Origin: Acidobacteriota bacterium
GTDB taxonomy: Bacteria; Acidobacteriota; Terriglobia; Acidiferrales; UBA7541
DNA: 64,000 nt
Direction of reading: 5' to 3'
NCBI GenBank assembly: GCA_003167215.1
Contig: PMTV01000053.1
Span: forward strand, 124,001 to 188,000
The position numbers and the translations under genes were made by a program. Below, in pieces: positions 1 through 64,000 of this stretch (positions within the stretch are counted from its first letter, which is position 1; every line of letters begins with the position of its first letter). The notes under the pieces were generated by a model. It was not told the DNA's origin. It saw only the letters and a list, made by a program, of their open reading frames with translations, and made no database searches.

Positions 1-707
1 TGTTTGCGCAAGCGGATGTCGGAAAACAGCTCCGATTGCACCAGCATGACCGCCTGCATTCGAACCATTTCGAGAACGGCGAGCAGTGCGACGATCATTG
101 CGTTGCGCGTCTCGCAGGTCTCGAAGAAATCGATGAGCGAAACGGGCTCGTCGCTTCCGGACAAGCGCTGGCGCAGACGGTCCATCATTTGTGCGATGGT
201 GACGGTCTCATGATGCAATTCAAATTTCTTAACGTCTTTCTTTCGCTCGAGAATTTGCTGGAACGTCTTCACCAAATCCACGAGCGAAATGACCAGCTCG
301 CCCTGAACTTCGTCACCGGAGTAGAGCGAGCGGTCCGGATGCGACCAAACGTGATCCTCGACTTGTTGTTTCTGGTAAAGAAGTTGAGCGGCATTCTTGA
401 ATTTTTCGTGTTCGAGGAGCCGGTGCACGAGTTCGTCGCGCGGGTCCTGTTCTTCCGGCCCGGCCAGCGGATCGGGAGGCAGCAGCATTTTCGACTTGAT
501 GTGAATCAGCGAAGCCGCCATATAAATGAAATCGGCGGAGACGTTGACGTCGAGTTTTTCGAGTTGGTGAAGATAATCTAGATATTGCTCGGTGACTTTT
601 GCGATGGGAATATTGTGGATGTCCATCTCCTGCTTGCGAATTAAATCGAGCAGAAGATCGAGCGGGCCTTCGTACACCGGCAAATTAATGCGATAGGGTG
701 ATGCCAT
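1..707 (-). CDS. scpA: Segregation and condensation protein A (5' part, runs off the window)
   Basis: The kleisin subunit of the SMC-ScpA-ScpB condensin, which organises and segregates the chromosome. The N-terminus reads MASPYRINLPVYEGPLDLLL, followed by DLIRKQEMDIHNIPI. This PVYEGPLDLLL...LIRK...DI..I opening is the ScpA signature, and the middle contains SLIHIKSKMLLPP, also typical. About 235 codons are visible without a stop; the remaining C-terminal winged-helix part lies beyond base 1. The ATG at 707 is chosen because the family's conserved motif starts within ten residues of it. It lies 67 nt downstream of trpS on the same strand, with a small inverted repeat between them. ScpB is not in the window. 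Confidence 0.93.
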   Translation of the reverse strand, partial: MASPYRINLPVYEGPLDLLLDLIRKQEMDIHNIPIAKVTEQYLDYLHQLEKLDVNVSADFIYMAASLIHIKSKMLLPPDPLAGPEEQDPRDELVHRLLEHEKFKNAAQLLYQKQQVEDHVWSHPDRSLYSGDEVQGELVISLVDLVKTFQQILERKKDVKKFELHHETVTIAQMMDRLRQRLSGSDEPVSLIDFFETCETRNAMIVALLAVLEMVRMQAVMLVQSELFSDIRLRK

Positions 708-740
708 TCCACCTGCCTCGGTCGAACATCAAGATAAAAG

Positions 741-767
741 CAGATCCCTCGCTGCGCTCGGGATGAC
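741..767. repeat. Imperfect palindromic element between trpS and scpA
   Basis: On the minus strand the element reads TGTCATCCCGAGCGCAGC and then GAGGGATC. ATCCC (744-748) can pair with GGGAT (760-764) and GC (751-752) with GC (756-757), giving a mismatched hairpin. In the minus direction it is followed by CTGCTTTTATC. From memory, near-identical short palindromes are dispersed in many bacterial genomes. Only one copy was noticed here. It could act as a weak transcription-end or processing signal after trpS. Confidence 0.5.
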
Positions 768-774
768 AGTGCTT

Positions 775-2058
775 TTAACCACTACCTGGCGCATTCCCTG
801 CTGCAGCGGAAGGCCGCTCTCGCGCATCTTCCCATCTGAAGATGGCGTTGCGCACTCGCTTCATGGTGCGCTTGGCGGCTTTGCGCGCGTTGTCCGAGCC
901 GGTATCGAGGATATCCCAAACCTGCTGCGGATGCGCCTCAAATTCTTTGCGTCGTGTCTGAACCGGCTCGATCCATTTGACCAGGTTATCGGCCATGGCG
1001 TTCTTGCATTCCACGCAACCGATGCCGGCTGTGCGGCAGCCTTGATCGGCCCACGCGATTGAGTCGCGCGGCGAGAATAATTTATGGTAGGCGAACACGG
1101 GGCAGACCTCCGGGCGGCCTGGATCAGTGCGACGAACGCGTTGCGGGTCCGTCATCATGTGCTTTAGAACCTTTGTGCGAATTTCGGCGGGTGGATCGCT
1201 CAGCCAAATGGCGTTGCCATAGCTTTTTGCCATACGGCGGCCGTCGAGGCCGGGAAGGCGCGGCGTTTCTGTGGGCAGGTAGGCCGGTTCCTGCAAGACT
1301 GAGTGCATGGGGAAGAACTTCTGATTGCGTTGTCCTACTTCTTCGAGAAAATTCGAATAGCCGATTTCGCTTACCCGTCGGCTAAAGATCCATGGGTTCC
1401 GGGTGAGGGGTTCTTCCGCAGACACTGCAAGGTCTTGCAAATATGGCGGAAGGGGTATGATTTTCTTCAGTTCACGCAGACGTTCCAGATTGTCGGCGTG
1501 GAACAAATCCTTGTTCACCTCAAAACCGAAGTGGGCGTTGAAGCGGCGGACAATTTCGCGGGTAAGCTCGACGTGGGGGGCTTGGTCTTCGCCAACGGGG
1601 ACAAGCAATTCTTGCTTTGGTTCGCCGTACATGACGATGTCGGCGGATTGCAGGAGCGGGTAGCCGAGGAAGCCGTAAGTGCCGAGGTCGCGGTCCTTGA
1701 GATTCTCGATTTGCTCTTTGTAAGTTGGGACACGCTCGAGCCAGCTCAGCGGCGTAATCATGGAAAGCAGGACGTGCAGCTCGGCGTGTTCCAGAATCTG
1801 CGATTGGACGAACAGTGTGGACTTCGCGGGATCAAGCCCGACCGCAAGCCAGTCCGTTGCGACTTGCAAAGTGTTTTCTGCTATGGACGACGTGTCTTCG
1901 TAATGCGTGGTCAGCGCGTGCCAATCGGCCACGAAGAAAAAACATTCGTATTCTTCCTGAAGCTTCAGCCAATTCGAGAGGGCTCCGAAAAAATGGCCGA
2001 GATGAAGGCGGCCGGTAGGGCGCATACCGCTGAGGACTCGCTTCTTAAGGTTAGCCAA
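775..2058 (-). CDS. trpS: Tryptophanyl-tRNA synthetase, cysteine-cluster (Fe-S type) form
   Basis: Class I aminoacyl-tRNA synthetase charging tRNA-Trp. HLGH at residues 19-22 is the HIGH motif and RMAKS at 275-279 is the KMSKS loop; VPVGEDQ near 155 is conserved in TrpRS. At 427 residues it is longer than the common ~330-residue form, with an extra block between about 180 and 265 and an extended C-terminus. C319, C341, C348 and C351 are spaced Cx21Cx6Cx2C, nearly the Cx22Cx6Cx2C pattern known for the [4Fe-4S] site of Thermotoga TrpRS. The start is a TTG, chosen because AGGAG sits 9 nt upstream and no better codon fits. It overlaps the end of the upstream acyl-CoA dehydrogenase gene by 8 nt, implying co-transcription. 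Confidence 0.96.
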   Translation of the reverse strand: MANLKKRVLSGMRPTGRLHLGHFFGALSNWLKLQEEYECFFFVADWHALTTHYEDTSSIAENTLQVATDWLAVGLDPAKSTLFVQSQILEHAELHVLLSMITPLSWLERVPTYKEQIENLKDRDLGTYGFLGYPLLQSADIVMYGEPKQELLVPVGEDQAPHVELTREIVRRFNAHFGFEVNKDLFHADNLERLRELKKIIPLPPYLQDLAVSAEEPLTRNPWIFSRRVSEIGYSNFLEEVGQRNQKFFPMHSVLQEPAYLPTETPRLPGLDGRRMAKSYGNAIWLSDPPAEIRTKVLKHMMTDPQRVRRTDPGRPEVCPVFAYHKLFSPRDSIAWADQGCRTAGIGCVECKNAMADNLVKWIEPVQTRRKEFEAHPQQVWDILDTGSDNARKAAKRTMKRVRNAIFRWEDARERPSAAAGNAPGSG

Positions 2059-3259
2059 CCTGGTGAGCTCCTGCGGCGCGAGATCCGGCGCGGGCGGGCG
2101 CGTTGCGCAACAAATCGCGTGCGATCACGATTCGTTGCATTTCGCTGGTGCCTTCGTAAATGGTAAGCACGCGAGCATCGCGATAATAGCGCTCGACGTC
2201 GGTCTCGCGCGAGTAACCCACGCTGCCATGGATTTGCACGGCGCGGTAGGCGACCCGATTGGCCATTTCGCTGGCATACAATTTCGCGCGCGAGGCGGAC
2301 GAACCCGGGCGGCGAGAGCCCGGTTGGCGCGATTGTTTATCGCGCATGAAGGCGGCGTAATGCGTGAGGGCTCGAGCGGCTTCGATCTCGGTTTGCATGT
2401 CCGCAAGCATCCACTGGATCGCTTGATACTCGGCGATGGATTTCCCGAACGTGCGGCGCTGCTTGGCATAACGCGCTGCCGCTTCCATGGCACCTTGCGC
2501 CAGTCCGACGGACTGAGCGGCGATGCCCACGCGGCCTCCATCGAGCGATTCCAAAGCAATCCTCAGACCCTGGCCTTCTTCGCCCAGGCGATTTTCGACT
2601 GGAACCCGGCAATTATCAAAAACGATTTCCGCCGAGCGTGAAAGGTGCAGGCCCATTTTTTCTTCATAGCGGCCGATGCGAAATCCGGGAAATGTTGGCT
2701 CGACCAAAAATGCGGTGACGCCATGCGCGCCGGCACCCGGGTCAGTCTTGGCGAAAACCAGATACACACCGGACACACCACCGTTGGTGACCCATGCTTT
2801 GGTGCCGTTTAAAACGTAAGAGGCGCCGTCCTGTACCGCGCGGGTTTGTATTCCGGCTGCGTCCGAGCCAGCCTGCGGCTCGGTGAGGCAAAATGCACCC
2901 AGAATTTCACCGCGCGAAAGAGGCGTGAGATATTTCTTCTTCTGCGCTTCGCTGCCGACTTTCCAGATGGGCACGCCGACAACGGAATTCGTAACGCTAA
3001 GCGCGACCGCCGTTGATGCGCACACCCGCGCGACTTCCTCAAGCATCAGAGCGTAGCTGATGGTGTCCGTTCCCGCGCCGCCCCACGCTTCGGGCACGAG
3101 CATGCCGCAGCAGCCGAGTTCGCCGAGTTTGCGAAGCTGTTCGGCCGGAAATTTCTCATCGCGCTCGTACTCGCGCAGGATGGGACGCATTTCCGTCTCC
3201 ATAAACCGGCGGACGGTGTCGCGAATCAAGATTTGGTCGCTGCTGAGTGAAAAATCCAT
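2051..3259 (-). CDS. Acyl-CoA dehydrogenase
   Basis: FAD-dependent flavoenzyme that introduces the alpha-beta double bond in acyl-CoA esters and passes electrons to ETF. At 402 residues it has the family's usual size. It opens MDFSLSSDQILIRDTVRRF, contains CLTEPQAGSDA (flavin-contact region) and ends with IYEGTSEMQRIVIARDLL, where the Glu of EGTSE is the usual catalytic base in short/medium-chain members. Chain-length specificity cannot be read from sequence. A second acyl-CoA dehydrogenase lies at 50396-51574. The gene overlaps trpS by 8 nt although the two functions are unrelated. Confidence 0.93.
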   Translation of the reverse strand: MDFSLSSDQILIRDTVRRFMETEMRPILREYERDEKFPAEQLRKLGELGCCGMLVPEAWGGAGTDTISYALMLEEVARVCASTAVALSVTNSVVGVPIWKVGSEAQKKKYLTPLSRGEILGAFCLTEPQAGSDAAGIQTRAVQDGASYVLNGTKAWVTNGGVSGVYLVFAKTDPGAGAHGVTAFLVEPTFPGFRIGRYEEKMGLHLSRSAEIVFDNCRVPVENRLGEEGQGLRIALESLDGGRVGIAAQSVGLAQGAMEAAARYAKQRRTFGKSIAEYQAIQWMLADMQTEIEAARALTHYAAFMRDKQSRQPGSRRPGSSASRAKLYASEMANRVAYRAVQIHGSVGYSRETDVERYYRDARVLTIYEGTSEMQRIVIARDLLRNAPARAGSRAAGAHQVG

Positions 3260-3277
3260 GGAGAAGGTGCCGAGGTG

Positions 3278-3306
3278 ATGCTAGCACAACCGCGCGGCAC
3301 ACCGAA
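3278..3306 (-). promoter_or_regulatory. Candidate sigma70-type promoter of the acyl-CoA dehydrogenase gene
   Basis: On the minus strand TAGCAT (3278-3283) is preceded by TGC, an extended -10. TTCGGT (3301-3306) lies 17 nt upstream as a poor -35. The -10 lies only about 18 nt before the ATG, so the leader would be very short. The same TGTGCTAG context recurs upstream of ccmE. Confidence 0.35.
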
Positions 3307-3360
3307 ATGCTGCGTCCAAATTCGTGTTGCGATTCTACGACAACGGAGCTGGGCTGGCGT

Positions 3361-3765
3361 TCACTTCGGAGGCGCGGGAGGTGGAGGAGGTTTGAGACTG
3401 GCGCTAAGTTTCGATTTATGTGCGGCCTTGACCGTCACTTTGACCTCTTGAGTCACCAGGCCGTTCGCCGAGATGGCAACTTTGTACGCGCCCGCAGGCA
3501 GGTTTTCCACGTTGAATTGACCGTTCACGTCAGTCGATACGCTCGCGGTGAAGCCGGTCTGGACATTGGACACGCTGATACGCGCCCCTGCCAGCGGGCC
3601 TGCATGCTTCTCGGTAACCGTGCCGATGATCGAACCGCCAGGTGTTTGAGCCAAGGAGAGCGGCGCGAGAGCGCACATAAAACACAGAAAGAGCCCGAAC
3701 CGAGTAAAAGGCGTCGTTCGGCGCCAAAAACCTCGCGAGAACATAAATGAATGCGGGAAATTCAT
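3361..3765 (-). CDS. Small secreted carboxypeptidase-regulatory-like domain protein
   Basis: A 134-residue protein with a basic N-terminus, a hydrophobic signal segment (FGLFLCFMCALAPLSLAQ) and then one beta-sandwich domain of the carboxypeptidase-regulatory type. GSIIGTVTEKHAGPLAGARI and DVNGQFNVENLPAGAYKVAI are the usual repeat landmarks of that fold. The tail is proline-rich (PPPPPAPPK). It is predicted to be exported, with no catalytic residues. It begins 12 nt after the LytTR regulator gene, so the two are probably one transcript. Role unknown. Confidence 0.8.
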   Translation of the reverse strand: MNFPHSFMFSRGFWRRTTPFTRFGLFLCFMCALAPLSLAQTPGGSIIGTVTEKHAGPLAGARISVSNVQTGFTASVSTDVNGQFNVENLPAGAYKVAISANGLVTQEVKVTVKAAHKSKLSASLKPPPPPAPPK

Positions 3766-3777
3766 GTGCGGGCTCTC

Positions 3778-4557
3778 CTATAGCTTCAACAATTCGCGCA
3801 ACCGTCTCGTTTGATTGCGAGAAACGGGGATTTCGCTGGCACGCTTATCGTTCATTTTCAGCATGTAACTTGACTTGAACCACGGCACAACTTCCTTGAT
3901 GTGATTGATATTCACCAGATAGGAGCGGTGCGGACGCCAAAAACGGTCGGAATCGAGAGAGGCGCATAGCTCTTCAATAGTGCGATAGTTTGATACGCCT
4001 TCGAAGTCGCGGGCGAAAATGGTGATCGTTCCGTCCTGGATGGCAGCGTAGATCATGTCTTCAGCATCCACCAAGAACATGCGCGCTTGCGATTTAACGA
4101 GCAGCTTTACGGGTTGCGAAGCCTTCGGAGGCGGTGCGGACAACTGGCCGACCAGGCTTTCGAGCCGTTCGACCGGCGAGGTGTGGGCTTCCACCATTTT
4201 TTTCGCGCGCTGAATGGCTTTCGCGATGCGGGCCTTGTCGAACGGCTTCAGGACGTAATCGACGGCGTTCACCTCGAAAGCCTGGATCGCATAATTGTCG
4301 TAGGCGGTAGCAAACACAATTTGCGGAATGCGCAGTTTGCGCTCGACTAGTTTTTTGATCACGCCGAAGCCGTCGAGGCCAGGCATCTGAACATCGAGAA
4401 AAACGAGGTCGGGATCGTGCTCCTTGATAAGCGCGACAGCTTCCAGCCCGTTTTTCCCCTGGCCTATGACGTTTATTTCGGGGAACCCTTTCAGGAGGTA
4501 GACGAGTTCGTCGCGCGCGGGGCGCTCGTCATCTACGATGAGAGTATTGATGGGCAT
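3778..4557 (-). CDS. LytTR-family DNA-binding response regulator
   Basis: Two-component regulator of the LytR/AlgR class, 259 residues from the ATG at 4557 (MPINTLIVDDERPARDELVY). The receiver domain spans about residues 1-120, with acidic DDE near the start, the phospho-acceptor Asp in LVFLDVQMPGLDGF and the conserved Lys in YVLKPFDKARI. A linker leads to a C-terminal LytTR domain with ARDFEGVSNYRTIEEL and FWRPHRSYLVNINHIKEV. An upstream in-frame start at 4602 would add 15 residues unlike the family and is rejected. No histidine kinase gene is nearby, so the partner is encoded elsewhere. Confidence 0.95.
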   Translation of the reverse strand: MPINTLIVDDERPARDELVYLLKGFPEINVIGQGKNGLEAVALIKEHDPDLVFLDVQMPGLDGFGVIKKLVERKLRIPQIVFATAYDNYAIQAFEVNAVDYVLKPFDKARIAKAIQRAKKMVEAHTSPVERLESLVGQLSAPPPKASQPVKLLVKSQARMFLVDAEDMIYAAIQDGTITIFARDFEGVSNYRTIEELCASLDSDRFWRPHRSYLVNINHIKEVVPWFKSSYMLKMNDKRASEIPVSRNQTRRLRELLKL

Positions 4558-4676
4558 GGTTCGCTGCGCCAGTATATGCAACCGGAACAAGCGCGGCAAC
4601 AAAACGCGACATCGCGAGACGAGGAAACTGTGTCGCTGTAGAATGGCGAGGCCGTGACTTCACTAGGGGAGATTGC

Positions 4677-5231
4677 GTGGCTAAGAGAAAAACGTCAGCG
4701 AAGATTCTGAGCAGCAAAGTGATGTTCAAGGGACGCGTGTTCGGCGTGCGCCGCGAGAGCGTGGTGGAACCTGGAGGAGTGGAGGCGACGAGGGAAATCG
4801 TGACGCATCCGGGTTCGGTGGTTGTCCTGCCGGTGTTTCCGGACGGGCGCATCCTGATGATCCGGCAATACCGGCATGCCGTGGGCCAATACCTTTGGGA
4901 ACTTGTGGCGGGCAGCAAAGATCGTGGCGAGAGTTTTCAAAAAGGGGCGCACCGCGAATTGCTGGAAGAAACCGGATACCGGGCTCGGAGGATGCGGAAA
5001 CTGCTCGACTTGTTTCCTACTCCGGGATTCGTCAGCGAGAACATGGTGATTTTTCTGGCTGAGGGGTTGAAATTGGGAAAGGCGCAGCCCGAAGCGGACG
5101 AGAAAATCGAGATGCGGATTTTTAGTTTGGGCGAAATCGAAGATTGGATTCGTGCAGGAAGAATTCGCGATGCGAAGTCGGTAGCGGGGATTTTGTATTA
5201 CGCGCATTGTGCGCGGAAAAAACGACGTTAA
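4677..5231 (+). CDS. NUDIX hydrolase, ADP-ribose pyrophosphatase-like
   Basis: Cleaves nucleoside diphosphates linked to another moiety. The Nudix box at residues 79-101 fits Gx5Ex7REUxEExGU exactly (GSKDRGE, then REL and EETGY). The upstream sequence (VVVLPVFPDGRILMIRQYRH..., WELVAG) is typical of ADP-sugar pyrophosphatases. The start is GTG with AGGGGA 6-11 nt upstream. It stands alone on the plus strand, divergent from the LytTR gene. Substrate assignment is by family resemblance only. Confidence 0.92.
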   Translation: MAKRKTSAKILSSKVMFKGRVFGVRRESVVEPGGVEATREIVTHPGSVVVLPVFPDGRILMIRQYRHAVGQYLWELVAGSKDRGESFQKGAHRELLEETGYRARRMRKLLDLFPTPGFVSENMVIFLAEGLKLGKAQPEADEKIEMRIFSLGEIEDWIRAGRIRDAKSVAGILYYAHCARKKRR

Positions 5232-5378
5232 GGAAGTAGCCTCATCCATACCAAAGACAACTCCCGCCACACTCCATACGGACTGGCCTTCGGGACAAGT
5301 GGCGATTAGGTACAGAAATTGCGGGCTGACCCGTCGGTCTGACTTTGGCTGCTAAGCTTGTATCGAGGCGGAGGTCAT

Positions 5379-6080
5379 ATGCCAGACCCGGGAATTTATA
5401 AAAAGCTTTATCAGATTGTGAAATGGTCTACTCTTGCGGCGCTTGTTGTGACGCTGATTCTAGTTTTACGCAAATCGCCGCCCCCGAATATTCCTTACGA
5501 TGCAAACGCAGGGGCCAGAGCAGAGCACAAATTCCAAGCGGCGGACCAAGCGAAAGCGGCGGGCCAGCCCAGCCAAGTTCAGCTCGATCGCAGCGAGCTC
5601 AATTCCTATTTGGCGCAGAATTTACAACTCGAGGGCCAGCCGGCCACGAGCGCGGAGGCACCACCCGCTCCGAGCAGTGGCGTCCAATTCCCGGCGGTTA
5701 GCGCTGGCGCTCCCAATGCCGACCCGGCCGCAGCGGCGCTATCAGGCGGCGATCAAGCAACTCTGGACCAAGTGCAATCCACGGTGAAGGACGTCAAAAT
5801 CGATATGGACGGGGACCTGGTGAAGGCTTACGTGATCTTCGATTATCACGGAAAGGATTTATCGCTCGAACTCGACGGCCATCTGACTTCGGACAACGGC
5901 TATATAAAATTTGAGCCCGTGGCCGGGAAACTTGGATCGCTTCCGCTGCCGCAATCCACTCTGCAAGCGGCTGTGGACAAAATGATGGCGTCTCCGGAAA
6001 ATCGCGAAAAGCTAAAATTGCCGGCGGACATTAGCGACATTCAGATCCAGGATGGCCAAGCTGTGGTGAAGTACAAATAG
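5379..6080 (+). CDS. Membrane-anchored protein of unknown function
   Basis: About 233 residues from the ATG at 5379, which has GGAGG 4-8 nt upstream; a TTG at 5358 is in frame but has no such site. One hydrophobic segment near the N-terminus (WSTLAALVVTLILVL) predicts a single-pass inner-membrane protein with the rest in the periplasm. An Ala/Pro/Gln-rich low-complexity linker (roughly residues 60-125) leads to a globular C-terminal part. That part contains VKDVKIDMDGDLVKAYVIF and LSLELDGHLTSDNGYIKFEP, a pattern reminiscent of lipid-binding or DUF2993-type beta domains but not recognisable with confidence. It converges on the HEAT-repeat gene. Confidence 0.8.
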   Translation: MPDPGIYKKLYQIVKWSTLAALVVTLILVLRKSPPPNIPYDANAGARAEHKFQAADQAKAAGQPSQVQLDRSELNSYLAQNLQLEGQPATSAEAPPAPSSGVQFPAVSAGAPNADPAAAALSGGDQATLDQVQSTVKDVKIDMDGDLVKAYVIFDYHGKDLSLELDGHLTSDNGYIKFEPVAGKLGSLPLPQSTLQAAVDKMMASPENREKLKLPADISDIQIQDGQAVVKYK

Positions 6081-6093
6081 CGCAGCGCGCTAT
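6077..6093. terminator. Short hairpin between convergent genes
   Basis: ATAGCGC-AGC-GCGCTAT is a perfect 7-bp stem with a 3-nt loop, including the stop codon of the plus-strand gene and lying 8 nt from the end of the minus-strand gene. There is no T-run on either side, so termination activity is uncertain. Confidence 0.35.
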
Positions 6094-6100
6094 CTGGAAA

Positions 6101-6943
6101 TCAGTTCGATTGATTCCGCCCGCGTATCGCTATCAGCGTGGCCTGAGCTTGCTGCGCGATCTGCAGCGACATCCCATTCGCTCCATGCGCGAAGCGGGCT
6201 ACATCGACCGCATCCTCCGCGTTGCCCATCAAAAAAAGCGCGCGCAGAGCTTCCCATACCATGCTCGCGCTCGGCAAGAGCGAAAGAATCGGCTGGCGCG
6301 CGGCTACGCTCGATCCGTCTGCAGTAAGCCAGCGGCCCACCGTGCCGGGAACGTTCGATCGCACTTCCCGCTTCCCCGCTGATGATTCGACGTGCGCCAC
6401 CATCGTTCCGGGATTGACTACATCTCCAGGTTTCAGCCGGGTATCAAGCTTTCCTTCGACCGGCGAGCTAAGTTCGAACGGCCGGAGCATGGCGACGATT
6501 TGCGCGTGGCCGGAATCGTCCTTGAAACGCACCAGGGAGAGCGCTGCGTTACGCTGGACCATCGGGTTAGGGTCGTTGAGAAGCTGCAAAAGCGTGTGAT
6601 GAAAATCCTCAGATGAATTGTCCTGGCCCATTACCCAGGCATCGGTGACGCGGATCTCCTCCACCGGATCGCTCGCGAGCTGAATGATTTGGGGATACCA
6701 CTTGCGGACGGAGGGGTCGCGAGTTTCCATGCGCGTTTCGAGCTGAGCCAGCGCGTGCTGGATGTCGCGCGGGTGCGAGTGGTCTGCCAGCGCTTTCGAA
6801 ACCTGCTGATCGTTTAACGGGCGTCCGAACCAGGTCGCGTTCCAAAACAAAAACGGCATGAGCACAAACAGCAGCGCTATGGCGAGGATTCCGAAAGCCC
6901 AACGGCCGCCGAAGGAAGGCTGTGTTTTTGTGTCTTCTGCCAT
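6101..6943 (-). CDS. Membrane-anchored HEAT-repeat protein with barrel-sandwich insert
   Basis: 280 residues. One transmembrane segment (WAFGILAIALLFVLMPFLFW) is followed by HEAT/armadillo-like helices at about residues 60-155 (e.g. DPNPMVQRNAALSLVRFKDD). A beta-rich biotinyl/lipoyl or HlyD-like hybrid domain occupies about 160-225 (LSSPVEGKLDTRLKPGDVV, then VRSNVPGTVGRWLTADGSSV) but lacks the modifiable Lys in an MKM-like turn. More helices follow. No enzyme signature is present. It is the last gene of the ctaA-ctaB group, 12 nt after the DUF420 gene, so a part in assembly or stability of the terminal oxidase is plausible but inferred from context only. Confidence 0.78.
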   Translation of the reverse strand: MAEDTKTQPSFGGRWAFGILAIALLFVLMPFLFWNATWFGRPLNDQQVSKALADHSHPRDIQHALAQLETRMETRDPSVRKWYPQIIQLASDPVEEIRVTDAWVMGQDNSSEDFHHTLLQLLNDPNPMVQRNAALSLVRFKDDSGHAQIVAMLRPFELSSPVEGKLDTRLKPGDVVNPGTMVAHVESSAGKREVRSNVPGTVGRWLTADGSSVAARQPILSLLPSASMVWEALRALFLMGNAEDAVDVARFAHGANGMSLQIAQQAQATLIAIRGRNQSN

Positions 6944-6955
6944 TCGATAAACAGT

Positions 6956-7441
6956 TTACAGCAACGCGTGCAGCAGAGGCAGGCCGATCTGGGATACAGC
7001 CGGCGCGCCGATAGGCGTGTAAGCGATGTACAAGAGCCAATAAACGATAACGCCTGTAACTGAAACGTAGAGCCATATCGGATAAGTCCAATGCGCGATG
7101 CGGCGATGGCTGCTGAATCGCTCGCTTAAAGCGTAGGCGAGCGTGATGATCACGAGCGGCAGCGTGGTTATCGCGAGAATGGTGTGCGAAATGAGCAAGG
7201 TAAAATACACCGGCCGGATCCAGCCCTGGCCCCCGAAGCGAATGAGGCCCGCGTGCACGTGGAAATAAACGTAAAAGCCCAGGAAAGTTATCGAGCAGAA
7301 GAACGCGCACAGCATCGCAGCGCGGTGCCAACGGATTTTTCCGTTGCGAATGAAGGCAAAGCCAATGAGCAGAAAGAAAGTGCAAACCGCGTTCAGCGTG
7401 GCGTTCACTGCCGGAAGAGATGAGAGCGGAATAATTGTCAT
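6956..7441 (-). CDS. DUF420 membrane protein (CtaM-like)
   Basis: 161 residues with four predicted transmembrane helices. LPAVNATLNAVCTFFLLIGF at the start and the HRAAML / HVHAG / SHTILA histidines in helices match the DUF420 family. In Firmicutes that family includes CtaM, needed for activity of heme A-type oxidases. The conserved histidines may bind heme or copper. It sits in the ctaA-ctaB cluster between the small two-helix protein and the HEAT-repeat protein, supporting a role in oxidase maturation. Function in this organism is inferred. Confidence 0.85.
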   Translation of the reverse strand: MTIIPLSSLPAVNATLNAVCTFFLLIGFAFIRNGKIRWHRAAMLCAFFCSITFLGFYVYFHVHAGLIRFGGQGWIRPVYFTLLISHTILAITTLPLVIITLAYALSERFSSHRRIAHWTYPIWLYVSVTGVIVYWLLYIAYTPIGAPAVSQIGLPLLHALL

Positions 7442-7469
7442 GGGCGCACGATTTTGTTTTCAGGCGCCT

Positions 7470-7943
7470 CTAGCTGTCCTGAGGCTTAGCCGCCGGAGCA
7501 GGCGCGGGTTTCGCCGCCGGTTTAGGTGCGGGCGGAGGCTCCGGATAACCCGGCTCCACAGCAGCAAGTGGATGGGAAGCCTGCAGCGGCGGTGCGGCAG
7601 CCGGAGAGGTTGCGGGGACCGGAGCGGCACTCTTTGCAACTGCTGTGGCAGGCGCTGCGGCGGGCGACTTCGGCGCTGCTTGGGCGGCGGGTTTGGCACG
7701 GAAAAATGGAAGCACTCCCGCTTGATACACCATCACTAGAATCATAAGGCTGAAGATTCCGCCCATCATCAAGCAGATTGCCAGCAACATGATGCCGTCG
7801 ATTCCGCTGGTAAGCAGACCGCTGGTAATCTCCCAGATGATGCCGATAAGCGCTAAGGCAACAAACAGTGCGCATATGACGCAAAGCTCGATCCAATTTG
7901 CTTTGGGTGTGGTGGTTTCGGTCCCCATGGTTGTAGTAGTCAT
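7470..7943 (-). CDS. Two-helix membrane protein with Ala/Pro-rich tail
   Basis: 157 residues: a Thr-rich start, two hydrophobic helices (residues about 20-40 and 50-72), then FFRAKP and a long low-complexity Ala/Pro/Lys tail of about 80 residues ending PAAKPQDS. No family recognised. The start overlaps the stop of ctaB by 4 nt (ATGA), so translation is coupled to heme O synthase. The tail could be a periplasmic spacer, or cytoplasmic, depending on topology. Confidence 0.75.
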   Translation of the reverse strand: MTTTTMGTETTTPKANWIELCVICALFVALALIGIIWEITSGLLTSGIDGIMLLAICLMMGGIFSLMILVMVYQAGVLPFFRAKPAAQAAPKSPAAAPATAVAKSAAPVPATSPAAAPPLQASHPLAAVEPGYPEPPPAPKPAAKPAPAPAAKPQDS

Positions 7944-8833
7944 CGGCCCATTTTATCGAAAATCATCCACGCAAGCAGAAGCGGGATGTGAATGACGGTG
8001 GCATGCATAAGCCATTTCGCGCGGACATTGGTGCGCGCGCGGTTGGCCCACAGCGAAACTTGCAGCAAAATCATCCCCAGCACCAGAGCTCCGAAGAAAT
8101 AACGAATCCCGGCCATTCCCATCACTGAGGGAAGCAAGCTTACAGGCACTAGGATTGCGGAAAAACTGACAATCACGTTAAACGTAGCGTCACCCTTGCG
8201 GTCCACGACCGGTAACATTTGAATTCCCGCCCGTGCGTAGTCTTCGCGGTACATCCAGGCGATGGCCATGAAGTGCGGAAACTGCCATACGAACAAAATG
8301 GCAAAAAGAATCCAGCCGCCTTCGGAAAGTGAGCCCCGGGCAGCGGCCCAGCCGATCAACGGAGGCAACGCGCCAGGAATGGCTCCCACGGCAGTTGCAA
8401 GCGTCGTGCGGGTCTTAAGCGGCGTGTAGAGGCCAAGGTAAGACGCGCTGGTGGCGAAGGCGATAAAGGCCGCGAGTGCGTTAACGGTGAGGGCCAGCCA
8501 CGCTGTGCCGAAAACGATTGTGACAACACCGAAAATCAGGACTTCGCTTGGTTTTAACGTCCCGGTCGGGAGCGGGCGCGCCGCCGTCCTGCGCATTACC
8601 GCGTCCATATCTCTTTCGACGTACTGATTCAGAGCGGCAGTCCCACCGGCTACCAACAAAGTGCCGAAGAGCGTTTGCGCGAGGCGAGCCCAATCCACGG
8701 GGCCGGTTGAACCGAGGTAAAAGCCGGCAACGGTGGTAATCACCACCAGGAAGGTGACGTCGGGCTTCGTGAGCACGACATAAGCCCACGGCTTTTCGAA
8801 AAGGTTGATGGCGAATGCGCGTTCGTTACTCAT
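7940..8833 (-). CDS. ctaB: Protoheme IX farnesyltransferase (heme O synthase)
   Basis: Transfers farnesyl from farnesyl diphosphate to heme B, giving heme O. UbiA-family membrane enzyme with 7-9 helices. NQYVERDMDAVMRRTAARPL carries the NxxxDxxxD prenyl-diphosphate motif and RPLPTG is typical of CtaB. The start is taken at the ATG at 8833 (MSNERAFAINLF). The in-frame GTG at 8869 would overlap ctaA by 32 nt and adds a polar stretch unlike the family. The gene starts 4 nt after ctaA stops. With ctaA it supplies heme A for a terminal oxidase, whose own subunits are not in the window. Confidence 0.95.
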   Translation of the reverse strand: MSNERAFAINLFEKPWAYVVLTKPDVTFLVVITTVAGFYLGSTGPVDWARLAQTLFGTLLVAGGTAALNQYVERDMDAVMRRTAARPLPTGTLKPSEVLIFGVVTIVFGTAWLALTVNALAAFIAFATSASYLGLYTPLKTRTTLATAVGAIPGALPPLIGWAAARGSLSEGGWILFAILFVWQFPHFMAIAWMYREDYARAGIQMLPVVDRKGDATFNVIVSFSAILVPVSLLPSVMGMAGIRYFFGALVLGMILLQVSLWANRARTNVRAKWLMHATVIHIPLLLAWMIFDKMGR

Positions 8834-8837
8834 GACG

Positions 8838-9782
8838 TCAAGCCCTCGAGCTTTCGGCTCGCGTACCACCGGTACGTGTAGTTTCCATGGCCGATCGTAG
8901 TGCCACGACTGCTTTCGGACGAATCAAACGATAGCAAGATAACGTCAAGACCACACTGGAAGCAAGCGTCAATGCGCCGACAAGCACATGTGCGACCGTG
9001 ATGACAACATAGGCCATAGACGGCTGGGTGGCGTGCATAGCCTGCACTACGGCCCAATACGCCGCAACGCCGAGCAAGATCTGCGTGCCGAGGAACGCCT
9101 GCAGCAAGACGCCCCAGCGGCGAAGGTCGCGAACCTGGCCAAAACGCTTGCGGACCGCGCGGCAAGTCCAAACGATCAGAAACGTAACCACGACGAATCC
9201 GACGAGATGCGGCAGGATTCCAAAGGCTCCGTGGCGAAAGCCTGCGCCGAGGATGAGCTGAACGAAAATGGCAGCGGTGGTAACGACTGCGAGAGGGCGC
9301 AGGCGGGGCGAGCCGCGATCGTCAAGCGACGAAAGGTCACGCTGCCACCAAGCACTGGTCAGCAACGCGAGACTGACCACAGTAACGAAGAATATCTGTG
9401 CGAGCGTGGCGTGCATCGTCGCCGTGACTGCCGGGTGTCCGCGAAGGACGCGCAGCGCCCCGAGGAGAGCTTGCGCGATGATCAAGGCCAGCGCCGTCCA
9501 GCCTAGCTTGCGAGCGATGCGGGTGCCGCTGCGGGCAAGCCAGACAGCTAAAACCAGAGTGAGAATGCTGACGGTAGCGGCAAACACTCGGTGAGCAAAT
9601 TCGTAGCGAATGCCTCCTACGAGGGGAGGAATAATTCGGCCGTACGCGAGAGGCCAATCCGGCACAGAGTCGGCAGCGTCGTTGCTTGTCACCAGCGCGC
9701 CGGCCATCAGAAGCAACACGGTGACTGCTGCCGTAGCGACGGCGAATCGGTGGACGCCTTGAAGCTTCTCGGTTTCCGGCAT
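8838..9782 (-). CDS. ctaA: Heme A synthase
   Basis: 314-residue membrane protein of the COX15/CtaA family that oxidises the C8 methyl of heme O to give heme A. The N-terminal helix carries MAGALVTSNDAADSVPDWPL, and VGGIRYEFAHRVFAATVSIL provides a conserved His-containing helix with GALRVLRGHPAVTATMHATLAQ. The second half repeats the pattern (QLILGAGFRHGAFGILPHLVG). About eight helices are expected. It is preceded by a 153-nt gap holding a long hairpin that separates it from the cupredoxin gene. Confidence 0.95.
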   Translation of the reverse strand: MPETEKLQGVHRFAVATAAVTVLLLMAGALVTSNDAADSVPDWPLAYGRIIPPLVGGIRYEFAHRVFAATVSILTLVLAVWLARSGTRIARKLGWTALALIIAQALLGALRVLRGHPAVTATMHATLAQIFFVTVVSLALLTSAWWQRDLSSLDDRGSPRLRPLAVVTTAAIFVQLILGAGFRHGAFGILPHLVGFVVVTFLIVWTCRAVRKRFGQVRDLRRWGVLLQAFLGTQILLGVAAYWAVVQAMHATQPSMAYVVITVAHVLVGALTLASSVVLTLSCYRLIRPKAVVALRSAMETTRTGGTRAESSRA

Positions 9783-9857
9783 TGTAAGTGCGATTCCCTG
9801 TCAATCAGAACAGAGCTGCTAAAAGCTGGTGCGCGAGAATACGCGATCTAGAACACA

Positions 9858-9895
9858 TGGCCGCAGGAGCGAGCAAGAACCCACTCCTGCGGCCA
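9858..9895. terminator. Perfect 12-bp hairpin between cupredoxin gene and ctaA
   Basis: TGGCCGCAGGAG (9858-9869) and CTCCTGCGGCCA (9884-9895) are exact inverse complements around a 14-nt loop, a very stable GC-rich stem. On the minus strand it is followed by TGTGTTCTAG rather than a T-run, so it is not a classical intrinsic terminator. It may instead be a processing/stability element or attenuator that tunes ctaA-ctaB expression relative to the upstream cytochrome genes. Confidence 0.55.
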
Positions 9896-9935
9896 CAGAT
9901 CACGAACAGCATCCAACAAATTAACCAACAGCTTG

Positions 9936-10724
9936 CTAGTCTCCGGATGCCGCGGCGGTCTTGAACGTGAAGGTGAGCGGCTTCGATTCCTTAGCGCCGA
10001 TCGTCACCGTCTGATCCGAGACACCGTACTTTTCGTGCCACGCTTCGATCGTGTAGGTTCCCGGCGGCAGGTCCTTCAATGTAAACTTTCCATCTTTCGA
10101 AGTGACCGCGTAGTAGGGATTCTTGAACACGAAAATGTAACTCTTCATCCAGGGGTGCACGTTGCACTTCACCGGTATGGCCACTTCGGCGCGGCCGAAC
10201 GTTTCGTCGATGGGAGTGGCGCCTGGCGGCTGCGACTTATTCCACTCGCGATTATCTTTCGGCATCGGGTGAATGTTGTGAGTGGTTTGGTCGTCATTCT
10301 TGACTTCGAATGTCTGGCCGGTCATCAAAGCGATGATGTGGGGGTCGTACATGCAACCTTGTTGGTTGAGCACGACAGGCTCTTTGGGCGTGTCGAAGTT
10401 ATAGTCGGCGAGGCCGTCTTTCACGTAAACCACTACGTTGGCCAGGTCGCCCTTGTCGTCTACGACGACCTCAGGCGGGACAACGGGATTCGGATGCGCT
10501 TTCTGGCAATATGGCTCGGCGCTCATGTTGATAGGCTTGGCCGGCACGGGCTTGCCGTCGAGCGTTACGCTGCCGGTAACGGAGCCGACCGTCGAGGTAT
10601 CGATCACCTTCTTGGCGTTTGAATTCGCCACGGGCTGCTCGTTGGTGTCCTCTTTTTTGCCGCAGCCGGTGATGGCAATCGCCAACACGGCGGCCAATGC
10701 TAGATAAAAAAACTTAGTCTTCAT
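9936..10724 (-). CDS. Cupredoxin-like lipoprotein with carboxypeptidase-regulatory domain
   Basis: 262 residues. The signal peptide ends in AITG-C21, a lipobox, so it is a lipid-anchored periplasmic protein. The middle resembles a blue-copper fold: H149 (TTHN) with H152 nearby, then C187-NV-H190-PW-M193, giving the His/Cys/His/Met set of a type 1 copper site. The last ~60 residues (DGKFTLKDLPPGTYTIEAWH) form a carboxypeptidase-regulatory-type beta domain. GGAGG lies about 11 nt before the ATG. It follows the octaheme cytochrome gene by 97 nt and is probably co-transcribed. A role as electron carrier between that complex and an oxidase is inferred; copper binding is predicted, not known. Confidence 0.82.
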   Translation of the reverse strand: MKTKFFYLALAAVLAIAITGCGKKEDTNEQPVANSNAKKVIDTSTVGSVTGSVTLDGKPVPAKPINMSAEPYCQKAHPNPVVPPEVVVDDKGDLANVVVYVKDGLADYNFDTPKEPVVLNQQGCMYDPHIIALMTGQTFEVKNDDQTTHNIHPMPKDNREWNKSQPPGATPIDETFGRAEVAIPVKCNVHPWMKSYIFVFKNPYYAVTSKDGKFTLKDLPPGTYTIEAWHEKYGVSDQTVTIGAKESKPLTFTFKTAAASGD

Positions 10725-10821
10725 TTGAAGAAAATCCTCCTTAGTAAAGCGGGGCTATTCTAACAATTCTGCGGCTGCATGAGGCCAAATTCTTTGCAAG
10801 CGAGGGCTTTGCTATGCGCTG

Positions 10822-13800
10822 CTAGTTCCTGCCGCCAGCGCCTTTGCCGCCTGCTCCGCCTGAGGGCTTTGCGCTCCCGCCGCTCGGAGCCGGGGTCTTC
10901 CCGACGAGCGCGGCTTGTTCCTGCGGCGTAAGCGAGAACATGTAGCGGACCAGCAAGTCCGCTTGATCGCCCTGGTAATGCTGCACGGTCGCGGGCACCG
11001 GACCTGAGAAGACCCAGTGATCGCCTTCCATGCGGAATAATCCCGAAGGCATAGCAGTGCCGGGGATAATTTTCGCGGGATCAATGATCCAGCGCTCGGT
11101 CCAGGCCGGTTGCAGACGATCGTGGGCCAGCAAGAAATTCGGTGCAATTGCATTCTTGTCGTGCGCTTCATTGCCCGTCATATGGCATTTCAGGCAGGGC
11201 GCAGCCGGGCTGATGAACAAAGCGCGAGCCATGGCGCGCTCGTTGTCATCAAGAGGTTTCACCTTCGGCGGAATAAACGGATCGGGCTGAGACGACATGG
11301 CCTGGAAGAAAAGCACGAGCTTGCGAATTTCGTCGTTCGAGAGATAGAACGTCGGCATGCGCACTTGCAGATACTGGCGCACGCCGTTGCGATTCGTATC
11401 TGTGGTGCTGAGCGACGGATTGGCCAGGAACTGCCTGAGCCATTCGGGATTCACACGCGCGCCTTCGGTGGTGAGTACCGGAGGCAAATTCGCTTTGTTC
11501 TCACCTTGATAGAACGGCAGAGTCTGCATCACAGATTTTTGGCCGACGTCAATCTGATGGCAGCCAATGCAGTTGTATTTCGTGACCACCCACCAGCCTT
11601 CTTGAATATAGCGTCGGCGGTCGGCCGGCCTGTACATGTACTCCGGCGGCAAAGTGGGATCGGTGCTTCCCAAGAGCATGCTGACCAGAGCCTCGACGTC
11701 ACCATCGCCGTAAAGATTCGGCTTGGGCATGCGCAACGCGTCCATCGGATTCGCGTGATATTTACCCTGGTCGTAAACTCCGGGATTCTGTAATTTTTGC
11801 TCGAAGAAGCCTTTCGCGTCGTACCAAGGGCCACGGGGCGATGTTTTGCCATCGGGAAATACGCCGCGCTTGGCGTCTTCGGTCCAGAGAGCGAAGTCGA
11901 GCCGCTCGATCGGCTTGCTGCCTTCGTTGGTAAGTTCGGTACCGATGCGGCCTTCGTCTTCGAGACCGCTGAGTTCATGGCATCCGGCGCAACCATAATG
12001 ACGCGCCAGGTCTTTGCCTTTGGCGGCCAGTTGCGGGTCGTCCATGTAATCCGCGGAGGCGTAAGAAGCATCGGGACGCTTCTGCGTCATCAAGTACGTA
12101 GCGATGTCGCGTGAGTCGTCCATTGAAAGACGCAGACTCGGCATCACGGTGGGCTGCTGCACTACGAGCTCGTGGCCATCGTTCGGACAGCGCGAGTGAT
12201 CCAAATCGAAAACGTACGGTAGATTGTGCTTGGCGTAATCTTCAGGTCCCAAGTCGCGCTTTTCGTAAGGACAATACGGCCTCGTGCGCTGGCGCGGGTC
12301 GTGGACCCAGCGAACGACATAATCGTAATTTTCCTTTTCGCCGACGCGGCTGAGGTTGGCAGCGAAAGTTCCGCCAACCGTGGACGAGCCTTCACCCATG
12401 GAATGGCAGGCGAGGCATCCGCGCTCTTCGAAGAGTTCTTTGCCATGGGCTGCGTTACCGGGCGCCTGATGATCGAGCGGAGGGCCGGTGAGTCCTGCTT
12501 GCCAAACGAAAGCGGCGAGGGCCTGCGTCTCGTCCTGCGAGAGACGGAACTGCGGCATTTTGGTGGTCGGCCGGAATTCGGTGGTGTGGCCGATCCAGTA
12601 TGGAATCCATTCTTTGCGCAGCTTCTGGCGCGCTTCCTTCAAATCGGGGCCTACTTTTTTGATTTCCTGCAAAAGATTGTGAGTTTGTTGTTCGAGCGAT
12701 TCGGAGCGCGCGTCCATGCGGCTGATTTCCACGGTTAGATTCGTGGCCTGACTGTTGAGCTTGTCGGCGGTGGCGTTGTCTGGCGCGGCGTCGGCTTGTT
12801 TCTGCAAACGCGGGATCGTCAGCAAATCGTCTGATTTGGTTTTCGCGAGCTGCAAAATCTGCTGGCGCGCGTTGACAAGTTGCTCATCCTGGTTGTCAAA
12901 CCCCTGAAAACGATGACACCCGATGCAACCGCGCTGGCGATAGAGCTGCTTTCCGTCGTTGAGGACCGGCGCGTGCTCGGTGACCATGTCGGCGGAATGG
13001 CACTGCTGGCATCCCGCTTGATAATTTTCCGGGTAATACAACGGCCAGAGCCAATGCGGGTAGCGGCCGTGTCCGCGCTGGACGGAATCGATCGCGCGGC
13101 CGTTTCCGCCGTGGCAAGGCGAACAACCGAACTTCTCAAGCGGATGCCATTGAATTAAATCCAAATCGGGGTGACTTGAAAAGGGCGCGTTATTGCTCTT
13201 CGCCATTCCCAGGTCCGCCTTCGTCAGCGTGACTTGAGGCGGAACGTACTTGGGGTCCGTGCCAACGTGGCACGATTCGCAGCGATCCACCAGTCCGGCG
13301 CCGCCCAAATTGTTGATGGACGCGCCGGACGGATTCACGTTGATCTGGATAATTCGCTCGTCAAAATCTTCCATGGAGCGGCGCAAGCCATCGAGCGAAG
13401 CGGAGCTCAGGCCGGGTAGATGGTCGGAGACATATTTCGTTAGCAGGGCCTGCGCATCTTTGGCTGGCTTGTCGATTTCGCCACGCTTCGCTACCAATGC
13501 AGCACGTTGCGCCATGATGCTGGTGAATGTGTCGTTCAGCTGGTCGGCAGTGAATACTTTATTTTTTTCAATTTGGCCACTCGCGGTGGGCCAATCCACT
13601 TTCCATGTGGAACTCCGGCCTTCATTCAAGTCCTTTAGGGCTCTAGCTTTCGCACTTTTATCGCTGTCCGGAACAATTTCGTATTGGTAGACCAAGTGAC
13701 CAATTTTCCCGCGTTCATCCTTGAAAGCATCGGCCATGGCCGCGCGCTGCTGGTCCAAGAGCTCGATCTGTTTGGCGATCTCGTCGTCCTGGATTTTTGC

Positions 13801-14088
13801 CGTTTGCTGTGCACTGGAAAGATTCGAGGCGAGAGTCTTATATTCTGGCGAGGAGTAAACGTCGCTCTCGTCTTGCTTCTGCCGTTTGATGTCCTTGCCG
13901 AGATATTCGGAGTAGGCCTTGGCAAATCGGGACTGGTAGCGGCGCCAGGGTTGCAATCCATAGAATTCAACGTAGAAAGACCATGCGACAGTGATAATAA
14001 GAAGCAGCGAAGCGATCAAAAGCGGGAATGCAAACGATCGATTCTTAATCGGATCATCCGGCGGCATTTCAGGCGAACGGTCAGGCAC
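10822..14088 (-). CDS. Octaheme cytochrome c subunit of a Rieske/cytochrome b complex
   Basis: 1088 residues with one N-terminal transmembrane anchor (about 21-42) and a periplasmic remainder. Eight CxxCH heme c sites start at residues 270, 322, 360, 388, 558, 700, 840 and 965. Sites 1-3 are close together with no Met-Pro motif after them, suggesting bis-His ligation. Sites 4-8 are each followed by an MP motif (511, 649, 787, 911, 1013), as in class I cytochromes c with Met ligands. Charged helical, coiled-coil-like stretches occupy about 50-215 and 400-490. C606 and C634 form an extra cysteine pair. The tail is Gly/Pro/Ser-rich. It starts with GTG, GGAGG 6 nt upstream, 51 nt after subunit IV. 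It occupies the position of cytochrome c1 or f; neither fold is recognisable. Confidence 0.93.
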   Translation of the reverse strand: MPDRSPEMPPDDPIKNRSFAFPLLIASLLLIITVAWSFYVEFYGLQPWRRYQSRFAKAYSEYLGKDIKRQKQDESDVYSSPEYKTLASNLSSAQQTAKIQDDEIAKQIELLDQQRAAMADAFKDERGKIGHLVYQYEIVPDSDKSAKARALKDLNEGRSSTWKVDWPTASGQIEKNKVFTADQLNDTFTSIMAQRAALVAKRGEIDKPAKDAQALLTKYVSDHLPGLSSASLDGLRRSMEDFDERIIQINVNPSGASINNLGGAGLVDRCESCHVGTDPKYVPPQVTLTKADLGMAKSNNAPFSSHPDLDLIQWHPLEKFGCSPCHGGNGRAIDSVQRGHGRYPHWLWPLYYPENYQAGCQQCHSADMVTEHAPVLNDGKQLYRQRGCIGCHRFQGFDNQDEQLVNARQQILQLAKTKSDDLLTIPRLQKQADAAPDNATADKLNSQATNLTVEISRMDARSESLEQQTHNLLQEIKKVGPDLKEARQKLRKEWIPYWIGHTTEFRPTTKMPQFRLSQDETQALAAFVWQAGLTGPPLDHQAPGNAAHGKELFEERGCLACHSMGEGSSTVGGTFAANLSRVGEKENYDYVVRWVHDPRQRTRPYCPYEKRDLGPEDYAKHNLPYVFDLDHSRCPNDGHELVVQQPTVMPSLRLSMDDSRDIATYLMTQKRPDASYASADYMDDPQLAAKGKDLARHYGCAGCHELSGLEDEGRIGTELTNEGSKPIERLDFALWTEDAKRGVFPDGKTSPRGPWYDAKGFFEQKLQNPGVYDQGKYHANPMDALRMPKPNLYGDGDVEALVSMLLGSTDPTLPPEYMYRPADRRRYIQEGWWVVTKYNCIGCHQIDVGQKSVMQTLPFYQGENKANLPPVLTTEGARVNPEWLRQFLANPSLSTTDTNRNGVRQYLQVRMPTFYLSNDEIRKLVLFFQAMSSQPDPFIPPKVKPLDDNERAMARALFISPAAPCLKCHMTGNEAHDKNAIAPNFLLAHDRLQPAWTERWIIDPAKIIPGTAMPSGLFRMEGDHWVFSGPVPATVQHYQGDQADLLVRYMFSLTPQEQAALVGKTPAPSGGSAKPSGGAGGKGAGGRN

Positions 14089-14139
14089 CCGTATCCTCCG
14101 TGCGCATTTCTGCGGTGCATCCTGCCATGCCGGCCGGTG

Positions 14140-15126
14140 CTAAATGCTGAACCATGGCGTCACCCATATATATTTGATCGTGAAAACCAGCCGCAGCAGA
14201 ATCTTGATCGGCAGCGACAGCATGAGAATCAAAAATGTGTACATGGTCACAAGCTGCAGCAAACTCATCCGCTTGTAAATTTTCTTGCTAAATTCGGTAC
14301 GAGTGCATACCCAGTGAACCAGAATTGCAGCGACAATGAAAAATATCACGAGCGGAAATATTCCAAAAATCGCCCGCGCCCAAATGGCCGCCTGGTCCTT
14401 GGTTGTATGGAAAATGGGAGCAAGCCAGGAACCATCGATACCGAATATCTGATCGAGGTTCCGGTTCACAGCATAATCAACGCGTTCAGCGTCCCACGTC
14501 TGTCCCGGCCAGAACCACATCCATCCCGGACCGCGAATGAACGTGCCGATTACGATCATCAGCACCCAGAGCCCGATGAAGCCGACCAGGAAAGTCCAAA
14601 TGGAAAATCTTCGCTGCTTGTAGGTGTAGTAGCCGTTGCCAAGAGGGTTCGAGTCAATATACGGAATGACCATCAAGCCGACGATGATCAAAGTCGGCAT
14701 GACTACGCCCGCAATCCAGGGATCGAAATAAACCAGCATTTCCTGAAGACCCAGGAAATACCAAGGAGCTTTTGCCGGATTCATGGTGACGTTAGGGTTG
14801 GCAGGCTCTTCCAAGGGCGCGTTTAGCGTCAATGACCAGGCCATCAGCAGTACGGTGACCAGGATGGCCACCAGGAATTCCATGCGCATCAGGTAGGGCC
14901 AGGTGTGAACTTCTCGCTCCCACTTGGGATCCCATTCTTGCGTCTTGCGGTATTTGGTTTTGGCGGCCTGCGCATCGGATTCCAGAATTGCGATCAGCTT
15001 GTCGTTCGCGATGCCCTGCCTCAGCGCGTACCACATGTAAAACGGGGCGAGAAATAACAATGCGACAATCGGCACATTGTCGGGTGCGGATGCGACCTCC
15101 CAAATTTGGCGCCAATCGAAAGGCAT
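14140..15126 (-). CDS. Cytochrome b C-terminal domain protein (subunit IV-like)
   Basis: 328 residues corresponding to the C-terminal half of mitochondrial cytochrome b, as in split b6f-type complexes. It forms part of the quinol-oxidising Qo site. The PEWY motif appears as A120-P-W-Y (NPAKAPWYFLGLQEM), so the Glu is replaced by Pro. It is about twice the length of chloroplast subunit IV (~160). An extra N-terminal helix (about 17-35) and two or three additional C-terminal helices give six in total, plus a WMWFWPGQTW periplasmic loop. It lies 51 nt after the cytochrome b6 gene and 51 nt before the octaheme cytochrome gene. The added helices may anchor the octaheme subunit; that is inference. 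Confidence 0.93.
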   Translation of the reverse strand: MPFDWRQIWEVASAPDNVPIVALLFLAPFYMWYALRQGIANDKLIAILESDAQAAKTKYRKTQEWDPKWEREVHTWPYLMRMEFLVAILVTVLLMAWSLTLNAPLEEPANPNVTMNPAKAPWYFLGLQEMLVYFDPWIAGVVMPTLIIVGLMVIPYIDSNPLGNGYYTYKQRRFSIWTFLVGFIGLWVLMIVIGTFIRGPGWMWFWPGQTWDAERVDYAVNRNLDQIFGIDGSWLAPIFHTTKDQAAIWARAIFGIFPLVIFFIVAAILVHWVCTRTEFSKKIYKRMSLLQLVTMYTFLILMLSLPIKILLRLVFTIKYIWVTPWFSI

Positions 15127-15177
15127 CTAGCCTCGTATCCTCAAAAAAAACTGTAAAAAGACAATGGAACGATCGAG

Positions 15178-16119
15178 CTAACCCATCCCGCTGGGCCGCA
15201 GAATTACCGGCCGCGGGCTTCTCTCTTCCTTGATTTCCGATTCAAGCATCACCGGCGCGGGGCCTGATATTCCCCCGTCTTTTCGTACGCGCCAGAAATG
15301 GACACCCAAAAATATCGCGACAATCAACGGAATGGCGATGCAGTGCCAAATGTAGGCGCGCAACAATGCATTCGCGTCCACAATGGATCCGCCAAGCAGG
15401 GCGAAGCGCACGTCGTTATACGGCGTCATGCCCATTTGAGGGCCGCCTGGGCCTTCATTTCCTAACAGCGGCGTGGCTCGCGCCATATTTGTTCCCACTG
15501 TGACGGCCCAGAACCCCAGCTGGTCGTCCGGAAGCAAATACCCCGTGAAGCTCAGCAACATCGTCAACACCATCAGCAGTACTCCGACGCACCAATTGAA
15601 TTCGCGGGGGCGTTTATACGAGCCGGTCATGAAGACGCGGAACATATGCAGCCACACCGCGATGATCATCAAGTGGGCGGCCCAGCGATGCATGTTGCGC
15701 AGCAGCTTGCCGAACGGCACGTCGTTTTCGAGATACAGGATGTCGCGGAACGCCTGGATCTTCGACGGGTGGTAATAAAACATCAAGAGAACGCCAGTGA
15801 AAGTAAGAACGATGAAGAGGTAGAAAGTGATTCCGCCCATGCCCCAGGTGAAATTGTATTTCGTTGCATCGCGGTTGACCTTGGCCGGGTGCAGGTGGAA
15901 GAAAACGTTGGAAAGAACGCTGAGCGCGCGATTGCGCGGTTCTTCGTCGTGTTTGACGCGGAAAATCGAGCGGTAAAGCTGAGTTTTCTCCGGTTCTTTC
16001 AGCTCGGTGGCTTGCTGTTTGGCTTTTTCCGTCAGCGTTTCACGGAGCGCGGCGGCAGAGTCCTTCGCTTTTTCGAGGATGCCGGTTTTGCTCTTGCCGT
16101 CGCCGTTTTCTTCGGGCAT
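15178..16119 (-). CDS. Cytochrome b6-type subunit (diheme N-terminal cytochrome b)
   Basis: 313 residues: a charged N-terminal extension of ~65 residues, then the four-helix diheme core. Ligand pairs are H144/H158 (13 residues between) and H259/H274 (14 between). Fourteen is the b6-type spacing; bc1 cytochromes b have 13. The Cys that holds heme ci in b6f (FYCLGG) is not present: the matching stretch is TWGMGGIT. The core gives quinone reduction at Qi and transmembrane electron transfer. The N-terminal extension is Lys/Glu/Ala-rich and probably helical. Menaquinone is the likely substrate in this phylum, not shown by the sequence. Second gene of the Rieske operon, 68 nt after the Rieske gene. 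Confidence 0.95.
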   Translation of the reverse strand: MPEENGDGKSKTGILEKAKDSAAALRETLTEKAKQQATELKEPEKTQLYRSIFRVKHDEEPRNRALSVLSNVFFHLHPAKVNRDATKYNFTWGMGGITFYLFIVLTFTGVLLMFYYHPSKIQAFRDILYLENDVPFGKLLRNMHRWAAHLMIIAVWLHMFRVFMTGSYKRPREFNWCVGVLLMVLTMLLSFTGYLLPDDQLGFWAVTVGTNMARATPLLGNEGPGGPQMGMTPYNDVRFALLGGSIVDANALLRAYIWHCIAIPLIVAIFLGVHFWRVRKDGGISGPAPVMLESEIKEERSPRPVILRPSGMG

Positions 16120-16187
16120 CCGTCTGACCCCTTGTCCTACTCAAATCTCGCCGATACCACTTCATGCCAGCGTTCAGCAGCCCAAGG

Positions 16188-16775
16188 CTATACGTTCAAA
16201 AATGCTCCCGGATCATTGAAATGATTCACGCCAGCGCGGGGATCGTCCACGAATAGCCGGCTCGTATCCACGGTGATCTTTCCAGTGGGATCGAGCTGCA
16301 CGAAGGAACGGTCCATTGGCCGAGGCGCTGGTCCCTCAAAGTTCACACCTTCGCTGTCATACCCGCTTCCGTGGCAGGGACACTTGAACTTATTTTCGGC
16401 GGGCTTCCATTCAGGCGTGCATCCGAGGTGCGTGCAACGCGCGAAAATGACGAAAAGGCGGTCCGGCTCGCGCACGACCCAAACGCGGTTGGTCATCAGA
16501 AAGCGCTGATCGATTCCCAGCGCGAAGTCGGTAGGAAAGCCGATATCGAAAACAGTATTGGGCTCGTATAGCGCGCGAGGAAAGAAAAACCGCAGGAACA
16601 TCAGGAAGTTAACGCCCAGGTAGCCCCAAATACAGGCCCAAACAATCCGGCGACGGGTAGTATTTACCGTCTTAGCCGCCGCTTTGGAGTCTAGCGCAGC
16701 AGATGCATTTGCCGCCGGCGCCTTGGAAGACGCGCTGGTTACCTCTCCGGACTTCCCGTCAGACATATCTGGCAT
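16188..16775 (-). CDS. Rieske iron-sulfur protein
   Basis: 195 residues: a low-complexity Ala/Ser/Lys N-terminus, [12 protein letters not shown] (arginine patch at the start of the membrane anchor, loosely like a Tat signal), one transmembrane helix, then the Rieske fold. Box I is C114-TH116-LG-C119 and box II is C132-P-C134-H135-GSGYD; C114, H116, C132 and H135 ligate the [2Fe-2S] cluster and C119/C134 form the disulfide. It accepts an electron from quinol at the Qo site and hands it on, here presumably to the octaheme cytochrome. First gene of its operon; a strong promoter lies upstream. An in-frame ATG at 16766 is an alternative start. Confidence 0.96.
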
Positions 16776-16848
16776 CGGCCCGTTGTGCTGCTAGCTTCAA
16801 AATCTAAGAATATATAATGGCTTCATGAGAGCAAAACACGAACACTGG

Positions 16849-16877
16849 TTTATATGACGTGGGAATCTCCGTGTCAA
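16849..16877 (-). promoter_or_regulatory. Strong sigma70-type promoter of the Rieske/cytochrome b operon
   Basis: On the minus strand TTGACA (16872-16877) is separated by exactly 17 nt from TATAAA (16849-16854), an exact -35 and a five-of-six -10. Transcription would begin near 16842, leaving a leader of about 67 nt before the Rieske ATG. It sits in the 193-nt gap after hemH, so the bc-complex genes can be expressed independently of the ccm-hemH run. Confidence 0.8.
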
Positions 16878-16968
16878 GTAGTTACGGCAACCTGTCGTCA
16901 GTCAATTTCCAATGACCCGAATCGTCGTGCACTCACGGGAGATTCCGGCTTTCGCGAACGACGGGGCT

Positions 16969-17961
16969 TTAGGATGCGATAGAGGAGACACCGTTGCGTT
17001 TTCCCACGGAACGAAGCACCAGGTCGGCCAAAGCGCGAATCAGGAGTGGCGAATCATTCAGAGCGGGCATCATAAGAAATTGACTGATCCCCAAAGACTC
17101 TGCCTGTTCCCTTGCCTCGATGTTGATCTCGTGCAGGGTTTCGATGTGCTCGGTCAGAAACGAAACTGGAATCACCAGGACGCGCTTGATTCCGCTGCGC
17201 GCAAGCTTCTCGATGGTGTCCGGAAGCGAAGGTTGTAGCCACTTCTGCGGACCTACCCGGCTTTGAAAACATAGTGCATGCGGATTCGGCCAGGCGCCAA
17301 GCTCGCGCACAAGCTGCACCGTCTCCTGAATCTGTTTCGGATACGGGTCGCCTTTTTCGACCAGTGCCATCGGAAGACCGTGCGCGCTGAAGAGGAGATG
17401 CACCTCGTCTGGATTTGGCAATTCTTGAAGGACGCCATTGACACGGTCCACAATGGCGGCGATGTAATCGGGATGGTCGTAGAAGTGGTCAACGACATGC
17501 ACAGGGACTTGCGACTTATACAACCGGTTCCATTCCTTCAAGCTGCTTCCGGTGGTGGCGAACGAATAGTGCGGATAAAGCGGCAGGAGGACGAGTTCGT
17601 CAAATGGCGTGCTCTCGAGAGTGGCGATAGCTTCTTGCGAGTCGGGGTGCCAGTAACGCATCGCGACAATCGTTCGCGCTGAGATGTAGGGGCGAAGTTC
17701 CGCTTGCAGCGCCTGGGCCTGCTGCTCGGTTAACCGGCGGATAGGCGAGCCTCCGCCAATTTCCGCATAGTGCTTCCGCACGATTTTCGAACGCGTAGTG
17801 GAGATTAGCTTGGCGAGCGGCTTTCGCGCGAGGAACGCGCCGGGAAAATTTATGATGTCGGGATCGCAGAATAATCTATATAGGAACGGCTCGACTGCAG
17901 CCTGACTATCAGGCCCGCCCAACTGAAAAAGTATGATGGCAATTCTCTTGGGCCCATCCAT
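16969..17961 (-). CDS. hemH: Ferrochelatase
   Basis: 330 residues, the usual length. Inserts Fe2+ into the porphyrin ring at the last step of heme synthesis. ILFQLGGPDSQAAVEPFLYR opens the family; LPLYPHYSFATTGSS and LLFSAHGLP (the SxHG motif with the catalytic His) and the late PVSFLTEHIETLHEI (with Glu) are all present. ATG at 17961 with AAGGAG about 7 nt upstream. It is the last gene of the ccm run, 17 nt after ccmD, tying heme production to cytochrome c maturation. Because the class makes either protoheme or coproheme, the exact substrate is not settled here. Confidence 0.95.
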   Translation of the reverse strand: MDGPKRIAIILFQLGGPDSQAAVEPFLYRLFCDPDIINFPGAFLARKPLAKLISTTRSKIVRKHYAEIGGGSPIRRLTEQQAQALQAELRPYISARTIVAMRYWHPDSQEAIATLESTPFDELVLLPLYPHYSFATTGSSLKEWNRLYKSQVPVHVVDHFYDHPDYIAAIVDRVNGVLQELPNPDEVHLLFSAHGLPMALVEKGDPYPKQIQETVQLVRELGAWPNPHALCFQSRVGPQKWLQPSLPDTIEKLARSGIKRVLVIPVSFLTEHIETLHEINIEAREQAESLGISQFLMMPALNDSPLLIRALADLVLRSVGKRNGVSSIAS

Positions 17962-17978
17962 GACGCACTCCTTGCGAA

Positions 17979-18119
17979 CTATCTTTCACGCAATTGCCGC
18001 TTCAATCCTTCGATATCATCGCGCAAGCGCGACAGCCGTTGGGCGATAGACAGCTCATATACAAAAAATACCGCCCAGACTACCATCCACGCGGCAAACA
18101 GGTTTTCGAAATTCTTCAT
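17979..18119 (-). CDS. ccmD: CcmD-like small membrane protein
   Basis: 46 residues with one N-terminal helix (LFAAWMVVWAVFFVYEL), then a charged tail (RLSRLRDDIEGLKRQLRER). This matches CcmD: short, single-pass, with basic residues after the helix, which links CcmC and CcmE in the heme-handling complex. Its ATG overlaps the ccmC stop by 4 nt (ATGA) and it ends 17 nt before hemH, exactly the expected place. The protein is too short to be recognised by similarity alone; the position makes the call. Confidence 0.85.
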   Translation of the reverse strand: MKNFENLFAAWMVVWAVFFVYELSIAQRLSRLRDDIEGLKRQLRER

Positions 18120-18832
18120 GTGCTCTCCTTACCAAGAATAGATGCCGGCGTGAGGTCGCGGGTCTCAATTTCGAGACGCAATTCCTCGAATTCGTGCCGG
18201 AGCCGTTCGAGCCGGTAACGATCGAACAGAACAACAATCATGACTCCCATAATCGCAATAACGCAAAGAAAAAGAACCTTGCCCATCGTAGGGTCCAGAC
18301 CCGAGCCATTGCCGCCGAGAATCACAGGCTGTGGGTGCTGCGTGCGCCACAAGCGGTTCGAAACGTAAACGAGCGGGACATCCAGAAAAGCAAATATTCC
18401 GAAAACGGCCGAGAGAGTCGCCTTCTTTTCGGGATCATCGAGCAGCCCGCGCAAAAGCAGGTACGAAATGTAAAGAAGCCAAAGTATAAACGTCGTGGTC
18501 AGCCGAGCATCCCAAGTCCACCAGATTCCCCACACTGGCCGCGCCCACAGAGGTCCGGTCGCAAGTCCAATCGTGCAGCAGACCACGCCAACTTCGGCGG
18601 CGGACACGCCCAAGCAGTCCCAGTTAGCCTTGCGCGTGGCCAAATAAGCGATGTTCGCGATGAAAACAATGGAGAAGGCAATAAACATCGCAATCCAGCT
18701 CGGCACATGAAAATAAAAGATGCGCTGAATGACATGCATCGTCTTTTCGTCGGGAGCGAGGAATAGCGCCGCGTAACCCGCAAAGAAAATCAGCGCTCCA
18801 ACGACAATCGTGGTTGCGATTCGCCCTTTCAT
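18116..18832 (-). CDS. ccmC: Heme exporter/handling protein CcmC
   Basis: 238 residues with six predicted helices. GIWWTWDARLTTTFILWLLY is the tryptophan-rich WWD heme-handling motif on the periplasmic face, flanked by conserved histidines (e.g. YFHVPSW). CcmC loads heme onto CcmE together with CcmD and is associated with CcmAB. It lies 13 nt after ccmB and overlaps ccmD by 4 nt. Confidence 0.95.
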   Translation of the reverse strand: MKGRIATTIVVGALIFFAGYAALFLAPDEKTMHVIQRIFYFHVPSWIAMFIAFSIVFIANIAYLATRKANWDCLGVSAAEVGVVCCTIGLATGPLWARPVWGIWWTWDARLTTTFILWLLYISYLLLRGLLDDPEKKATLSAVFGIFAFLDVPLVYVSNRLWRTQHPQPVILGGNGSGLDPTMGKVLFLCVIAIMGVMIVVLFDRYRLERLRHEFEELRLEIETRDLTPASILGKEST

Positions 18833-18845
18833 CGATGCTGTTCCA

Positions 18846-19520
18846 TTATTCCTCGATTAAATAATCGCACAAAAGCCAGGATGCCGTCAGGAATACGACA
18901 TCGAATCCGGCGAGCAATGCGACCCAGGTGCGGTCGAGCTCAGGCTGGTCCACGAGCAATGAGGCCGTGGCTTCGACTGCGGCGATTAACAACGGCGTCA
19001 GAATCGGCAGCAACAGAAGCGGCAGAAGCAATTCTCGCATGCGCGCATGCGACGAAATCGCGGAGAAAACTGTTCCGGTGACGGTTAGTCCGATGGTCCC
19101 CAGCACCAGCACCAAGATCAACCGCCCTGCCACACCGCCCAGAGACACGTTGTACAAGACGCCAAAAACGGGGACGAGGACCAGTTCCACGAGCGACATG
19201 AAAATGAAATTGGCGAGCATTTTGGCCGAAAGAATCGCGAACGGAGAGACGGGCGCCATACGCAGAGCGTCCAGCGTGTCATTCGACTGCTCGCGCGCGA
19301 AGGAGGGATTTAACATCAGGGAACCGGCGAATAGGAACGAAATCCACAGCAGGCCGGGACCGTAACGTCTCGATTCCGCAGCCGTGGGATCGAAGGCGAA
19401 ACTGAAGAGGACCACAATCACCAGCGAGAAAACGATTGTGGCACTTAATAACTCACGCGTGCGGAACTCGAGACGCAGTTCCTTGGCCAGCAGAATCGCA
19501 GCGGCGCGCGTCGTGGTCAC
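18846..19520 (-). CDS. ccmB: Heme ABC transporter permease CcmB
   Basis: 224 residues, six helices, typical CcmB size. KELRLEFRTRELLSATIVFS and then REQSNDTLDALRMAPVSPFAI (the EAA-like coupling loop) are family hallmarks. It forms, with CcmA and CcmC, the CcmABCD complex whose ATP hydrolysis releases heme-loaded CcmE. Directly abuts ccmA: ccmA ends at 19521 and ccmB's start codon occupies 19518-19520. Confidence 0.93.
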   Translation of the reverse strand: MTTTRAAAILLAKELRLEFRTRELLSATIVFSLVIVVLFSFAFDPTAAESRRYGPGLLWISFLFAGSLMLNPSFAREQSNDTLDALRMAPVSPFAILSAKMLANFIFMSLVELVLVPVFGVLYNVSLGGVAGRLILVLVLGTIGLTVTGTVFSAISSHARMRELLLPLLLLPILTPLLIAAVEATASLLVDQPELDRTWVALLAGFDVVFLTASWLLCDYLIEE

Positions 19521-20264
19521 TTAAGCCTCCGCCCGCAATGCCGCAAGGAGCTCGCGCGGATCGCCTTCCGATCCGCTGTCGTGCTGTACGACGCCGCCTA
19601 ACAGTGAGATGGCGCGCGTAGCGAGGTCTAGCGATTCGTTGCGCGCGTGCGTGCTCATCAGCACGGTGCAGCCGTCCTTGCGCAGCCCGTCAAGAGTGGC
19701 AGCGAGCCAGACGAGCCCCTGACGGTCAAGCCCTGCGGCGGGTTCGTCGAGCAGGAGTAGCCGTGGTCCATGCAGAAGTGCGCGCGCGATGGCTAATCGT
19801 TGGCGCATGCCACGCGAAAATGTTCGAACTAGACTTCCTGCGCGCGATCCAAGCCCACAGGACTGCAAGGCATTTCCAACGCGCACCGGAACATCATCCA
19901 GCCCGTATAGCTGCGCGAACAAAGTGAGGTTCTCTGCTGCTGTCAGCTCGTCGTAGAGCAGCGTGCTGTGCCCTACCATGCCAATCAGCTTCTTTGCTTC
20001 CACCGCAGTTGAACGGTCGCCGGATCCATGGCCGACGGTAAATTGCACTTTGCCGCGCGTCGGAGATGCAAGCAGGGCCGCGATTCGCAGCAAGGTCGTC
20101 TTCCCTGCACCGTTCGCACCCAATAACGCTACAAATTCCCCAGAGAGGATTTGGAGAGAGATGCCGCGCAGAGCGACGAACGACCCGAAACGTTTTTCGA
20201 CGCCATCGAAAGAAATGCCGAAGGCAGAGACATCAGTACGATAAGTAACAGGAGTTCCGGGCAA
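19521..20264 (-). CDS. ccmA: Heme ABC transporter ATPase CcmA
   Basis: 247 residues. Walker [10 protein letters not shown] at about residue 49, signature [15 protein letters not shown] in place of the LSGGQ form, Walker B LLLLDEP followed by AAGLD, and the switch His in STHARNE. The extended C-terminal part is modest. Powers the CcmABCD heme-release step. Lies 10 nt after the 450-residue protein gene and abuts ccmB. Confidence 0.92.
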
Positions 20265-20274
20265 GGCGTTCCGC

Positions 20275-21627
20275 TTAGCCTCTCACCAAATCGCGTAGCA
20301 CTTTTTCCATTTGCCGCCGCTCGCGCTCGTAATCGTCCTCGGTGATGGTCCCGGCTTGGCGGCGCAGCTCCAAACGGAAGAGGCTGTCCTTTAGTTCATC
20401 GAGGCTTCCCTTGACCGCGCGCGTGACTTCGGCCACGGTTTCCGCCGCAACCGGTGCGGCTTTCGAGGCTCGTGAGTAAGTTCGGTTTGCCTGCACCGCC
20501 GCAACCGCGGGCGAATCGCCATTGGTTGGAGCCATTACTTGCGGCCGCCGGAGCAAATAAATAAAACCGAGCGCGAAAATAGACGCGAAGCCTCCCACAA
20601 GAATCCATTTCAAACCGTCGAGACGAGCCGGAACGGTGGTGGTCGTCGCCGCAGCAGTAGCTTCCGCGCCGGAAGACTCTAACCGCGAGTTCACTGATGC
20701 GTTGGCGGAATTATCGCCCGCGGGTGGAGCGCCATTCGTGTTGGCGCCTTGATTTGCCGCTGGCATCGGCGCGGACCCTGAAATTGTGATGGCTAGCGGC
20801 GCGCCTGCGGCAACTCCCGTTCGCGTATAAACGCTGAATCCCTGGTCCTGTCCGGCAGGAGTGATTCCCTCGCCCGATATCTGCACCGATGGCGGGGCGG
20901 CGATGATCAGACGTTCTGTCGCATAGGACGAAACATTTTTTAGTATTACCTGATTGCCCGGGTACGGAACCTTATACGAAATACGCACCCCGCTTTCGCC
21001 GGGACGAAATGCGAACGCGATGGCCATCTTATTTTTACCCTTATCGATCGTGCCTTGCACCACGGGCATTCCTGCAGAACCCCAGGCAGAGGCTTGATTG
21101 AAATCCGCGCCGTCGGGTATCGAGAAATCGAAGGAACCGTCTGCGCGGTAAAATGCGACGGGAGGCTGCGTCTTATTCTCGATGGAATATTCTTCTCCTA
21201 CCATTAGATCAGATCCGTTCGGCTGCACGATTACAGCGTGATTGGTGACCGTGAATGCGCTGGGCCTATCCGTGGGCTCGAAAACCTTCACGTCAGCGGT
21301 GGCCTTTCCCGGTGGAACAGGCTCGTGATAATTCACCCCGCGGTAAACAACGCGAATGAGCATCGGCGCTCCAGCACCGAGGCCGGGGTTCTCAAACGTG
21401 TATCGACCATCGGCGTCAGTCTTAGTGTTCGCTACAGGCTGCATGCCTCCTTGAAGCTGAATCAAGATCACTTCAACGCCTGCCGCCGGCTTACCGCTGG
21501 TTCCGTTCGTTACCGTGCCCGATACCGTACCTGCAAGCGCCGGCGGCGGGACGAAGAACATCGTCCAGATCAAAAGAGAAAATGCCGTCGCGCGCGCAAG
21601 TCGGAACTTGGAAAATCTGGGATTCAT
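20275..21627 (-). CDS. Membrane protein with carboxypeptidase-regulatory domain inside the ccm operon
   Basis: 450 residues. A signal peptide ([20 protein letters not shown]), then a carboxypeptidase-regulatory-type beta domain ([19 protein letters not shown]...[18 protein letters not shown]). A further beta-rich region with [16 protein letters not shown] follows, then a low-complexity Asn/Ala stretch, one transmembrane helix ([21 protein letters not shown]) and a cytoplasmic tail. That tail ends in [20 protein letters not shown], a helical hairpin very like the one in the CcmI-like protein encoded just upstream. It overlaps that gene by 4 nt (ATGA) and lies 10 nt before ccmA. No catalytic motif. 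Probably a periplasmic partner of cytochrome c maturation; function unknown. Confidence 0.85.
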
Positions 21628-21956
21628 GAATGTTGTGCCTTTTCTGTCGCCGCTTGGCGAGTAGCTGGCGTGGGAGTGCCGCCGGTGAGTGTATCCATAT
21701 CCGCGAGTACGCGGGCGGCTTCCACTTCAAGAAGTTGCTTCGTCTCCTCATAGTCCGCTTCCGAAAACTTTCCGGCGCGATATTCAAAACGCAAGTCACG
21801 CAGATTTTCGTAAATTGCGTCGCGGCGCTCCATCAACTGGTCGAGTTTCGTGCGATGCGGCGCGGAATCAGAAGCGTCGGGTTGGACCATGAATATAAAC
21901 ACAATTGTGGCTGCGGAAAGCAGTGCGCACGCAACCGCAATATCCACGCTACTCAT
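21624..21956 (-). CDS. CcmI-like N-terminal domain protein
   Basis: 110 residues from the ATG at 21956 (MSSVDIAVAC); the longer in-frame reading to 22064 lies wholly inside ccmH and is rejected. One N-terminal helix (VACALLSAATIVFIFMV), then a charged coiled-coil-like hairpin, LRDLRFEYRAGKFSEADYEE, characteristic of the membrane-proximal part of CcmI/CycH. The apocytochrome-binding TPR domain of full CcmI is absent. Overlaps ccmH by 8 nt and the 450-residue gene by 4 nt. Confidence 0.82.
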   Translation of the reverse strand: MSSVDIAVACALLSAATIVFIFMVQPDASDSAPHRTKLDQLMERRDAIYENLRDLRFEYRAGKFSEADYEETKQLLEVEAARVLADMDTLTGGTPTPATRQAATEKAQHS

Positions 21957-22515
21957 CGTAATCTCTTCCAGTTTCTCGCTTCGCCCGCGCCAGAAACTCC
22001 GCGGGAATCTCGGGTCCCGAAGCCGTGGCCAGCGTGGCCTTCTGCCGCCAACGGCGCACGACAACCCACACGAGAACGAACGCTATAAGCGGTACGACTA
22101 CCGGCGTAACCCAGGCTGCAATGTTGAAGCCCCTCGCCGGAGGAACGATGAGGGCGGTGGGGCCGTATTCCTGCACGAAGGCCTGCAGCGTCAAGTCGTC
22201 GGACTCATTGCGAGCCACGCGCTCGTCAATTTCCTTCTGCATCCCCTTTGCGGTGTCACAAGGACCCGAGAATGAGCCCCCGGTGTGATTGCATCCTGTG
22301 GCGGAATCATTGCAGCCGCCGCACATGCATTTAACCCGCTTGCCAAGTTCTTTTCCTCGCTCTGTTTGCTGCGCGAACAGTGAAGGCGAAAGGAGTGCGC
22401 CCTGTAAAACAAATGCCAGCGCGGCGAAGGCGAGAAGGAGCGATTTCGCGCGTGTGCGATGGAAGCGAGCCCCGCGTACGTGGCCGTCAATCACCAGTGT
22501 CACCTCGTCGCGCAA
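21949..22515 (-). CDS. ccmH: CcmH-family cytochrome c biogenesis protein, divergent cysteine motif
   Basis: About 188 residues: signal or membrane segment (about 25-48), a Cys-rich periplasmic region, an EYG-containing helical region (TLQAFVQEYGPTALIVPP), a second membrane helix and a cytoplasmic tail. Classical CcmH has LRCPVCQ with two cysteines. Here the region reads VKCMCGGCND, then TGCNH and GPCD, five cysteines at 63, 65, 68, 75 and 86. CcmH-type proteins keep the apocytochrome CxxCH reduced. The start is uncertain: TTG at 22515 or in-frame GTG codons at 22503 and 22494, all overlapping the end of ccmF. Confidence 0.85.
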   Translation of the reverse strand: MRDEVTLVIDGHVRGARFHRTRAKSLLLAFAALAFVLQGALLSPSLFAQQTERGKELGKRVKCMCGGCNDSATGCNHTGGSFSGPCDTAKGMQKEIDERVARNESDDLTLQAFVQEYGPTALIVPPARGFNIAAWVTPVVVPLIAFVLVWVVVRRWRQKATLATASGPEIPAEFLARAKRETGRDYDE

Positions 22516-24556
22516 TGGCTCCGATTGGCGACGCGCTTGCTGCCACCCGATCTCCCCAAGCCTGCTCGTTCACGGGACGCAGCACCAGGGCGGCTCGCCG
22601 GTTCGGCACCATGGCCAATCCGGTGCCCAGCACAACCACGATTCCTCCAAACCAAATCCATTTCACCAGAGGGTTCAGGTACGCGTGGATCACCGGCTGT
22701 CCATTCTCCGGGCTGCGACCGGCGTACACGATATAGAGATCGCGTAACGGCGAACTCTGAACCGCGACCATCGTCTCTGTCACTTGGCTGGCCAGGAAAA
22801 AACGGCGCTCGGGATAAAGCATCATTTCCGATTTGCCGTTGCGAAACACTTCCAGGGTGGCGCGCTCGGAATCGTAGTTGGCAGTCACGACGCGGTCGAA
22901 ATTCTGGCAGAGGATCGAGTATGGCCCGATGTTTAGGGTTTGCCCGATCGCCATTTCTTTCTGAATGTCCTTGTTGAACGGCACGCCGGCAATACCGATA
23001 AAGATCAGCACCATTCCGAAGTGCACCACGTAGCCGCCGTAGCGACGAGTGTTACGCATGGTCAGTTCGCCCACGGCGGAGATCAGATTCGAACCGTCGC
23101 GAGCTGCGATCACTCGCGCGCCTCGGATAAATTCCGACAAAATCGTGAGCGTCACAAACACGCCGAGAATCAGACAAATAAGCGAGTAGATGTCGCGGAA
23201 GCCAAAAACCAGTGCAACAATCCCAGCCAGTACTCCGCCAGACAATGGCCAAGCAAAATTCCGCTTTAGCGCGTCGAATGACGTCTTGCGCCACGCGAGC
23301 AACGGCCCTACGCCCGTCAGAAGCAGAAGAAACAGTGCAATGGGAATATTCACCTTGTTGTAAAAAGGCGGCCCCATGCTGATCTTATTTCCGGTGACCG
23401 CTTCGGAAAGCACCGGAAAGAGCGTTCCCCAAAGCACCGCAAAGCATGCCGCCAGCAAAATCAAATTGTTAAACAGGAAACTGGATTCGCGCGACACGAG
23501 CGAGTCGAGTTGGTTATCGCTGCGCAAATAATCACGATTCTTCCAGTAGGACACAAAACAAACGATGAAGACCAAGAGCAGGAATCCTACGAACCAGTTC
23601 CCTATCGACGATTGCGCGAAGGCGTGAACTGAGCTGACGATACCCGAGCGCGTAAGCATCGTTCCGAGAATGCAAAGCATGAAGGTGGTGAAAACCAGCC
23701 AGATGTTCCACACCTTCATCATGCCGCGTTTTTCCTGCATCATCACGGAGTGCAAAAACGCCGTACCGGTGATCCACGGCAGCAACGCGGCATTTTCGAC
23801 GGGATCCCAGGCCCAGTAACCACCCCAGCCCAGCACGGCATAAGCCCAGTGCGCGCCGAGCAGAACTCCTATGCCTTGGAAACACCACGCAATCATGGTC
23901 CATCGCCGAGTGATATGAATCCACTTTTCGCCCGGATACCTTCCGAGCAGCGCCCCCAGAGCAAAGGCGAACGGAATCGTGAACCCTGTGTAGCCGAGGT
24001 AGAGCATCGGCGGATGAATCACCATCTCGGGGTATTGCAGCAGCGGATTCAACCCGTGGCCGTCCGCCAGGGCTGAAACTCTCATCACGCCGGAGGAGTC
24101 TGCTCCCGCCAGCACCGCAAATGGACTAGCCACAAAATTATTGAGAGTCAGAAAAAATGTCTGCACGCCCGCGAGCACCACGCCTACGTACGGCATTAGC
24201 TCCGGATGTTTATTGCGATTAACGAAGAGCGCGAAAAAAGCGTAGGTGGAAAGCAGCCAGGTCCACAAAAGCAGCGAGCCCTCTTGTCCGGCCCACAGAG
24301 CTGCGAACTTGTAGTAAAAAGGCAGCGCGCGGTTGCTGTGCGCAGCCACGTAAGCCATCGAAAAATTATCGGTGAAAAAATAGTACTCGAGGCACGCCAC
24401 CGCGAGCGTGACCAGTACAAACACCGCCATTCCAGCGTTGCGCGCACTCTTAGTGAGGAGAGTCTTGCGGGTTACGATACCTGCTATGCCGGCGCCGATC
24501 GCGTACACGGCAGCAAGGAACGCCAGTAACAGTGAAAATGATCCCAGGATGTCCAA
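22487..24556 (-). CDS. ccmF: Cytochrome c heme lyase subunit CcmF
   Basis: 689 residues, about fifteen helices, normal family length. WGGYWAWDPVENAALLPWI is the WWD motif, LWAGQEGSLLLWTWLLS and MLTRSGIVSSVHAFAQSSIG are also CcmF landmarks. A C-terminal periplasmic domain (FNKDIQKEMAIGQTLNIGPY) precedes the last helix. CcmF with CcmH attaches heme from CcmE to apocytochromes c. Follows ccmE by 39 nt and overlaps ccmH by 29 nt. Confidence 0.95.
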   Translation of the reverse strand: MDILGSFSLLLAFLAAVYAIGAGIAGIVTRKTLLTKSARNAGMAVFVLVTLAVACLEYYFFTDNFSMAYVAAHSNRALPFYYKFAALWAGQEGSLLLWTWLLSTYAFFALFVNRNKHPELMPYVGVVLAGVQTFFLTLNNFVASPFAVLAGADSSGVMRVSALADGHGLNPLLQYPEMVIHPPMLYLGYTGFTIPFAFALGALLGRYPGEKWIHITRRWTMIAWCFQGIGVLLGAHWAYAVLGWGGYWAWDPVENAALLPWITGTAFLHSVMMQEKRGMMKVWNIWLVFTTFMLCILGTMLTRSGIVSSVHAFAQSSIGNWFVGFLLLVFIVCFVSYWKNRDYLRSDNQLDSLVSRESSFLFNNLILLAACFAVLWGTLFPVLSEAVTGNKISMGPPFYNKVNIPIALFLLLLTGVGPLLAWRKTSFDALKRNFAWPLSGGVLAGIVALVFGFRDIYSLICLILGVFVTLTILSEFIRGARVIAARDGSNLISAVGELTMRNTRRYGGYVVHFGMVLIFIGIAGVPFNKDIQKEMAIGQTLNIGPYSILCQNFDRVVTANYDSERATLEVFRNGKSEMMLYPERRFFLASQVTETMVAVQSSPLRDLYIVYAGRSPENGQPVIHAYLNPLVKWIWFGGIVVVLGTGLAMVPNRRAALVLRPVNEQAWGDRVAASASPIGAIARRGDTGD

Positions 24557-24595
24557 TGAATTCCCCCGCCGAACACTTCTCTATTGCGCCAGCAT

Positions 24596-25057
24596 TCAAG
24601 ATCCCGCAGGCCGTGCCGGGTCCGAGCCTTTCGACGTCTGCCCCGGCTGCGGCGCTCCGGGCGTCTGGTTGGGCACAGCTTCGTACTTGGATGCGCATTT
24701 CGCTTGTACCTGCTCGGCCACGAAGCGATTGTCCGGCGTCATTTTGCCCTCGACCAGGGCCTGCGCGCCGTCTTTGAACGTATCCGGAAGCGGGTCGCGC
24801 CCGACGTAACTAACTCTCAAATCCTTGCCCTGTTCCGTGAGGACAAAATCAACGCCTCCCGGCACGTGAGAAATCGTTCCATTCTTCACGTTGCCGGAGA
24901 CACGCATGCGCTGATGCAGCGATACCCCGTTAAGTGCCGAAAGCTCCGTAATCGTATGGTAGTAGGTCTTGCTTTGCGTGAAGCCGACGTAAGCTAGAGA
25001 CACGAGAGTGATCACGATGATTCCGGAGCCGACCAAGAATTTCGAGCGGGCCTTCAT
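24596..25057 (-). CDS. ccmE: Cytochrome c maturation heme chaperone CcmE, CxxxY type
   Basis: 153 residues: N-terminal membrane anchor (FLVGSGIIVITLVSLAYVGF), then the OB-fold (RMRVSGNVKNGTISHVP, FVLTEQGKDLRVSYVG, LVEGKMTPDNRFVAEQV). The heme-attaching residue is normally His in HxxxY; here it is C121-ASK-Y125. CxxxY CcmE proteins are known from archaea and some sulfate reducers, where they define a variant System I. The tail is Pro/Gly-rich. First gene of the ccm-hemH run, with a promoter candidate upstream. Confidence 0.94.
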   Translation of the reverse strand: MKARSKFLVGSGIIVITLVSLAYVGFTQSKTYYHTITELSALNGVSLHQRMRVSGNVKNGTISHVPGGVDFVLTEQGKDLRVSYVGRDPLPDTFKDGAQALVEGKMTPDNRFVAEQVQAKCASKYEAVPNQTPGAPQPGQTSKGSDPARPAGS

Positions 25058-25107
25058 CTATCTTCTCCTCGCCTTCGCCGACGCGGCAAAAAGGCAGGAC
25101 CAGCGGG

Positions 25108-25116
25108 ATTCTAGCA
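25108..25116 (-). promoter_or_regulatory. Extended -10 promoter candidate for the ccm operon
   Basis: On the minus strand TGC-TAGAAT (25116 down to 25108) is an extended -10; the best -35 (TTCCGG at 25133-25138) is weak. About 50 nt lie between it and the ccmE start. An inverted repeat TTCACT-TC-AGTGAA at 25143-25156, just upstream, could be an operator. Confidence 0.45.
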
Positions 25117-25166
25117 CAATGCCGGGGCAGACCCGGAAACTCTTCACTTCAGTGAATGAGCCGTTC

Positions 25167-26615
25167 TCAGGGGTGCGCGACAGCCAGCAAGGACTCTGCT
25201 TCCTTGCGGATTGCGTCCCATGCCTGCTGTACGTGCTGCAGTTCTGTCCGCGTTTGGGCCACGCAAAACCGAATCGTGAACTTGCCGTTTAGTCGCGTGT
25301 GGGAGAGATATAGCTTCCCGCTGCGGTTCAAGCGCCGCAGGAGTTCCTCGTTCATCTGATCCGCGCCTTTCAGACGGAAACAGATCAAATTCAGCGGAGC
25401 TGGAGCCATTAACTCGAAGCGTGAATCCTCCCGCACCCAGCGCAAGAAAGTCTGCGCCAGTTCCACATGGCGCCGAACATGAAACTGCAATCCCTCGACG
25501 CCGTAATGACGTATGACGAACCAGAGTTTCAGCGCGCGGAATCTTCGGCCCAGGGGAACATGCCAATTGCGATACTCGAATACGACATCCGAAGCCGCCG
25601 CCTGGTTTCGCAGGTACTCCGGCAGGACATCGAGAGTTCGCGTCAGCGTCGCGCGATCGGCCACAAAGAAACAACTGCAATCGAAATTCGTGAACATCCA
25701 TTTGTGCGCATCGAAGCAGTAGCTGTCCGCCAGCTCCAAACCGCGCTGTATCTGACGAAATTCCGGACAAAGCGCCGCCGTTCCCGCCATAGCCGCGTCC
25801 ACGTGCAGCCACAGCTTGTGCTTCTTGCAAATCCGTCCGATTGCCTCCAAAGGATCAAACGCCAGCGAAGAAGTGGTTCCGACCGTGGCGCACACGAAGA
25901 ACGGCAGCTTGCGGGCGCGTTCGTCTTCCTCGATAGATTTCTCGAGCAGTTCCGGCCGCATGGCGAAGTCCGCGTCCACGTCAATCAAGCGCAAATTGCG
26001 CCTGCCGATTCCGGCTACTTTCACATCCTTTTCGATTGAGGAGTGTGCCTGCGTGGACGTGTACGCGATCAATTCCTCGCGGCAGCCGTCTTCGTTGCTG
26101 CGAAATCCAGTCGCGCGTTCTCGCGCTGCCAGAATGGCGCAGAGAGACGAGCTCGAAGCCGAATCCTGAATCACTCCTCCTCCGCTCCCGCTCGAGAGAA
26201 ACGCTTCCGGCAAGGCCAGCATCTTCGCTAGCCAATCCAGTACCTGCATTTCAACTTCCGTGCAAGATGGGCTGGTCGCCCACAGCATTCCTTGTACGCC
26301 TAACCCGGAAGAGACCAGATCGCCCAGCACAGAGGGCTCTGATGCGTTTGCCGGAAAATATGCGAAAAAGTTCGGCGACTGCCAGTGTGTGATTCCCGGC
26401 AATATCTTAGAATCCAGTTCTTGGATGATGCGCTGCGTATCCGTTCCCGATGCGGGCGGCTCGCTTGGCAATGAAGTGCGGATTTCGCCCGGAGTTACTT
26501 GCGCCAGCACGGGGTAGCGCTCCACTTGCTCGTAATAATCCGCAAGCCAATCAATCAATTGTTTCCCCGCATCGCGAAACTGCTGCGAGGTCATATGAAA
26601 AGTCTTTTCCAACAT
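25167..26615 (-). CDS. PLP-dependent aromatic-L-amino-acid-type decarboxylase
   Basis: 482 residues from the ATG at 26615, which has AAAGGAGG directly upstream (a GTG at 26627 would lie on top of that site). Group II decarboxylase of the DDC family: QSPNFFAYFPANASEPSVLGD, SGGGVIQDSASSSSL, HVDAAMAGTAALCPE and the PLP-binding Lys in DSYCFDAHKWMFTNFDCS. Removes the carboxyl group of an aromatic amino acid (Phe, Tyr, Trp or DOPA); which one cannot be told. It stands upstream of ccmE on the same strand, 109 nt apart, with no evident functional link. Confidence 0.93.
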   Translation of the reverse strand: MLEKTFHMTSQQFRDAGKQLIDWLADYYEQVERYPVLAQVTPGEIRTSLPSEPPASGTDTQRIIQELDSKILPGITHWQSPNFFAYFPANASEPSVLGDLVSSGLGVQGMLWATSPSCTEVEMQVLDWLAKMLALPEAFLSSGSGGGVIQDSASSSSLCAILAARERATGFRSNEDGCREELIAYTSTQAHSSIEKDVKVAGIGRRNLRLIDVDADFAMRPELLEKSIEEDERARKLPFFVCATVGTTSSLAFDPLEAIGRICKKHKLWLHVDAAMAGTAALCPEFRQIQRGLELADSYCFDAHKWMFTNFDCSCFFVADRATLTRTLDVLPEYLRNQAAASDVVFEYRNWHVPLGRRFRALKLWFVIRHYGVEGLQFHVRRHVELAQTFLRWVREDSRFELMAPAPLNLICFRLKGADQMNEELLRRLNRSGKLYLSHTRLNGKFTIRFCVAQTRTELQHVQQAWDAIRKEAESLLAVAHP

Positions 26616-26716
26616 GCCTCCTTTCACGGCGATGTCTTGTTCATCTCGATTGACGCGGAAGTATAGCAGCAGTAGCCGGCGGGCATCTTTAGGACGAAAT
26701 GGCGTTCAGCTTGAAT

Positions 26717-27316
26717 CTAGGAACGCGACGAAAGCGCCTCGGCCAGCCGGTCTCCCAGCGATGTGCCGAATTCCGCTTGGGCTTGGGGGTCCCCAAGAAA
26801 GGGATCAACGAAGGGTTTGCCGTCATTAAGCACCAGACGCTCGCCCCAGCCGCTAAGTTCGAAGAGTGGAACCAACTCCTCCAAGGGGGGAGAAATCGGA
26901 GCAATATACTTCGGTTTGTAGGATGCGTTCACCCTCTTCACTATTACTGGCGCCAGACGGTTCAATGCGGCGCTCAAAGCCTCGGAAGAATCGACTGGAC
27001 ACTCCACCGCGGACGCCAGGAAAAATCCGCGACGCTGAAATTCGGCAAGCGCCGCTTCTTCGCTCGCGTCGGCGCCAAGCCCAATTTTGGCGGACTTGAC
27101 GATCTCGTCAAAATACATCCGCGCGACTACTGAGTGTTCTTCTCGATTGCCGGCCGCGCGATAGAAATAATCCTCCTCGTTTATCGGCGGAGCAGCATCG
27201 ATTAAGAGCACCTGAATGTGGATCGGTCGGAACCGTGTTGCGAGTTCTAGTCGCTCGATCCGGCGGCGGATGTGCGCATCGTCAACCTGCGAACCGCAGC
27301 CGTCACAAAAAGCCAT
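26717..27316 (-). CDS. Unrecognised protein with N-terminal CxxC
   Basis: 199 residues from the ATG at 27316 (GGAGG about 6 nt upstream); the longer reading frame above it is rejected for lack of a site. Begins MAFCDGCGSQVDDAHIRRRI, a short zinc-ribbon-like or metal-binding start, followed by a compact alpha/beta domain with IHIQVLLIDAAPP and EEDYFYRAA. That segment reminds me of uncharacterised uracil-DNA-glycosylase-like proteins, but the match is too weak to assign. Basic and acidic residues are balanced; no membrane segment. Encoded 87 nt after a small ferredoxin-like protein on the same strand, possibly one transcript. Confidence 0.75.
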   Translation of the reverse strand: MAFCDGCGSQVDDAHIRRRIERLELATRFRPIHIQVLLIDAAPPINEEDYFYRAAGNREEHSVVARMYFDEIVKSAKIGLGADASEEAALAEFQRRGFFLASAVECPVDSSEALSAALNRLAPVIVKRVNASYKPKYIAPISPPLEELVPLFELSGWGERLVLNDGKPFVDPFLGDPQAQAEFGTSLGDRLAEALSSRS

Positions 27317-27403
27317 GTATTCCTCCGTTGACCCGCGTCTGATGATTGAAGGACAAGAAACGCTGGAAGGCAACAAGAAACTGCACCTGTAGATGACGCA
27401 GCA

Positions 27404-27778
27404 CTAATGGCTTTCTTCGTCTCGCGGAGCGATTGGGATCGCAGGAACTTCAGGCAAGCTCTCCGAATCCGGTGCCGTCTTGCCGAGCTTGTTTCGCAGA
27501 CATCCAATCAACTCTGGCGCAAGGTTGGAAATGCTCATACCCTCGGAAACCAGAAATTTGCAACTCAGGATCGGCCGCGCCTGATCGTCATCCGATAACT
27601 GGCAATCCACTCTGCAATATTGGCAGTCCTGGTTCCAACAGAAGCGGCCGTATGGAATCGTGTCGGGGCTGATGAATTGGAAAGCGCGCAGGAGCGAATT
27701 TCGCTCGGGCACCAGGAACGTCTTTCCCAGAATAGTAATTTCTACAAGCTTTTCGTACGGTCGAAAAACATCCGACAT
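27404..27778 (-). CDS. Small [2Fe-2S] ferredoxin-like protein
   Basis: 124 residues from the ATG at 27778; an in-frame GTG at 27802, with GGGAG about 10 nt upstream, would add eight. A short ubiquitin-like beta start (EITILGKTFLVPERNSLLRAF) is followed by C47-x4-C52-x2-C55 (GRFCWNQDCQYC), the first three ligands of a plant-type ferredoxin. C59 and C73 follow; C73 in PILSCKFLV would be the fourth ligand, with 17 residues from C55 instead of about 29. The C-terminal third is acidic and proline-rich. Likely electron carrier or cluster-bearing subunit; partner unknown. Confidence 0.75.
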   Translation of the reverse strand: MSDVFRPYEKLVEITILGKTFLVPERNSLLRAFQFISPDTIPYGRFCWNQDCQYCRVDCQLSDDDQARPILSCKFLVSEGMSISNLAPELIGCLRNKLGKTAPDSESLPEVPAIPIAPRDEESH

Positions 27779-28013
27779 AAGAGGTGTCCCCGAGTCCGCC
27801 ACTGTGGCCGCTCCCAGCTGCTTTAATCTGCCTGTTTATGAAGCTAAGTCACGGCGAGGCGCGGAGCAACGGAAAGAGTTCAGCTCGTGTTCAATGCTCC
27901 AATGGCAAGTCTACTCTGGTTGTGATTGCGGAGGCTAGGCCGCGAGTTTGCGGTTTGTAACGTCGCCTTGTCGAGCGGAGTCGACGGGCATCCTGCGCTC
28001 TCCGGCTTCCCTT

Positions 28014-28403
28014 TTACGAAGAGCTCGAACCACGCGGAAAACAAATGACCAGCGTATAGGCGCCGAGTGCGATGCCAAGCGGCCCATTGGTTAATCCGAA
28101 GAAGCTTGCCACTAGCGCAAGTTTGCGTGCTGAGCCAGCTCGTCCCAACAAGGCGATGGCGGCAAACAGCGAAACAATTCCCGCGACGATATTCAGCACG
28201 ATCGCGAAGACCAAAAAGAAGTGGAACAGCGACATCAGCGCAAAAGGATTTGCAACGCGCGTGATTATCGCCCCCCACATCACGGTAAGCATTCCTTCGT
28301 ACACGACGATGAAAGCGGCCCCGGCAAATCGCAGAATGGCGTACACGGCCCAGAGGACGCCGAGGGTTCCATATGCTCCGCCGGATTCGTTCACCGTTTG
28401 CAT
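28014..28403 (-). CDS. Small membrane protein of unknown function
   Basis: 129 residues with about four hydrophobic helices (e.g. LWAVYAILRFAGAAFIVVY, FLVFAIVLNIVAGIVSLFA and LTNGPLGIALGAYTLVI). It ends in a polar PRGSSSS. No family recognised. The ATG has GGCGAGG nearby upstream. It is encoded downstream of accA on the same strand across a 117-nt gap that contains overlapping inverted repeats. Confidence 0.68.
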   Translation of the reverse strand: MQTVNESGGAYGTLGVLWAVYAILRFAGAAFIVVYEGMLTVMWGAIITRVANPFALMSLFHFFLVFAIVLNIVAGIVSLFAAIALLGRAGSARKLALVASFFGLTNGPLGIALGAYTLVICFPRGSSSS

Positions 28404-28520
28404 GGTACCTCGCCTGTTCGCATGGAGTAAGATCCTCCCAACTCTTAGAGTATTAATCCTCTCCCGAGGTTACGACCCGCGAACAGTCGCACTCCTCGGC
28501 GTAACCCGCTTGGGCAAATC

Positions 28521-29621
28521 CTATGCGAAAAACTGCCCCATGTTCCGGAATTTCTGGTAGCGCTGCTCGATAAGAGCCTGCGCAGAAAGCTGGGAAAGCT
28601 CTTCGAGCGCACGCAACAGCACTGGCTCCAGCAACTTGGCAGTGGCATAGTGATCGTTATGCGCGCCGCCGTCCGGTTCGGGAACGATCTCGTCGATCAA
28701 TTTCATCTCGAGCAAGTCAGGTGCAGTAATCTTCAAAGCCTCGGCGGCCACTTCCGCTTTACTCGGGTCGCGCCACATGATGGACGCGCAACCCTCCGGC
28801 GAAATCACCGAGTAAACGGAATTCTCCAGCATGTACACGCGATCACCGATAGCGATTGCCAGCGCGCCGCCCGACCCTCCTTCGCCCGTGATGGTGACCA
28901 CGATCGGAACCGGCAATCGCGACATCTCGCGCAAATTAAACGCGATGGCTTCGGCTTGGCCGCGCTCTTCCGCGTCCACGCCGGGATAGGCTCCCTGGGT
29001 ATCCACAAAAATAAAAATTGGACGGCGAAACTTTGCCGCTAGCTTCATCGCGCGCAAAGCCTTGCGATATCCTTCGGGCTTCGCTTGGCCAAAGTTGCGA
29101 GCGAGCCGCTGCTTGGTGTCGCGGCCCTTCTGGTTCCCGATAATCATCACGGGCTTTCCGTGGAACGTGGCCATCCCGGTGATCAGCGCCGGATCGTCAG
29201 AGAAATTTCGGTCGCCATGAATTTCGCTAAAATTTTCAAAAAGCAACCGTATGAAGTCATCCGTGTAAGGACGCTGAGGATGACGCGCAAGCTGCAAGCG
29301 CTGCCAAGCGCCCAGGTTGTTGTAGAAGTCACGCTTCAATTCTTCCACTTCCCGGCGAATGCGTTCGATTTCCACCGTTGTTTCTCCCGTGGCAGTCGAG
29401 AGCCTGGTCAGTTCCGCGACGTCACGTTCGAGGGCGTCAATTTCCCGCTGGCGTTGCCGGTCGGTTTCCTTCTTGTTGGAAGCCCCAGGCTGCCTGGGTT
29501 TTTCGCGTCTCTCGATTTGTTTTGGCGCCTCGGACTGCCCAGAGTTGGCTTGCTGCTTGCGCGCTTTGGCAAGCTCGCGCCTTCTCCGAAGCCGTTCGCG
29601 AGCTTGTTGGCGTTTGCTCAT
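28521..29621 (-). CDS. accA: Acetyl-CoA carboxylase carboxyltransferase subunit alpha
   Basis: 366 residues; the usual AccA is about 320. The first ~55 residues are a strongly basic, Arg/Lys/Gln-rich extension (e.g. ERLRRRRELAKARKQQ), followed by the normal AccA start with its coiled segment (IDALERDVAELTRLS). The crotonase-like core has VMIIGNQKGRDTKQRL, FVDTQGAYPGVDAEERGQ, and TGEGGSGGALAI, all diagnostic. Transfers CO2 from biotin to acetyl-CoA with AccD, giving malonyl-CoA. Its start overlaps the dnaE stop by 4 nt (ATGA). Confidence 0.96.
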   Translation of the reverse strand: MSKRQQARERLRRRRELAKARKQQANSGQSEAPKQIERREKPRQPGASNKKETDRQRQREIDALERDVAELTRLSTATGETTVEIERIRREVEELKRDFYNNLGAWQRLQLARHPQRPYTDDFIRLLFENFSEIHGDRNFSDDPALITGMATFHGKPVMIIGNQKGRDTKQRLARNFGQAKPEGYRKALRAMKLAAKFRRPIFIFVDTQGAYPGVDAEERGQAEAIAFNLREMSRLPVPIVVTITGEGGSGGALAIAIGDRVYMLENSVYSVISPEGCASIMWRDPSKAEVAAEALKITAPDLLEMKLIDEIVPEPDGGAHNDHYATAKLLEPVLLRALEELSQLSAQALIEQRYQKFRNMGQFFA

Positions 29622-32600
29622 TGCACGACTGCCACCGAATCCGTGCCGCAGATTGCTCGTACTTGTTCCAAAAGATCGCGGTCGGCCATCACCGCGCTTC
29701 CCGCTTCCAGCGTCGCTTCTGTGCCGTCCGATTTCACCAGTTCGAACGCGACGCGGCAGCGTCCGGGCCTCTTCGTAAATAATTCCTGCAGCCGGTCGAG
29801 CGCACCGGCATCCACCGAGCCGAGATCCACCCGCACTCGCAACAAGCTTGGTGCGCGATCCGTGAGCTGGTCGAGCAGGCGGGCATCTGAAACGATCAGG
29901 CGGGTACCCACATCTTCCACCGCGACGCGTCCCTTGGCGAGCAACGGCGTATTTGCTTTCAAGATTGTTTCGAGCTTCTGAAAGGCCTCGGGAAAAACAA
30001 GTGCCTCGATCACGCCGGTGCGATCCTGCAGAGTCAAAATAGCCCAGCGCGCGCCGCGCCGGGAACGCATCGGCCGCGATTGCACGATGATTCCTGCGAC
30101 GACGATCTCTTCTCCATTTCGGCGGGCTTCCATAGTTGAAAGTTCAATCGCATTCAAATCTTTCAGGCGGCCCGCGTACTTATCCATGGGGTGCCCGGAA
30201 ATATAGAAACCAAGCGTCGCATATTCCCCGGCTAAGAGTTGCTCCTCCGTCCAATCCTCAGCCTCGGGCAACGAACTTTCATGCCACGTTTCCGCATGAG
30301 AGTGAGCGGAACTCGATCCTGCCAGAAAAAGTCCACCCTGCCCAACCGCTTTGGCTTGAGAGTTTCTCTGCCCGCGCATAATCGCCTGATCGATCGCGGC
30401 AAACAGGCGCCCTCGCGAAGCGCCTAAACAATCCAGCGCGCCGGACTTTACAAGGCTCTCGAGAACACGCTTGTTCAGACATCTTGGCTCGATGGCTTCG
30501 CAAAAGCTGAACATGTCTCGGAACTTAACTCCACCTGTCCGCTCATCGCAAATAGCTTTCGCGGTGTTCTCGCCGACGTTCTTGATCGCTGCCAGGCCGA
30601 ACCGGATGTCGTCTCCGACCGGCGTGAAATACAGGCCGCTCTCTAGCACGCAAGGCGGCAACACTCGGATGCCCAGACCCCGAGCCTCATTGATATATTT
30701 CACCACTTTTTCGGTGTTCCCGGCTTCCGAGCTAAGCATGGCGGCCATGAACTCCACGGGAAAATGAACTTTCAGATACGCAGTCTGATAGGCAAGCAAG
30801 GCATACGCGCAGGAGTGAGCTTTGGGAAAACCGTAGAGCGCGAATTCTTCCATCAGGTCAAAAAGCTTCTCGGCCTTCTTTGACGCAACTTTGCGCGCGG
30901 CGCAACCGCTAAGGAATTTTTCGCGCTGCGCAGCCATCACTTCGACCTTTTTCTTGCCCATCGCGCTTCGCAAGATGTCCGCTTCGCCGAGCGTAAATCC
31001 GGCGATGCGGTTCGCGATCTTCATCACCTGTTCCTGAAAAACGATGACGCCCCATGTTTCCGACAGAATTTCTTCCAGTTCAGGGAGGTCGTAGGAGACT
31101 TTTTTCTTGCCATGTTTGCACGCGATGAATTCGTCGATCATGCCGCCCTGAATCGGACCCGGACGATACAGAGCGTTCAGCGCCGTAAGATCTTCCATCC
31201 GTGTGGGCTGATAGCGTTTAAGAATGTCGCGCATGCCATGCGATTCAAATTGAAATATCCCGCTGGTATCTCCGCGCGCGAAGAGAGCGTATGTCTCCGT
31301 ATCGTCAAGCGGAAGAAGCGTCAGATCGAAATCCACGCCCCGATTTTTCTTGATCATTTTGACCGCATCATCGAGCACGGTCAGCGTAGTCAGGCCCAAA
31401 AAATCCATTTTCAATAGCCCGATGCGGCCCAGCGCGTTCATGTCGTACTGTGTCGTAATTTCATCCTTGCTCGACTTGTATAACGGAACGATCTCGGTGA
31501 GTGGTTGTGGCGAGATGACCACTCCGGCAGCGTGCGTTGAGGCATGCCGCGCCAAACCTTCCAAGCGCAGCGCTACTTCAATGAGTTCTTTCACTTTCTC
31601 GTCTTTTCGTGCGGCTTCCAGCTGCGGCGATTGCTTCAGCGCCTCTTCCAGCGAAATATTGAGGGTTAAGGGAACAAGTTTTGCCAGTTTGTCCACGTCG
31701 CCGTACGGCATATCCAGAGCGCGACCCGCGTCCTTCAGCACAGCTTTAGCCGCCATGGTTCCGAAAGTGATGATTTGCGCGACATTTTTCTCGCCATACT
31801 TTTGCCGAACGTAGTCAATCACTTCGCCCCGCCGCCGCATGCAAAAATCAATATCGATGTCGGGTAACGAAATGCGCTCGGGATTCAGGAAACGTTCGAA
31901 GAGAAGATCGTATTGCAGCGGATCCACATCCGTGATGTGCAGCGAGTAACTCACCAGGCTTCCTGCCGCCGAACCGCGTCCGGGACCAACAGGAACTCCC
32001 TGCGCTCTCGCGTAATGAATGAAATCCCAAACGATCAGGAAGTAGCCCGCAAAGCGCATCTTCTTAATCATTTCGATTTCATCGGTGAGCCGGGTCTCAT
32101 ACTCCGCCAGCGAATGGCGCAGCCGGTTTTCTTTGACGAGCCGCTCGATTTGAGGCCCGCGCGACTGAAAGCCTTCGCGAACCGTTTTCTCGAAATACGA
32201 ATCGGCGGTGTGGCCTTCGGGCACTTTGAAATCCGGGAACGGATTGTTCACACGCTGAATCTTGACGTTGCAACGCTCCGCGATCGCAACCGTGCGGGAT
32301 ACGGCGTCCGGCAATTCGCGGAAAACCTGCGCCATCTCCTCCGCGGTCTTGAAATAAAACTGGTCGGTAGCGAATTTCATGCGCTGGCCGTCGCTCATGG
32401 TCTTCCCGGTCTGTATGCACATCAGGACTTCCTGTGCGTGAGAATCCGACTGGGTAAGATAGTGGCAATCATTTGTAGCAACGAGCGGGATTCCGCTCTC
32501 TTTGGAAAGTTTTACCAGGTCACGGTTCACTCGTACATCCATTTCAAGCCCTTGGTCTTGCACTTCGAGGAAAAAGTTTCCCTTTCCGAAAATGTCGCGC

Positions 32601-33088
32601 AGCCGGTAGGCGCTCGTCTTCGCTTGTTCGTACTTGTCGGCCAACAGTGCATCAGCCACTTCTCCGCGAAGGCAAGCAGAAAGAGCGATCAGCCCTTTGC
32701 TGTGTTTGGCCAAGAGCTCGTGGTCCACGCGGGGCTTGTAATAAAAGCCGTCGAGATAGCCGGTGGAAACCAACTGCATTAAGTTTCGATATCCCTCGTC
32801 CGTTTCGCAAAGAAGTACAAGGTGATTCGAGCGTTCTGCTTCCGTGCCACGAGTCTTGTGATTGTCCGGCGCCACATACATCTCGCAACCGATGATCGGC
32901 TTTACGCCATGCGTCGTGGCCTGGTGATAGAAGTTTGCCGCCGCAAAAAGGTTTCCGTGGTCCGTGACCGCTACCGCCGGCATTCCGCGGCGCGCAGCTT
33001 CCGCAGTTAGTTCACCAATTTCGCAAGCGCCGTCGAGAAGGGAATAATCCGTATGAAGATGCAGATGAACAAAGTTCGAAGAATTCAT
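29618..33088 (-). CDS. dnaE: DNA polymerase III subunit alpha
   Basis: 1156 residues, normal for DnaE1. Order: PHP domain (FVHLHLHTDYSLLDGACEIG at the start), palm with PDIDIDF catalytic aspartates and GPGRGSAAGSLVSY, thumb/fingers (STHAAGVVISP, EQVMKIANRIAGF), tandem HhH and an OB-fold near the C-terminus (GARWAILTLQDRTG). Replicative polymerase. The ATG at 33088 gives MNSSNFVHLHLH. Transcribed with accA through a 4-nt stop/start overlap. Confidence 0.97.
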   Translation of the reverse strand: MNSSNFVHLHLHTDYSLLDGACEIGELTAEAARRGMPAVAVTDHGNLFAAANFYHQATTHGVKPIIGCEMYVAPDNHKTRGTEAERSNHLVLLCETDEGYRNLMQLVSTGYLDGFYYKPRVDHELLAKHSKGLIALSACLRGEVADALLADKYEQAKTSAYRLRDIFGKGNFFLEVQDQGLEMDVRVNRDLVKLSKESGIPLVATNDCHYLTQSDSHAQEVLMCIQTGKTMSDGQRMKFATDQFYFKTAEEMAQVFRELPDAVSRTVAIAERCNVKIQRVNNPFPDFKVPEGHTADSYFEKTVREGFQSRGPQIERLVKENRLRHSLAEYETRLTDEIEMIKKMRFAGYFLIVWDFIHYARAQGVPVGPGRGSAAGSLVSYSLHITDVDPLQYDLLFERFLNPERISLPDIDIDFCMRRRGEVIDYVRQKYGEKNVAQIITFGTMAAKAVLKDAGRALDMPYGDVDKLAKLVPLTLNISLEEALKQSPQLEAARKDEKVKELIEVALRLEGLARHASTHAAGVVISPQPLTEIVPLYKSSKDEITTQYDMNALGRIGLLKMDFLGLTTLTVLDDAVKMIKKNRGVDFDLTLLPLDDTETYALFARGDTSGIFQFESHGMRDILKRYQPTRMEDLTALNALYRPGPIQGGMIDEFIACKHGKKKVSYDLPELEEILSETWGVIVFQEQVMKIANRIAGFTLGEADILRSAMGKKKVEVMAAQREKFLSGCAARKVASKKAEKLFDLMEEFALYGFPKAHSCAYALLAYQTAYLKVHFPVEFMAAMLSSEAGNTEKVVKYINEARGLGIRVLPPCVLESGLYFTPVGDDIRFGLAAIKNVGENTAKAICDERTGGVKFRDMFSFCEAIEPRCLNKRVLESLVKSGALDCLGASRGRLFAAIDQAIMRGQRNSQAKAVGQGGLFLAGSSSAHSHAETWHESSLPEAEDWTEEQLLAGEYATLGFYISGHPMDKYAGRLKDLNAIELSTMEARRNGEEIVVAGIIVQSRPMRSRRGARWAILTLQDRTGVIEALVFPEAFQKLETILKANTPLLAKGRVAVEDVGTRLIVSDARLLDQLTDRAPSLLRVRVDLGSVDAGALDRLQELFTKRPGRCRVAFELVKSDGTEATLEAGSAVMADRDLLEQVRAICGTDSVAVVQ

Positions 33089-33238
33089 GCGTAGAGTATT
33101 CTAAACCACTTCGCAGATTCGTGTACCGTCAATCGCATCGCTAACAACGCGGCTTGGTCATGTTGAGCCCAGTCCTATCCGAGATAATCCGGCGGGTTTG
33201 CTGCTGAGAGTAGCCGGCCATGGCTCCCTTTTTAAAAA

Positions 33239-34852
33239 TCAACGCCGCCTTACTTTTTTGGCCACGCGCGCTTTCGGCTTGCTGTGGGGGCTTGGGGAGC
33301 GTTTTTTACCGGCCGGTGACGGCTTCGATTTATGAGCCGCCTCGGCATGCTTGGCTTGCGCCCTAGCCCCGATCGCTGCGGCAGCCGACTGCGGTTCTTT
33401 TGCAGCCGCTTGCACACCCTTTGTAACGCCGGCAGCAGGCTTTCCGGCGACCATAGCCGCAGCTATAACCTGCTTCGGCTTAGCCGTTCCCTTAGCTTCG
33501 GGCTCGACGGTCTTTCCTTCTGCCTTCTCTCCCCTGCGCTTCTTTTCTGGTTTCTCGATTTTCTTGGGCTCGTCCTTGATGCCCGCCAGGTTGCGGAGGA
33601 TTTTTGTGCGATCTTCAGGCAGTTTTGCCTTTCCGCGCAACTGCATTTCAAAGAGTTGCTCGATGACCTTGTCGAATTTCTGCCCGCGCGCAACACCCAA
33701 AGCATCCAGCTCTGCCAGAGGCAGCGTTTGACGCAGCGGACGCCATTTCTGAATATAGTTGCGGAATTTCGAGACCACGCGCGGATTGGGCATTTCGACT
33801 TCGATGAATACGATCGTTTCAGCGGGAAGTGAGGCGATGTAGAAATAAGCGTCTTTCGGCGCGTTGGTTTTCCGTCCCTTCAGTATCTTGAGGACTTTCT
33901 GCGCCTCAGGAACCAGATCCGCCACCGCATGTATTTCGCTCGATCGAAATTGCATATTTCGCATCGCCGACGTCGCCTCGCGGGGCTTCAGCCGTCCGAG
34001 CGTGTAGAACGTTACCGGATACTGCAAGCGTGGCCGCAACCCAGCGGAGTAAAGATTCGAGCGCACTTTTGCCATTTTGTTGAGGCTGTCGTAATCCGGC
34101 TTACGCTTTTGCAAATTCGGATGGATCAGCGCAAGCATACCGTGCGTCTCCCATTGCTTGAGTGTCGCAACCGGATTATCTTCGCGCGCTAGAGCCTGCA
34201 TTTCATGACCGACGTCGACCGCTTCGATATTTTTGTTCATGCCCCGTTCCATCGCGAGATCAAACCATTCCTGGGTGCGGGGCTCCATCTTGAATCCCAT
34301 TCGCGCGCAATAGCGAAGAATACGCATCAGCCGGATGGGCTGGTTCGTAAACGCGTGAATTGACAAGGAGCGGATTTCCTGCTTTTCAAGATCGGCAAGC
34401 CCGTTCATGGGATCGAGCAGAAGGCCTCGCGACTGCGTGTTCAGCGAAATAGCAATCGCATTGACCCCGAAATCCCGGCGGCGAAGATCTTCCATCACGC
34501 TGGAAAAACGGTATTCCGGTTTGGCGCCGGGCCGTTCGTACACATCCTCGCGTGCCCCCGAAATCGAGCCATCCACATCCCCGGCGAAAATCATTTCGTG
34601 ATGCCGGAGCTTCTCGCTCTCCCACACCACGCGCGCTCCTCCCTTCTCCAATTCCTTCACCATCCGGGCCGGGTTTCCTTCCACCGTGAAATCGAGGTCG
34701 CGAATGGGCATGCCGGAAATCAGATCGCGGACGGCGCCGCCCGTGAGGTACACATTCACATCCTGGGAGCGTGACAGCTCCTGCACGCGCTCCAGCACGG
34801 CGCGCTGTTCCGGCGACAGCCGGCTTTCCAGCAAATACATGTAATCGGGCAT
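33239..34852 (-). CDS. CCA tRNA nucleotidyltransferase / poly(A) polymerase family protein
   Basis: 537 residues. Class II nucleotidyltransferase head with VNVYLTGGAVRDLISG, IRDLDFTVEGN (DxD carboxylates), RRRDFGVNAIAIS and RLMRILRYCARMGF. A helical body lies at about 200-420 and an unusual C-terminal tail of ~110 residues rich in Lys, Ala, Pro and Glu with no predicted fold. Adds CCA to tRNA 3' ends or poly(A); the tail is not part of known CCA enzymes and suggests RNA- or polymer-binding. Start at ATG 34852. It follows xerD by 34 nt. Confidence 0.88.
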   Translation of the reverse strand: MPDYMYLLESRLSPEQRAVLERVQELSRSQDVNVYLTGGAVRDLISGMPIRDLDFTVEGNPARMVKELEKGGARVVWESEKLRHHEMIFAGDVDGSISGAREDVYERPGAKPEYRFSSVMEDLRRRDFGVNAIAISLNTQSRGLLLDPMNGLADLEKQEIRSLSIHAFTNQPIRLMRILRYCARMGFKMEPRTQEWFDLAMERGMNKNIEAVDVGHEMQALAREDNPVATLKQWETHGMLALIHPNLQKRKPDYDSLNKMAKVRSNLYSAGLRPRLQYPVTFYTLGRLKPREATSAMRNMQFRSSEIHAVADLVPEAQKVLKILKGRKTNAPKDAYFYIASLPAETIVFIEVEMPNPRVVSKFRNYIQKWRPLRQTLPLAELDALGVARGQKFDKVIEQLFEMQLRGKAKLPEDRTKILRNLAGIKDEPKKIEKPEKKRRGEKAEGKTVEPEAKGTAKPKQVIAAAMVAGKPAAGVTKGVQAAAKEPQSAAAAIGARAQAKHAEAAHKSKPSPAGKKRSPSPHSKPKARVAKKVRRR

Positions 34853-34886
34853 GTGCTTCTGTGCCTCCTCGAATTACCGCGCGGAT

Positions 34887-35774
34887 TCAAGCGCGCGGAT
34901 GATGCGCCTTATAAACTTGTTTCAATCGTTCTTCGACTACGTGCGTGTAAATTTGCGTGGTGGATATATCGGAATGGCCGAGCATCATTTGCACCGAACG
35001 GAGATCGGCACCGCGGTCGAGCAAGTGAGTCGCAAAGCTGTGCCGCAGCATGTGCGGCGTCAGCGCTTTGCGCAACCCGGCCTTTCGTCCGTACAGCGCC
35101 AAATTCTTCCAGAACGCAATGCGGTCCAGCTTGTTTCCTTTACGGATGATAAAAAGATATTTTGAAGTGTGCTCACCCACAATTTCCGGCCGGGCCTTTT
35201 TGATGTACAGCTGGAGCACGGCAAGCGCGCGCTTTCCGACCGGTACCAGCCGTTCCTTGTTTCCTTTGCCAATGCATCGCAACGAGCCAGCATCCACATG
35301 CAAGTCATCCACCGCCAAGCTGCATAGTTCTGAAACGCGCAAACCGGCCGAATAAAGCAATTCAATCATCGCTTTGTCGCGCAGCCCGAGAGCGGAGGAC
35401 ACGTCCGGCTGCGCGAGGAGCCGGTCCACTTCTTCCACGCTCAGGAACTGCGGCAAGCTTTGCCGAAATTTCGGCGATTCCACCGTGACCACGGGATCTT
35501 CCGGGATCAATTCTTCGCTCAAAAGAAAGCGGAAGAACTGCCGTAGAGAAACGAGATGGCGGGCGACCGAACGCGCGTCGAGCTTGCGCAAATACAGCGA
35601 GGCAAGAAAATCAACCACGTCTGCACGTTTCACCTGCGGAGCCTTCCCCAGTCCTCTTTCCGTTGCAAACTCGGAGAATTTCTCCAGGTCACGCCGGTAA
35701 GCGTCGATCGTGTTCTGGGACAGCGCTTTTTCAACGCGCAAATAACTTAAGAACGAACGAATGGCAGCTTCCAC
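34887..35774 (-). CDS. xerD: Site-specific tyrosine recombinase XerD/XerC family
   Basis: 295 residues, the typical XerC/D size. N-terminal SAM-like domain (FLSYLRVEKALSQNTIDAYRRD), catalytic domain with LYSAGLRVSELCSL (first Arg), GKGNKERLVPVG (Lys), LTPHMLRHSFATHLL (HxxR), LGHSDISTTQIYTHV (His and Tyr nucleophile). Resolves chromosome dimers at dif. Not a phage integrase: no mobile-element context. Which of XerC or XerD cannot be told from one copy; the sequence reads more like XerD. Confidence 0.92.
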   Translation of the reverse strand: MEAAIRSFLSYLRVEKALSQNTIDAYRRDLEKFSEFATERGLGKAPQVKRADVVDFLASLYLRKLDARSVARHLVSLRQFFRFLLSEELIPEDPVVTVESPKFRQSLPQFLSVEEVDRLLAQPDVSSALGLRDKAMIELLYSAGLRVSELCSLAVDDLHVDAGSLRCIGKGNKERLVPVGKRALAVLQLYIKKARPEIVGEHTSKYLFIIRKGNKLDRIAFWKNLALYGRKAGLRKALTPHMLRHSFATHLLDRGADLRSVQMMLGHSDISTTQIYTHVVEERLKQVYKAHHPRA

Positions 35775-35816
35775 CGCGCCCCTCCAACTTTCTTATCGCT
35801 TGCCGTTGCAGACTAG

Positions 35817-37451
35817 TCAGGCTTCGATTCCCGCGGTCGAAGCCGTTTCCGGCTGCGCCCGGCGCAACATCAGCAAAAGTTCCGGCAGTTCTTCGCACCG
35901 GAGAATCCATGCCAGACCAAAATAAATTCCGATCGAACCCAGGATCATGGCCGCCAGCAATCCCGCCTGCGAAAGAACATGGCCGACGTTTGCGAAGTCC
36001 GAATAGCGAAGCGCCGCAAAACACGCTCCGGCCATGGCCGTAGCGCAAATCGTCATCTTCACGATCGAGCTGATAATCCCGCGCGCTCCCAAGGCGCCGT
36101 ACCGCCCGCGAAAAATATAAAAAAGAAGAGCGAAATTGAAATAGGCTGCCAGCGAACTGGCCAGCGCCGGACTTGCATTCCACAGATAACGCGAGAAGGC
36201 GAATAGCAAAAAGGCGTTTAGCGCGATGTGCAAGCCCAAGGAATAAACTCCCACGCGCGTGGGCGTCATCGTGTCGTGCGTCGAATAGTACATAGGCGTG
36301 ATCAGCTTGATAGCCGCAAAAGCCGGCAGGCCCAGCGAATAATAAAGCAGCGCGTGCGCCGTCAGCGCGGTGGATTCGGTCTTGAACTGGCCGTGCTGAA
36401 ACAGGACTTTTGTAATCGGCACGCGTAGCAAAATCAATCCCACCGCCGCCGGGATGGTAATGAACGAAACCACGCGCACCGCAAATTCGAACGTGCGCTT
36501 CATCTCGTCGTATTTCCCATCCGCCGCCAGATGCGACATGGTCGGCAGAATCGCGGTAGACAACGCTATCGCATATGCACCCAATACTAACTCCATCACG
36601 CGGTCTGCAATGTAAAGTGACGTAATACTTCCAGTCGGCATTCGCGACGACGTCGCAAAGATCGTGTCCACAAAAAAATTAATCTGAAACACGCCCATGC
36701 CGAAGAAAACCGGAGCCATCAGCTTCCCGACCTTGCGTACTCCCGGATCTCGGAACGATACATCCGCGCGAAAACGCATTCCGCGTTTCCGCAACGCCGG
36801 AATCTGCATCGCCAGTTGCAATGCCGAACCGATCAATATTCCGATCGCCAGGGCGAGTGCCGGTGTCCGATAGGCCGGCGGCGCGATGCGAAGAATCGGC
36901 TTGTACACGATCCCAAGCGAAAACCCGATAAACACCAGATTGAATAGAATCGAAGTCGATGCCGGCAGCGCAAACACGTGAAAACTGTTTAAGATTGCCG
37001 CCGCGAGTGCCGCAAGCCCCAGAAAAAACACGCACGGAAAAATAATTCGATTCAGAAAAATCGCCAGGTCCCAGTGCACCGTGCTGAATCCCAGCAAAGT
37101 GAAAATCCCGATAACCTGTTTCGAAAATATGCACCCCAGAACCGCGATGACCGCCAGGATCACGGCCATGTCCGAGAACACCTTCTGCGCAAAATCCCAA
37201 GCTTCGCTCCTGGGCTTACCCCTTAAGTAACCCGTAAACACCGGGATGAACGACGCCCCCAGAGCCCCTTCCCCGGTCATCCGCCGTATCATATTGGGAA
37301 TGCGGAATGCTAGGATGAACGCGTCAGCAGCCGGCGAGGTGCCGAGGAGCAGCGCCACCCGCTGATCCCGTAAGTATCCGCAAATACGGCTGATAACGGT
37401 GACCAGGGCTATTACGGAGGCAGATTTTAGGATCTGTCCTTTGACGGTCAA
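35817..37451 (-). CDS. murJ: Lipid II flippase MurJ
   Basis: 544 residues with about fourteen helices. ASVIALVTVISRICGYLRDQ and AFILAFRIPNMIRRMTGEGALGASFIP are the family's opening signatures. Moves the undecaprenyl-linked peptidoglycan precursor across the inner membrane. Plus-strand promoter elements for the divergent gene at 37642 lie about 40 nt upstream of its start. Confidence 0.95.
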   Translation of the reverse strand: MTVKGQILKSASVIALVTVISRICGYLRDQRVALLLGTSPAADAFILAFRIPNMIRRMTGEGALGASFIPVFTGYLRGKPRSEAWDFAQKVFSDMAVILAVIAVLGCIFSKQVIGIFTLLGFSTVHWDLAIFLNRIIFPCVFFLGLAALAAAILNSFHVFALPASTSILFNLVFIGFSLGIVYKPILRIAPPAYRTPALALAIGILIGSALQLAMQIPALRKRGMRFRADVSFRDPGVRKVGKLMAPVFFGMGVFQINFFVDTIFATSSRMPTGSITSLYIADRVMELVLGAYAIALSTAILPTMSHLAADGKYDEMKRTFEFAVRVVSFITIPAAVGLILLRVPITKVLFQHGQFKTESTALTAHALLYYSLGLPAFAAIKLITPMYYSTHDTMTPTRVGVYSLGLHIALNAFLLFAFSRYLWNASPALASSLAAYFNFALLFYIFRGRYGALGARGIISSIVKMTICATAMAGACFAALRYSDFANVGHVLSQAGLLAAMILGSIGIYFGLAWILRCEELPELLLMLRRAQPETASTAGIEA

Positions 37452-37492
37452 TCGGCGGATGCTCCGATGCTAACCCTTTAAACACCAACAAC

Positions 37493-37520
37493 TTGACAAA
37501 AAATCACGTAAGGATAACAT
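37493..37520 (+). promoter_or_regulatory. Promoter candidate upstream of the duplicated-domain gene
   Basis: TTGACA (37493-37498), a 16-nt AT-rich spacer, then TAACAT (37515-37520). The -35 is exact; the -10 has four of six consensus bases. The leader to the ATG at 37642 would be about 115 nt. The same stretch lies between divergent murJ and the plus-strand gene. Confidence 0.5.
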
Positions 37521-37641
37521 AACCGATGAGGAGATAGCAATAAAATGCCCCGAGAGCCTGATTCGCGACACCAACTCTCCGACTTTTGGCGCTAATTCCA
37601 CTGTTAGACTTCACTCCTATGCGTCTAGAGATGACCAGAGC

Positions 37642-38151
37642 ATGGCGCGATTAAAGAGCCCGCCGGTAGCCTCTACCCACAAAAAGGTAGTCGTGCTGTT
37701 GCTCGATGGCACGTCGCTAAAGGGATTTCTGAACGCCACCGGGTTGGGAAGAGTGGATACCATAGACCTGCTAACACCAGATGGCGAGCACCGCCCCGTC
37801 GAATTGAACGAAGTGAAGTCGATCCATTTCGTCCGCGAGTTCCTCGATAACTCTTCCCCGGAGCGCAAGATTTTCCTAAGCCGACCTAAGCTTGACGGGC
37901 TCTGGGTACGTCTCCGTTTTCGCGATGATGACGTGATGGAAGGAATCGTCGCGAACGACCTCCTGGATCTTCTGGACACGGGAGTTCAACTCACCCCGCC
38001 GGACCTGCACGGAAACACGTTGCGCCTGTTTATCCCTCGTTCCGCGCTAGCGGAGGTTAAAGTTCTAGGAGTGGTGGGCGTCGCGCGCCGAGGCACCCCT
38101 GATTCTCGCGCCGCAGCGGCAGCCTCACAATCCAAGCTCTTCAGCGAATAG
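37642..38151 (+). CDS. Protein of unknown function with an internally duplicated beta domain
   Basis: 169 residues. Residues 16-65 (VVVLLLDGTSLKGFLNATGL ... PVELNEVKSIHFV) and 87-145 (LWVRLRFRDDDVMEGIVAND ... IPRSALAEVKVLGVV) follow the same pattern: a strand, a short Asp-rich turn, a Gly, then two strands ending in a val/ile-rich one. This suggests tandem small beta-barrel units. No signal peptide or catalytic motif. The ribosome-binding site is weak. Encoded 93 nt upstream of lpxD on the same strand. Confidence 0.75.
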   Translation: MARLKSPPVASTHKKVVVLLLDGTSLKGFLNATGLGRVDTIDLLTPDGEHRPVELNEVKSIHFVREFLDNSSPERKIFLSRPKLDGLWVRLRFRDDDVMEGIVANDLLDLLDTGVQLTPPDLHGNTLRLFIPRSALAEVKVLGVVGVARRGTPDSRAAAAASQSKLFSE

Positions 38152-38178
38152 CGAACCGTAGCAGCCGTGAATCATCCC

Positions 38179-38207
38179 TTATCGCCCTTCTTTGGTCTTG
38201 TTATACA
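38179..38207 (+). promoter_or_regulatory. Weak promoter candidate upstream of lpxD
   Basis: TTATCG (38179-38184) and TATACA (38202-38207) are separated by 17 nt; three and four of six consensus bases respectively. Would leave a leader of about 31 nt before the lpxD ATG. Confidence 0.3.
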
Positions 38208-38244
38208 TTGTTAGTGCGAGACGATGATGAGAGGAGAACCCTTC

Positions 38245-39276
38245 ATGAAACTTGCCGCAATCGCTCAGAAACTGGATTGCAAACTTGACGGCGATCCAAA
38301 TATTGAAATCACCGGAGTCGCTGGAATCGAAGAAGCACAACCGAGCGAACTGACGTTTCTCTCAAACCGCAAGTACCGTCCACTGCTAGCGACTACGCGG
38401 GCTTCGGCGATCATTGTCGCGAAAGACGCTGGCGCGATGCGCATCACTGCATTGCGTTCGGCGAATCCCCATCTGGACTTCGCGCGAGCCATCGAGCTAT
38501 TTCACGCTGCCCCAAAATACGCGCCGGGGATTCATCCGACGGCGATCGTAGCAAAGTCCGCAAAAATTGGCGCGGACGCGCATGTCGGTCCCTACTGTTT
38601 TGTGGACGAAGAAACCGAGATCGGATCGAAAGCCGTGCTGCACAGCTTCGTCACCATTTATCGCGGTGCGAAGATTGGAGATGATTTCTTCGCTCACTCT
38701 CATGTTTGCGTCCGCGAAGGCTCGCGTATCGGCAACCGCGTGCTCTTGCAAAACGGCGTCGTAATTGGCAGCGACGGGTACGGGTTCGCGCGCCAGTCCG
38801 ACGGAAAGTGGTACAAAATCCGCCAATCGGGCACAACGGTCATTGAAGATGACGTGGAGATCCAAGCGCACAGTGCGGTCGATCGCGCTACCATCGGCGA
38901 GACTCGTATAGGACGCGGCACAAAGATCGATAACCTGGTACAGGTCGGGCACGCCTCCAAAGTGGGCGAGGACACTATGCTTTGCGGCCAGGTTGGCCTG
39001 GCCGGCACAACGCGAGTGGGGAATAAATGCATTTTAGCGGGTCAGGTGGGTGTCGCTGGACATCTCTCTATCGGTGACGGTTCGACGCTGACGGCGCAAA
39101 CTGGTGTGCCCCACGATGTACCCGCCGGAGTCGTTTATTCCGGCTATCCCGCGATGGACGGTTTGGCGTGGCGAAAATCGGTGGCGGTCTTCGGGCGATT
39201 GCCCGAACTTCAAAAGGAATTGCGCGAGCTTCAAAAGGCCGTTTCGAAGCTAGCCTCGCGTTCAGGAACAACCTAA
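38245..39276 (+). CDS. lpxD: UDP-3-O-acylglucosamine N-acyltransferase
   Basis: 343 residues from the ATG at 38245, which has GAGGAG 8 nt upstream; an ATG at 38224 would add seven and lacks a site. Uridine-binding N-domain (LAAIAQKLDCKLDGDPNIEI, FLSNRKYRPLL) then a left-handed beta-helix of hexapeptide repeats (IGADAHVGPYCFVDEETEIG...). The catalytic His lies in DNLVQVGHASKVG, with the acyl-pocket region following. A helical C-terminal tail trimerises. Adds the N-linked 3-OH acyl chain in lipid A synthesis, so the organism has a lipopolysaccharide-type outer membrane. Confidence 0.96.
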   Translation: MKLAAIAQKLDCKLDGDPNIEITGVAGIEEAQPSELTFLSNRKYRPLLATTRASAIIVAKDAGAMRITALRSANPHLDFARAIELFHAAPKYAPGIHPTAIVAKSAKIGADAHVGPYCFVDEETEIGSKAVLHSFVTIYRGAKIGDDFFAHSHVCVREGSRIGNRVLLQNGVVIGSDGYGFARQSDGKWYKIRQSGTTVIEDDVEIQAHSAVDRATIGETRIGRGTKIDNLVQVGHASKVGEDTMLCGQVGLAGTTRVGNKCILAGQVGVAGHLSIGDGSTLTAQTGVPHDVPAGVVYSGYPAMDGLAWRKSVAVFGRLPELQKELRELQKAVSKLASRSGTT

Positions 39277-39315
39277 CGCTGCCGTCTTTAACTGCTGCCT
39301 GCTTGCCGTCGCAAG

Positions 39316-40050
39316 TCAACTATTAGAGCGAACAGGTCTCAGCGGCTTTTGATCTTCAGGCAGTCCCGCAGCCACCAATTCTTCAACTCGCGCCATCAAA
39401 TCGGCACGCTGCTCCACGGTGAAACGCGAAACATCGACGGCCGGTCCAAATCGTATGGTGACTTCTCCTGGACGCACGCTCGATTCCCCTTTGCGCAGCA
39501 AATCCTGGGCGCCCACGATCGAAACCGGCACAACTGGAACGCCCGCACGGATCGCCATCACAAACGTTCCCTTTTTGAACGGCAGCAAACGGCCGTCAGG
39601 GCTCCGAGTTCCTTCGGGATAAACCGCAAACGAAAGTCCGGCTTTCAGATATTTCACCGCGGTCTCCACGCTTCCCGCAGCTGCTTCCCTGTTGTCGCGA
39701 TCCACAGGAATAAGTTTTGCCATGCGCATCGCCGTACCAAGGATCGGAATTCGAAACACTTCTTTTTTCACCAGAATCGCCACACGGCGCGGTATCGCCG
39801 GAACGAATGCGAGCGGGTCCATGTTCGACACATGATTTGCGGCGAAAACGCAGACGCCAGGCGGGATATTGGCAGTACCTTCCACACGCACGCGAACACC
39901 CGCAATCCGCACCGCCGCGCGCACCACCTTCATCGCTACGCCATACATGAAATCCGCGCTGCCGGTCGTGAGGCTCCACAGAATCAGCCACGGCATCACC
40001 AGAAATATTCCCAGCGCGAGGTAAACGACGGCAAGAATTGTTCGAATCAT
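39316..40050 (-). CDS. plsC: 1-acyl-sn-glycerol-3-phosphate acyltransferase
   Basis: 244 residues. Two N-terminal membrane segments, then FAANHVSNMDPLAF (HX4D catalytic motif) and YPEGTRSPDG (EGTR glycerol-phosphate binding). Acylates lysophosphatidic acid to phosphatidic acid. Starts 11 nt after the M61 peptidase gene ends, so it is the last gene of the cell-envelope run. Confidence 0.92.
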   Translation of the reverse strand: MIRTILAVVYLALGIFLVMPWLILWSLTTGSADFMYGVAMKVVRAAVRIAGVRVRVEGTANIPPGVCVFAANHVSNMDPLAFVPAIPRRVAILVKKEVFRIPILGTAMRMAKLIPVDRDNREAAAGSVETAVKYLKAGLSFAVYPEGTRSPDGRLLPFKKGTFVMAIRAGVPVVPVSIVGAQDLLRKGESSVRPGEVTIRFGPAVDVSRFTVEQRADLMARVEELVAAGLPEDQKPLRPVRSNS

Positions 40051-40061
40051 GGAGCGTGCAT

Positions 40062-41873
40062 TTAATTGACTGTGCCGCGCAGCCAGCCTTCCCTTATTCT
40101 TTTCTGCTTGTCGGTGGCATGCGAGACTTCGGAAATTGAATAATTGTTCACGTCGTGCGATCCGAGAGCGAATGAGATATCCATTTCCTTGGTGTCCCGT
40201 TTCACCCGCAGCTTGATGATTTCGCCGGGTGAGTGCACGCGCATCCGTCCCGCAAGATATGGTGGAACTGCTTCGCCGTTCAATTGCAGTAGAACATCAC
40301 CGGTGAGGAGTCCTGCAGCCTCCGCGGAGCTCCCTGGAACAACTTGAGACACCGTCACAGCGGAAGATGGAGACCGACCGCCGGCGGTCCAGAAACCCAG
40401 GTCGGCAATCTTGACTATTTCCGATTTTAATTCCAGCCCCGCGGAGCCTAGAAATTTCTCGTACGGTATCTCATCTGTGCCGGCGACGTAACGCTGGAAG
40501 AAATCCTCGAAACTTGTTCCGGCTACCTCTTCGGCAACGGCGCGAATTCCGTCGCTGTCGTCATAATATTTTCCCTTTTTCGCATACTCGTCATTCATGC
40601 GCCTCATGACGTCATCAAGCGATTTATGGTTGTCCGTGGCATCGCGAATCGCAAGGTCGAGCATCTCTCCAACGATCTGGCCCTTGTTGTAGTAAGAAAT
40701 GCTGCGGTCCGGCTGGTGATAATCGTCATATTTTTCGAGCCAAGCGTCCAGGCTGGATTCCTCCACGCTCTGCCACAGGCGCGCCGGACGCGAGTCGAGC
40801 TCGCTGATCTGCGACGCCAAGTCTCCATAGAATCTCTCTTTCGGCCAAATGCTGCTGCGCTCGAGCGTGTAGGCGGCATAGGTGCTCGTGACGCCTTCGG
40901 CGAACCACAGCGCGCGCGTGTACTGCTCCTTCGTGAAATCCACGGGTTCGAGCGTCTGCGGTCGAATTCGCTTCACGTTCCAAGCATGGAAGAACTCATG
41001 CGCGGCTATCGTGACTGCGCTTTCCACCGAAGTGGCTCCTATAGCCGTGCAGTTCGAGTGTTCCATTCCCCCGCCGCCACTTTCCGGATACGGACCAACA
41101 TGAAAAAAGAATGTGTATTCGCGGAAGGGAGCTCCCATCAACTTCAGTTCGTACGAAGTAATCCGGCGTAGAGAATCCTCCAGCCGGTCGCGGCGCCATT
41201 CCCCCGCGTCCACGACAACGCGAAAGTGCGCGCCGCCTTCGTCAAATCCGAATTCCTCGAACTTTCCGATTTCAATCGGCGCGTCCACCAGCGTGTCGTA
41301 GCTTGAAGCCGAGAACGAGTTGGGAGTGCTCCCCGCCGGCAATTGCGCGGAAGCGCGCCAACCGGCTGGGACATCGTCAAACGCAACTGCAATGTCCTCG
41401 CCGCGGCGGTCCGGGATATACATGAGAACTTCTGCAAAATTGACGAAGGCATGCTTCGAGTTCAACTGCGAACTGAAGGGTCCCGGCTCATCCCACGTGA
41501 TCGAATACCGGACCGTCCAAGACGAAAAACCGCCATCGTTTGCGCCTTGCGTCGAACGAATCTCCCACGTCTGTTTATCCAACTTCCGGATCGCCAATTT
41601 CTCGCCCGGTGTTCCGGATCCAGTCAAAGATCCGGCTTCCACATCGCGGACTCGATAAGCGAAATCCCGAACCTCATAAAGAGCGTTCCACGCAGGAATC
41701 GCTATCTTCATCCCGCTTGCTGGGCGCGGAATTGTCATCGTAACCTGGAAACAATGCTCCTCCGGATTCTTCAGCGAAATTTTGTAATGGATAGTCGCTG
41801 CAGCAGGGCGCGCAGCGAAAAGAAGAACAAAAGCGCCAAGGCAAGCCAAGCGACAAACGGGCCGACTGTTCAT
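40062..41873 (-). CDS. M61 family (glycyl aminopeptidase-type) metallopeptidase with PDZ domain
   Basis: 603 residues with a signal peptide (LACLGAFVLLFAARPAAA). Beta-rich N-domain, then AAHEFFHAWNVKRI (HExxH zinc motif) and ALWFAEGVTSTYAAY (third ligand Glu). A C-terminal PDZ domain (about 500-580: VTVSQVVPGSSAEAAGLLTG) precedes the end. The family cleaves small neutral N-terminal residues in the periplasm. Overlaps mpl by 4 nt (ATGA) and is followed by plsC, so probably co-transcribed with cell-wall recycling genes. Confidence 0.93.
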   Translation of the reverse strand: MNSRPVCRLACLGAFVLLFAARPAAATIHYKISLKNPEEHCFQVTMTIPRPASGMKIAIPAWNALYEVRDFAYRVRDVEAGSLTGSGTPGEKLAIRKLDKQTWEIRSTQGANDGGFSSWTVRYSITWDEPGPFSSQLNSKHAFVNFAEVLMYIPDRRGEDIAVAFDDVPAGWRASAQLPAGSTPNSFSASSYDTLVDAPIEIGKFEEFGFDEGGAHFRVVVDAGEWRRDRLEDSLRRITSYELKLMGAPFREYTFFFHVGPYPESGGGGMEHSNCTAIGATSVESAVTIAAHEFFHAWNVKRIRPQTLEPVDFTKEQYTRALWFAEGVTSTYAAYTLERSSIWPKERFYGDLASQISELDSRPARLWQSVEESSLDAWLEKYDDYHQPDRSISYYNKGQIVGEMLDLAIRDATDNHKSLDDVMRRMNDEYAKKGKYYDDSDGIRAVAEEVAGTSFEDFFQRYVAGTDEIPYEKFLGSAGLELKSEIVKIADLGFWTAGGRSPSSAVTVSQVVPGSSAEAAGLLTGDVLLQLNGEAVPPYLAGRMRVHSPGEIIKLRVKRDTKEMDISFALGSHDVNNYSISEVSHATDKQKRIREGWLRGTVN

Positions 41874-43318
41874 TTGCGCGCTGCCGCGAGCAATCTAAAT
41901 TGTTCAAGCAGCTTGCCCGATAGACCGTCAAAGCTTCCGTTCGACATAACAATTACCATGTCCCCCGTCTTCGTATTCTCCGCCAGGTACTCCGCAATTT
42001 CATCCGAGGACTCAAACGCTTTAGCCGGGCGTCCGCGCTGGAGTAATGAATCCGCAATCTGCTCCGGCGAAAGGCGCTCTTCTTCCTCCAGCAATTGAGC
42101 CCGATTCACAGGGCCAATCAGCACTGCATCAGCGACCGCCAGCGCATCCGGCAGCACATGCTGAAATATTTTCCGGCGCATCGTATTGGAGCGTGGTTCG
42201 ATCGCAGCCCAGATTTTTCGCCCGGGCCAACGTGTGCGCGTGGCCTCCAGCGTGAGGCGGATGGCCGTCGGGTGGTGGGCGAAATCCTCCACTACCAGCA
42301 CGCCGTTCGCTTCACCCTTGATTTCCATTCGTTTGCGTACGCCTTGAAACGTCGCGAGCGCGCCCTCGACTGCTTCGCATTCGACTCCCCGCCCGTACGC
42401 CAGAGCAATCGCCGCCAGCGCGTCGAGCACGTTGTGTTTGCCCGCAACCGGCATGCGGATGCGCGTTACTTCGCTGCCGTGAAACGCCACGCGAAATTCC
42501 GTCGCCGAGTCCTGCCACAAAATATCGCCCGCATACCAGTCGCATCCTGCTGTGAGCCCAAACGTTTCAATGGGGCAAAAAGCTTTGGCAACCGCTTCCC
42601 GAAGGTCGGGGCTCTCACCCCAGATCAATATGCGCCCCCGCCGAGGCACCAGATTCACCAGGCGGCGGAATTGCAGAGCGATGGCGGCGAGATCGGGGAA
42701 AATATCCGCGTGATCGTACTCCAGCGAAGTAAGAATCAATTCGTCAGGATGATAATGCAGAAATTTCGGCCCACGATCGAAGAAGGCGGTCTCGTACTCA
42801 TCGCCTTCGATGATGAATTCCTCTCCACCGCCAAGGCCATAGCTTCTTTCGTTGAAATTGGGCAGGACACCACCGACGAGAAAATCCGGCCGCCGGCCGG
42901 CCACGTGAAAAATCCAGGCAAGCATTGCAGTGGTCGTAGTTTTCCCATGCGTTCCCGCCACTACGATCGACGTATGCCCCGGAATAAAATATTCCTCGAG
43001 AAGTTGCGGCATCGAGCAATAAGGAATTTTTTCGTCGAGGATATATTCCATCTCCGGGTTTCCGCGCGCGACGATATTCCCCACCACCGCAAGGTCCGGA
43101 ACGGGATGCAAATTCTCCTCCCGAAATCCTTCGTTCCAGCGAATGCCCAGCGAATCCAGCAATGTTGACGCCGGCGGATATACGCCTACGTCTGAGCCGG
43201 TGACGCGAAACTCGCGCTCGTTCAACATTCCCGCCACGGGCGCCATTGCTGCTCCGGCAATTCCTAGCAGATGAATATGTTCAGGCTTTTGGCCTAGCAT
43301 TCCCGCCTCGCCCACCAT
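41870..43318 (-). CDS. mpl: UDP-N-acetylmuramate:tripeptide ligase Mpl
   Basis: 482 residues, Mur ligase family. HIHLLGIAGAAMAPVAGML at the N-terminus is the Mpl/MurC Rossmann start; VAGTHGKTTTTAMLAW is the ATP site; EDFAHHPTAIRLTLEATR and GPVNRAQLL are typical. Mpl reattaches the recycled L-Ala-gamma-D-Glu-mDAP peptide to UDP-MurNAc. An internal ATG at 43300 is an equally possible start. Only 7 nt follow the LD-carboxypeptidase gene, a functional match for peptidoglycan recycling. MurC cannot be fully excluded but the MLGQKPEHIHLLG opening fits Mpl. Confidence 0.88.
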   Translation of the reverse strand: MVGEAGMLGQKPEHIHLLGIAGAAMAPVAGMLNEREFRVTGSDVGVYPPASTLLDSLGIRWNEGFREENLHPVPDLAVVGNIVARGNPEMEYILDEKIPYCSMPQLLEEYFIPGHTSIVVAGTHGKTTTTAMLAWIFHVAGRRPDFLVGGVLPNFNERSYGLGGGEEFIIEGDEYETAFFDRGPKFLHYHPDELILTSLEYDHADIFPDLAAIALQFRRLVNLVPRRGRILIWGESPDLREAVAKAFCPIETFGLTAGCDWYAGDILWQDSATEFRVAFHGSEVTRIRMPVAGKHNVLDALAAIALAYGRGVECEAVEGALATFQGVRKRMEIKGEANGVLVVEDFAHHPTAIRLTLEATRTRWPGRKIWAAIEPRSNTMRRKIFQHVLPDALAVADAVLIGPVNRAQLLEEEERLSPEQIADSLLQRGRPAKAFESSDEIAEYLAENTKTGDMVIVMSNGSFDGLSGKLLEQFRLLAAARK

Positions 43319-43325
43319 TCGTATC

Positions 43326-44270
43326 CTACGTCGTGCACGCCGGCTCCAAAATTTCCAGCGTCGCGCTACCGGACTCGTTCGCGGAAACCCGCGCGCGAAC
43401 TCCCAACGGCAGAGTCAGCATGGGTCTCGAGGTATGGCCAATCGCCGCGCCCCAGACAATCGGAAATCCTAGCGGCTTCAGTATCCGTTGAGCGACATCC
43501 CTAACAGTCTCGGTACCGGCCGGCCCTTCGCATTCCGGAAAATCACCAAGTATCACGCCGGAAACTCCGCGGAATTTTCCCGCCTGTTTCAGATGCATCA
43601 GTGCGCGGTCAACCTGCCACGGCTTCATCCCTCGATCTTCGAGAACCAGAATCGCGCCGTGCGTGTCCAATTCCCACGCCGTGCCTAGCGTGGTTTCAAC
43701 CAGCGTCAGGCAGCCGCCGAGAAGCGTGCCGTCCGCCTTCCCGGGATTCAGAGCTTCAGCGCCACTTAGCGCTACCGTCCATCCGTGCCGGGTTTCCGTG
43801 GTCGCACGCGAAAAGCTTTCCCGGTCGTAGCCTTCGGCAAGCCCTTCTCCCTTGTTGAATCCGGAAGCGACCATCGGCCCATAAAAAGTAACCCAGCGGA
43901 ATTTCTGCCACAGAAATATTTGAAGCGATGTAACGTCGCTGTAGCCGAGCAAAATTTTGGGAACGGATAGCGCGACGCTGAGGCCATCCAGTAGATAGTT
44001 CGAACCGTATCCGCCGCGCGTGCAGAAAATCGCGCGCGTATCAGTCTCGACGAAGGCTTCCTTTAATGCAGCGACGCGGTCTGCGGCAGTTCCCGCGAAA
44101 AACACGTTGCGCGCCTGTACTTCTGCATCGTTCATTTTAGTTTTGTAGCCGAGCCGCGCGAGTTCCCTGCTCCCCTTTTCCACCCGATCACTCTCGACAG
44201 GACTTGAAATAGAAATGATCCGAATTATGTCTTGCGGTTGAAGCGCCGGAGGCTTAAACGTTCGGGGCAT
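43326..44270 (-). CDS. LD-carboxypeptidase (S66 family, LdcA-type)
   Basis: About 314 residues from the ATG at 44270 (MPRTFKPPALQPQDIIRIIS). The in-frame ATG at 44318 would add 16 residues; neither has a clear ribosome-binding site. FCTRGGYGSNYLLDGLS carries the nucleophile Ser, and ILVLEDRGMKPWQVDRALMH and GVILGDFPEC are other S66 landmarks. Removes the terminal D-Ala from muropeptide tetrapeptides in the cytoplasm, producing tripeptides that Mpl can reuse. Directly upstream of mpl. Confidence 0.9.
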   Translation of the reverse strand: MPRTFKPPALQPQDIIRIISISSPVESDRVEKGSRELARLGYKTKMNDAEVQARNVFFAGTAADRVAALKEAFVETDTRAIFCTRGGYGSNYLLDGLSVALSVPKILLGYSDVTSLQIFLWQKFRWVTFYGPMVASGFNKGEGLAEGYDRESFSRATTETRHGWTVALSGAEALNPGKADGTLLGGCLTLVETTLGTAWELDTHGAILVLEDRGMKPWQVDRALMHLKQAGKFRGVSGVILGDFPECEGPAGTETVRDVAQRILKPLGFPIVWGAAIGHTSRPMLTLPLGVRARVSANESGSATLEILEPACTT

Positions 44271-44357
44271 ACGCGCAACCGAGAATAAGGAATTTCCGGT
44301 GGGTAGTCCAGACAACATGGCGGTGCGGTTTACATCCCAGCAGCGCTGTCTCGGAGA

Positions 44358-46430
44358 TTAGAAAGAAGTCAGCGTCAGCAGCACGTCGCCATATCCGCTC
44401 ACCGGGGCAGTCGACACGGGAGATGTGGAAGAGAACGCCGCCACGCGGCCATTTGAAATGATGCGCACAGGCAAAAATTGATTCACATCCAATATCGGAG
44501 CTTGCGATGAATTCCCTGGGGTAGCCACGGTGACGGTACGAGCGGTACAGGCGCTTGTCGCGCCAAAGCACGTATCACGCACAAAGAGGAAAGTTTCAAC
44601 AGAGTGTTGGCGTTTTGCGTAAGTGGAAATCCCGGAGATGAAACTGATGTACCGCCCCGATGCGCTGATCCATGGAGCATACGCGTCCGAATTCGTTGAG
44701 ACACCAGCGGTTTCCGTAGCAATTAATACCGTGGACGGAGTGCATCCATCGGAAGCTGTAGCGCCGAGACAAGTGTCGCGCAAAAAGACATTCGTCTCCG
44801 ATTTCGACACCTCAGCTACAAGGTTGGAAGCGCTGGACTGAAATACAACAAATCGTCCGTCACCGCTCACAGCAGGATCCGTGCTCTGCCCGTTACCGGA
44901 CCGTCCGGCGGCAGACAGCGAGACTTCGGTAGTTGACGGCACGCATGATGCCGGAACGTTCGAACCCAAACAGGTGTCGTGCAGTAGAATCTGCGGAGAG
45001 GTTGGCGTTGCGTCCGATGTCGGCCCCGCAGCTACAAACGCGACGTATCGTCCATCAGCCGAAATTGCAGGGTTTTTAGCTTCCGATCCGCTGGCTTGAT
45101 AGTTGGCGTCAACCGGAATCTCTGCCGTATTAGCAATACAAGATTTCCCTGCGGTTAGCCCAGCGCACGTGTCTCGGACAAAAACTTGAAGTCCCGAGCC
45201 TGTTTGTCCCGCAACCAGATTTGCGGCCGAAGAAGCGAACGCTATGAACCTGCCATCGGCGCTCATCGAGGACGATCCGCTATCACCGGCGATGGCCAAT
45301 TCACCGGAAGTGGTTGCTGACACCAATTCCGTGCTCGGCGCGCAACCGGACGGAGAATTCACGCCGGTGCAAAGATCGCGCACAAAAAGATTCATCGCGG
45401 GCGCCCCCGACGTGCCCTGCTGGCCGGAAACAAGATTCGTCGCCTTAGACGCAAACACAAGAAATCTGCCATCTGCGCTCATAGCCACTTGATTGCCCGC
45501 TTCTGCATTGGGCGCGCTGCCGTCGGGAGCTAAATCCACAGCCGTCGTTTTGGATACGCATGCGGCAGCGCCCAGGCAAGTATCGCGCACAAAAACATTT
45601 CCACGCGCGCCTTGCGCCACCAGATTCTTGGCTTTCGAGAAAAATGCGACGAATCTGCCGCCGGCGCTAATCGCCGGCGCCGCGCTTGCTCCGTCCGCAG
45701 GACCTCCGGAAGCATTCACCGAAGCCACTACGGGAAACGCGGCGTTGCCCGACATGAAGTTAAAATTCACGGAGGGTGAATAGGTTTGACTGTCACCGGG
45801 TGTGGTATTGAACACGCTTATGCTGGCGAATCCGGCGGTCGCAATGTCGGATGCTGGAATGTTCGCTGTCAAGCTAGTGGTGCTGACGAAAGTAGTCGCA
45901 AGCGGTCCGAAATTCCAGTCGATCGTGGAGCCCGCCATCTGCACGACATTGTTTACGATTATGGGCGCTACAAAGTTTGAACCAGTCACGGTGAGCGTGA
46001 AGCCGCCGCTTCCTGGATTTGCGCTCGTGGGAGAAAGGCTCGTAATCGCAGGCGAGCCATTCTGCACGGCGTTGATCGTAAACGTGGCGGCAAGCGAAGG
46101 GCCGCCCGGTTCCGGATTTGTTACGGTGACCGCGGCGATTCCGGCGGTCGCGACGTCTGTCGCAAGAATAGTCGCGGCGAGTTGCCCGGTCGTCGTATTG
46201 ACCGTGCTCGTACGCATTGAGCCGTTCCAAAAAACTTCCGACGGCGGGCTTTTGACGAATCCTGTTCCGGAAATAAATAAAGTGAACATTTGGCTACCGG
46301 CTGTAACGCTCGCAGGAAAGAGGCCCGTTATGACAGGAGTTGGCGGCGGCGAGGTGGTAGTAGAAGTGCAACTCCCAAGCGCGATTGTAACCGCAAGGAT
46401 CGCGGAAAAAGCAGTCCACCGCAAATGCAT
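44358..46430 (-). CDS. Lipoprotein with TIG/IPT domains and a PD40-like propeller
   Basis: 690 residues from the ATG at 46430 (AGGAGGG upstream, lipobox ALGSC). Longer in-frame starts lack a site. After a Thr/Pro stretch come two IPT/TIG-like Ig domains (PVITGLFPASVTAGSQMFTL; then AITSLSPTSANPGSGGFTL). The rest is six blades like SADGRFLVFASKATNLVSGQ. Each blade carries a FVRDTC...C or FVRDLC...C strand, i.e. two Cys 8-10 residues apart, suggesting a disulfide in each. A WD40-like PD40 propeller in the periplasm or outer membrane is predicted. Substrate unknown. Neighbours are unrelated metabolism genes. A hairpin lies in the leader. Confidence 0.85.
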   Translation of the reverse strand: MHLRWTAFSAILAVTIALGSCTSTTTSPPPTPVITGLFPASVTAGSQMFTLFISGTGFVKSPPSEVFWNGSMRTSTVNTTTGQLAATILATDVATAGIAAVTVTNPEPGGPSLAATFTINAVQNGSPAITSLSPTSANPGSGGFTLTVTGSNFVAPIIVNNVVQMAGSTIDWNFGPLATTFVSTTSLTANIPASDIATAGFASISVFNTTPGDSQTYSPSVNFNFMSGNAAFPVVASVNASGGPADGASAAPAISAGGRFVAFFSKAKNLVAQGARGNVFVRDTCLGAAACVSKTTAVDLAPDGSAPNAEAGNQVAMSADGRFLVFASKATNLVSGQQGTSGAPAMNLFVRDLCTGVNSPSGCAPSTELVSATTSGELAIAGDSGSSSMSADGRFIAFASSAANLVAGQTGSGLQVFVRDTCAGLTAGKSCIANTAEIPVDANYQASGSEAKNPAISADGRYVAFVAAGPTSDATPTSPQILLHDTCLGSNVPASCVPSTTEVSLSAAGRSGNGQSTDPAVSGDGRFVVFQSSASNLVAEVSKSETNVFLRDTCLGATASDGCTPSTVLIATETAGVSTNSDAYAPWISASGRYISFISGISTYAKRQHSVETFLFVRDTCFGATSACTARTVTVATPGNSSQAPILDVNQFLPVRIISNGRVAAFSSTSPVSTAPVSGYGDVLLTLTSF

Positions 46431-46468
46431 CAGCTCCACCCTCCTGTGAATCCTACAAAGCCCTGAGG

Positions 46469-46497
46469 CCGCTCGCCGTAGAAAGCCTCGCGAGCGG
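46469..46497. promoter_or_regulatory. 8-bp hairpin in the leader of the propeller lipoprotein gene
   Basis: CCGCTCGC (46469-46476) and GCGAGCGG (46490-46497) pair perfectly around a 13-nt loop, 39 nt upstream of the ATG. A competing 5-bp pairing exists between GAGGC (46465-46469) and GCCTC (46485-46489). No riboswitch class recognised. Confidence 0.4.
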
Positions 46498-46686
46498 AAC
46501 GGGGAAACCTGAACGATTTCGGCTGTCTGTAACGAATCAGAATTGATAACACCCAAGCCAGTGGACGTCAACTCGGATTCCCCGGCAAGGGCTTTGGTTG
46601 GCCGCAATACATCGCCGATTTCTACCTGGAATCTCGTACATCGAGTCACTCAGGAACATATTCGGGAAATCTGAGATCGCCTATCC

Positions 46687-47595
46687 CTACAGCTTAAACG
46701 CCGTCAGTTGCAGAAAACGCCTCGCGCGAGCGGTTATTTCCCGGCGCGTCAGAGTCGTCAGGCGCTCGACGCCGAAGCGCTCGACGGCAAAGCTCCCCAG
46801 CACCGAACCGTACACCATTGCGCGCCGAAGGGTCTGATCGTTAATTCGGCCTTCGCTGGCGAGATAACCCATGAAGCCACCCGCAAAACTGTCGCCCGCT
46901 CCGGTCGGATCGTGCACCTCTTCCAGCGGAAATGCCGGTACGGAAAACAGAAAATTGTTGTGCACCATCAAAGCGCCGTGCTCGCCGCGCTTGATCACCA
47001 GAGTTCGCGGCCCCATTTTGAACACGTGCTTGGCCGCGCGCATCAGATTGTGTTCGCCGGTTAACTGGCGGGTTTCGTCGTCATTAATCATTAGTATTTG
47101 CGTGTGCTTCAGTGTCTCGCGTAATTCCGCGGGCGTACCCTCGATCCAATAGTTCATGGTATCGAGTCCCACCACTTTTGGTTTGCATTTCATCTGTTTC
47201 AGCACGGAGCGCTGCAACGTGGGATCGATATTGCCCAGGAAAATAAACGATGAATCGCAATAGGAGCGCGGCAAAGTCGGCCGAAAATTTGCGAATACGT
47301 TCAGCTCGGTCGCCAGCGTGGTGCGCTCGTTCATGTTCTTGTTGTACCGACCGGACCAGAAAAATGTCTTCCCGGCGGCGTGCTCGAGACCGGTAAGGTC
47401 GATACGTCGGCCATGGAAAACAGCCTTGTCTTTCGCGCTGAAGTCATCTCCGACAATTGCCACCACGCGGACGGGTGTGAAATAGCTGGCCGCCAGCGCG
47501 AAATAACTCGCCGCGCCGCCCAGCGTTCGTTCCACCTTGCCGTACGGCGTTTCGAGGGCGTCAAAGGCGACAGATCCGACAACCAGCAGTGACAT
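46687..47595 (-). CDS. PfkB-family carbohydrate/nucleoside kinase
   Basis: 302 residues. LLVVGSVAFDALETPYGKVE start, GGAASYFALAA, and DPTGAGDSFAGGFMGYLA, the anion-hole and catalytic Asp motif. This sub-branch resembles kinases that sit with MTA phosphorylase. It begins 12 nt after the mtnP stop, so adenosine, or a methylthioribose-type sugar, is the candidate substrate; this is inference from context. Confidence 0.9.
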   Translation of the reverse strand: MSLLVVGSVAFDALETPYGKVERTLGGAASYFALAASYFTPVRVVAIVGDDFSAKDKAVFHGRRIDLTGLEHAAGKTFFWSGRYNKNMNERTTLATELNVFANFRPTLPRSYCDSSFIFLGNIDPTLQRSVLKQMKCKPKVVGLDTMNYWIEGTPAELRETLKHTQILMINDDETRQLTGEHNLMRAAKHVFKMGPRTLVIKRGEHGALMVHNNFLFSVPAFPLEEVHDPTGAGDSFAGGFMGYLASEGRINDQTLRRAMVYGSVLGSFAVERFGVERLTTLTRREITARARRFLQLTAFKL

Positions 47596-47607
47596 TCGTT
47601 CTCCTGT

Positions 47608-48465
47608 TTAGGAAATATATTTGCCGATAATGGGCGCTAGGCGCTTCTTGGTAGCACGCGAAATCGCTGCACGGTCTGTTAGAATTGCATGAGCCAGCGC
47701 CGATCCGCACTTGCAGTTTCGCGCGTCCGGCAGTTCGCGCACCACCTCATGCAGCACGCGTTGCACGTTTGCCGTATTGCGGCTTAAATTTTCGATTATC
47801 TCGTCCAACGTCACGGCATCGTGTTGGGGATGCCAGCAATCGTAGTCCGTAATCATCGCAATCGTGGCGTAGCAAAGCTCCGCTTCGCGCGCGAGTTTTG
47901 CCTCCGTTAAATTGGTCATGCCGATCACGTCAAACCGAAGCTGGCGGTAGGTGTGCGATTCCGCCAGCGTGGAAAACTGCGGGCCTTCCATGCAAACGTA
48001 CGTTCCAGCGCGATGGGCCTTCACTCCGGCCCGGTCGCAAGCTTCAGCGATATGAGCCGACAAGTTCGCGCAGGTGGGCTTGTCAAACCCGACGTGGGCT
48101 ACCACCCCGCCCCCGAAGAATGTGGCCACGCGAAGGCGCGTGCGATCAAAGAACTGATCCGGGATAAGAAAATCCAGAGGCGGCAAATCATCGCGAAGAG
48201 ATCCCACGGCGCTGACCGAGAGAATTCGTTCAACCCCGAGCATTTTCATGGCGCAGATGTTTGCGCGATAGTTAATTTCGCTCGGTGTGAGCCGGTGGCC
48301 CCGTCCATGCCGGGCCAGGAAAGCCACTCTGCGGCCTTCCAGCGTGCCGACGACAATCGCGTCAGACGGATCGCCAAACGGAGTCTTCACTCGAAGCTCG
48401 CGTGTACCGGTTAGCCCAGGCATGCCATAGAGTCCGCTTCCGCCGATAATTCCAATGCGAACCAT
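47608..48465 (-). CDS. mtnP: S-methyl-5'-thioadenosine phosphorylase
   Basis: 285 residues from the ATG at 48465 (GAAGGAA close upstream); an in-frame ATG at 48510 would add 15 residues of a Lys/Arg-rich leader. MVRIGIIGGSGLYGMPGL and FGDPSDAIVVGTLEG at the N-terminus, FLARHGRGHRLTPSEINYRA, YVCMEGPQFSTLAESHTYRQ and DVIGMTNLTEAKLAREAE are PNP/MTAP landmarks. Releases adenine and methylthioribose-1-phosphate from the by-product of polyamine synthesis. Co-transcribed with the PfkB kinase. Confidence 0.93.
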   Translation of the reverse strand: MVRIGIIGGSGLYGMPGLTGTRELRVKTPFGDPSDAIVVGTLEGRRVAFLARHGRGHRLTPSEINYRANICAMKMLGVERILSVSAVGSLRDDLPPLDFLIPDQFFDRTRLRVATFFGGGVVAHVGFDKPTCANLSAHIAEACDRAGVKAHRAGTYVCMEGPQFSTLAESHTYRQLRFDVIGMTNLTEAKLAREAELCYATIAMITDYDCWHPQHDAVTLDEIIENLSRNTANVQRVLHEVVRELPDARNCKCGSALAHAILTDRAAISRATKKRLAPIIGKYIS

Positions 48466-48538
48466 TTCCTTCGTGCTACTACTCCTTTTCTTTTTCGCCG
48501 CTCTCGGCATTCCATTTGCCTTTTACAGTGAAACGCGC

Positions 48539-49375
48539 TCAATCAATCGTAACGGGTTCGGCTTCCCACTTGCCGTCGCTTTCACGCAGATACCCGGCGG
48601 GCACTTTCGGATCGTGAGCAAAAAGCGCTATCCAGCCCTCGCGAATTGCCTCCGGAATCCACTTCTTTTTATTTTCCAGCGTGGTTAGCGGATACAGGTC
48701 ATATCCCATGATCCACGGCAACGCCAGGTGCGCCGTAGTCGGAACCAGGTCCGCGAAGAAAAATGCGGTTTGGTCTCCGCCGGTAAGTTTCACGCACTGC
48801 ATATTCGCCGTATGACCCGGAACGCGGATCAATTCGACACCCGGAGCAATCGCGCGGTCGTCCACGAGCAGAGACCACTTCCCTGCAGATTCCACGGCCG
48901 CGAAATTTTCCAACATATAGCTGGCGCGATCGCGCTCGGTGGGATTCTTCGCGTGTTCGAATTCGCCGCGCTGCACCACGTATCGCGCGTGTGGAAAGGC
49001 CGAGATTACTTTGTCCTTCTCTACACGCGTGTTTCCCCCGCAATGATCGAAGTGGAGATGCGTGTTGATCACGATGTCGATGTCCTGTGGATACACGCCG
49101 TAATCGAGCAGGCGTTTCGTCAAGTGCGGGCCGTCCAGCGCGAAAATGTCGCGCCGCTTCGCATCCCATTTATCTCCCGCGCCGGTTTCAACCAGAATGG
49201 TTTTGCCGCCGGCGCGAACCAGCAAACAATTCATCGCGAGCGTGATCCGGTTGCTGGCGTCCGCCGGAATTTTCTTCTCCCACAAGGGCTTCGGGATGAC
49301 GCCGAACATCGCGCCGCCATCAAGCCCCAAATGACCATCCACCAAAACGTGAAATTCCAGTTGCCCCAGCTTCAA
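48539..49375 (-). CDS. MBL-fold metallo-hydrolase
   Basis: 278 residues. NTHLHFDHCGG is the HxHxDH zinc motif; VPGHTANMQ and FFADLVPTTAH supply the further His and Asp ligands. The layout (about 30 residues, then a mixed beta core) resembles AHL lactonase-like or hydroxyacylglutathione-type members, but the substrate cannot be told. Overlaps meaB by 4 nt, so translationally coupled. Confidence 0.9.
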   Translation of the reverse strand: MKLGQLEFHVLVDGHLGLDGGAMFGVIPKPLWEKKIPADASNRITLAMNCLLVRAGGKTILVETGAGDKWDAKRRDIFALDGPHLTKRLLDYGVYPQDIDIVINTHLHFDHCGGNTRVEKDKVISAFPHARYVVQRGEFEHAKNPTERDRASYMLENFAAVESAGKWSLLVDDRAIAPGVELIRVPGHTANMQCVKLTGGDQTAFFFADLVPTTAHLALPWIMGYDLYPLTTLENKKKWIPEAIREGWIALFAHDPKVPAGYLRESDGKWEAEPVTID

Positions 49376-50337
49376 GGTTTATCTCCCAGTCCTGCGCGTG
49401 CCAGAATTTGATTCACCGCGCCGTACGGATCCATTTTCCGTTCGGCTACCTGCAACGCAATTCTATCGAGTTCGCGTTCACCAAGCTGCTCGCCGACCAC
49501 GCGCTCCAGCAGCCGCGCTTCGAGGAGCTGAAGAATCCATTCCTTCCAATGCGAGACTTCGCGCGCCTTTCGGTCATGCGCCTGGTCAAAATGCGCGCGG
49601 AAAAGCTCAATCTGGCGCGCCAGCTCATCCACTCCTTTGTTTTCAGTGGCAACCGTGCGCACGACCGGCGGTTTCCAGCCTTCGCGCTCCGGAACAAGCT
49701 GCAAGATAGCTCGCAGCTGCTGGTCATAGCGATCTGCGCCTTCGCGGTCGGATTTGTTCAAAACAAAAATATCTCCGATCTCCATCAGTCCAGCTTTCAG
49801 GCTCTGCACGTCATCGCCCATGCCGGGCATCAGCACTACGATGGTGCAGTCCGCGAGGCGCACAATTTCGATTTCGCCCTGCCCGACGCCGACCGTCTCG
49901 ATGAGAATCATTTGCTTGCCGGCAGCGTCCATTAGCAGCGCGGTATCCCTGGTTGCCTGCGCAAGGCCGCCGAGAAACCCGCGCGTGGCCATTGAGCGAA
50001 TGAATATTCCCGAATCTGTCGCGTGCCCTTGCATGCGCACGCGGTCACCCAAGATCGCGCCGCCCGTAAACGGACTGGAAGGATCCACCGCGATAATTCC
50101 CACTGTTTTTTGGTCCGCGCGGTAGTGGCTCGCGAGACGGTCCACCAGTGTGCTCTTCCCCGTTCCCGGCGCGCCGGTAATTCCCACACGATACGCGTGT
50201 CCGGTATAAGGGAAAAGCTGCCGAAGGATTTCTTCGGCTTCGCGCTCCCGATTTTCAATCGCAGAAACCGCTCGCGAAATCGCGCGTACGTCTCCCGCGC
50301 GAACTTGCTCGGCCCAGTTGTCAACATACGTGGTCAT
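49372..50337 (-). CDS. meaB: MeaB/ArgK-type GTPase (methylmalonyl-CoA mutase chaperone)
   Basis: 321 residues. GITGAPGTGKSTLVDRL is the P-loop, DPSSPFTGGAILGDRVRM and SMATRGFLGGLAQAT are the G3 and switch signatures, FVLNKSDREGADRY the NKSD motif. It gates cofactor loading of adenosylcobalamin-dependent acyl-CoA mutases. The mutase itself is not in the window. Flanked by an acyl-CoA dehydrogenase and an MBL-fold protein in a plausible fatty-acid or propionate-type operon. Confidence 0.93.
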   Translation of the reverse strand: MTTYVDNWAEQVRAGDVRAISRAVSAIENREREAEEILRQLFPYTGHAYRVGITGAPGTGKSTLVDRLASHYRADQKTVGIIAVDPSSPFTGGAILGDRVRMQGHATDSGIFIRSMATRGFLGGLAQATRDTALLMDAAGKQMILIETVGVGQGEIEIVRLADCTIVVLMPGMGDDVQSLKAGLMEIGDIFVLNKSDREGADRYDQQLRAILQLVPEREGWKPPVVRTVATENKGVDELARQIELFRAHFDQAHDRKAREVSHWKEWILQLLEARLLERVVGEQLGERELDRIALQVAERKMDPYGAVNQILARAGLGDKP

Positions 50338-50395
50338 TGGAAGGAGGTAATCAGTTCAAGGATTCGTCACTCAGAATAACAGACCGTGGAGAGTC

Positions 50396-51574
50396 TCACC
50401 CTTTGCCCAGAATTTGCCGCGCGATCACCAGCCGCTGAATTTCGCTGGTACCTTCGCCGATAGTGCACAACTTTACGTCGCGATAAAATTTTTCCGCCGG
50501 GTAGTCCTTGATGAAGCCATAGCCTCCGTGAATCTGCACCGCTTCATTGGCCACCCGCACGGCCACTTCTCCCGCGTAGAGTTTCGCCATGCTCGATTCG
50601 CGAGTGAACCGCGCGTCATGGTTTCCGGCGGCGATCGCTTGATCGGCCAGCCACGCAGCCTGATAGGTGAGCAGCCGCGCCGCCTCAATCTCCATGGCCA
50701 TGTCCGCCAGCTTGAACTGAATGGCCTGAAACTCTGCGATCGCTTTCCCGAATTGTTTGCGTTGCTTGGCATAGCGCAACGACGCTTCATAGGCTCCTTG
50801 CGCCATTCCCAGTCCGAGCGAAGCAATCGAAATGCGGCCACCGTCCAGGACTTGCAGGCTGTTTACGAAGCCTTCGCCCTCTTTGCCGAGAAGATTTCCA
50901 GCGGGAACCTTGCAATCGCTGAAAACAACTTCGCTGGTATCGCTCGCGCGCAGGCCCAGCTTGTTTTCTTTTTTCCCCGGACGGAAACCCGGAGTGCCCT
51001 TCTCAATGATGAACGCAGAAATCCCGTGGCTCTTTTTTGATGCGTCCGTTACAGCCATGCCGACGCACACATCCGCATAGTGGCCGTTCGTGGTGAACGT
51101 CTTCGAGCCGTTGAGCAGCCAGCCGCCATCCTTTTTTACCGCGGACGTTCGCGTTCCCCCCGCGTCTGAGCCAGCTTCCGGTTCCGTAAGAGACCAGCAC
51201 CCCAGTTTCTTCCCCTGCGCCAGCGGCACGACGTATTTTTTCTTCTGCTCTTCTGTTCCAAATTTGTAAATGTGATTGGTGCACAGCGAATTGTGCGCGG
51301 CGACGATGATGCCGATCGAGCCGTCCACGCGCGACAGCTCTTCAATAATAATGGCGTATTCAATGTAACCCATCCCCGCGCCGCCATACTTTTCGGGGAA
51401 AATCACGCCAAGAAAGCCCATCTCTGCCAGTTTGGGAATAAGTTCGGCGGGAAAATGAGAGGCTTCGTCCCACTCCATCACGTGAGGGAGTATTTCGCCT
51501 TCGGCAAACGCTCTCACCGTTCGCCGAAGCTGCTGCTGTTCGTCAGTTAACGAAAAGTCCACATCACCTCGCAA
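50396..51574 (-). CDS. Acyl-CoA dehydrogenase
   Basis: 392 residues. [20 protein letters not shown] at the start, [20 protein letters not shown] in the FAD region, and [18 protein letters not shown] with the catalytic Glu. Unlike the one at 2051-3259 it lies directly upstream of meaB (58 nt), pointing to short/branched acyl-CoA oxidation feeding the methylmalonyl route, though specificity is inferred. Overall identity to the first copy is visible but clearly not recent duplication. Confidence 0.94.
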
Positions 51575-51655
51575 GGCGGTGCAAATTTCACGACAAGCTG
51601 CATCCCTTTTATATCACATGAGTTGTGCGCCGAGAATCGCCGGCCCCGAATCGTC

Positions 51656-51883
51656 CTAGCGCGCGAGAGTACGATATTTCCGATAGAAGCAGGCGGCAAA
51701 CACCGAGAGTTCGACAATCCAAAAAATGGGCGACTTCGACGCCGTGACGAGGTTCACAACAAGCAGATCGTTCGGGCCTGTCCGCAATCTGAGAACGAAT
51801 ACGATCAACGCAAGTAAAGGTGCAATCAATGCGCATACAACCAGAGCTACGATACCCGCTAAGACGCCTCTCAAGATAACCAT
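51656..51883 (-). CDS. Small two-helix membrane protein
   Basis: 75 residues from the ATG at 51883 (or 77 from a GTG at 51889). Two hydrophobic segments (LRGVLAGIVALVVCALIAPL and KSPIFWIVELSVFAACFY) flank a short polar stretch with RLRTGPND. No family recognised. It sits between the acyl-CoA dehydrogenase and the M2 peptidase with adequate spacing, so it is probably a real gene but may be translated only weakly. Confidence 0.55.
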   Translation of the reverse strand: MVILRGVLAGIVALVVCALIAPLLALIVFVLRLRTGPNDLLVVNLVTASKSPIFWIVELSVFAACFYRKYRTLAR

Positions 51884-51907
51884 GCGCACGCTCTGTTTTG
51901 AGTGCGA

Positions 51908-53809
<1,902 letters not shown>

Positions 53810-53821
53810 CGTTCCCTCCGA

Positions 53822-54880
53822 TTAGGAATGCGCCGCCGCGGGCGCGCGTGCGCTAAGGACCTCGGCTATGGCCGCTAAAGCATTCTCGATGCCGGCTCGG
53901 TTCACGTCGCAATGTGTGACCATCCGAATCGAGTATTTGTCCGTCGGCCCGCTGAGGATTTTCCTCTTGCCAAGCTCCGAACAAATCTCCGCTGCCGTGC
54001 GGCCGGTAGCACGCACGTCGAAAATTACGATGTTCGTCATAACTTTTGCTGGATCGAGCGAGATTCCTTTCATCTTAGCCAGCCCGTCGGCCAGGAACTT
54101 TGCATTTTCATGGTCGCGATGCAGATTTTTTGGCGACTCTTCCAAGGCAATCAGCCCGGCCGCCGCGAGAACGCCCACTTGGCGCATGCCTCCGCCGAGC
54201 AACTTGCGCGCGATGTGCGCCTTCTGTATGAACTCGCTTGATCCGACCAGCATCGAACCCACGGGAGCGCCAAGCCCTTTCGATAAACAAAACATGACGG
54301 AATCGCAATTGCGCGTGATATCCGCGACCGTTTTCCCCAGCGCCACCGCCGCATTGAAAATCCGGGCGCCATCAAGATGCACTCGCAGTCCCGCCGCGTG
54401 TGCGCGCTGACAGACATCCTCGGTCACCGCTGGCGGATACACGGTGCCGCCGTGCATGTTGTGAGTGTTTTCCAGCGAGACCAGTCCCGTCTGCGAGTAG
54501 TAATAAGTCTTGGGGCGAATGAGCGGCTCGATCAAATCCCAGGTGAGGATCCCGTCCGGCGCAGGCGTTGTGCGCGGCATGCATCCGGCAATGGCGGACA
54601 TCGAAGCCAGTTCGTACTGATTGATATGCCCGCGCTGTTCGCAGATTACCTCATTGCTTGGCTGCGTCCATACCTTGATGGCGATCAGGTTCCCCATCGA
54701 CCCGCTCGGCACGAAGAGCGCGGCTTCGCGGCCGAAAATTTCCGCCGCACGTTCTTGCAGGCGGTTCACCGTGGGATCTTCGCCGTAAACATCGTCGCCA
54801 ACCTGGGCCTCCGACATGGCGCGGCGCATCGCCGCTGACGGCCGCGTCACCGTATCGCTGCGCAGATCCACAATATCCAT
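53822..54880 (-). CDS. ltaE: Low-specificity L-threonine aldolase
   Basis: 352 residues from the ATG at 54880 (AGGAAAAG close upstream); a longer start at 54913 is not needed. [20 protein letters not shown] is the family opening; [14 protein letters not shown] has the PLP-binding Lys. Cleaves threonine or allo-threonine to glycine and acetaldehyde. Ends 12 nt before the M2 peptidase gene begins on the same strand. Confidence 0.94.
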
Positions 54881-54922
54881 CGCGTTCTTTTCCTGTGCCG
54901 AGGACGTATACACGTTTGCTCC

Positions 54923-56101
54923 TTATCCCAGCAACTCGACAAACACCTCGTTCGAGACGGTCAGGCGATCCGTGGCCAGGCGCAGGCGCTTGCCATTTAA
55001 CTCGAGCAGACCCTGTTGCGCCAGCGGCGCGATCCGCGTTTGCAGATTCACGTGATAGTCGCGTTCGATCCGTTCCAGGTCTATCCCTTCGAGCTGCCGC
55101 AGACCCAAAAACAATTCTTCTTCGAGAGCCTGCGCCGAGGTCACGGTTTCGATTTGTTCACGCGGCGAAGTTCCCTGCTGTATGCAGGACACGTATTGCG
55201 CCGAATCGTGAACATTCGACCAGCGCTTCACGCCGTCAAACGAATGCGCCCCAGCACCGAATCCGAGATACGGCTGCCGCTGCCAGTATTTCAAATTATG
55301 CCGCGAACGCATGCCCGCGAGCGCCCAGTTTGAAATTTCGTAATGTTCGTGTCCCGCAGCCGCGAGTCGCACGCATGCGGAGTCGTAAAATTCTGCCATC
55401 GAATCATCCGTTGGAATTTCCGTAGCGCTGTATCGTTTGCCGCCAGCAAGAGATTCCTTACCCAGCCTGCTTCCCTCATCGATTTCAAGCATGTAGATGG
55501 ACAAGTGTTCGGGCCGAATGCGCAAAACCTGCTCGATCGATTCCTCCCACGATTCCCGCGTTTGGTGCGGCAGCCCGGCAATCAGATCCAGGCTGATATT
55601 GCGGAAGCCGACCTCGCGAAGAACCGTGGCAGCGGCAAAAATATCCGCGCGGCGGTGCATTCGCCCAGTGGCTTGCAGCTCCGTGTCGCTGAACGATTGC
55701 GCGCCTAAGCTTATGCGATTGAATCCAGCTCGAAGCCACGCTTCAGCCTTCCCGCGTGTAATTGTTTCCGGATCGGCTTCCAGCGTGATTTCAGCATTCT
55801 CTTCTTGTGCCGATTTTTGATACTTGGGCCGTTCAAAGCTGAAGTTATCGCTCAGTCTGTCCAGAATGCTTTCCAGCGCAACTGGCGCTAGCAGGCTAGG
55901 CGTGCCGCCGCCGAAATAAACAGTGTCCACGCTAACGTCTCTAATTTCAGCCGCCGTCGAGGCAGCCGTCTGTCCTATTTCGCTGCAAACCGCAGCAGCA
56001 TATGGTTCGTAGCGGTCTTGCGACACCACGCCGGTGTGAAAATTGCAGTACGTGCACTTCGTTTGGCAGAAAGGCACCTGAATGTAAACGCCAAATTTCA
56101 T
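54923..56101 (-). CDS. hemW: Radical SAM heme chaperone HemW
   Basis: 392 residues. MKFGVYIQVPFCQTKCTYCN carries CxxxCxxC for the [4Fe-4S] cluster; VYFGGGTPSLL and the HemW-type C-terminal domain (LFLGLRQLEGIDLERIERDY) follow. HemN proteins have an extra N-terminal part and additional residues that are absent here, so this is the heme-chaperone HemW rather than coproporphyrinogen III dehydrogenase. Thirty kb from the other heme genes, divergent from aroF. Confidence 0.91.
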   Translation of the reverse strand: MKFGVYIQVPFCQTKCTYCNFHTGVVSQDRYEPYAAAVCSEIGQTAASTAAEIRDVSVDTVYFGGGTPSLLAPVALESILDRLSDNFSFERPKYQKSAQEENAEITLEADPETITRGKAEAWLRAGFNRISLGAQSFSDTELQATGRMHRRADIFAAATVLREVGFRNISLDLIAGLPHQTRESWEESIEQVLRIRPEHLSIYMLEIDEGSRLGKESLAGGKRYSATEIPTDDSMAEFYDSACVRLAAAGHEHYEISNWALAGMRSRHNLKYWQRQPYLGFGAGAHSFDGVKRWSNVHDSAQYVSCIQQGTSPREQIETVTSAQALEEELFLGLRQLEGIDLERIERDYHVNLQTRIAPLAQQGLLELNGKRLRLATDRLTVSNEVFVELLG

Positions 56102-56266
56102 TTTGATGGGACGATTGTACCGCAGCGGGGTCCAGGCCGAAGAAAAAGTGACAGGCGTGACGAGCCGCAGTTCCTAATGGGGACACCGGCAAATCCAGCG
56201 AGCGTTTGCAGCTTGCTTCTTCAATACAGTAAACTGCAGGATTCGACTTAGCACAGGGGGTCTTTC

Positions 56267-57295
56267 ATGTTGGTGGTGATGCAATCTCAGGCGACCGAGG
56301 AGCAGATTCGCGCCGTTTGCGAACGCGTCGAGTCGTTGGGATATAAAGCGCACCCGATACCCGGTTCGGGGCGCACTGCAATCGGCATCACGGGAAATAC
56401 CGGCACCGTGGACATCGCCTCGGTCGAGTCCATGCCCGGCGTGGTGGAATGCATCCCCGTCAGCAAGCCTTACAAGCTCGTGAGCCGCGACGTAAAAGAA
56501 GAAAACACTGTCGTACGCATACGCACTCACTTGGGAGATGTCATCTTCGGTGGCACGGACGTCGCCATGGTTGCCGGCCCCTGCGCAATTGAGAGCCGCG
56601 ACCAAGCTTTTCAAATCGCCAAGCACGTGAAAGCTGCCGGCGTCCGGCTGTTTCGAGGCGGCGCCTACAAGCCTCGAACTTCTCCTTATAGTTTCCAAGG
56701 TCTCGGCGAGCCCGGCCTCAAAATTCTCGCGGCAGTGCGAGAAGAATTCGGTCTGGGCATTGTCACTGAGGCGATCGACAATGAATCGCTCGATCTGGTC
56801 GAACAATATGCGGACGTGATTCAGATCGGAGCGCGCAACATGCAGAATTTTTCTCTGCTGAAACGCGCGGGCCGCTCGCAGAAGCCTGTCTTGCTGAAAC
56901 GCGGAATGTCCGCCACGCTCGACGAATTCCTGATGGCCGCGGAATACTTGATGTCCGAGGGAAACTACAACGTGATTCTCTGCGAGCGCGGCGTCCGCAC
57001 GTTCTCCGACTACACACGCAATACCCTCGATCTCAGCGTCGTACCGGCAGTACAGCGCCGCAGCCATCTGCCGATCGTGGTGGACCCGTCGCATGGCACC
57101 GGGCGCCGCAACAAAGTTTTGCCACTTTCGCGCGCCGCGGTGGCGGTAGGATCAAACGGCCTGCTCGTCGAAGTACACCACGATCCCGACCACGCGCTTT
57201 CCGATGGCCCTCAATCCATTCTGCCGGAAGAACTTGAGCAGCTCATCCGCGAAGTGCGGCAGATCGCGGACGTTCTGGGCCGCGCAATTAATTGA
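56267..57295 (+). CDS. aroF: 3-deoxy-7-phosphoheptulonate synthase (DAHP synthase), type I-beta
   Basis: 342 residues. An N-terminal ferredoxin-like/ACT-related regulatory domain (about 1-75: [20 protein letters not shown]), then the (beta/alpha)8 barrel with [31 protein letters not shown], and the metal-binding [12 protein letters not shown]. First step of aromatic amino acid synthesis. AGGGGG lies about 7 nt before the ATG. The N-domain indicates feedback control by an aromatic amino acid or precursor. Confidence 0.96.
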
Positions 57296-57337
57296 GCGCG
57301 GTTTCTAGGCCTCTCCACATATACTTCTGCCGTTAAC

Positions 57338-58459
57338 ATGAAGCTTCGCGTCAATGCCCGTTTCATTTTCCTTCTCATTGTTCTCGCTGGCCTTGCTTTC
57401 CGCGAGGTTGCGATGGAACTCCGCCCTTCATTTCTGCGGCCCGGACTTCATCTTTTTGCATACGTGGGCAACACCGCTGAAGGCACGCTCACAGTGGTGG
57501 ATCTCGTGAAGTTGTCGGCGGTAACAACGATTCCGGTAGGCCTGGGACCGAGCGGGCTGCGCGCGCATCCCACCCGGAATGAAATCTGGGGCCTCAGTTC
57601 TGTCGGCGGTTACGCCTGGATCCTCGACACCAAGCTGAATCGTATCGTCACGAGAATCCCGGTTGGCGCTGAACCGTATGCGCTGGACTTCTCTCCCGAC
57701 GGCCGCCGCGCCTACGTCGCAGCTTCCGGATCAAACACAATCGTAGAGATCGATTGTGTTACGCGCCAGATCGTGGCACGAGGAAATGCCGGGCGCCGGC
57801 CCTGGATTGCCCGCGTTGCGCCTTCGGGAAAAATCGTCGTAGTTTCTAATCGAGACGATTCTTCCATCTCGATTCTTGATGCCGCAACTCTCACTTCGCT
57901 CGCTGTCGTCCCGGTGGTGGCGCAGCCGGAGCAACTGGCGATATTGCCTGATAGTTCCAAAGTCTTCGTCACATCCGGAACCGCGAATGAGATTTCAGTG
58001 GTGGATTTAAAAAGGACAGCCCTGCTCGTTAATCTCTCTCTCGGCGGCGCACCGGGTGATTTGATCCTGAAATCCGACGGCGGAGAGCTCTACATACCTT
58101 CCGGAGATGCGCATGGGCTGCTCATCGTCAACACACTAACGAACGAAGTCGGCGATTTCTTACTGCTTGGAATGTCTCCCGCCGCCGGCACTTTTTCCGC
58201 TCCCGACCAGAAGCTCTACGTTTCCGACTCCGCAGCGGGTCGCGTGATTCCTATAGCGATCGATGTGCGCCAGGCTGGACACCCCATCCCGGTTGGGCAA
58301 AATCCCCGCACTTGCCTTCTTACGCCCGGCGGAGACATTCTCCTCGTGGTTGACACTACATCGAATGACTTGGCCGTGATCCGCGCGAAAACCTCCTCCT
58401 TGATTACGCTGATTCCGGTCGGCGCGCGCCCTCGCGACATCGCGATCAAAGTGTTCTGA
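57338..58459 (+). CDS. YVTN-family beta-propeller protein
   Basis: 373 residues, N-terminal signal segment (NARFIFLLIVLAGLAFREVA). Repeats of the YVTN type: LFAYVGNTAEGTLTVVDLVK ... TTIPVGLGPSGLRAHPTR; RAYVAASGSNTIVEID; KLYVSDSAAGRVIPI; LAVIRAKTSSLITLIPVGAR, about six to seven blades. Secreted or periplasmic. Forty-two nt downstream of aroF on the same strand but not obviously linked in function. Confidence 0.88.
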   Translation: MKLRVNARFIFLLIVLAGLAFREVAMELRPSFLRPGLHLFAYVGNTAEGTLTVVDLVKLSAVTTIPVGLGPSGLRAHPTRNEIWGLSSVGGYAWILDTKLNRIVTRIPVGAEPYALDFSPDGRRAYVAASGSNTIVEIDCVTRQIVARGNAGRRPWIARVAPSGKIVVVSNRDDSSISILDAATLTSLAVVPVVAQPEQLAILPDSSKVFVTSGTANEISVVDLKRTALLVNLSLGGAPGDLILKSDGGELYIPSGDAHGLLIVNTLTNEVGDFLLLGMSPAAGTFSAPDQKLYVSDSAAGRVIPIAIDVRQAGHPIPVGQNPRTCLLTPGGDILLVVDTTSNDLAVIRAKTSSLITLIPVGARPRDIAIKVF

Positions 58460-58506
58460 AGGATGGCCCAGCTTTTGGTTCGTCCTGTGCGCGCGTCAGA
58501 GAAAAA

Positions 58507-61500
58507 CTATTGCACAGTTAGCGTCAACGCAATCGTGCGCGTTGTGCCTCCAGCCGTTGCCGTTACAGTAAAGGAATATGTGTTCGGCTGCGTTACCGAT
58601 GACCCGCCGCCTCCGCTGCCGCACGCTGACATCGCGAGCGCAAGCATTAGTAGTAGCGAGCAAGGTTGCACAGCCCGCGTCATCCTCTGCCTATACAAAC
58701 GAGAAGCTGTGCGTGGCCGCTGATTTTCTCGCAATGAGGCGGAAAGCTGCACGGCACGACGACTTAGGCTGGCCAACCCAAGCAGCGACAACAGCGCAAT
58801 TACCATGGGGTACCGATTCCAAGGCGGCGATTTGAAGTCTCTAGCCTTCGGACGCACGAGGCTCGACCCTGTCGGAATGTTTGCGACAAAAGGCGCCTGC
58901 CCGTTTTTCGGGACATTCACTGTTGACGGCGACGTCGTGCATGAGCCAGCGCCCGGAACCGCGCCAGTGCACGCGAGCCCAACGGTTCCCGCAAACCCAT
59001 CCATCGAAGTAATGTCGAGGTTGAAAACCGCGGTCGTTCCCGCAGGGACAGTTTGGCTGGTACCGCCGACCGTGGGCGGGTCGGGGCAGAAATCGGTCGC
59101 GGTCCCGTTCAGCATCACCGATTGTGGACTGTCCGTGGCGTTGTCCGTCAGTGTGAGCGTCGCACTCTTCGCTCCAGTGGTGGAACCGCACTGGGCTCCC
59201 GTGACTGGGGCTGCGGGAGCAAACGTGATTTGGAGCGTGCAAGTGCCTCCGGCCGGGACCGCGCCTGTACAATTATTCTTCAGGGTGAAGTCCGTCGTGT
59301 CTGTGACGCTGGCGCCGCTCACGGTCAACGCTGCTTGCCCGGTATTCTTAACCGTGACGGCCACTGGCGAACTCCTTCCTCCCACCACCTGACTTCCGAA
59401 ACTGATCGTCGCCGGTGAAACCGATACCGTTGCTACCGTCACTGAACCAGCGAGCGCGACTGTCTGCGGACTTTGTGGAGCATTGTCGGAAATGCTTATC
59501 GACGCCGTGCGGCTCGACGATCCGGTGGCAGAAGGATCAAATTTCACGGTGATTACGCAGGATGCGCTCACGCCCAGGCTTTGCGGGCAGTTGTTTGTCT
59601 CGATGAAGTCCGTGGGATTCGTTCCGTTCAAAACGATCCCAGATATTCCGAGCGAAGTGGTTCCAGGGTTGGACAAGGTGACATTCTGCGGAGTGCTTGC
59701 CGTCCCAGCGGGCTGTGCGCCGAACGTCAGGCTAGAAGCGGAGAGCGTGATCGCCGGTGCAACGGCAGTTCCTGACAATGGTACTGTTTGCGGGCTTCCG
59801 GCGGCGTTATCGCTGAGGCTCAGGCTTGCACTTTTTGTGCCGCCCGACAACGGCGCAAAGTTTATCGTAACAGTGCAACTCGCTGCGGATGCAAGGGTGC
59901 CGCTTGAAGGGCAAGGATTGCTTCCCGCCGGAACGATTCCAAAGTTGCTCGCACCGCTCCCGGCAACGGCAATAGCCGAAATGTTTAAGGTCCCGCTGCC
60001 CTGATTTACAACCGTCACCACCTGGTTTCCGCTCGTGCTGCCCACCGCCTGCGCCGCGAACGCCAGCGCTGTAGGCGATATGTTCAAGAGCGGCGCTGCC
60101 GGCGTGGCTGTGCCTGTCAACGGAATCGTTTGCACCGCGCCTGACAGGTTTCCTGAGTTGTCCGTTACGTTCACGGTCGCACTAAATGTGCCGGTGGCCG
60201 ATGGCGTGAAAGTTATGCTGAAACCACAACTGACACCGGGAGCGAGGCTGCTCGGGCACGTGTCCGCAGACAGCGGAAACTGAGCGATGTTATTCCCCGC
60301 CACAGCGATGTTGGTGATCAGCAGTGTTTGATTGCCCGTGTTCCTCAACGTGATGGTCTGCGATGGCGTTGTTCCAACCGGCACGCTGCCAAAATTAACG
60401 CTCGGAGGTGAAGGCACCGCCAGCGGACCCGCTCCGGTTCCAAGTAAGGCAAGAACCTGGGGGTTTCCGGGTGCGGTGTCACTAACACTCAAAAACGCGC
60501 CCTCGATTCCCACAACGCTCGCCGCAAATTGCATCTCGAAAGCACAGGACGATCCGGAGCTAATCGGCGACGCCAGGCAGGGCGCTGGGTTAACGGCAGA
60601 AAAATCGCCGCTGTTTGCACCAGTTATGCTGATGCTTGAAATAGAAAGGGGCGCGTCGCCAGTGTTCATGATTGCCACTGGTAATTGCGCGTTGTTTGGC
60701 ATGCCTACTGGTTGCGATCCGAAGTTCACGTTAGCCGAACTGAATGACACGCTCGGATTCGTTGCCGCGCTCGGCGTGATTTTCACCACGAACGCGTCAT
60801 TCTCCGGCGGCGATTGCTGGCAACTGGCGCACGTAATTTGGATTCCGTTCATTGGATTTCCAGCGCGCGGAAAATCCGCTGTGGATGTAGCTCCGGCCAC
60901 GTACACGTTACCGGACGCGTCCACTGCGATCGCGTTCCCGATCGTTCCAGCCGTCGCTGCGACTGGTGCCGTCCCGCCGAGCGGCGTGGAATACAGCAGC
61001 GAAGCTGCGGCCGATGAAGTTGGATCGAGCATCGTTACGAATGCGTCGGAGTCGCCATTGAACGGCTGAAAATTATCCTGCCAGGGAAAATCCCAGGACG
61101 TCGTGGTTCCGGTCACGTATATTTGGTTCACAGCGTCAAACCAAACGCTTTGACCAGCATCCGTCCCCGCCCCGCCTAAATAGCTGGAATACGCAAGCGA
61201 AGTCATGCCCGTCGTCGGGTCTTGGGAAATAACGGACAAAAAAGCATTCGTTGTACCCTTTAGGCTGGTCTGCAAAGCCGTGACTGAGCCATTGGTAGGA
61301 AAGTTTGACGATTGCGTTGACCCTGTAACGTAGGCTGTGGCCGGAAGGTTCGCTCCTACTGCGATGGCCAGCGCCTTGTCCGAACTCGCTCCGCCTAGAA
61401 ACGTGGCATATGACAAGTCGGCAGCGCCGTTCCCCGCCGGCATTATTTTCATCACAAACCCGTCGAATGGGTCACCACCATAGCTAGTTTGAAACCCATT

Positions 61501-63461
61501 TGCGGTATTCATGGTTCCGTTCGGGTTCGATGTGAATCCCGCAAGAAACGCGTCGCCGGCGGAATCCACGGCAACTCCCGCCACGCTCGCTTGCGCATTC
61601 AGTCCCAGGTAAGTGCAATACATCAGAGTCGGCGTACTCGTCGGCCCGAGCTTCACCAAGAAACCGTCGCTAACGCCCCCACCGTACGCGGTTTGAAATG
61701 CCTGCAACGTCGTCGTATTCGTAGTCGGCAGATTCGTGGAATTCGTATCCATGGCCACATAAACATTTCCGGAGCTGTCCATGGCAATTCCGCCGGGGCC
61801 TTGCGTGGCTTCCGCTCCGTTGCCGCCGAAAAGCGTGGAGAAGACGAGTTGTGAGCCAGCCGCATTGACTTCCGTAACCGTGGCGTCGTTGCTTCCCGCC
61901 GTTCGCGAACTTCCGTCGGTAACCGGGAAATCAGTGGACGTCGTGGTGCCGGCAATCGCCGAGTTTCCGTTTGCGTCAACAGCGAGAAGCCCTCCCTCTT
62001 CATCTCCACTGCCGCCGATGAACGTCAAATACAGTAGAGAATTCAATCCGCTCTTCGTCGGATCGATTTTCGCGATGAAATAATCCGAGGTTCCGCCACC
62101 CGGACCAAGCTTCTTTGAAGACTCCGAAAAGGTTCCCGCCGACGTAGTCGTGCCGCTGACGTAAATCTTTCCGGATGAATCCACAGTGATGCTCGTCGCG
62201 ATGTCGTCACCAGTGCCGCCTAGAAAAGTCGAGTACGAAACGCTGAGCGATGGGTCAATCACCAGCGTCCCCATACCGGCGAGATTTTTTGCCCCGGGTC
62301 TCGACAGTTTTGCCTGGTCCAAGCGAGCCGCGACGTCAGCCGCATCGATTCGGAAACCCACGGTTCCGTCACCCTCAATCGTGTAGCCTCCAGTAACTGG
62401 CCGGCGCTGTAGCTCGGGATTCGACGATTTTATATAAGCAGAATCTGATGCAATCGCTTCTTCATACATCGCCGGCTTCTTCATCCGAATTTCTCGTCCG
62501 GCGGCGAGGATTACAAGGTCCCCATTCACATCAAGCTTCATTCCATCCGCGCCCGAAATCTGCAGCCGCAAACCCCGTGCGTCCACTCCCGGCGCCACGC
62601 GCAAATCGTACTCGAGCGCACGCTCGTTTCCGTAAGCGACTACATCCACGCCCGGCAAGACACCCCGCGCGACCACTCGCGAAAAATGTTGCACGTGCGT
62701 CCGCCACTTGGCTGGGTCGTTGCCCAAGAAATAATTCGTCTCGGCCGCTAACCGTCCGTCTCCGTGCCACTGCAAGCTTCCGGCATCGCCGCTGGGTGGA
62801 TTCTTGTCACGAGGCGCGGTAGGAATCGTCGGCGCGGTTTGATGCGGCACTTGTTTCTGCGTCGGAGCGGAATCACCCGCCGCGTGTTTCCGGCGGATTC
62901 GAGGCCGCGCCGCTTTCTTCCTGGCTCGCCTGTGACGAGAGGTTCCCGACGCCCCGCCGCTTTTCCTTCTTCGTCTGGAGTGCGCCGCGCCCGGCGCTGC
63001 GGACGAAGCACGACGAGGCCGTTTTGTTTTTTCGGCCGTGGATTCGCCTGACTGGGAGATTGGCCTGTCTTCCGCCAATTCTCCGCCGAATCTGAGCTTC
63101 ACCACGCGCGCCGCCGTTCCTTTTTGCGCGACCCGACAACCACTTCGATTCCTTCTGTGGTCATGAGTGCTGTGATGCCTTGGCCTCGGGCAATAAATTT
63201 TACGCGCGGTTCGGCCTGCCCTTGATTGGCTTCGATCGTCATCGGAAGAGAAAACGATGAAGCGCAGTCCCGATCGACAGCGCACGCCACTCGCGAACGC
63301 GATCCAACGGCCGCGACACTTGCCGGCCGAAAACTGGCAGCCGAACGAACGTTCGGCAGAGTGGCCTGCCCGTGAAATTTGCTTGGCTGATTAGTTTCTA
63401 CGAGGAGGGCTGCGATCGCAGTGACCAGAAAAAGGCAGACAAAATATCCCTTTAAGCGCAT
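58507..63461 (-). CDS. Giant SBBP-repeat / choice-of-anchor-D surface protein, frame broken once
   Basis: With one base restored at an A5 tract (63121-63125) this reads as about 1651 residues. Signal peptide (MRLKGYFVCLFLVTAIAALL), then SFSLPMTIEANQGQAEPRVK (SBBP N-domain), a basic ~90-residue linker, then NYFLGNDPAKWRTHVQHFS and the rest of that domain. SBBP repeats follow (VSYSTFLGGTGDDIATSITV, and TYLGLNAQASVAGVAVDSAG...). Next are five choice-of-anchor-D-type Ig domains (NFGSQPVGMPNNAQLPV to SFGSQVVGGRSSPVAVTV), an Ig-like domain (SQTVPAGTTAVFNLDI) and a C-terminal LALAMSACGSGGGG plus a beta tail, which is typical of large Acidobacteriota surface proteins. As it stands the first 112 codons and the remainder lie in different frames. 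Confidence 0.85.
63121..63125 (-). other. Single-base frameshift at an A5 tract in the giant surface protein gene
   Basis: The minus strand reads GTCGGGTCGCGCAAAAAGGA. Frame A continues as G-S-R-K-K-E-R-R-R-A-W-stop. Adding one A gives G-S-R-K-K-G-T-A-A-R-V-V-K-L-R-F-G-G-E, which joins the downstream frame and matches the family's usual VVKL motif. AAA AAG tandem codons are also a known -1 slippage context. Sequencing or assembly error, a true mutation, phase variation and programmed frameshifting are all possible. Confidence 0.85.
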
Positions 63462-63666
63462 GAGCTTCTCCGCCGGAACCTGCCTTCAGTTCCTGCTCTT
63501 ATGGCTCAAAACCGCCGAGCCGAGTGCTCTTGGTGTGCAGTCCCAAGCGTGCTGAAAGGGTTACGCGGACAATAGTTGAATTTCTGAAATGAAACGAGGA
63601 AGTTAAATGCTTAATCGAGGCACCGTACTAATACGGAGAGTTTTGAGGCTCTATTCCGGGTTCCTG

Positions 63667-64000
63667 CTATTCCGCGTTCCAGGCGAAATTTTCTTCTCCC
63701 AGACTTAGTTCCAGCATTCCGTCAATCGGCAGCACATCGATCGGCAAGCCGCTCTCCCATAGCGCCGCGCTTAAGAGCAGCGACTTGCGGCGCTTCAGGT
63801 CAAACAATTCCCGCGCTAGGCTCACTTCAATAATTTTGTCGAACGCCGCCGCCACCAAAGTTTCCGCGTGTAACAAGCAGGCGCCGCCCTGCTCGAGGAT
63901 GCATCCGGCGAATTTTCCGCCGGTCACTCTCACGGTGAGCCGGGTCTCTCGCGAATCCCACATCGTCAGCCGAAATTGAAAGTCCGGAATCTCCGCAATC
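63667..64000 (-). CDS. C-terminal end of an unidentified protein (runs off the right edge)
   Basis: About 111 codons are visible to the window end without a stop: IAEIPDFQFRLTMWDSRETR, then KIIEVSLARELFDLKRRKSL and ALWESGLPIDVLPIDGMLEL, ending in LGEENFAWNAE. The WESGLPIDVLP...L phrase resembles the C-terminal beta domain of some family 57-type glycoside hydrolases, but I am not certain. An internal ATG at 63963 is not taken as the start because the frame continues open. Confidence 0.7.
   Translation of the reverse strand, partial: IAEIPDFQFRLTMWDSRETRLTVRVTGGKFAGCILEQGGACLLHAETLVAAAFDKIIEVSLARELFDLKRRKSLLLSAALWESGLPIDVLPIDGMLELSLGEENFAWNAE

Follow-up and report, generated by a model that had tools for sequence, protein, structure and literature searches.

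A lipoprotein with a nested copper domain as a probable electron carrier between octaheme cytochromes and CuA oxidases in Acidobacteriota

In bc-type complexes quinol is oxidised at cytochrome b, and one electron passes via the Rieske protein to a cytochrome. In the window, the 64,000-nucleotide stretch of Acidobacteriota DNA analysed here, genes for such a complex with an octaheme cytochrome are followed by a gene for a putative copper lipoprotein and then by ctaA, an arrangement that raises the question of whether the copper protein takes electrons from the octaheme cytochrome and, if so, which oxidase receives them. A sequence-only reading of this DNA had placed the gene between the octaheme cytochrome gene and ctaA and had suggested a carrier between the complex and a heme A oxidase. 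The placement is correct, on the minus strand, where the genes run in the order Rieske protein, cytochrome b, subunit IV, octaheme cytochrome, cupredoxin, ctaA, ctaB, a small membrane protein, a DUF420 protein and a HEAT/biotinyl protein, with the cupredoxin gene 97 bp from the octaheme gene and 153 bp from ctaA. The products of ctaA and ctaB make heme A, and the DUF420 protein is presumably linked to oxidase assembly. There are no oxidase genes in the window. The genes for which coordinates were assigned are these:

16188..16775, minus strand: Rieske iron-sulfur protein (match to Rieske)
15178..16119, minus strand: cytochrome b6-like protein (match to Cytochrome_B)
14140..15126, minus strand: C-terminal part of cytochrome b, or subunit IV (match to Cytochrom_B_C)
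10822..14088, minus strand: octaheme cytochrome c, 1088 amino acids, eight CXXCH motifs, N-terminal membrane segment read by eye
9936..10724, minus strand: cupredoxin lipoprotein, 262 amino acids, open reading frame with homologues
8838..9782, minus strand: ctaA, heme A synthase (match to COX15-CtaA)
7940..8869, minus strand: ctaB, heme O synthase of the UbiA family (match to UbiA)
6956..7441, minus strand: DUF420 membrane protein (PF04238)
6101-6943, minus strand: HEAT-repeat protein with a weak biotinyl/lipoyl-like stretch

The cupredoxin frame is real: it begins with ATG, and the plus-strand reading from the same first base is interrupted by stops. Read by eye, its product has the signal peptide and lipobox cysteine of a bacterial lipoprotein, and H149, C187, H190 and M193 lie exactly where the sequence-only reading had put them. 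Conservation was judged in an alignment (A1) of the window protein with 23 relatives, 29-90% identical to it, that were hand-picked for diversity from whole-genome matches with no motif filter, and in a larger alignment of 81 rows (A3). The predicted lipidated cysteine, C21, is present in 17 of the 24 rows of A1 and in 58 of the 81 rows of A3. Within the gene we distinguish the following features:

10662..10664, minus strand: C21, predicted lipidated cysteine of an ITGC lipobox (residues 18-21), read by eye
10557..10586, minus strand: residues 47-56, first strand of a split carboxypeptidase-regulatory (transthyretin-like) domain, from fold matches of the model
10506..10508, minus strand: C73, which may form a disulfide with C124 (found in 22 of the 24 A1 rows)
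10353..10355, minus strand: C124, which may form a disulfide with C73 (likewise found in 22 of the 24 A1 rows)
10122..10385, minus strand: residues 114-201, cupredoxin domain, predicted to be nested in the other domain, from the AlphaFold model and fold matches
10278..10280, minus strand: H149, predicted copper ligand (24 of 24 rows of A1; amicyanin alignment)
10164..10166, minus strand: C187, predicted copper ligand (24 of 24 rows; amicyanin alignment)
10155..10157, minus strand: H190, predicted copper ligand (24 of 24 rows; amicyanin alignment)
10146..10148, minus strand: M193, predicted axial copper ligand (24 of 24 rows; amicyanin alignment)
9954..10115, minus strand: residues 204-257, remainder of the carboxypeptidase-regulatory domain (Pfam CarboxypepD_reg at 204-254; fold match)

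Structure prediction bears out a copper domain. The AlphaFold model, built with 81 aligned sequences, has a mean pLDDT of 88.4, and in the model and the fold search residues 114-201 adopt the Greek-key cupredoxin fold, matching a NirK domain (6hbe, Z 12.6), plastocyanin (7pcy, Z 12.2) and amicyanin (2gb2, Z 11.7), with plastocyanin and amicyanin rows extending from Z 12.2 to 10.6. Pfam Cupredoxin_1 falls below its cut-off (11.6 bits versus 27), the fold match being clear nonetheless; no NCBIfam family scores above its cut-offs for the protein, and no copper-chaperone family, SCO1/SenC or other, matches it in Pfam at E<=1. When the A1 profile is aligned with solved structures, the four residues fall on the copper ligands of amicyanin. 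Since all four are invariant in the 24 rows of A1, with no homologue there lacking C187, the ligand set is not a matter of chance. They are likewise invariant in all 81 rows of A3, an alignment that was gathered with a CN[VI]HPWM and THN motif covering all four ligands and is thus partly circular, adding little. The fold and the profile alignment point to a cluster of these ligands that would form a type 1 copper site.

Amicyanin is among the best small-cupredoxin matches by both profile and fold and shares the Cys-x2-His-x2-Met loop; it is a soluble single domain, unlike the window lipoprotein. Amicyanin is an electron carrier for methylamine dehydrogenase. We considered membership of the amicyanin family for the sake of this loop and rejected it, finding no methylamine dehydrogenase among the identified nearby genes.

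The copper domain separates the first strand of the carboxypeptidase-regulatory domain from the rest and is therefore nested inside that domain. The Pfam match to CarboxypepD_reg (PF13620) is above its cut-off (36.2 versus 32.3 bits), with residues 204-254 covering profile positions 30-81 only. Joining residues 45-77 to 202-256 extends the match to profile positions 1-81 at 43.7 bits, compared with 39.9 bits and positions 30-81 for residues 202-256 by themselves, which is a modest gain. The model, in turn, aligns with carboxypeptidase D in its transthyretin-like domain over residues 43-257 (1qmu, 81 residues aligned, Z 11.0) and 2nsm over residues 47-257 (Z 10.9). Together, the gain on joining and the span of the fold match argue for nesting. 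The carboxypeptidase-regulatory domain described by the sequence-only reading is therefore present, and it is not purely C-terminal, its first strand preceding the cupredoxin. C73, which belongs to the insertion, and C124 are missing from the same two short rows of A1 and present in the other 22, a joint pattern that suggests a disulfide between them. The nested domain may act as a tether, a spacer or a docking surface, and such a domain-in-domain layout would be a simple means of holding a carrier on a tether.

The sequence-only reading had called the fusion of copper and carboxypeptidase-regulatory domains uncommon. For Acidobacteriota our scan of species genomes contradicts this: it confirmed at least 580 related stretches, of which we kept 80 as loci, and at E<=1e-30 the long cupredoxin is encoded by 49 of the 119 genomes in a phylum-wide sample of completeness >=90%, counts on which we rejected the notion of a rare fusion. 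Acidobacteriota labels are attached to 77 of the 80 loci, and the other three (Verrucomicrobia, Bacillota and Acidimicrobiia) may represent transfers or binning errors. The porin-diheme-cupredoxin clusters at L099 (Acidobacteria label) and L101 (Verrucomicrobia label) are closely similar, with cupredoxins that are almost identical in the tree, perhaps through binning error or recent transfer.

Linkage to the octaheme cytochrome is widespread. Neighbours in the loci were called by BLAST (E<=1e-8) with proteins of the window's own genome as queries, so that distant neighbours may escape. The octaheme gene is directly upstream of the cupredoxin gene on the same strand in 44 of the 80 loci; downstream in those 44 are ctaA/ctaB in 37, coxB as the next gene in 4, and neither recognised in the fetched DNA in 3. 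Many of the 80 loci also have a gene for the HEAT-repeat protein near ctaB/DUF420. Among 61 relatives, all 33 that encode the octaheme cytochrome also encode the long cupredoxin; the two genes adjoin in 30 of them, 76-513 bp apart, and are not neighbours in G037, G044 and G047; in the phylum sample the octaheme gene was found in 20 genomes, all with the cupredoxin and 14 with the two adjacent, ten of these 20 octaheme matches being partial at 33-37% identity. Fisher p-values for co-occurrence were 1e-9, 4e-4 and 2e-4, values that overstate independence because the genomes are related.

The cupredoxin also persists where this complex does not. Cytochrome b was undetected at E<=1e-15 in 13 of the 61 relatives (G001, G003-G009, G011, G018, G022, G025 and G054), a count in which genome incompleteness could mask some genes. 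Ten of the 13 belong to the window's own genus, and the whole bc-type complex has apparently been lost in close relatives. All 13 encode ActD of alternative complex III and 11 keep the long cupredoxin; 8 of those 11 have a heme-less CoxB of the type found on contig C66 of the window's genome, which is absent from G006, G018 and G022. In the midpoint-rooted tree, copies from the three of these genomes that it includes (G001, G006 and G009) fall within a 16-row clade among octaheme-linked copies, a position that fits loss of the complex with retention of the copper protein. Because 11 relatives without detected cytochrome b retain it, the presence of the cupredoxin is tied more closely to the oxidase than to the octaheme cytochrome, and we rejected the idea that it is an obligate partner of the latter.

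These genomes bear on whether the protein might be permanently built into the Rieske/cytochrome b/octaheme complex, or into a III-IV supercomplex, acting as a wire and not as a shuttle. Such a role would fit the adjacency seen in 30 of the 33 octaheme-encoding relatives, as well as the distribution of the lipobox, which in strict-pattern form is present in 38 of 44 octaheme-linked homologues, none of 6 diheme-linked ones and 7 of 22 unlinked ones; since the diheme-linked copies are without it, tethering of the cupredoxin appears to go with the membrane complex. However, retention in the 11 genomes implies that the protein can work without that complex, and we consider a fixed subunit unlikely. 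This explanation overlaps with that of a carrier and differs from it only in whether the protein moves.

To which oxidase, then, might a carrier deliver? COX1 is strongly matched once on each of four contigs of the window's genome (C43, C17, C66 and C7), and the corresponding subunit II has a heme c motif on C17 and C43 and lacks it on C66 and C7. On C7, a paralogue of the cupredoxin (47% identity) directly precedes coxB, coxA and coxC. Counting this paralogue, a cupredoxin gene lies directly upstream of coxB (15-265 bp) ten times in the 61 genomes. The run of octaheme gene, cupredoxin gene and coxB is found at L087, L114, L121 and L128, and the heme motif is absent from the CoxB frames of these loci and of L095, L117 and L135, that of L114 being cut by a contig end. 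As to the two contigs with heme-fused CuA oxidases, C17 (L165) also carries alternative complex III and an SCO gene, and C43 (L164) a second Rieske/cytochrome b set.

Across the 61 relatives, the long cupredoxin and a C66-type CoxB are both present in 45 genomes and both absent from 7; at the thresholds set, 7 have the cupredoxin only, among them G022 (97% complete) and G031 (99%), and 2 the CoxB only (G011, 79% complete; G042, 61%). Cupredoxin rows were counted from about 141 bits upwards, together with the cut-off copy G041:C169, giving 52 genomes (57 of 61 at E<=1e-5), and CoxB rows weaker than about 1e-45 were omitted, giving 47 genomes (otherwise 51); G002, thus omitted, has a CoxB match of 4.7e-28 just after a cupredoxin. 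None of the 56 CoxB frames behind the 47-genome count contains CXXCH, and 55 contain the CuA motif, the remaining frame being cut by a contig end. This check strengthened the link to the oxidase, and we left our estimate for the carrier as it was.

A search for the CuA subunit II family covered 12 of the 61 genomes, namely the 7 that lack both the long cupredoxin and the C66-type CoxB, and 5 with the cupredoxin. All 7 of the former encode a CuA subunit II with fused CXXCH, and a heme-less one is encoded by all 5 of the latter (5 of the 52 genomes that have the cupredoxin). Five of the 7 have weaker or shorter cupredoxin relatives at E<=1e-5 (G017, G046, G050, G053 and G060); G017 encodes, in addition to its heme-fused CuA subunit, a single heme-less one of 253 amino acids, and short frames that contain the CuA motif and lack heme occur in G053 and G060. 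Judging from these sequences, the long cupredoxin goes with oxidases that have no built-in cytochrome c.

Taken together, the protein is probably a tethered lipoprotein whose nested type 1 copper domain carries electrons from the octaheme cytochrome to CuA in an A-type oxidase with a heme c-less subunit II. The tethered carrier of the earlier proposal is the best-supported reading, on the strength of operon linkage, co-occurrence and the heme-less CuA subunits; the protein is not bound to the octaheme cytochrome alone, in view of the 11 relatives described above. Quinol would be oxidised at cytochrome b, one electron would pass via the Rieske protein to the octaheme cytochrome, and the membrane-tethered copper site would take up single electrons there and donate them to the CuA centre of a heme c-less oxidase, in this genome that of C66 or of C7; in genomes lacking the Rieske/cytochrome b/octaheme complex, alternative complex III would be the electron source. 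The frame, the lipobox, the fold, the placement and conservation of the ligands, the gene linkage and the co-occurrence come from the computation; copper loading, the direction of electron flow and the identity of the partner oxidase are what we infer from them. The octaheme protein carries cytochrome c domains of its own (PF00034) and PF13442 is matched 13 times in the genome, in some cases within short reading frames, so that other carriers are possible.

An assembly factor that supplies the CuA or CuB site of the oxidase with copper would likewise be expected beside ctaA, ctaB and the DUF420 gene, since these too are oxidase builders. The immediate neighbours are indeed ctaA and ctaB, this linkage persists at loci without an adjoining octaheme gene (for example L074 and L108), and in the excerpts of the rus operon report cited here the same alternative is raised for the rus cupredoxin (PMC2754497). 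Against this, the predicted copper site retains all four of its type 1 ligands. Such an intact site is typical of electron transfer. In addition, the genome already encodes an SCO1/SenC protein, and members of the family adjoin octaheme, diheme and alternative complex III genes as well. Moreover, CuA subunits with the complete motif are encoded in the seven genomes that lack the long form, which indicates that CuA can be assembled in the absence of the long cupredoxin. With a heme-fused CuA subunit in all seven, we ranked a general role in copper assembly second, and we think it improbable. That the protein is a redox sensor or a copper buffer, its linkage to respiratory genes reflecting shared regulation only, would accord with the 22 of 80 loci in which none of the sought respiratory partner genes adjoins it; with an operon position conserved across many families and direct adjacency to coxB, we give this very little credence.

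A wider form of the carrier proposal is that the nested cupredoxins of Acidobacteriota are a family serving as a common gateway to heme-less CuA oxidases, fed by the octaheme complex, by alternative complex III or by a porin-cytochrome with a diheme cytochrome, and that one lineage lost its cytochrome b complex entirely and retained the cupredoxin through a change of source. We put this forward tentatively, at somewhat less than an even chance. Acidobacteriota are among the commonest soil bacteria. If the carrier proposal holds, copper and not cytochrome c would be a main link in their respiratory chain, with a bearing on copper dependence and on the interchange of bc-type and alternative complex III chains. 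Our literature search, judged by titles and the openings of abstracts, found no account of an Acidobacteriota carrier between quinol-oxidising complexes and oxidases. Replacement of cytochrome c by a copper protein is already known, and the octaheme-linked, nested-domain form would be a variant of it.

AcoP (Cup), from the rus operon of Acidithiobacillus ferrooxidans, resembles the family described here: it is a membrane-bound cupredoxin whose gene accompanies those of an A-type oxidase, and its partners are that oxidase and a c-type cytochrome (PMC5982212, PMC2754497). In the excerpts of these reports, AcoP and cytochrome c oxidase are purified together, a diheme cytochrome reduces AcoP, and AcoP is anchored by a transmembrane segment (PMC5982212), and the rus operon has the order cyc2, cyc1, cup, coxB, coxA, coxC (PMC2754497). 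The window protein has a lipobox where AcoP has its transmembrane segment, and a carboxypeptidase-regulatory domain that the excerpted descriptions of AcoP do not mention (PMC5982212). Two residues separate its second His from Met (H190, M193) and four in AcoP (PDB titles H166A, M171A), and the fold match between the two is weak (7z3g, E 1.1e-3; 7z3i). Whereas the AcoP gene lies between those for a diheme cytochrome c4 and CoxB, the window copy lies between the octaheme gene and ctaA and, unlike AcoP, pairs with an octaheme Rieske/cytochrome b complex. By analogy, the window protein would work like AcoP, but neighbours and ligand spacing differ and it is not AcoP.

In sulfocyanin (Sulfolobus SoxM supercomplex) and halocyanin a copper protein replaces cytochrome c, according to the excerpts of PMC3062577, and sulfocyanin, as proposed here for the window protein, is a blue copper protein between a bc1-analogous complex and a terminal oxidase (PMC3062577). 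Sulfocyanin is archaeal and the window protein bacterial, and the likeness is drawn on role. The anammox complexes Kustd1480-1485 and Kuste4569-4574 are Rieske/cytochrome b complexes in which a hexa- or octaheme protein replaces cytochrome f, and share with the window operon a b6-like cytochrome b, a subunit IV and a multiheme cytochrome; the excerpts describe for them an NAD(P) oxidoreductase and no cupredoxin (PMC12954380), whereas the identified genes of the window operon show the reverse.

The C7 paralogue, unlike the window copy, sits between a diheme cytochrome c and coxB, as AcoP does. Its locus (L034:12121-18763, G000:C7, in the window's own genome) runs from a porin-like protein, in which a single CXXCH lies at the N-terminus, through diheme cytochrome c and the cupredoxin to coxB, coxA and coxC, which is the order of the rus operon as excerpted, where cyc2 comes first (PMC2754497), and makes the likeness one of gene order. 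On this analogy the C7 cluster could be an extracellular electron uptake chain, perhaps for Fe(II), in Acidobacteriota. A model of the porin-like CXXCH protein (A4, 5 sequences) has a mean pLDDT of 49, too poor for comparison with a Cyc2-like barrel, and Pfam assigned no family to four such proteins that adjoin diheme-linked copies.

Elsewhere, at L053 (G017:C72, 907-7603) and L057 (G050:C90, 7059-13753), a short cupredoxin paralogue directly precedes a gene for an NAD(P)/FAD/4Fe-4S oxidoreductase, called by Pfam for the L053 copy and by eye for that of L057, and after it come genes for a Rieske protein, cytochrome b, subunit IV and an octaheme cytochrome. These clusters resemble those Rieske/cytochrome b complexes of anammox bacteria that include an NAD(P) oxidoreductase, and a porin-like CXXCH gene lies just upstream at L053. 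Finally, at L167:6978-14998 (G013:C208), a second, divergent operon resembling that of alternative complex III, with molybdopterin and 4Fe-4S proteins, NrfD, ActD and a tetraheme cytochrome, precedes genes for a porin-like CXXCH protein and then a paralogue of the cupredoxin.
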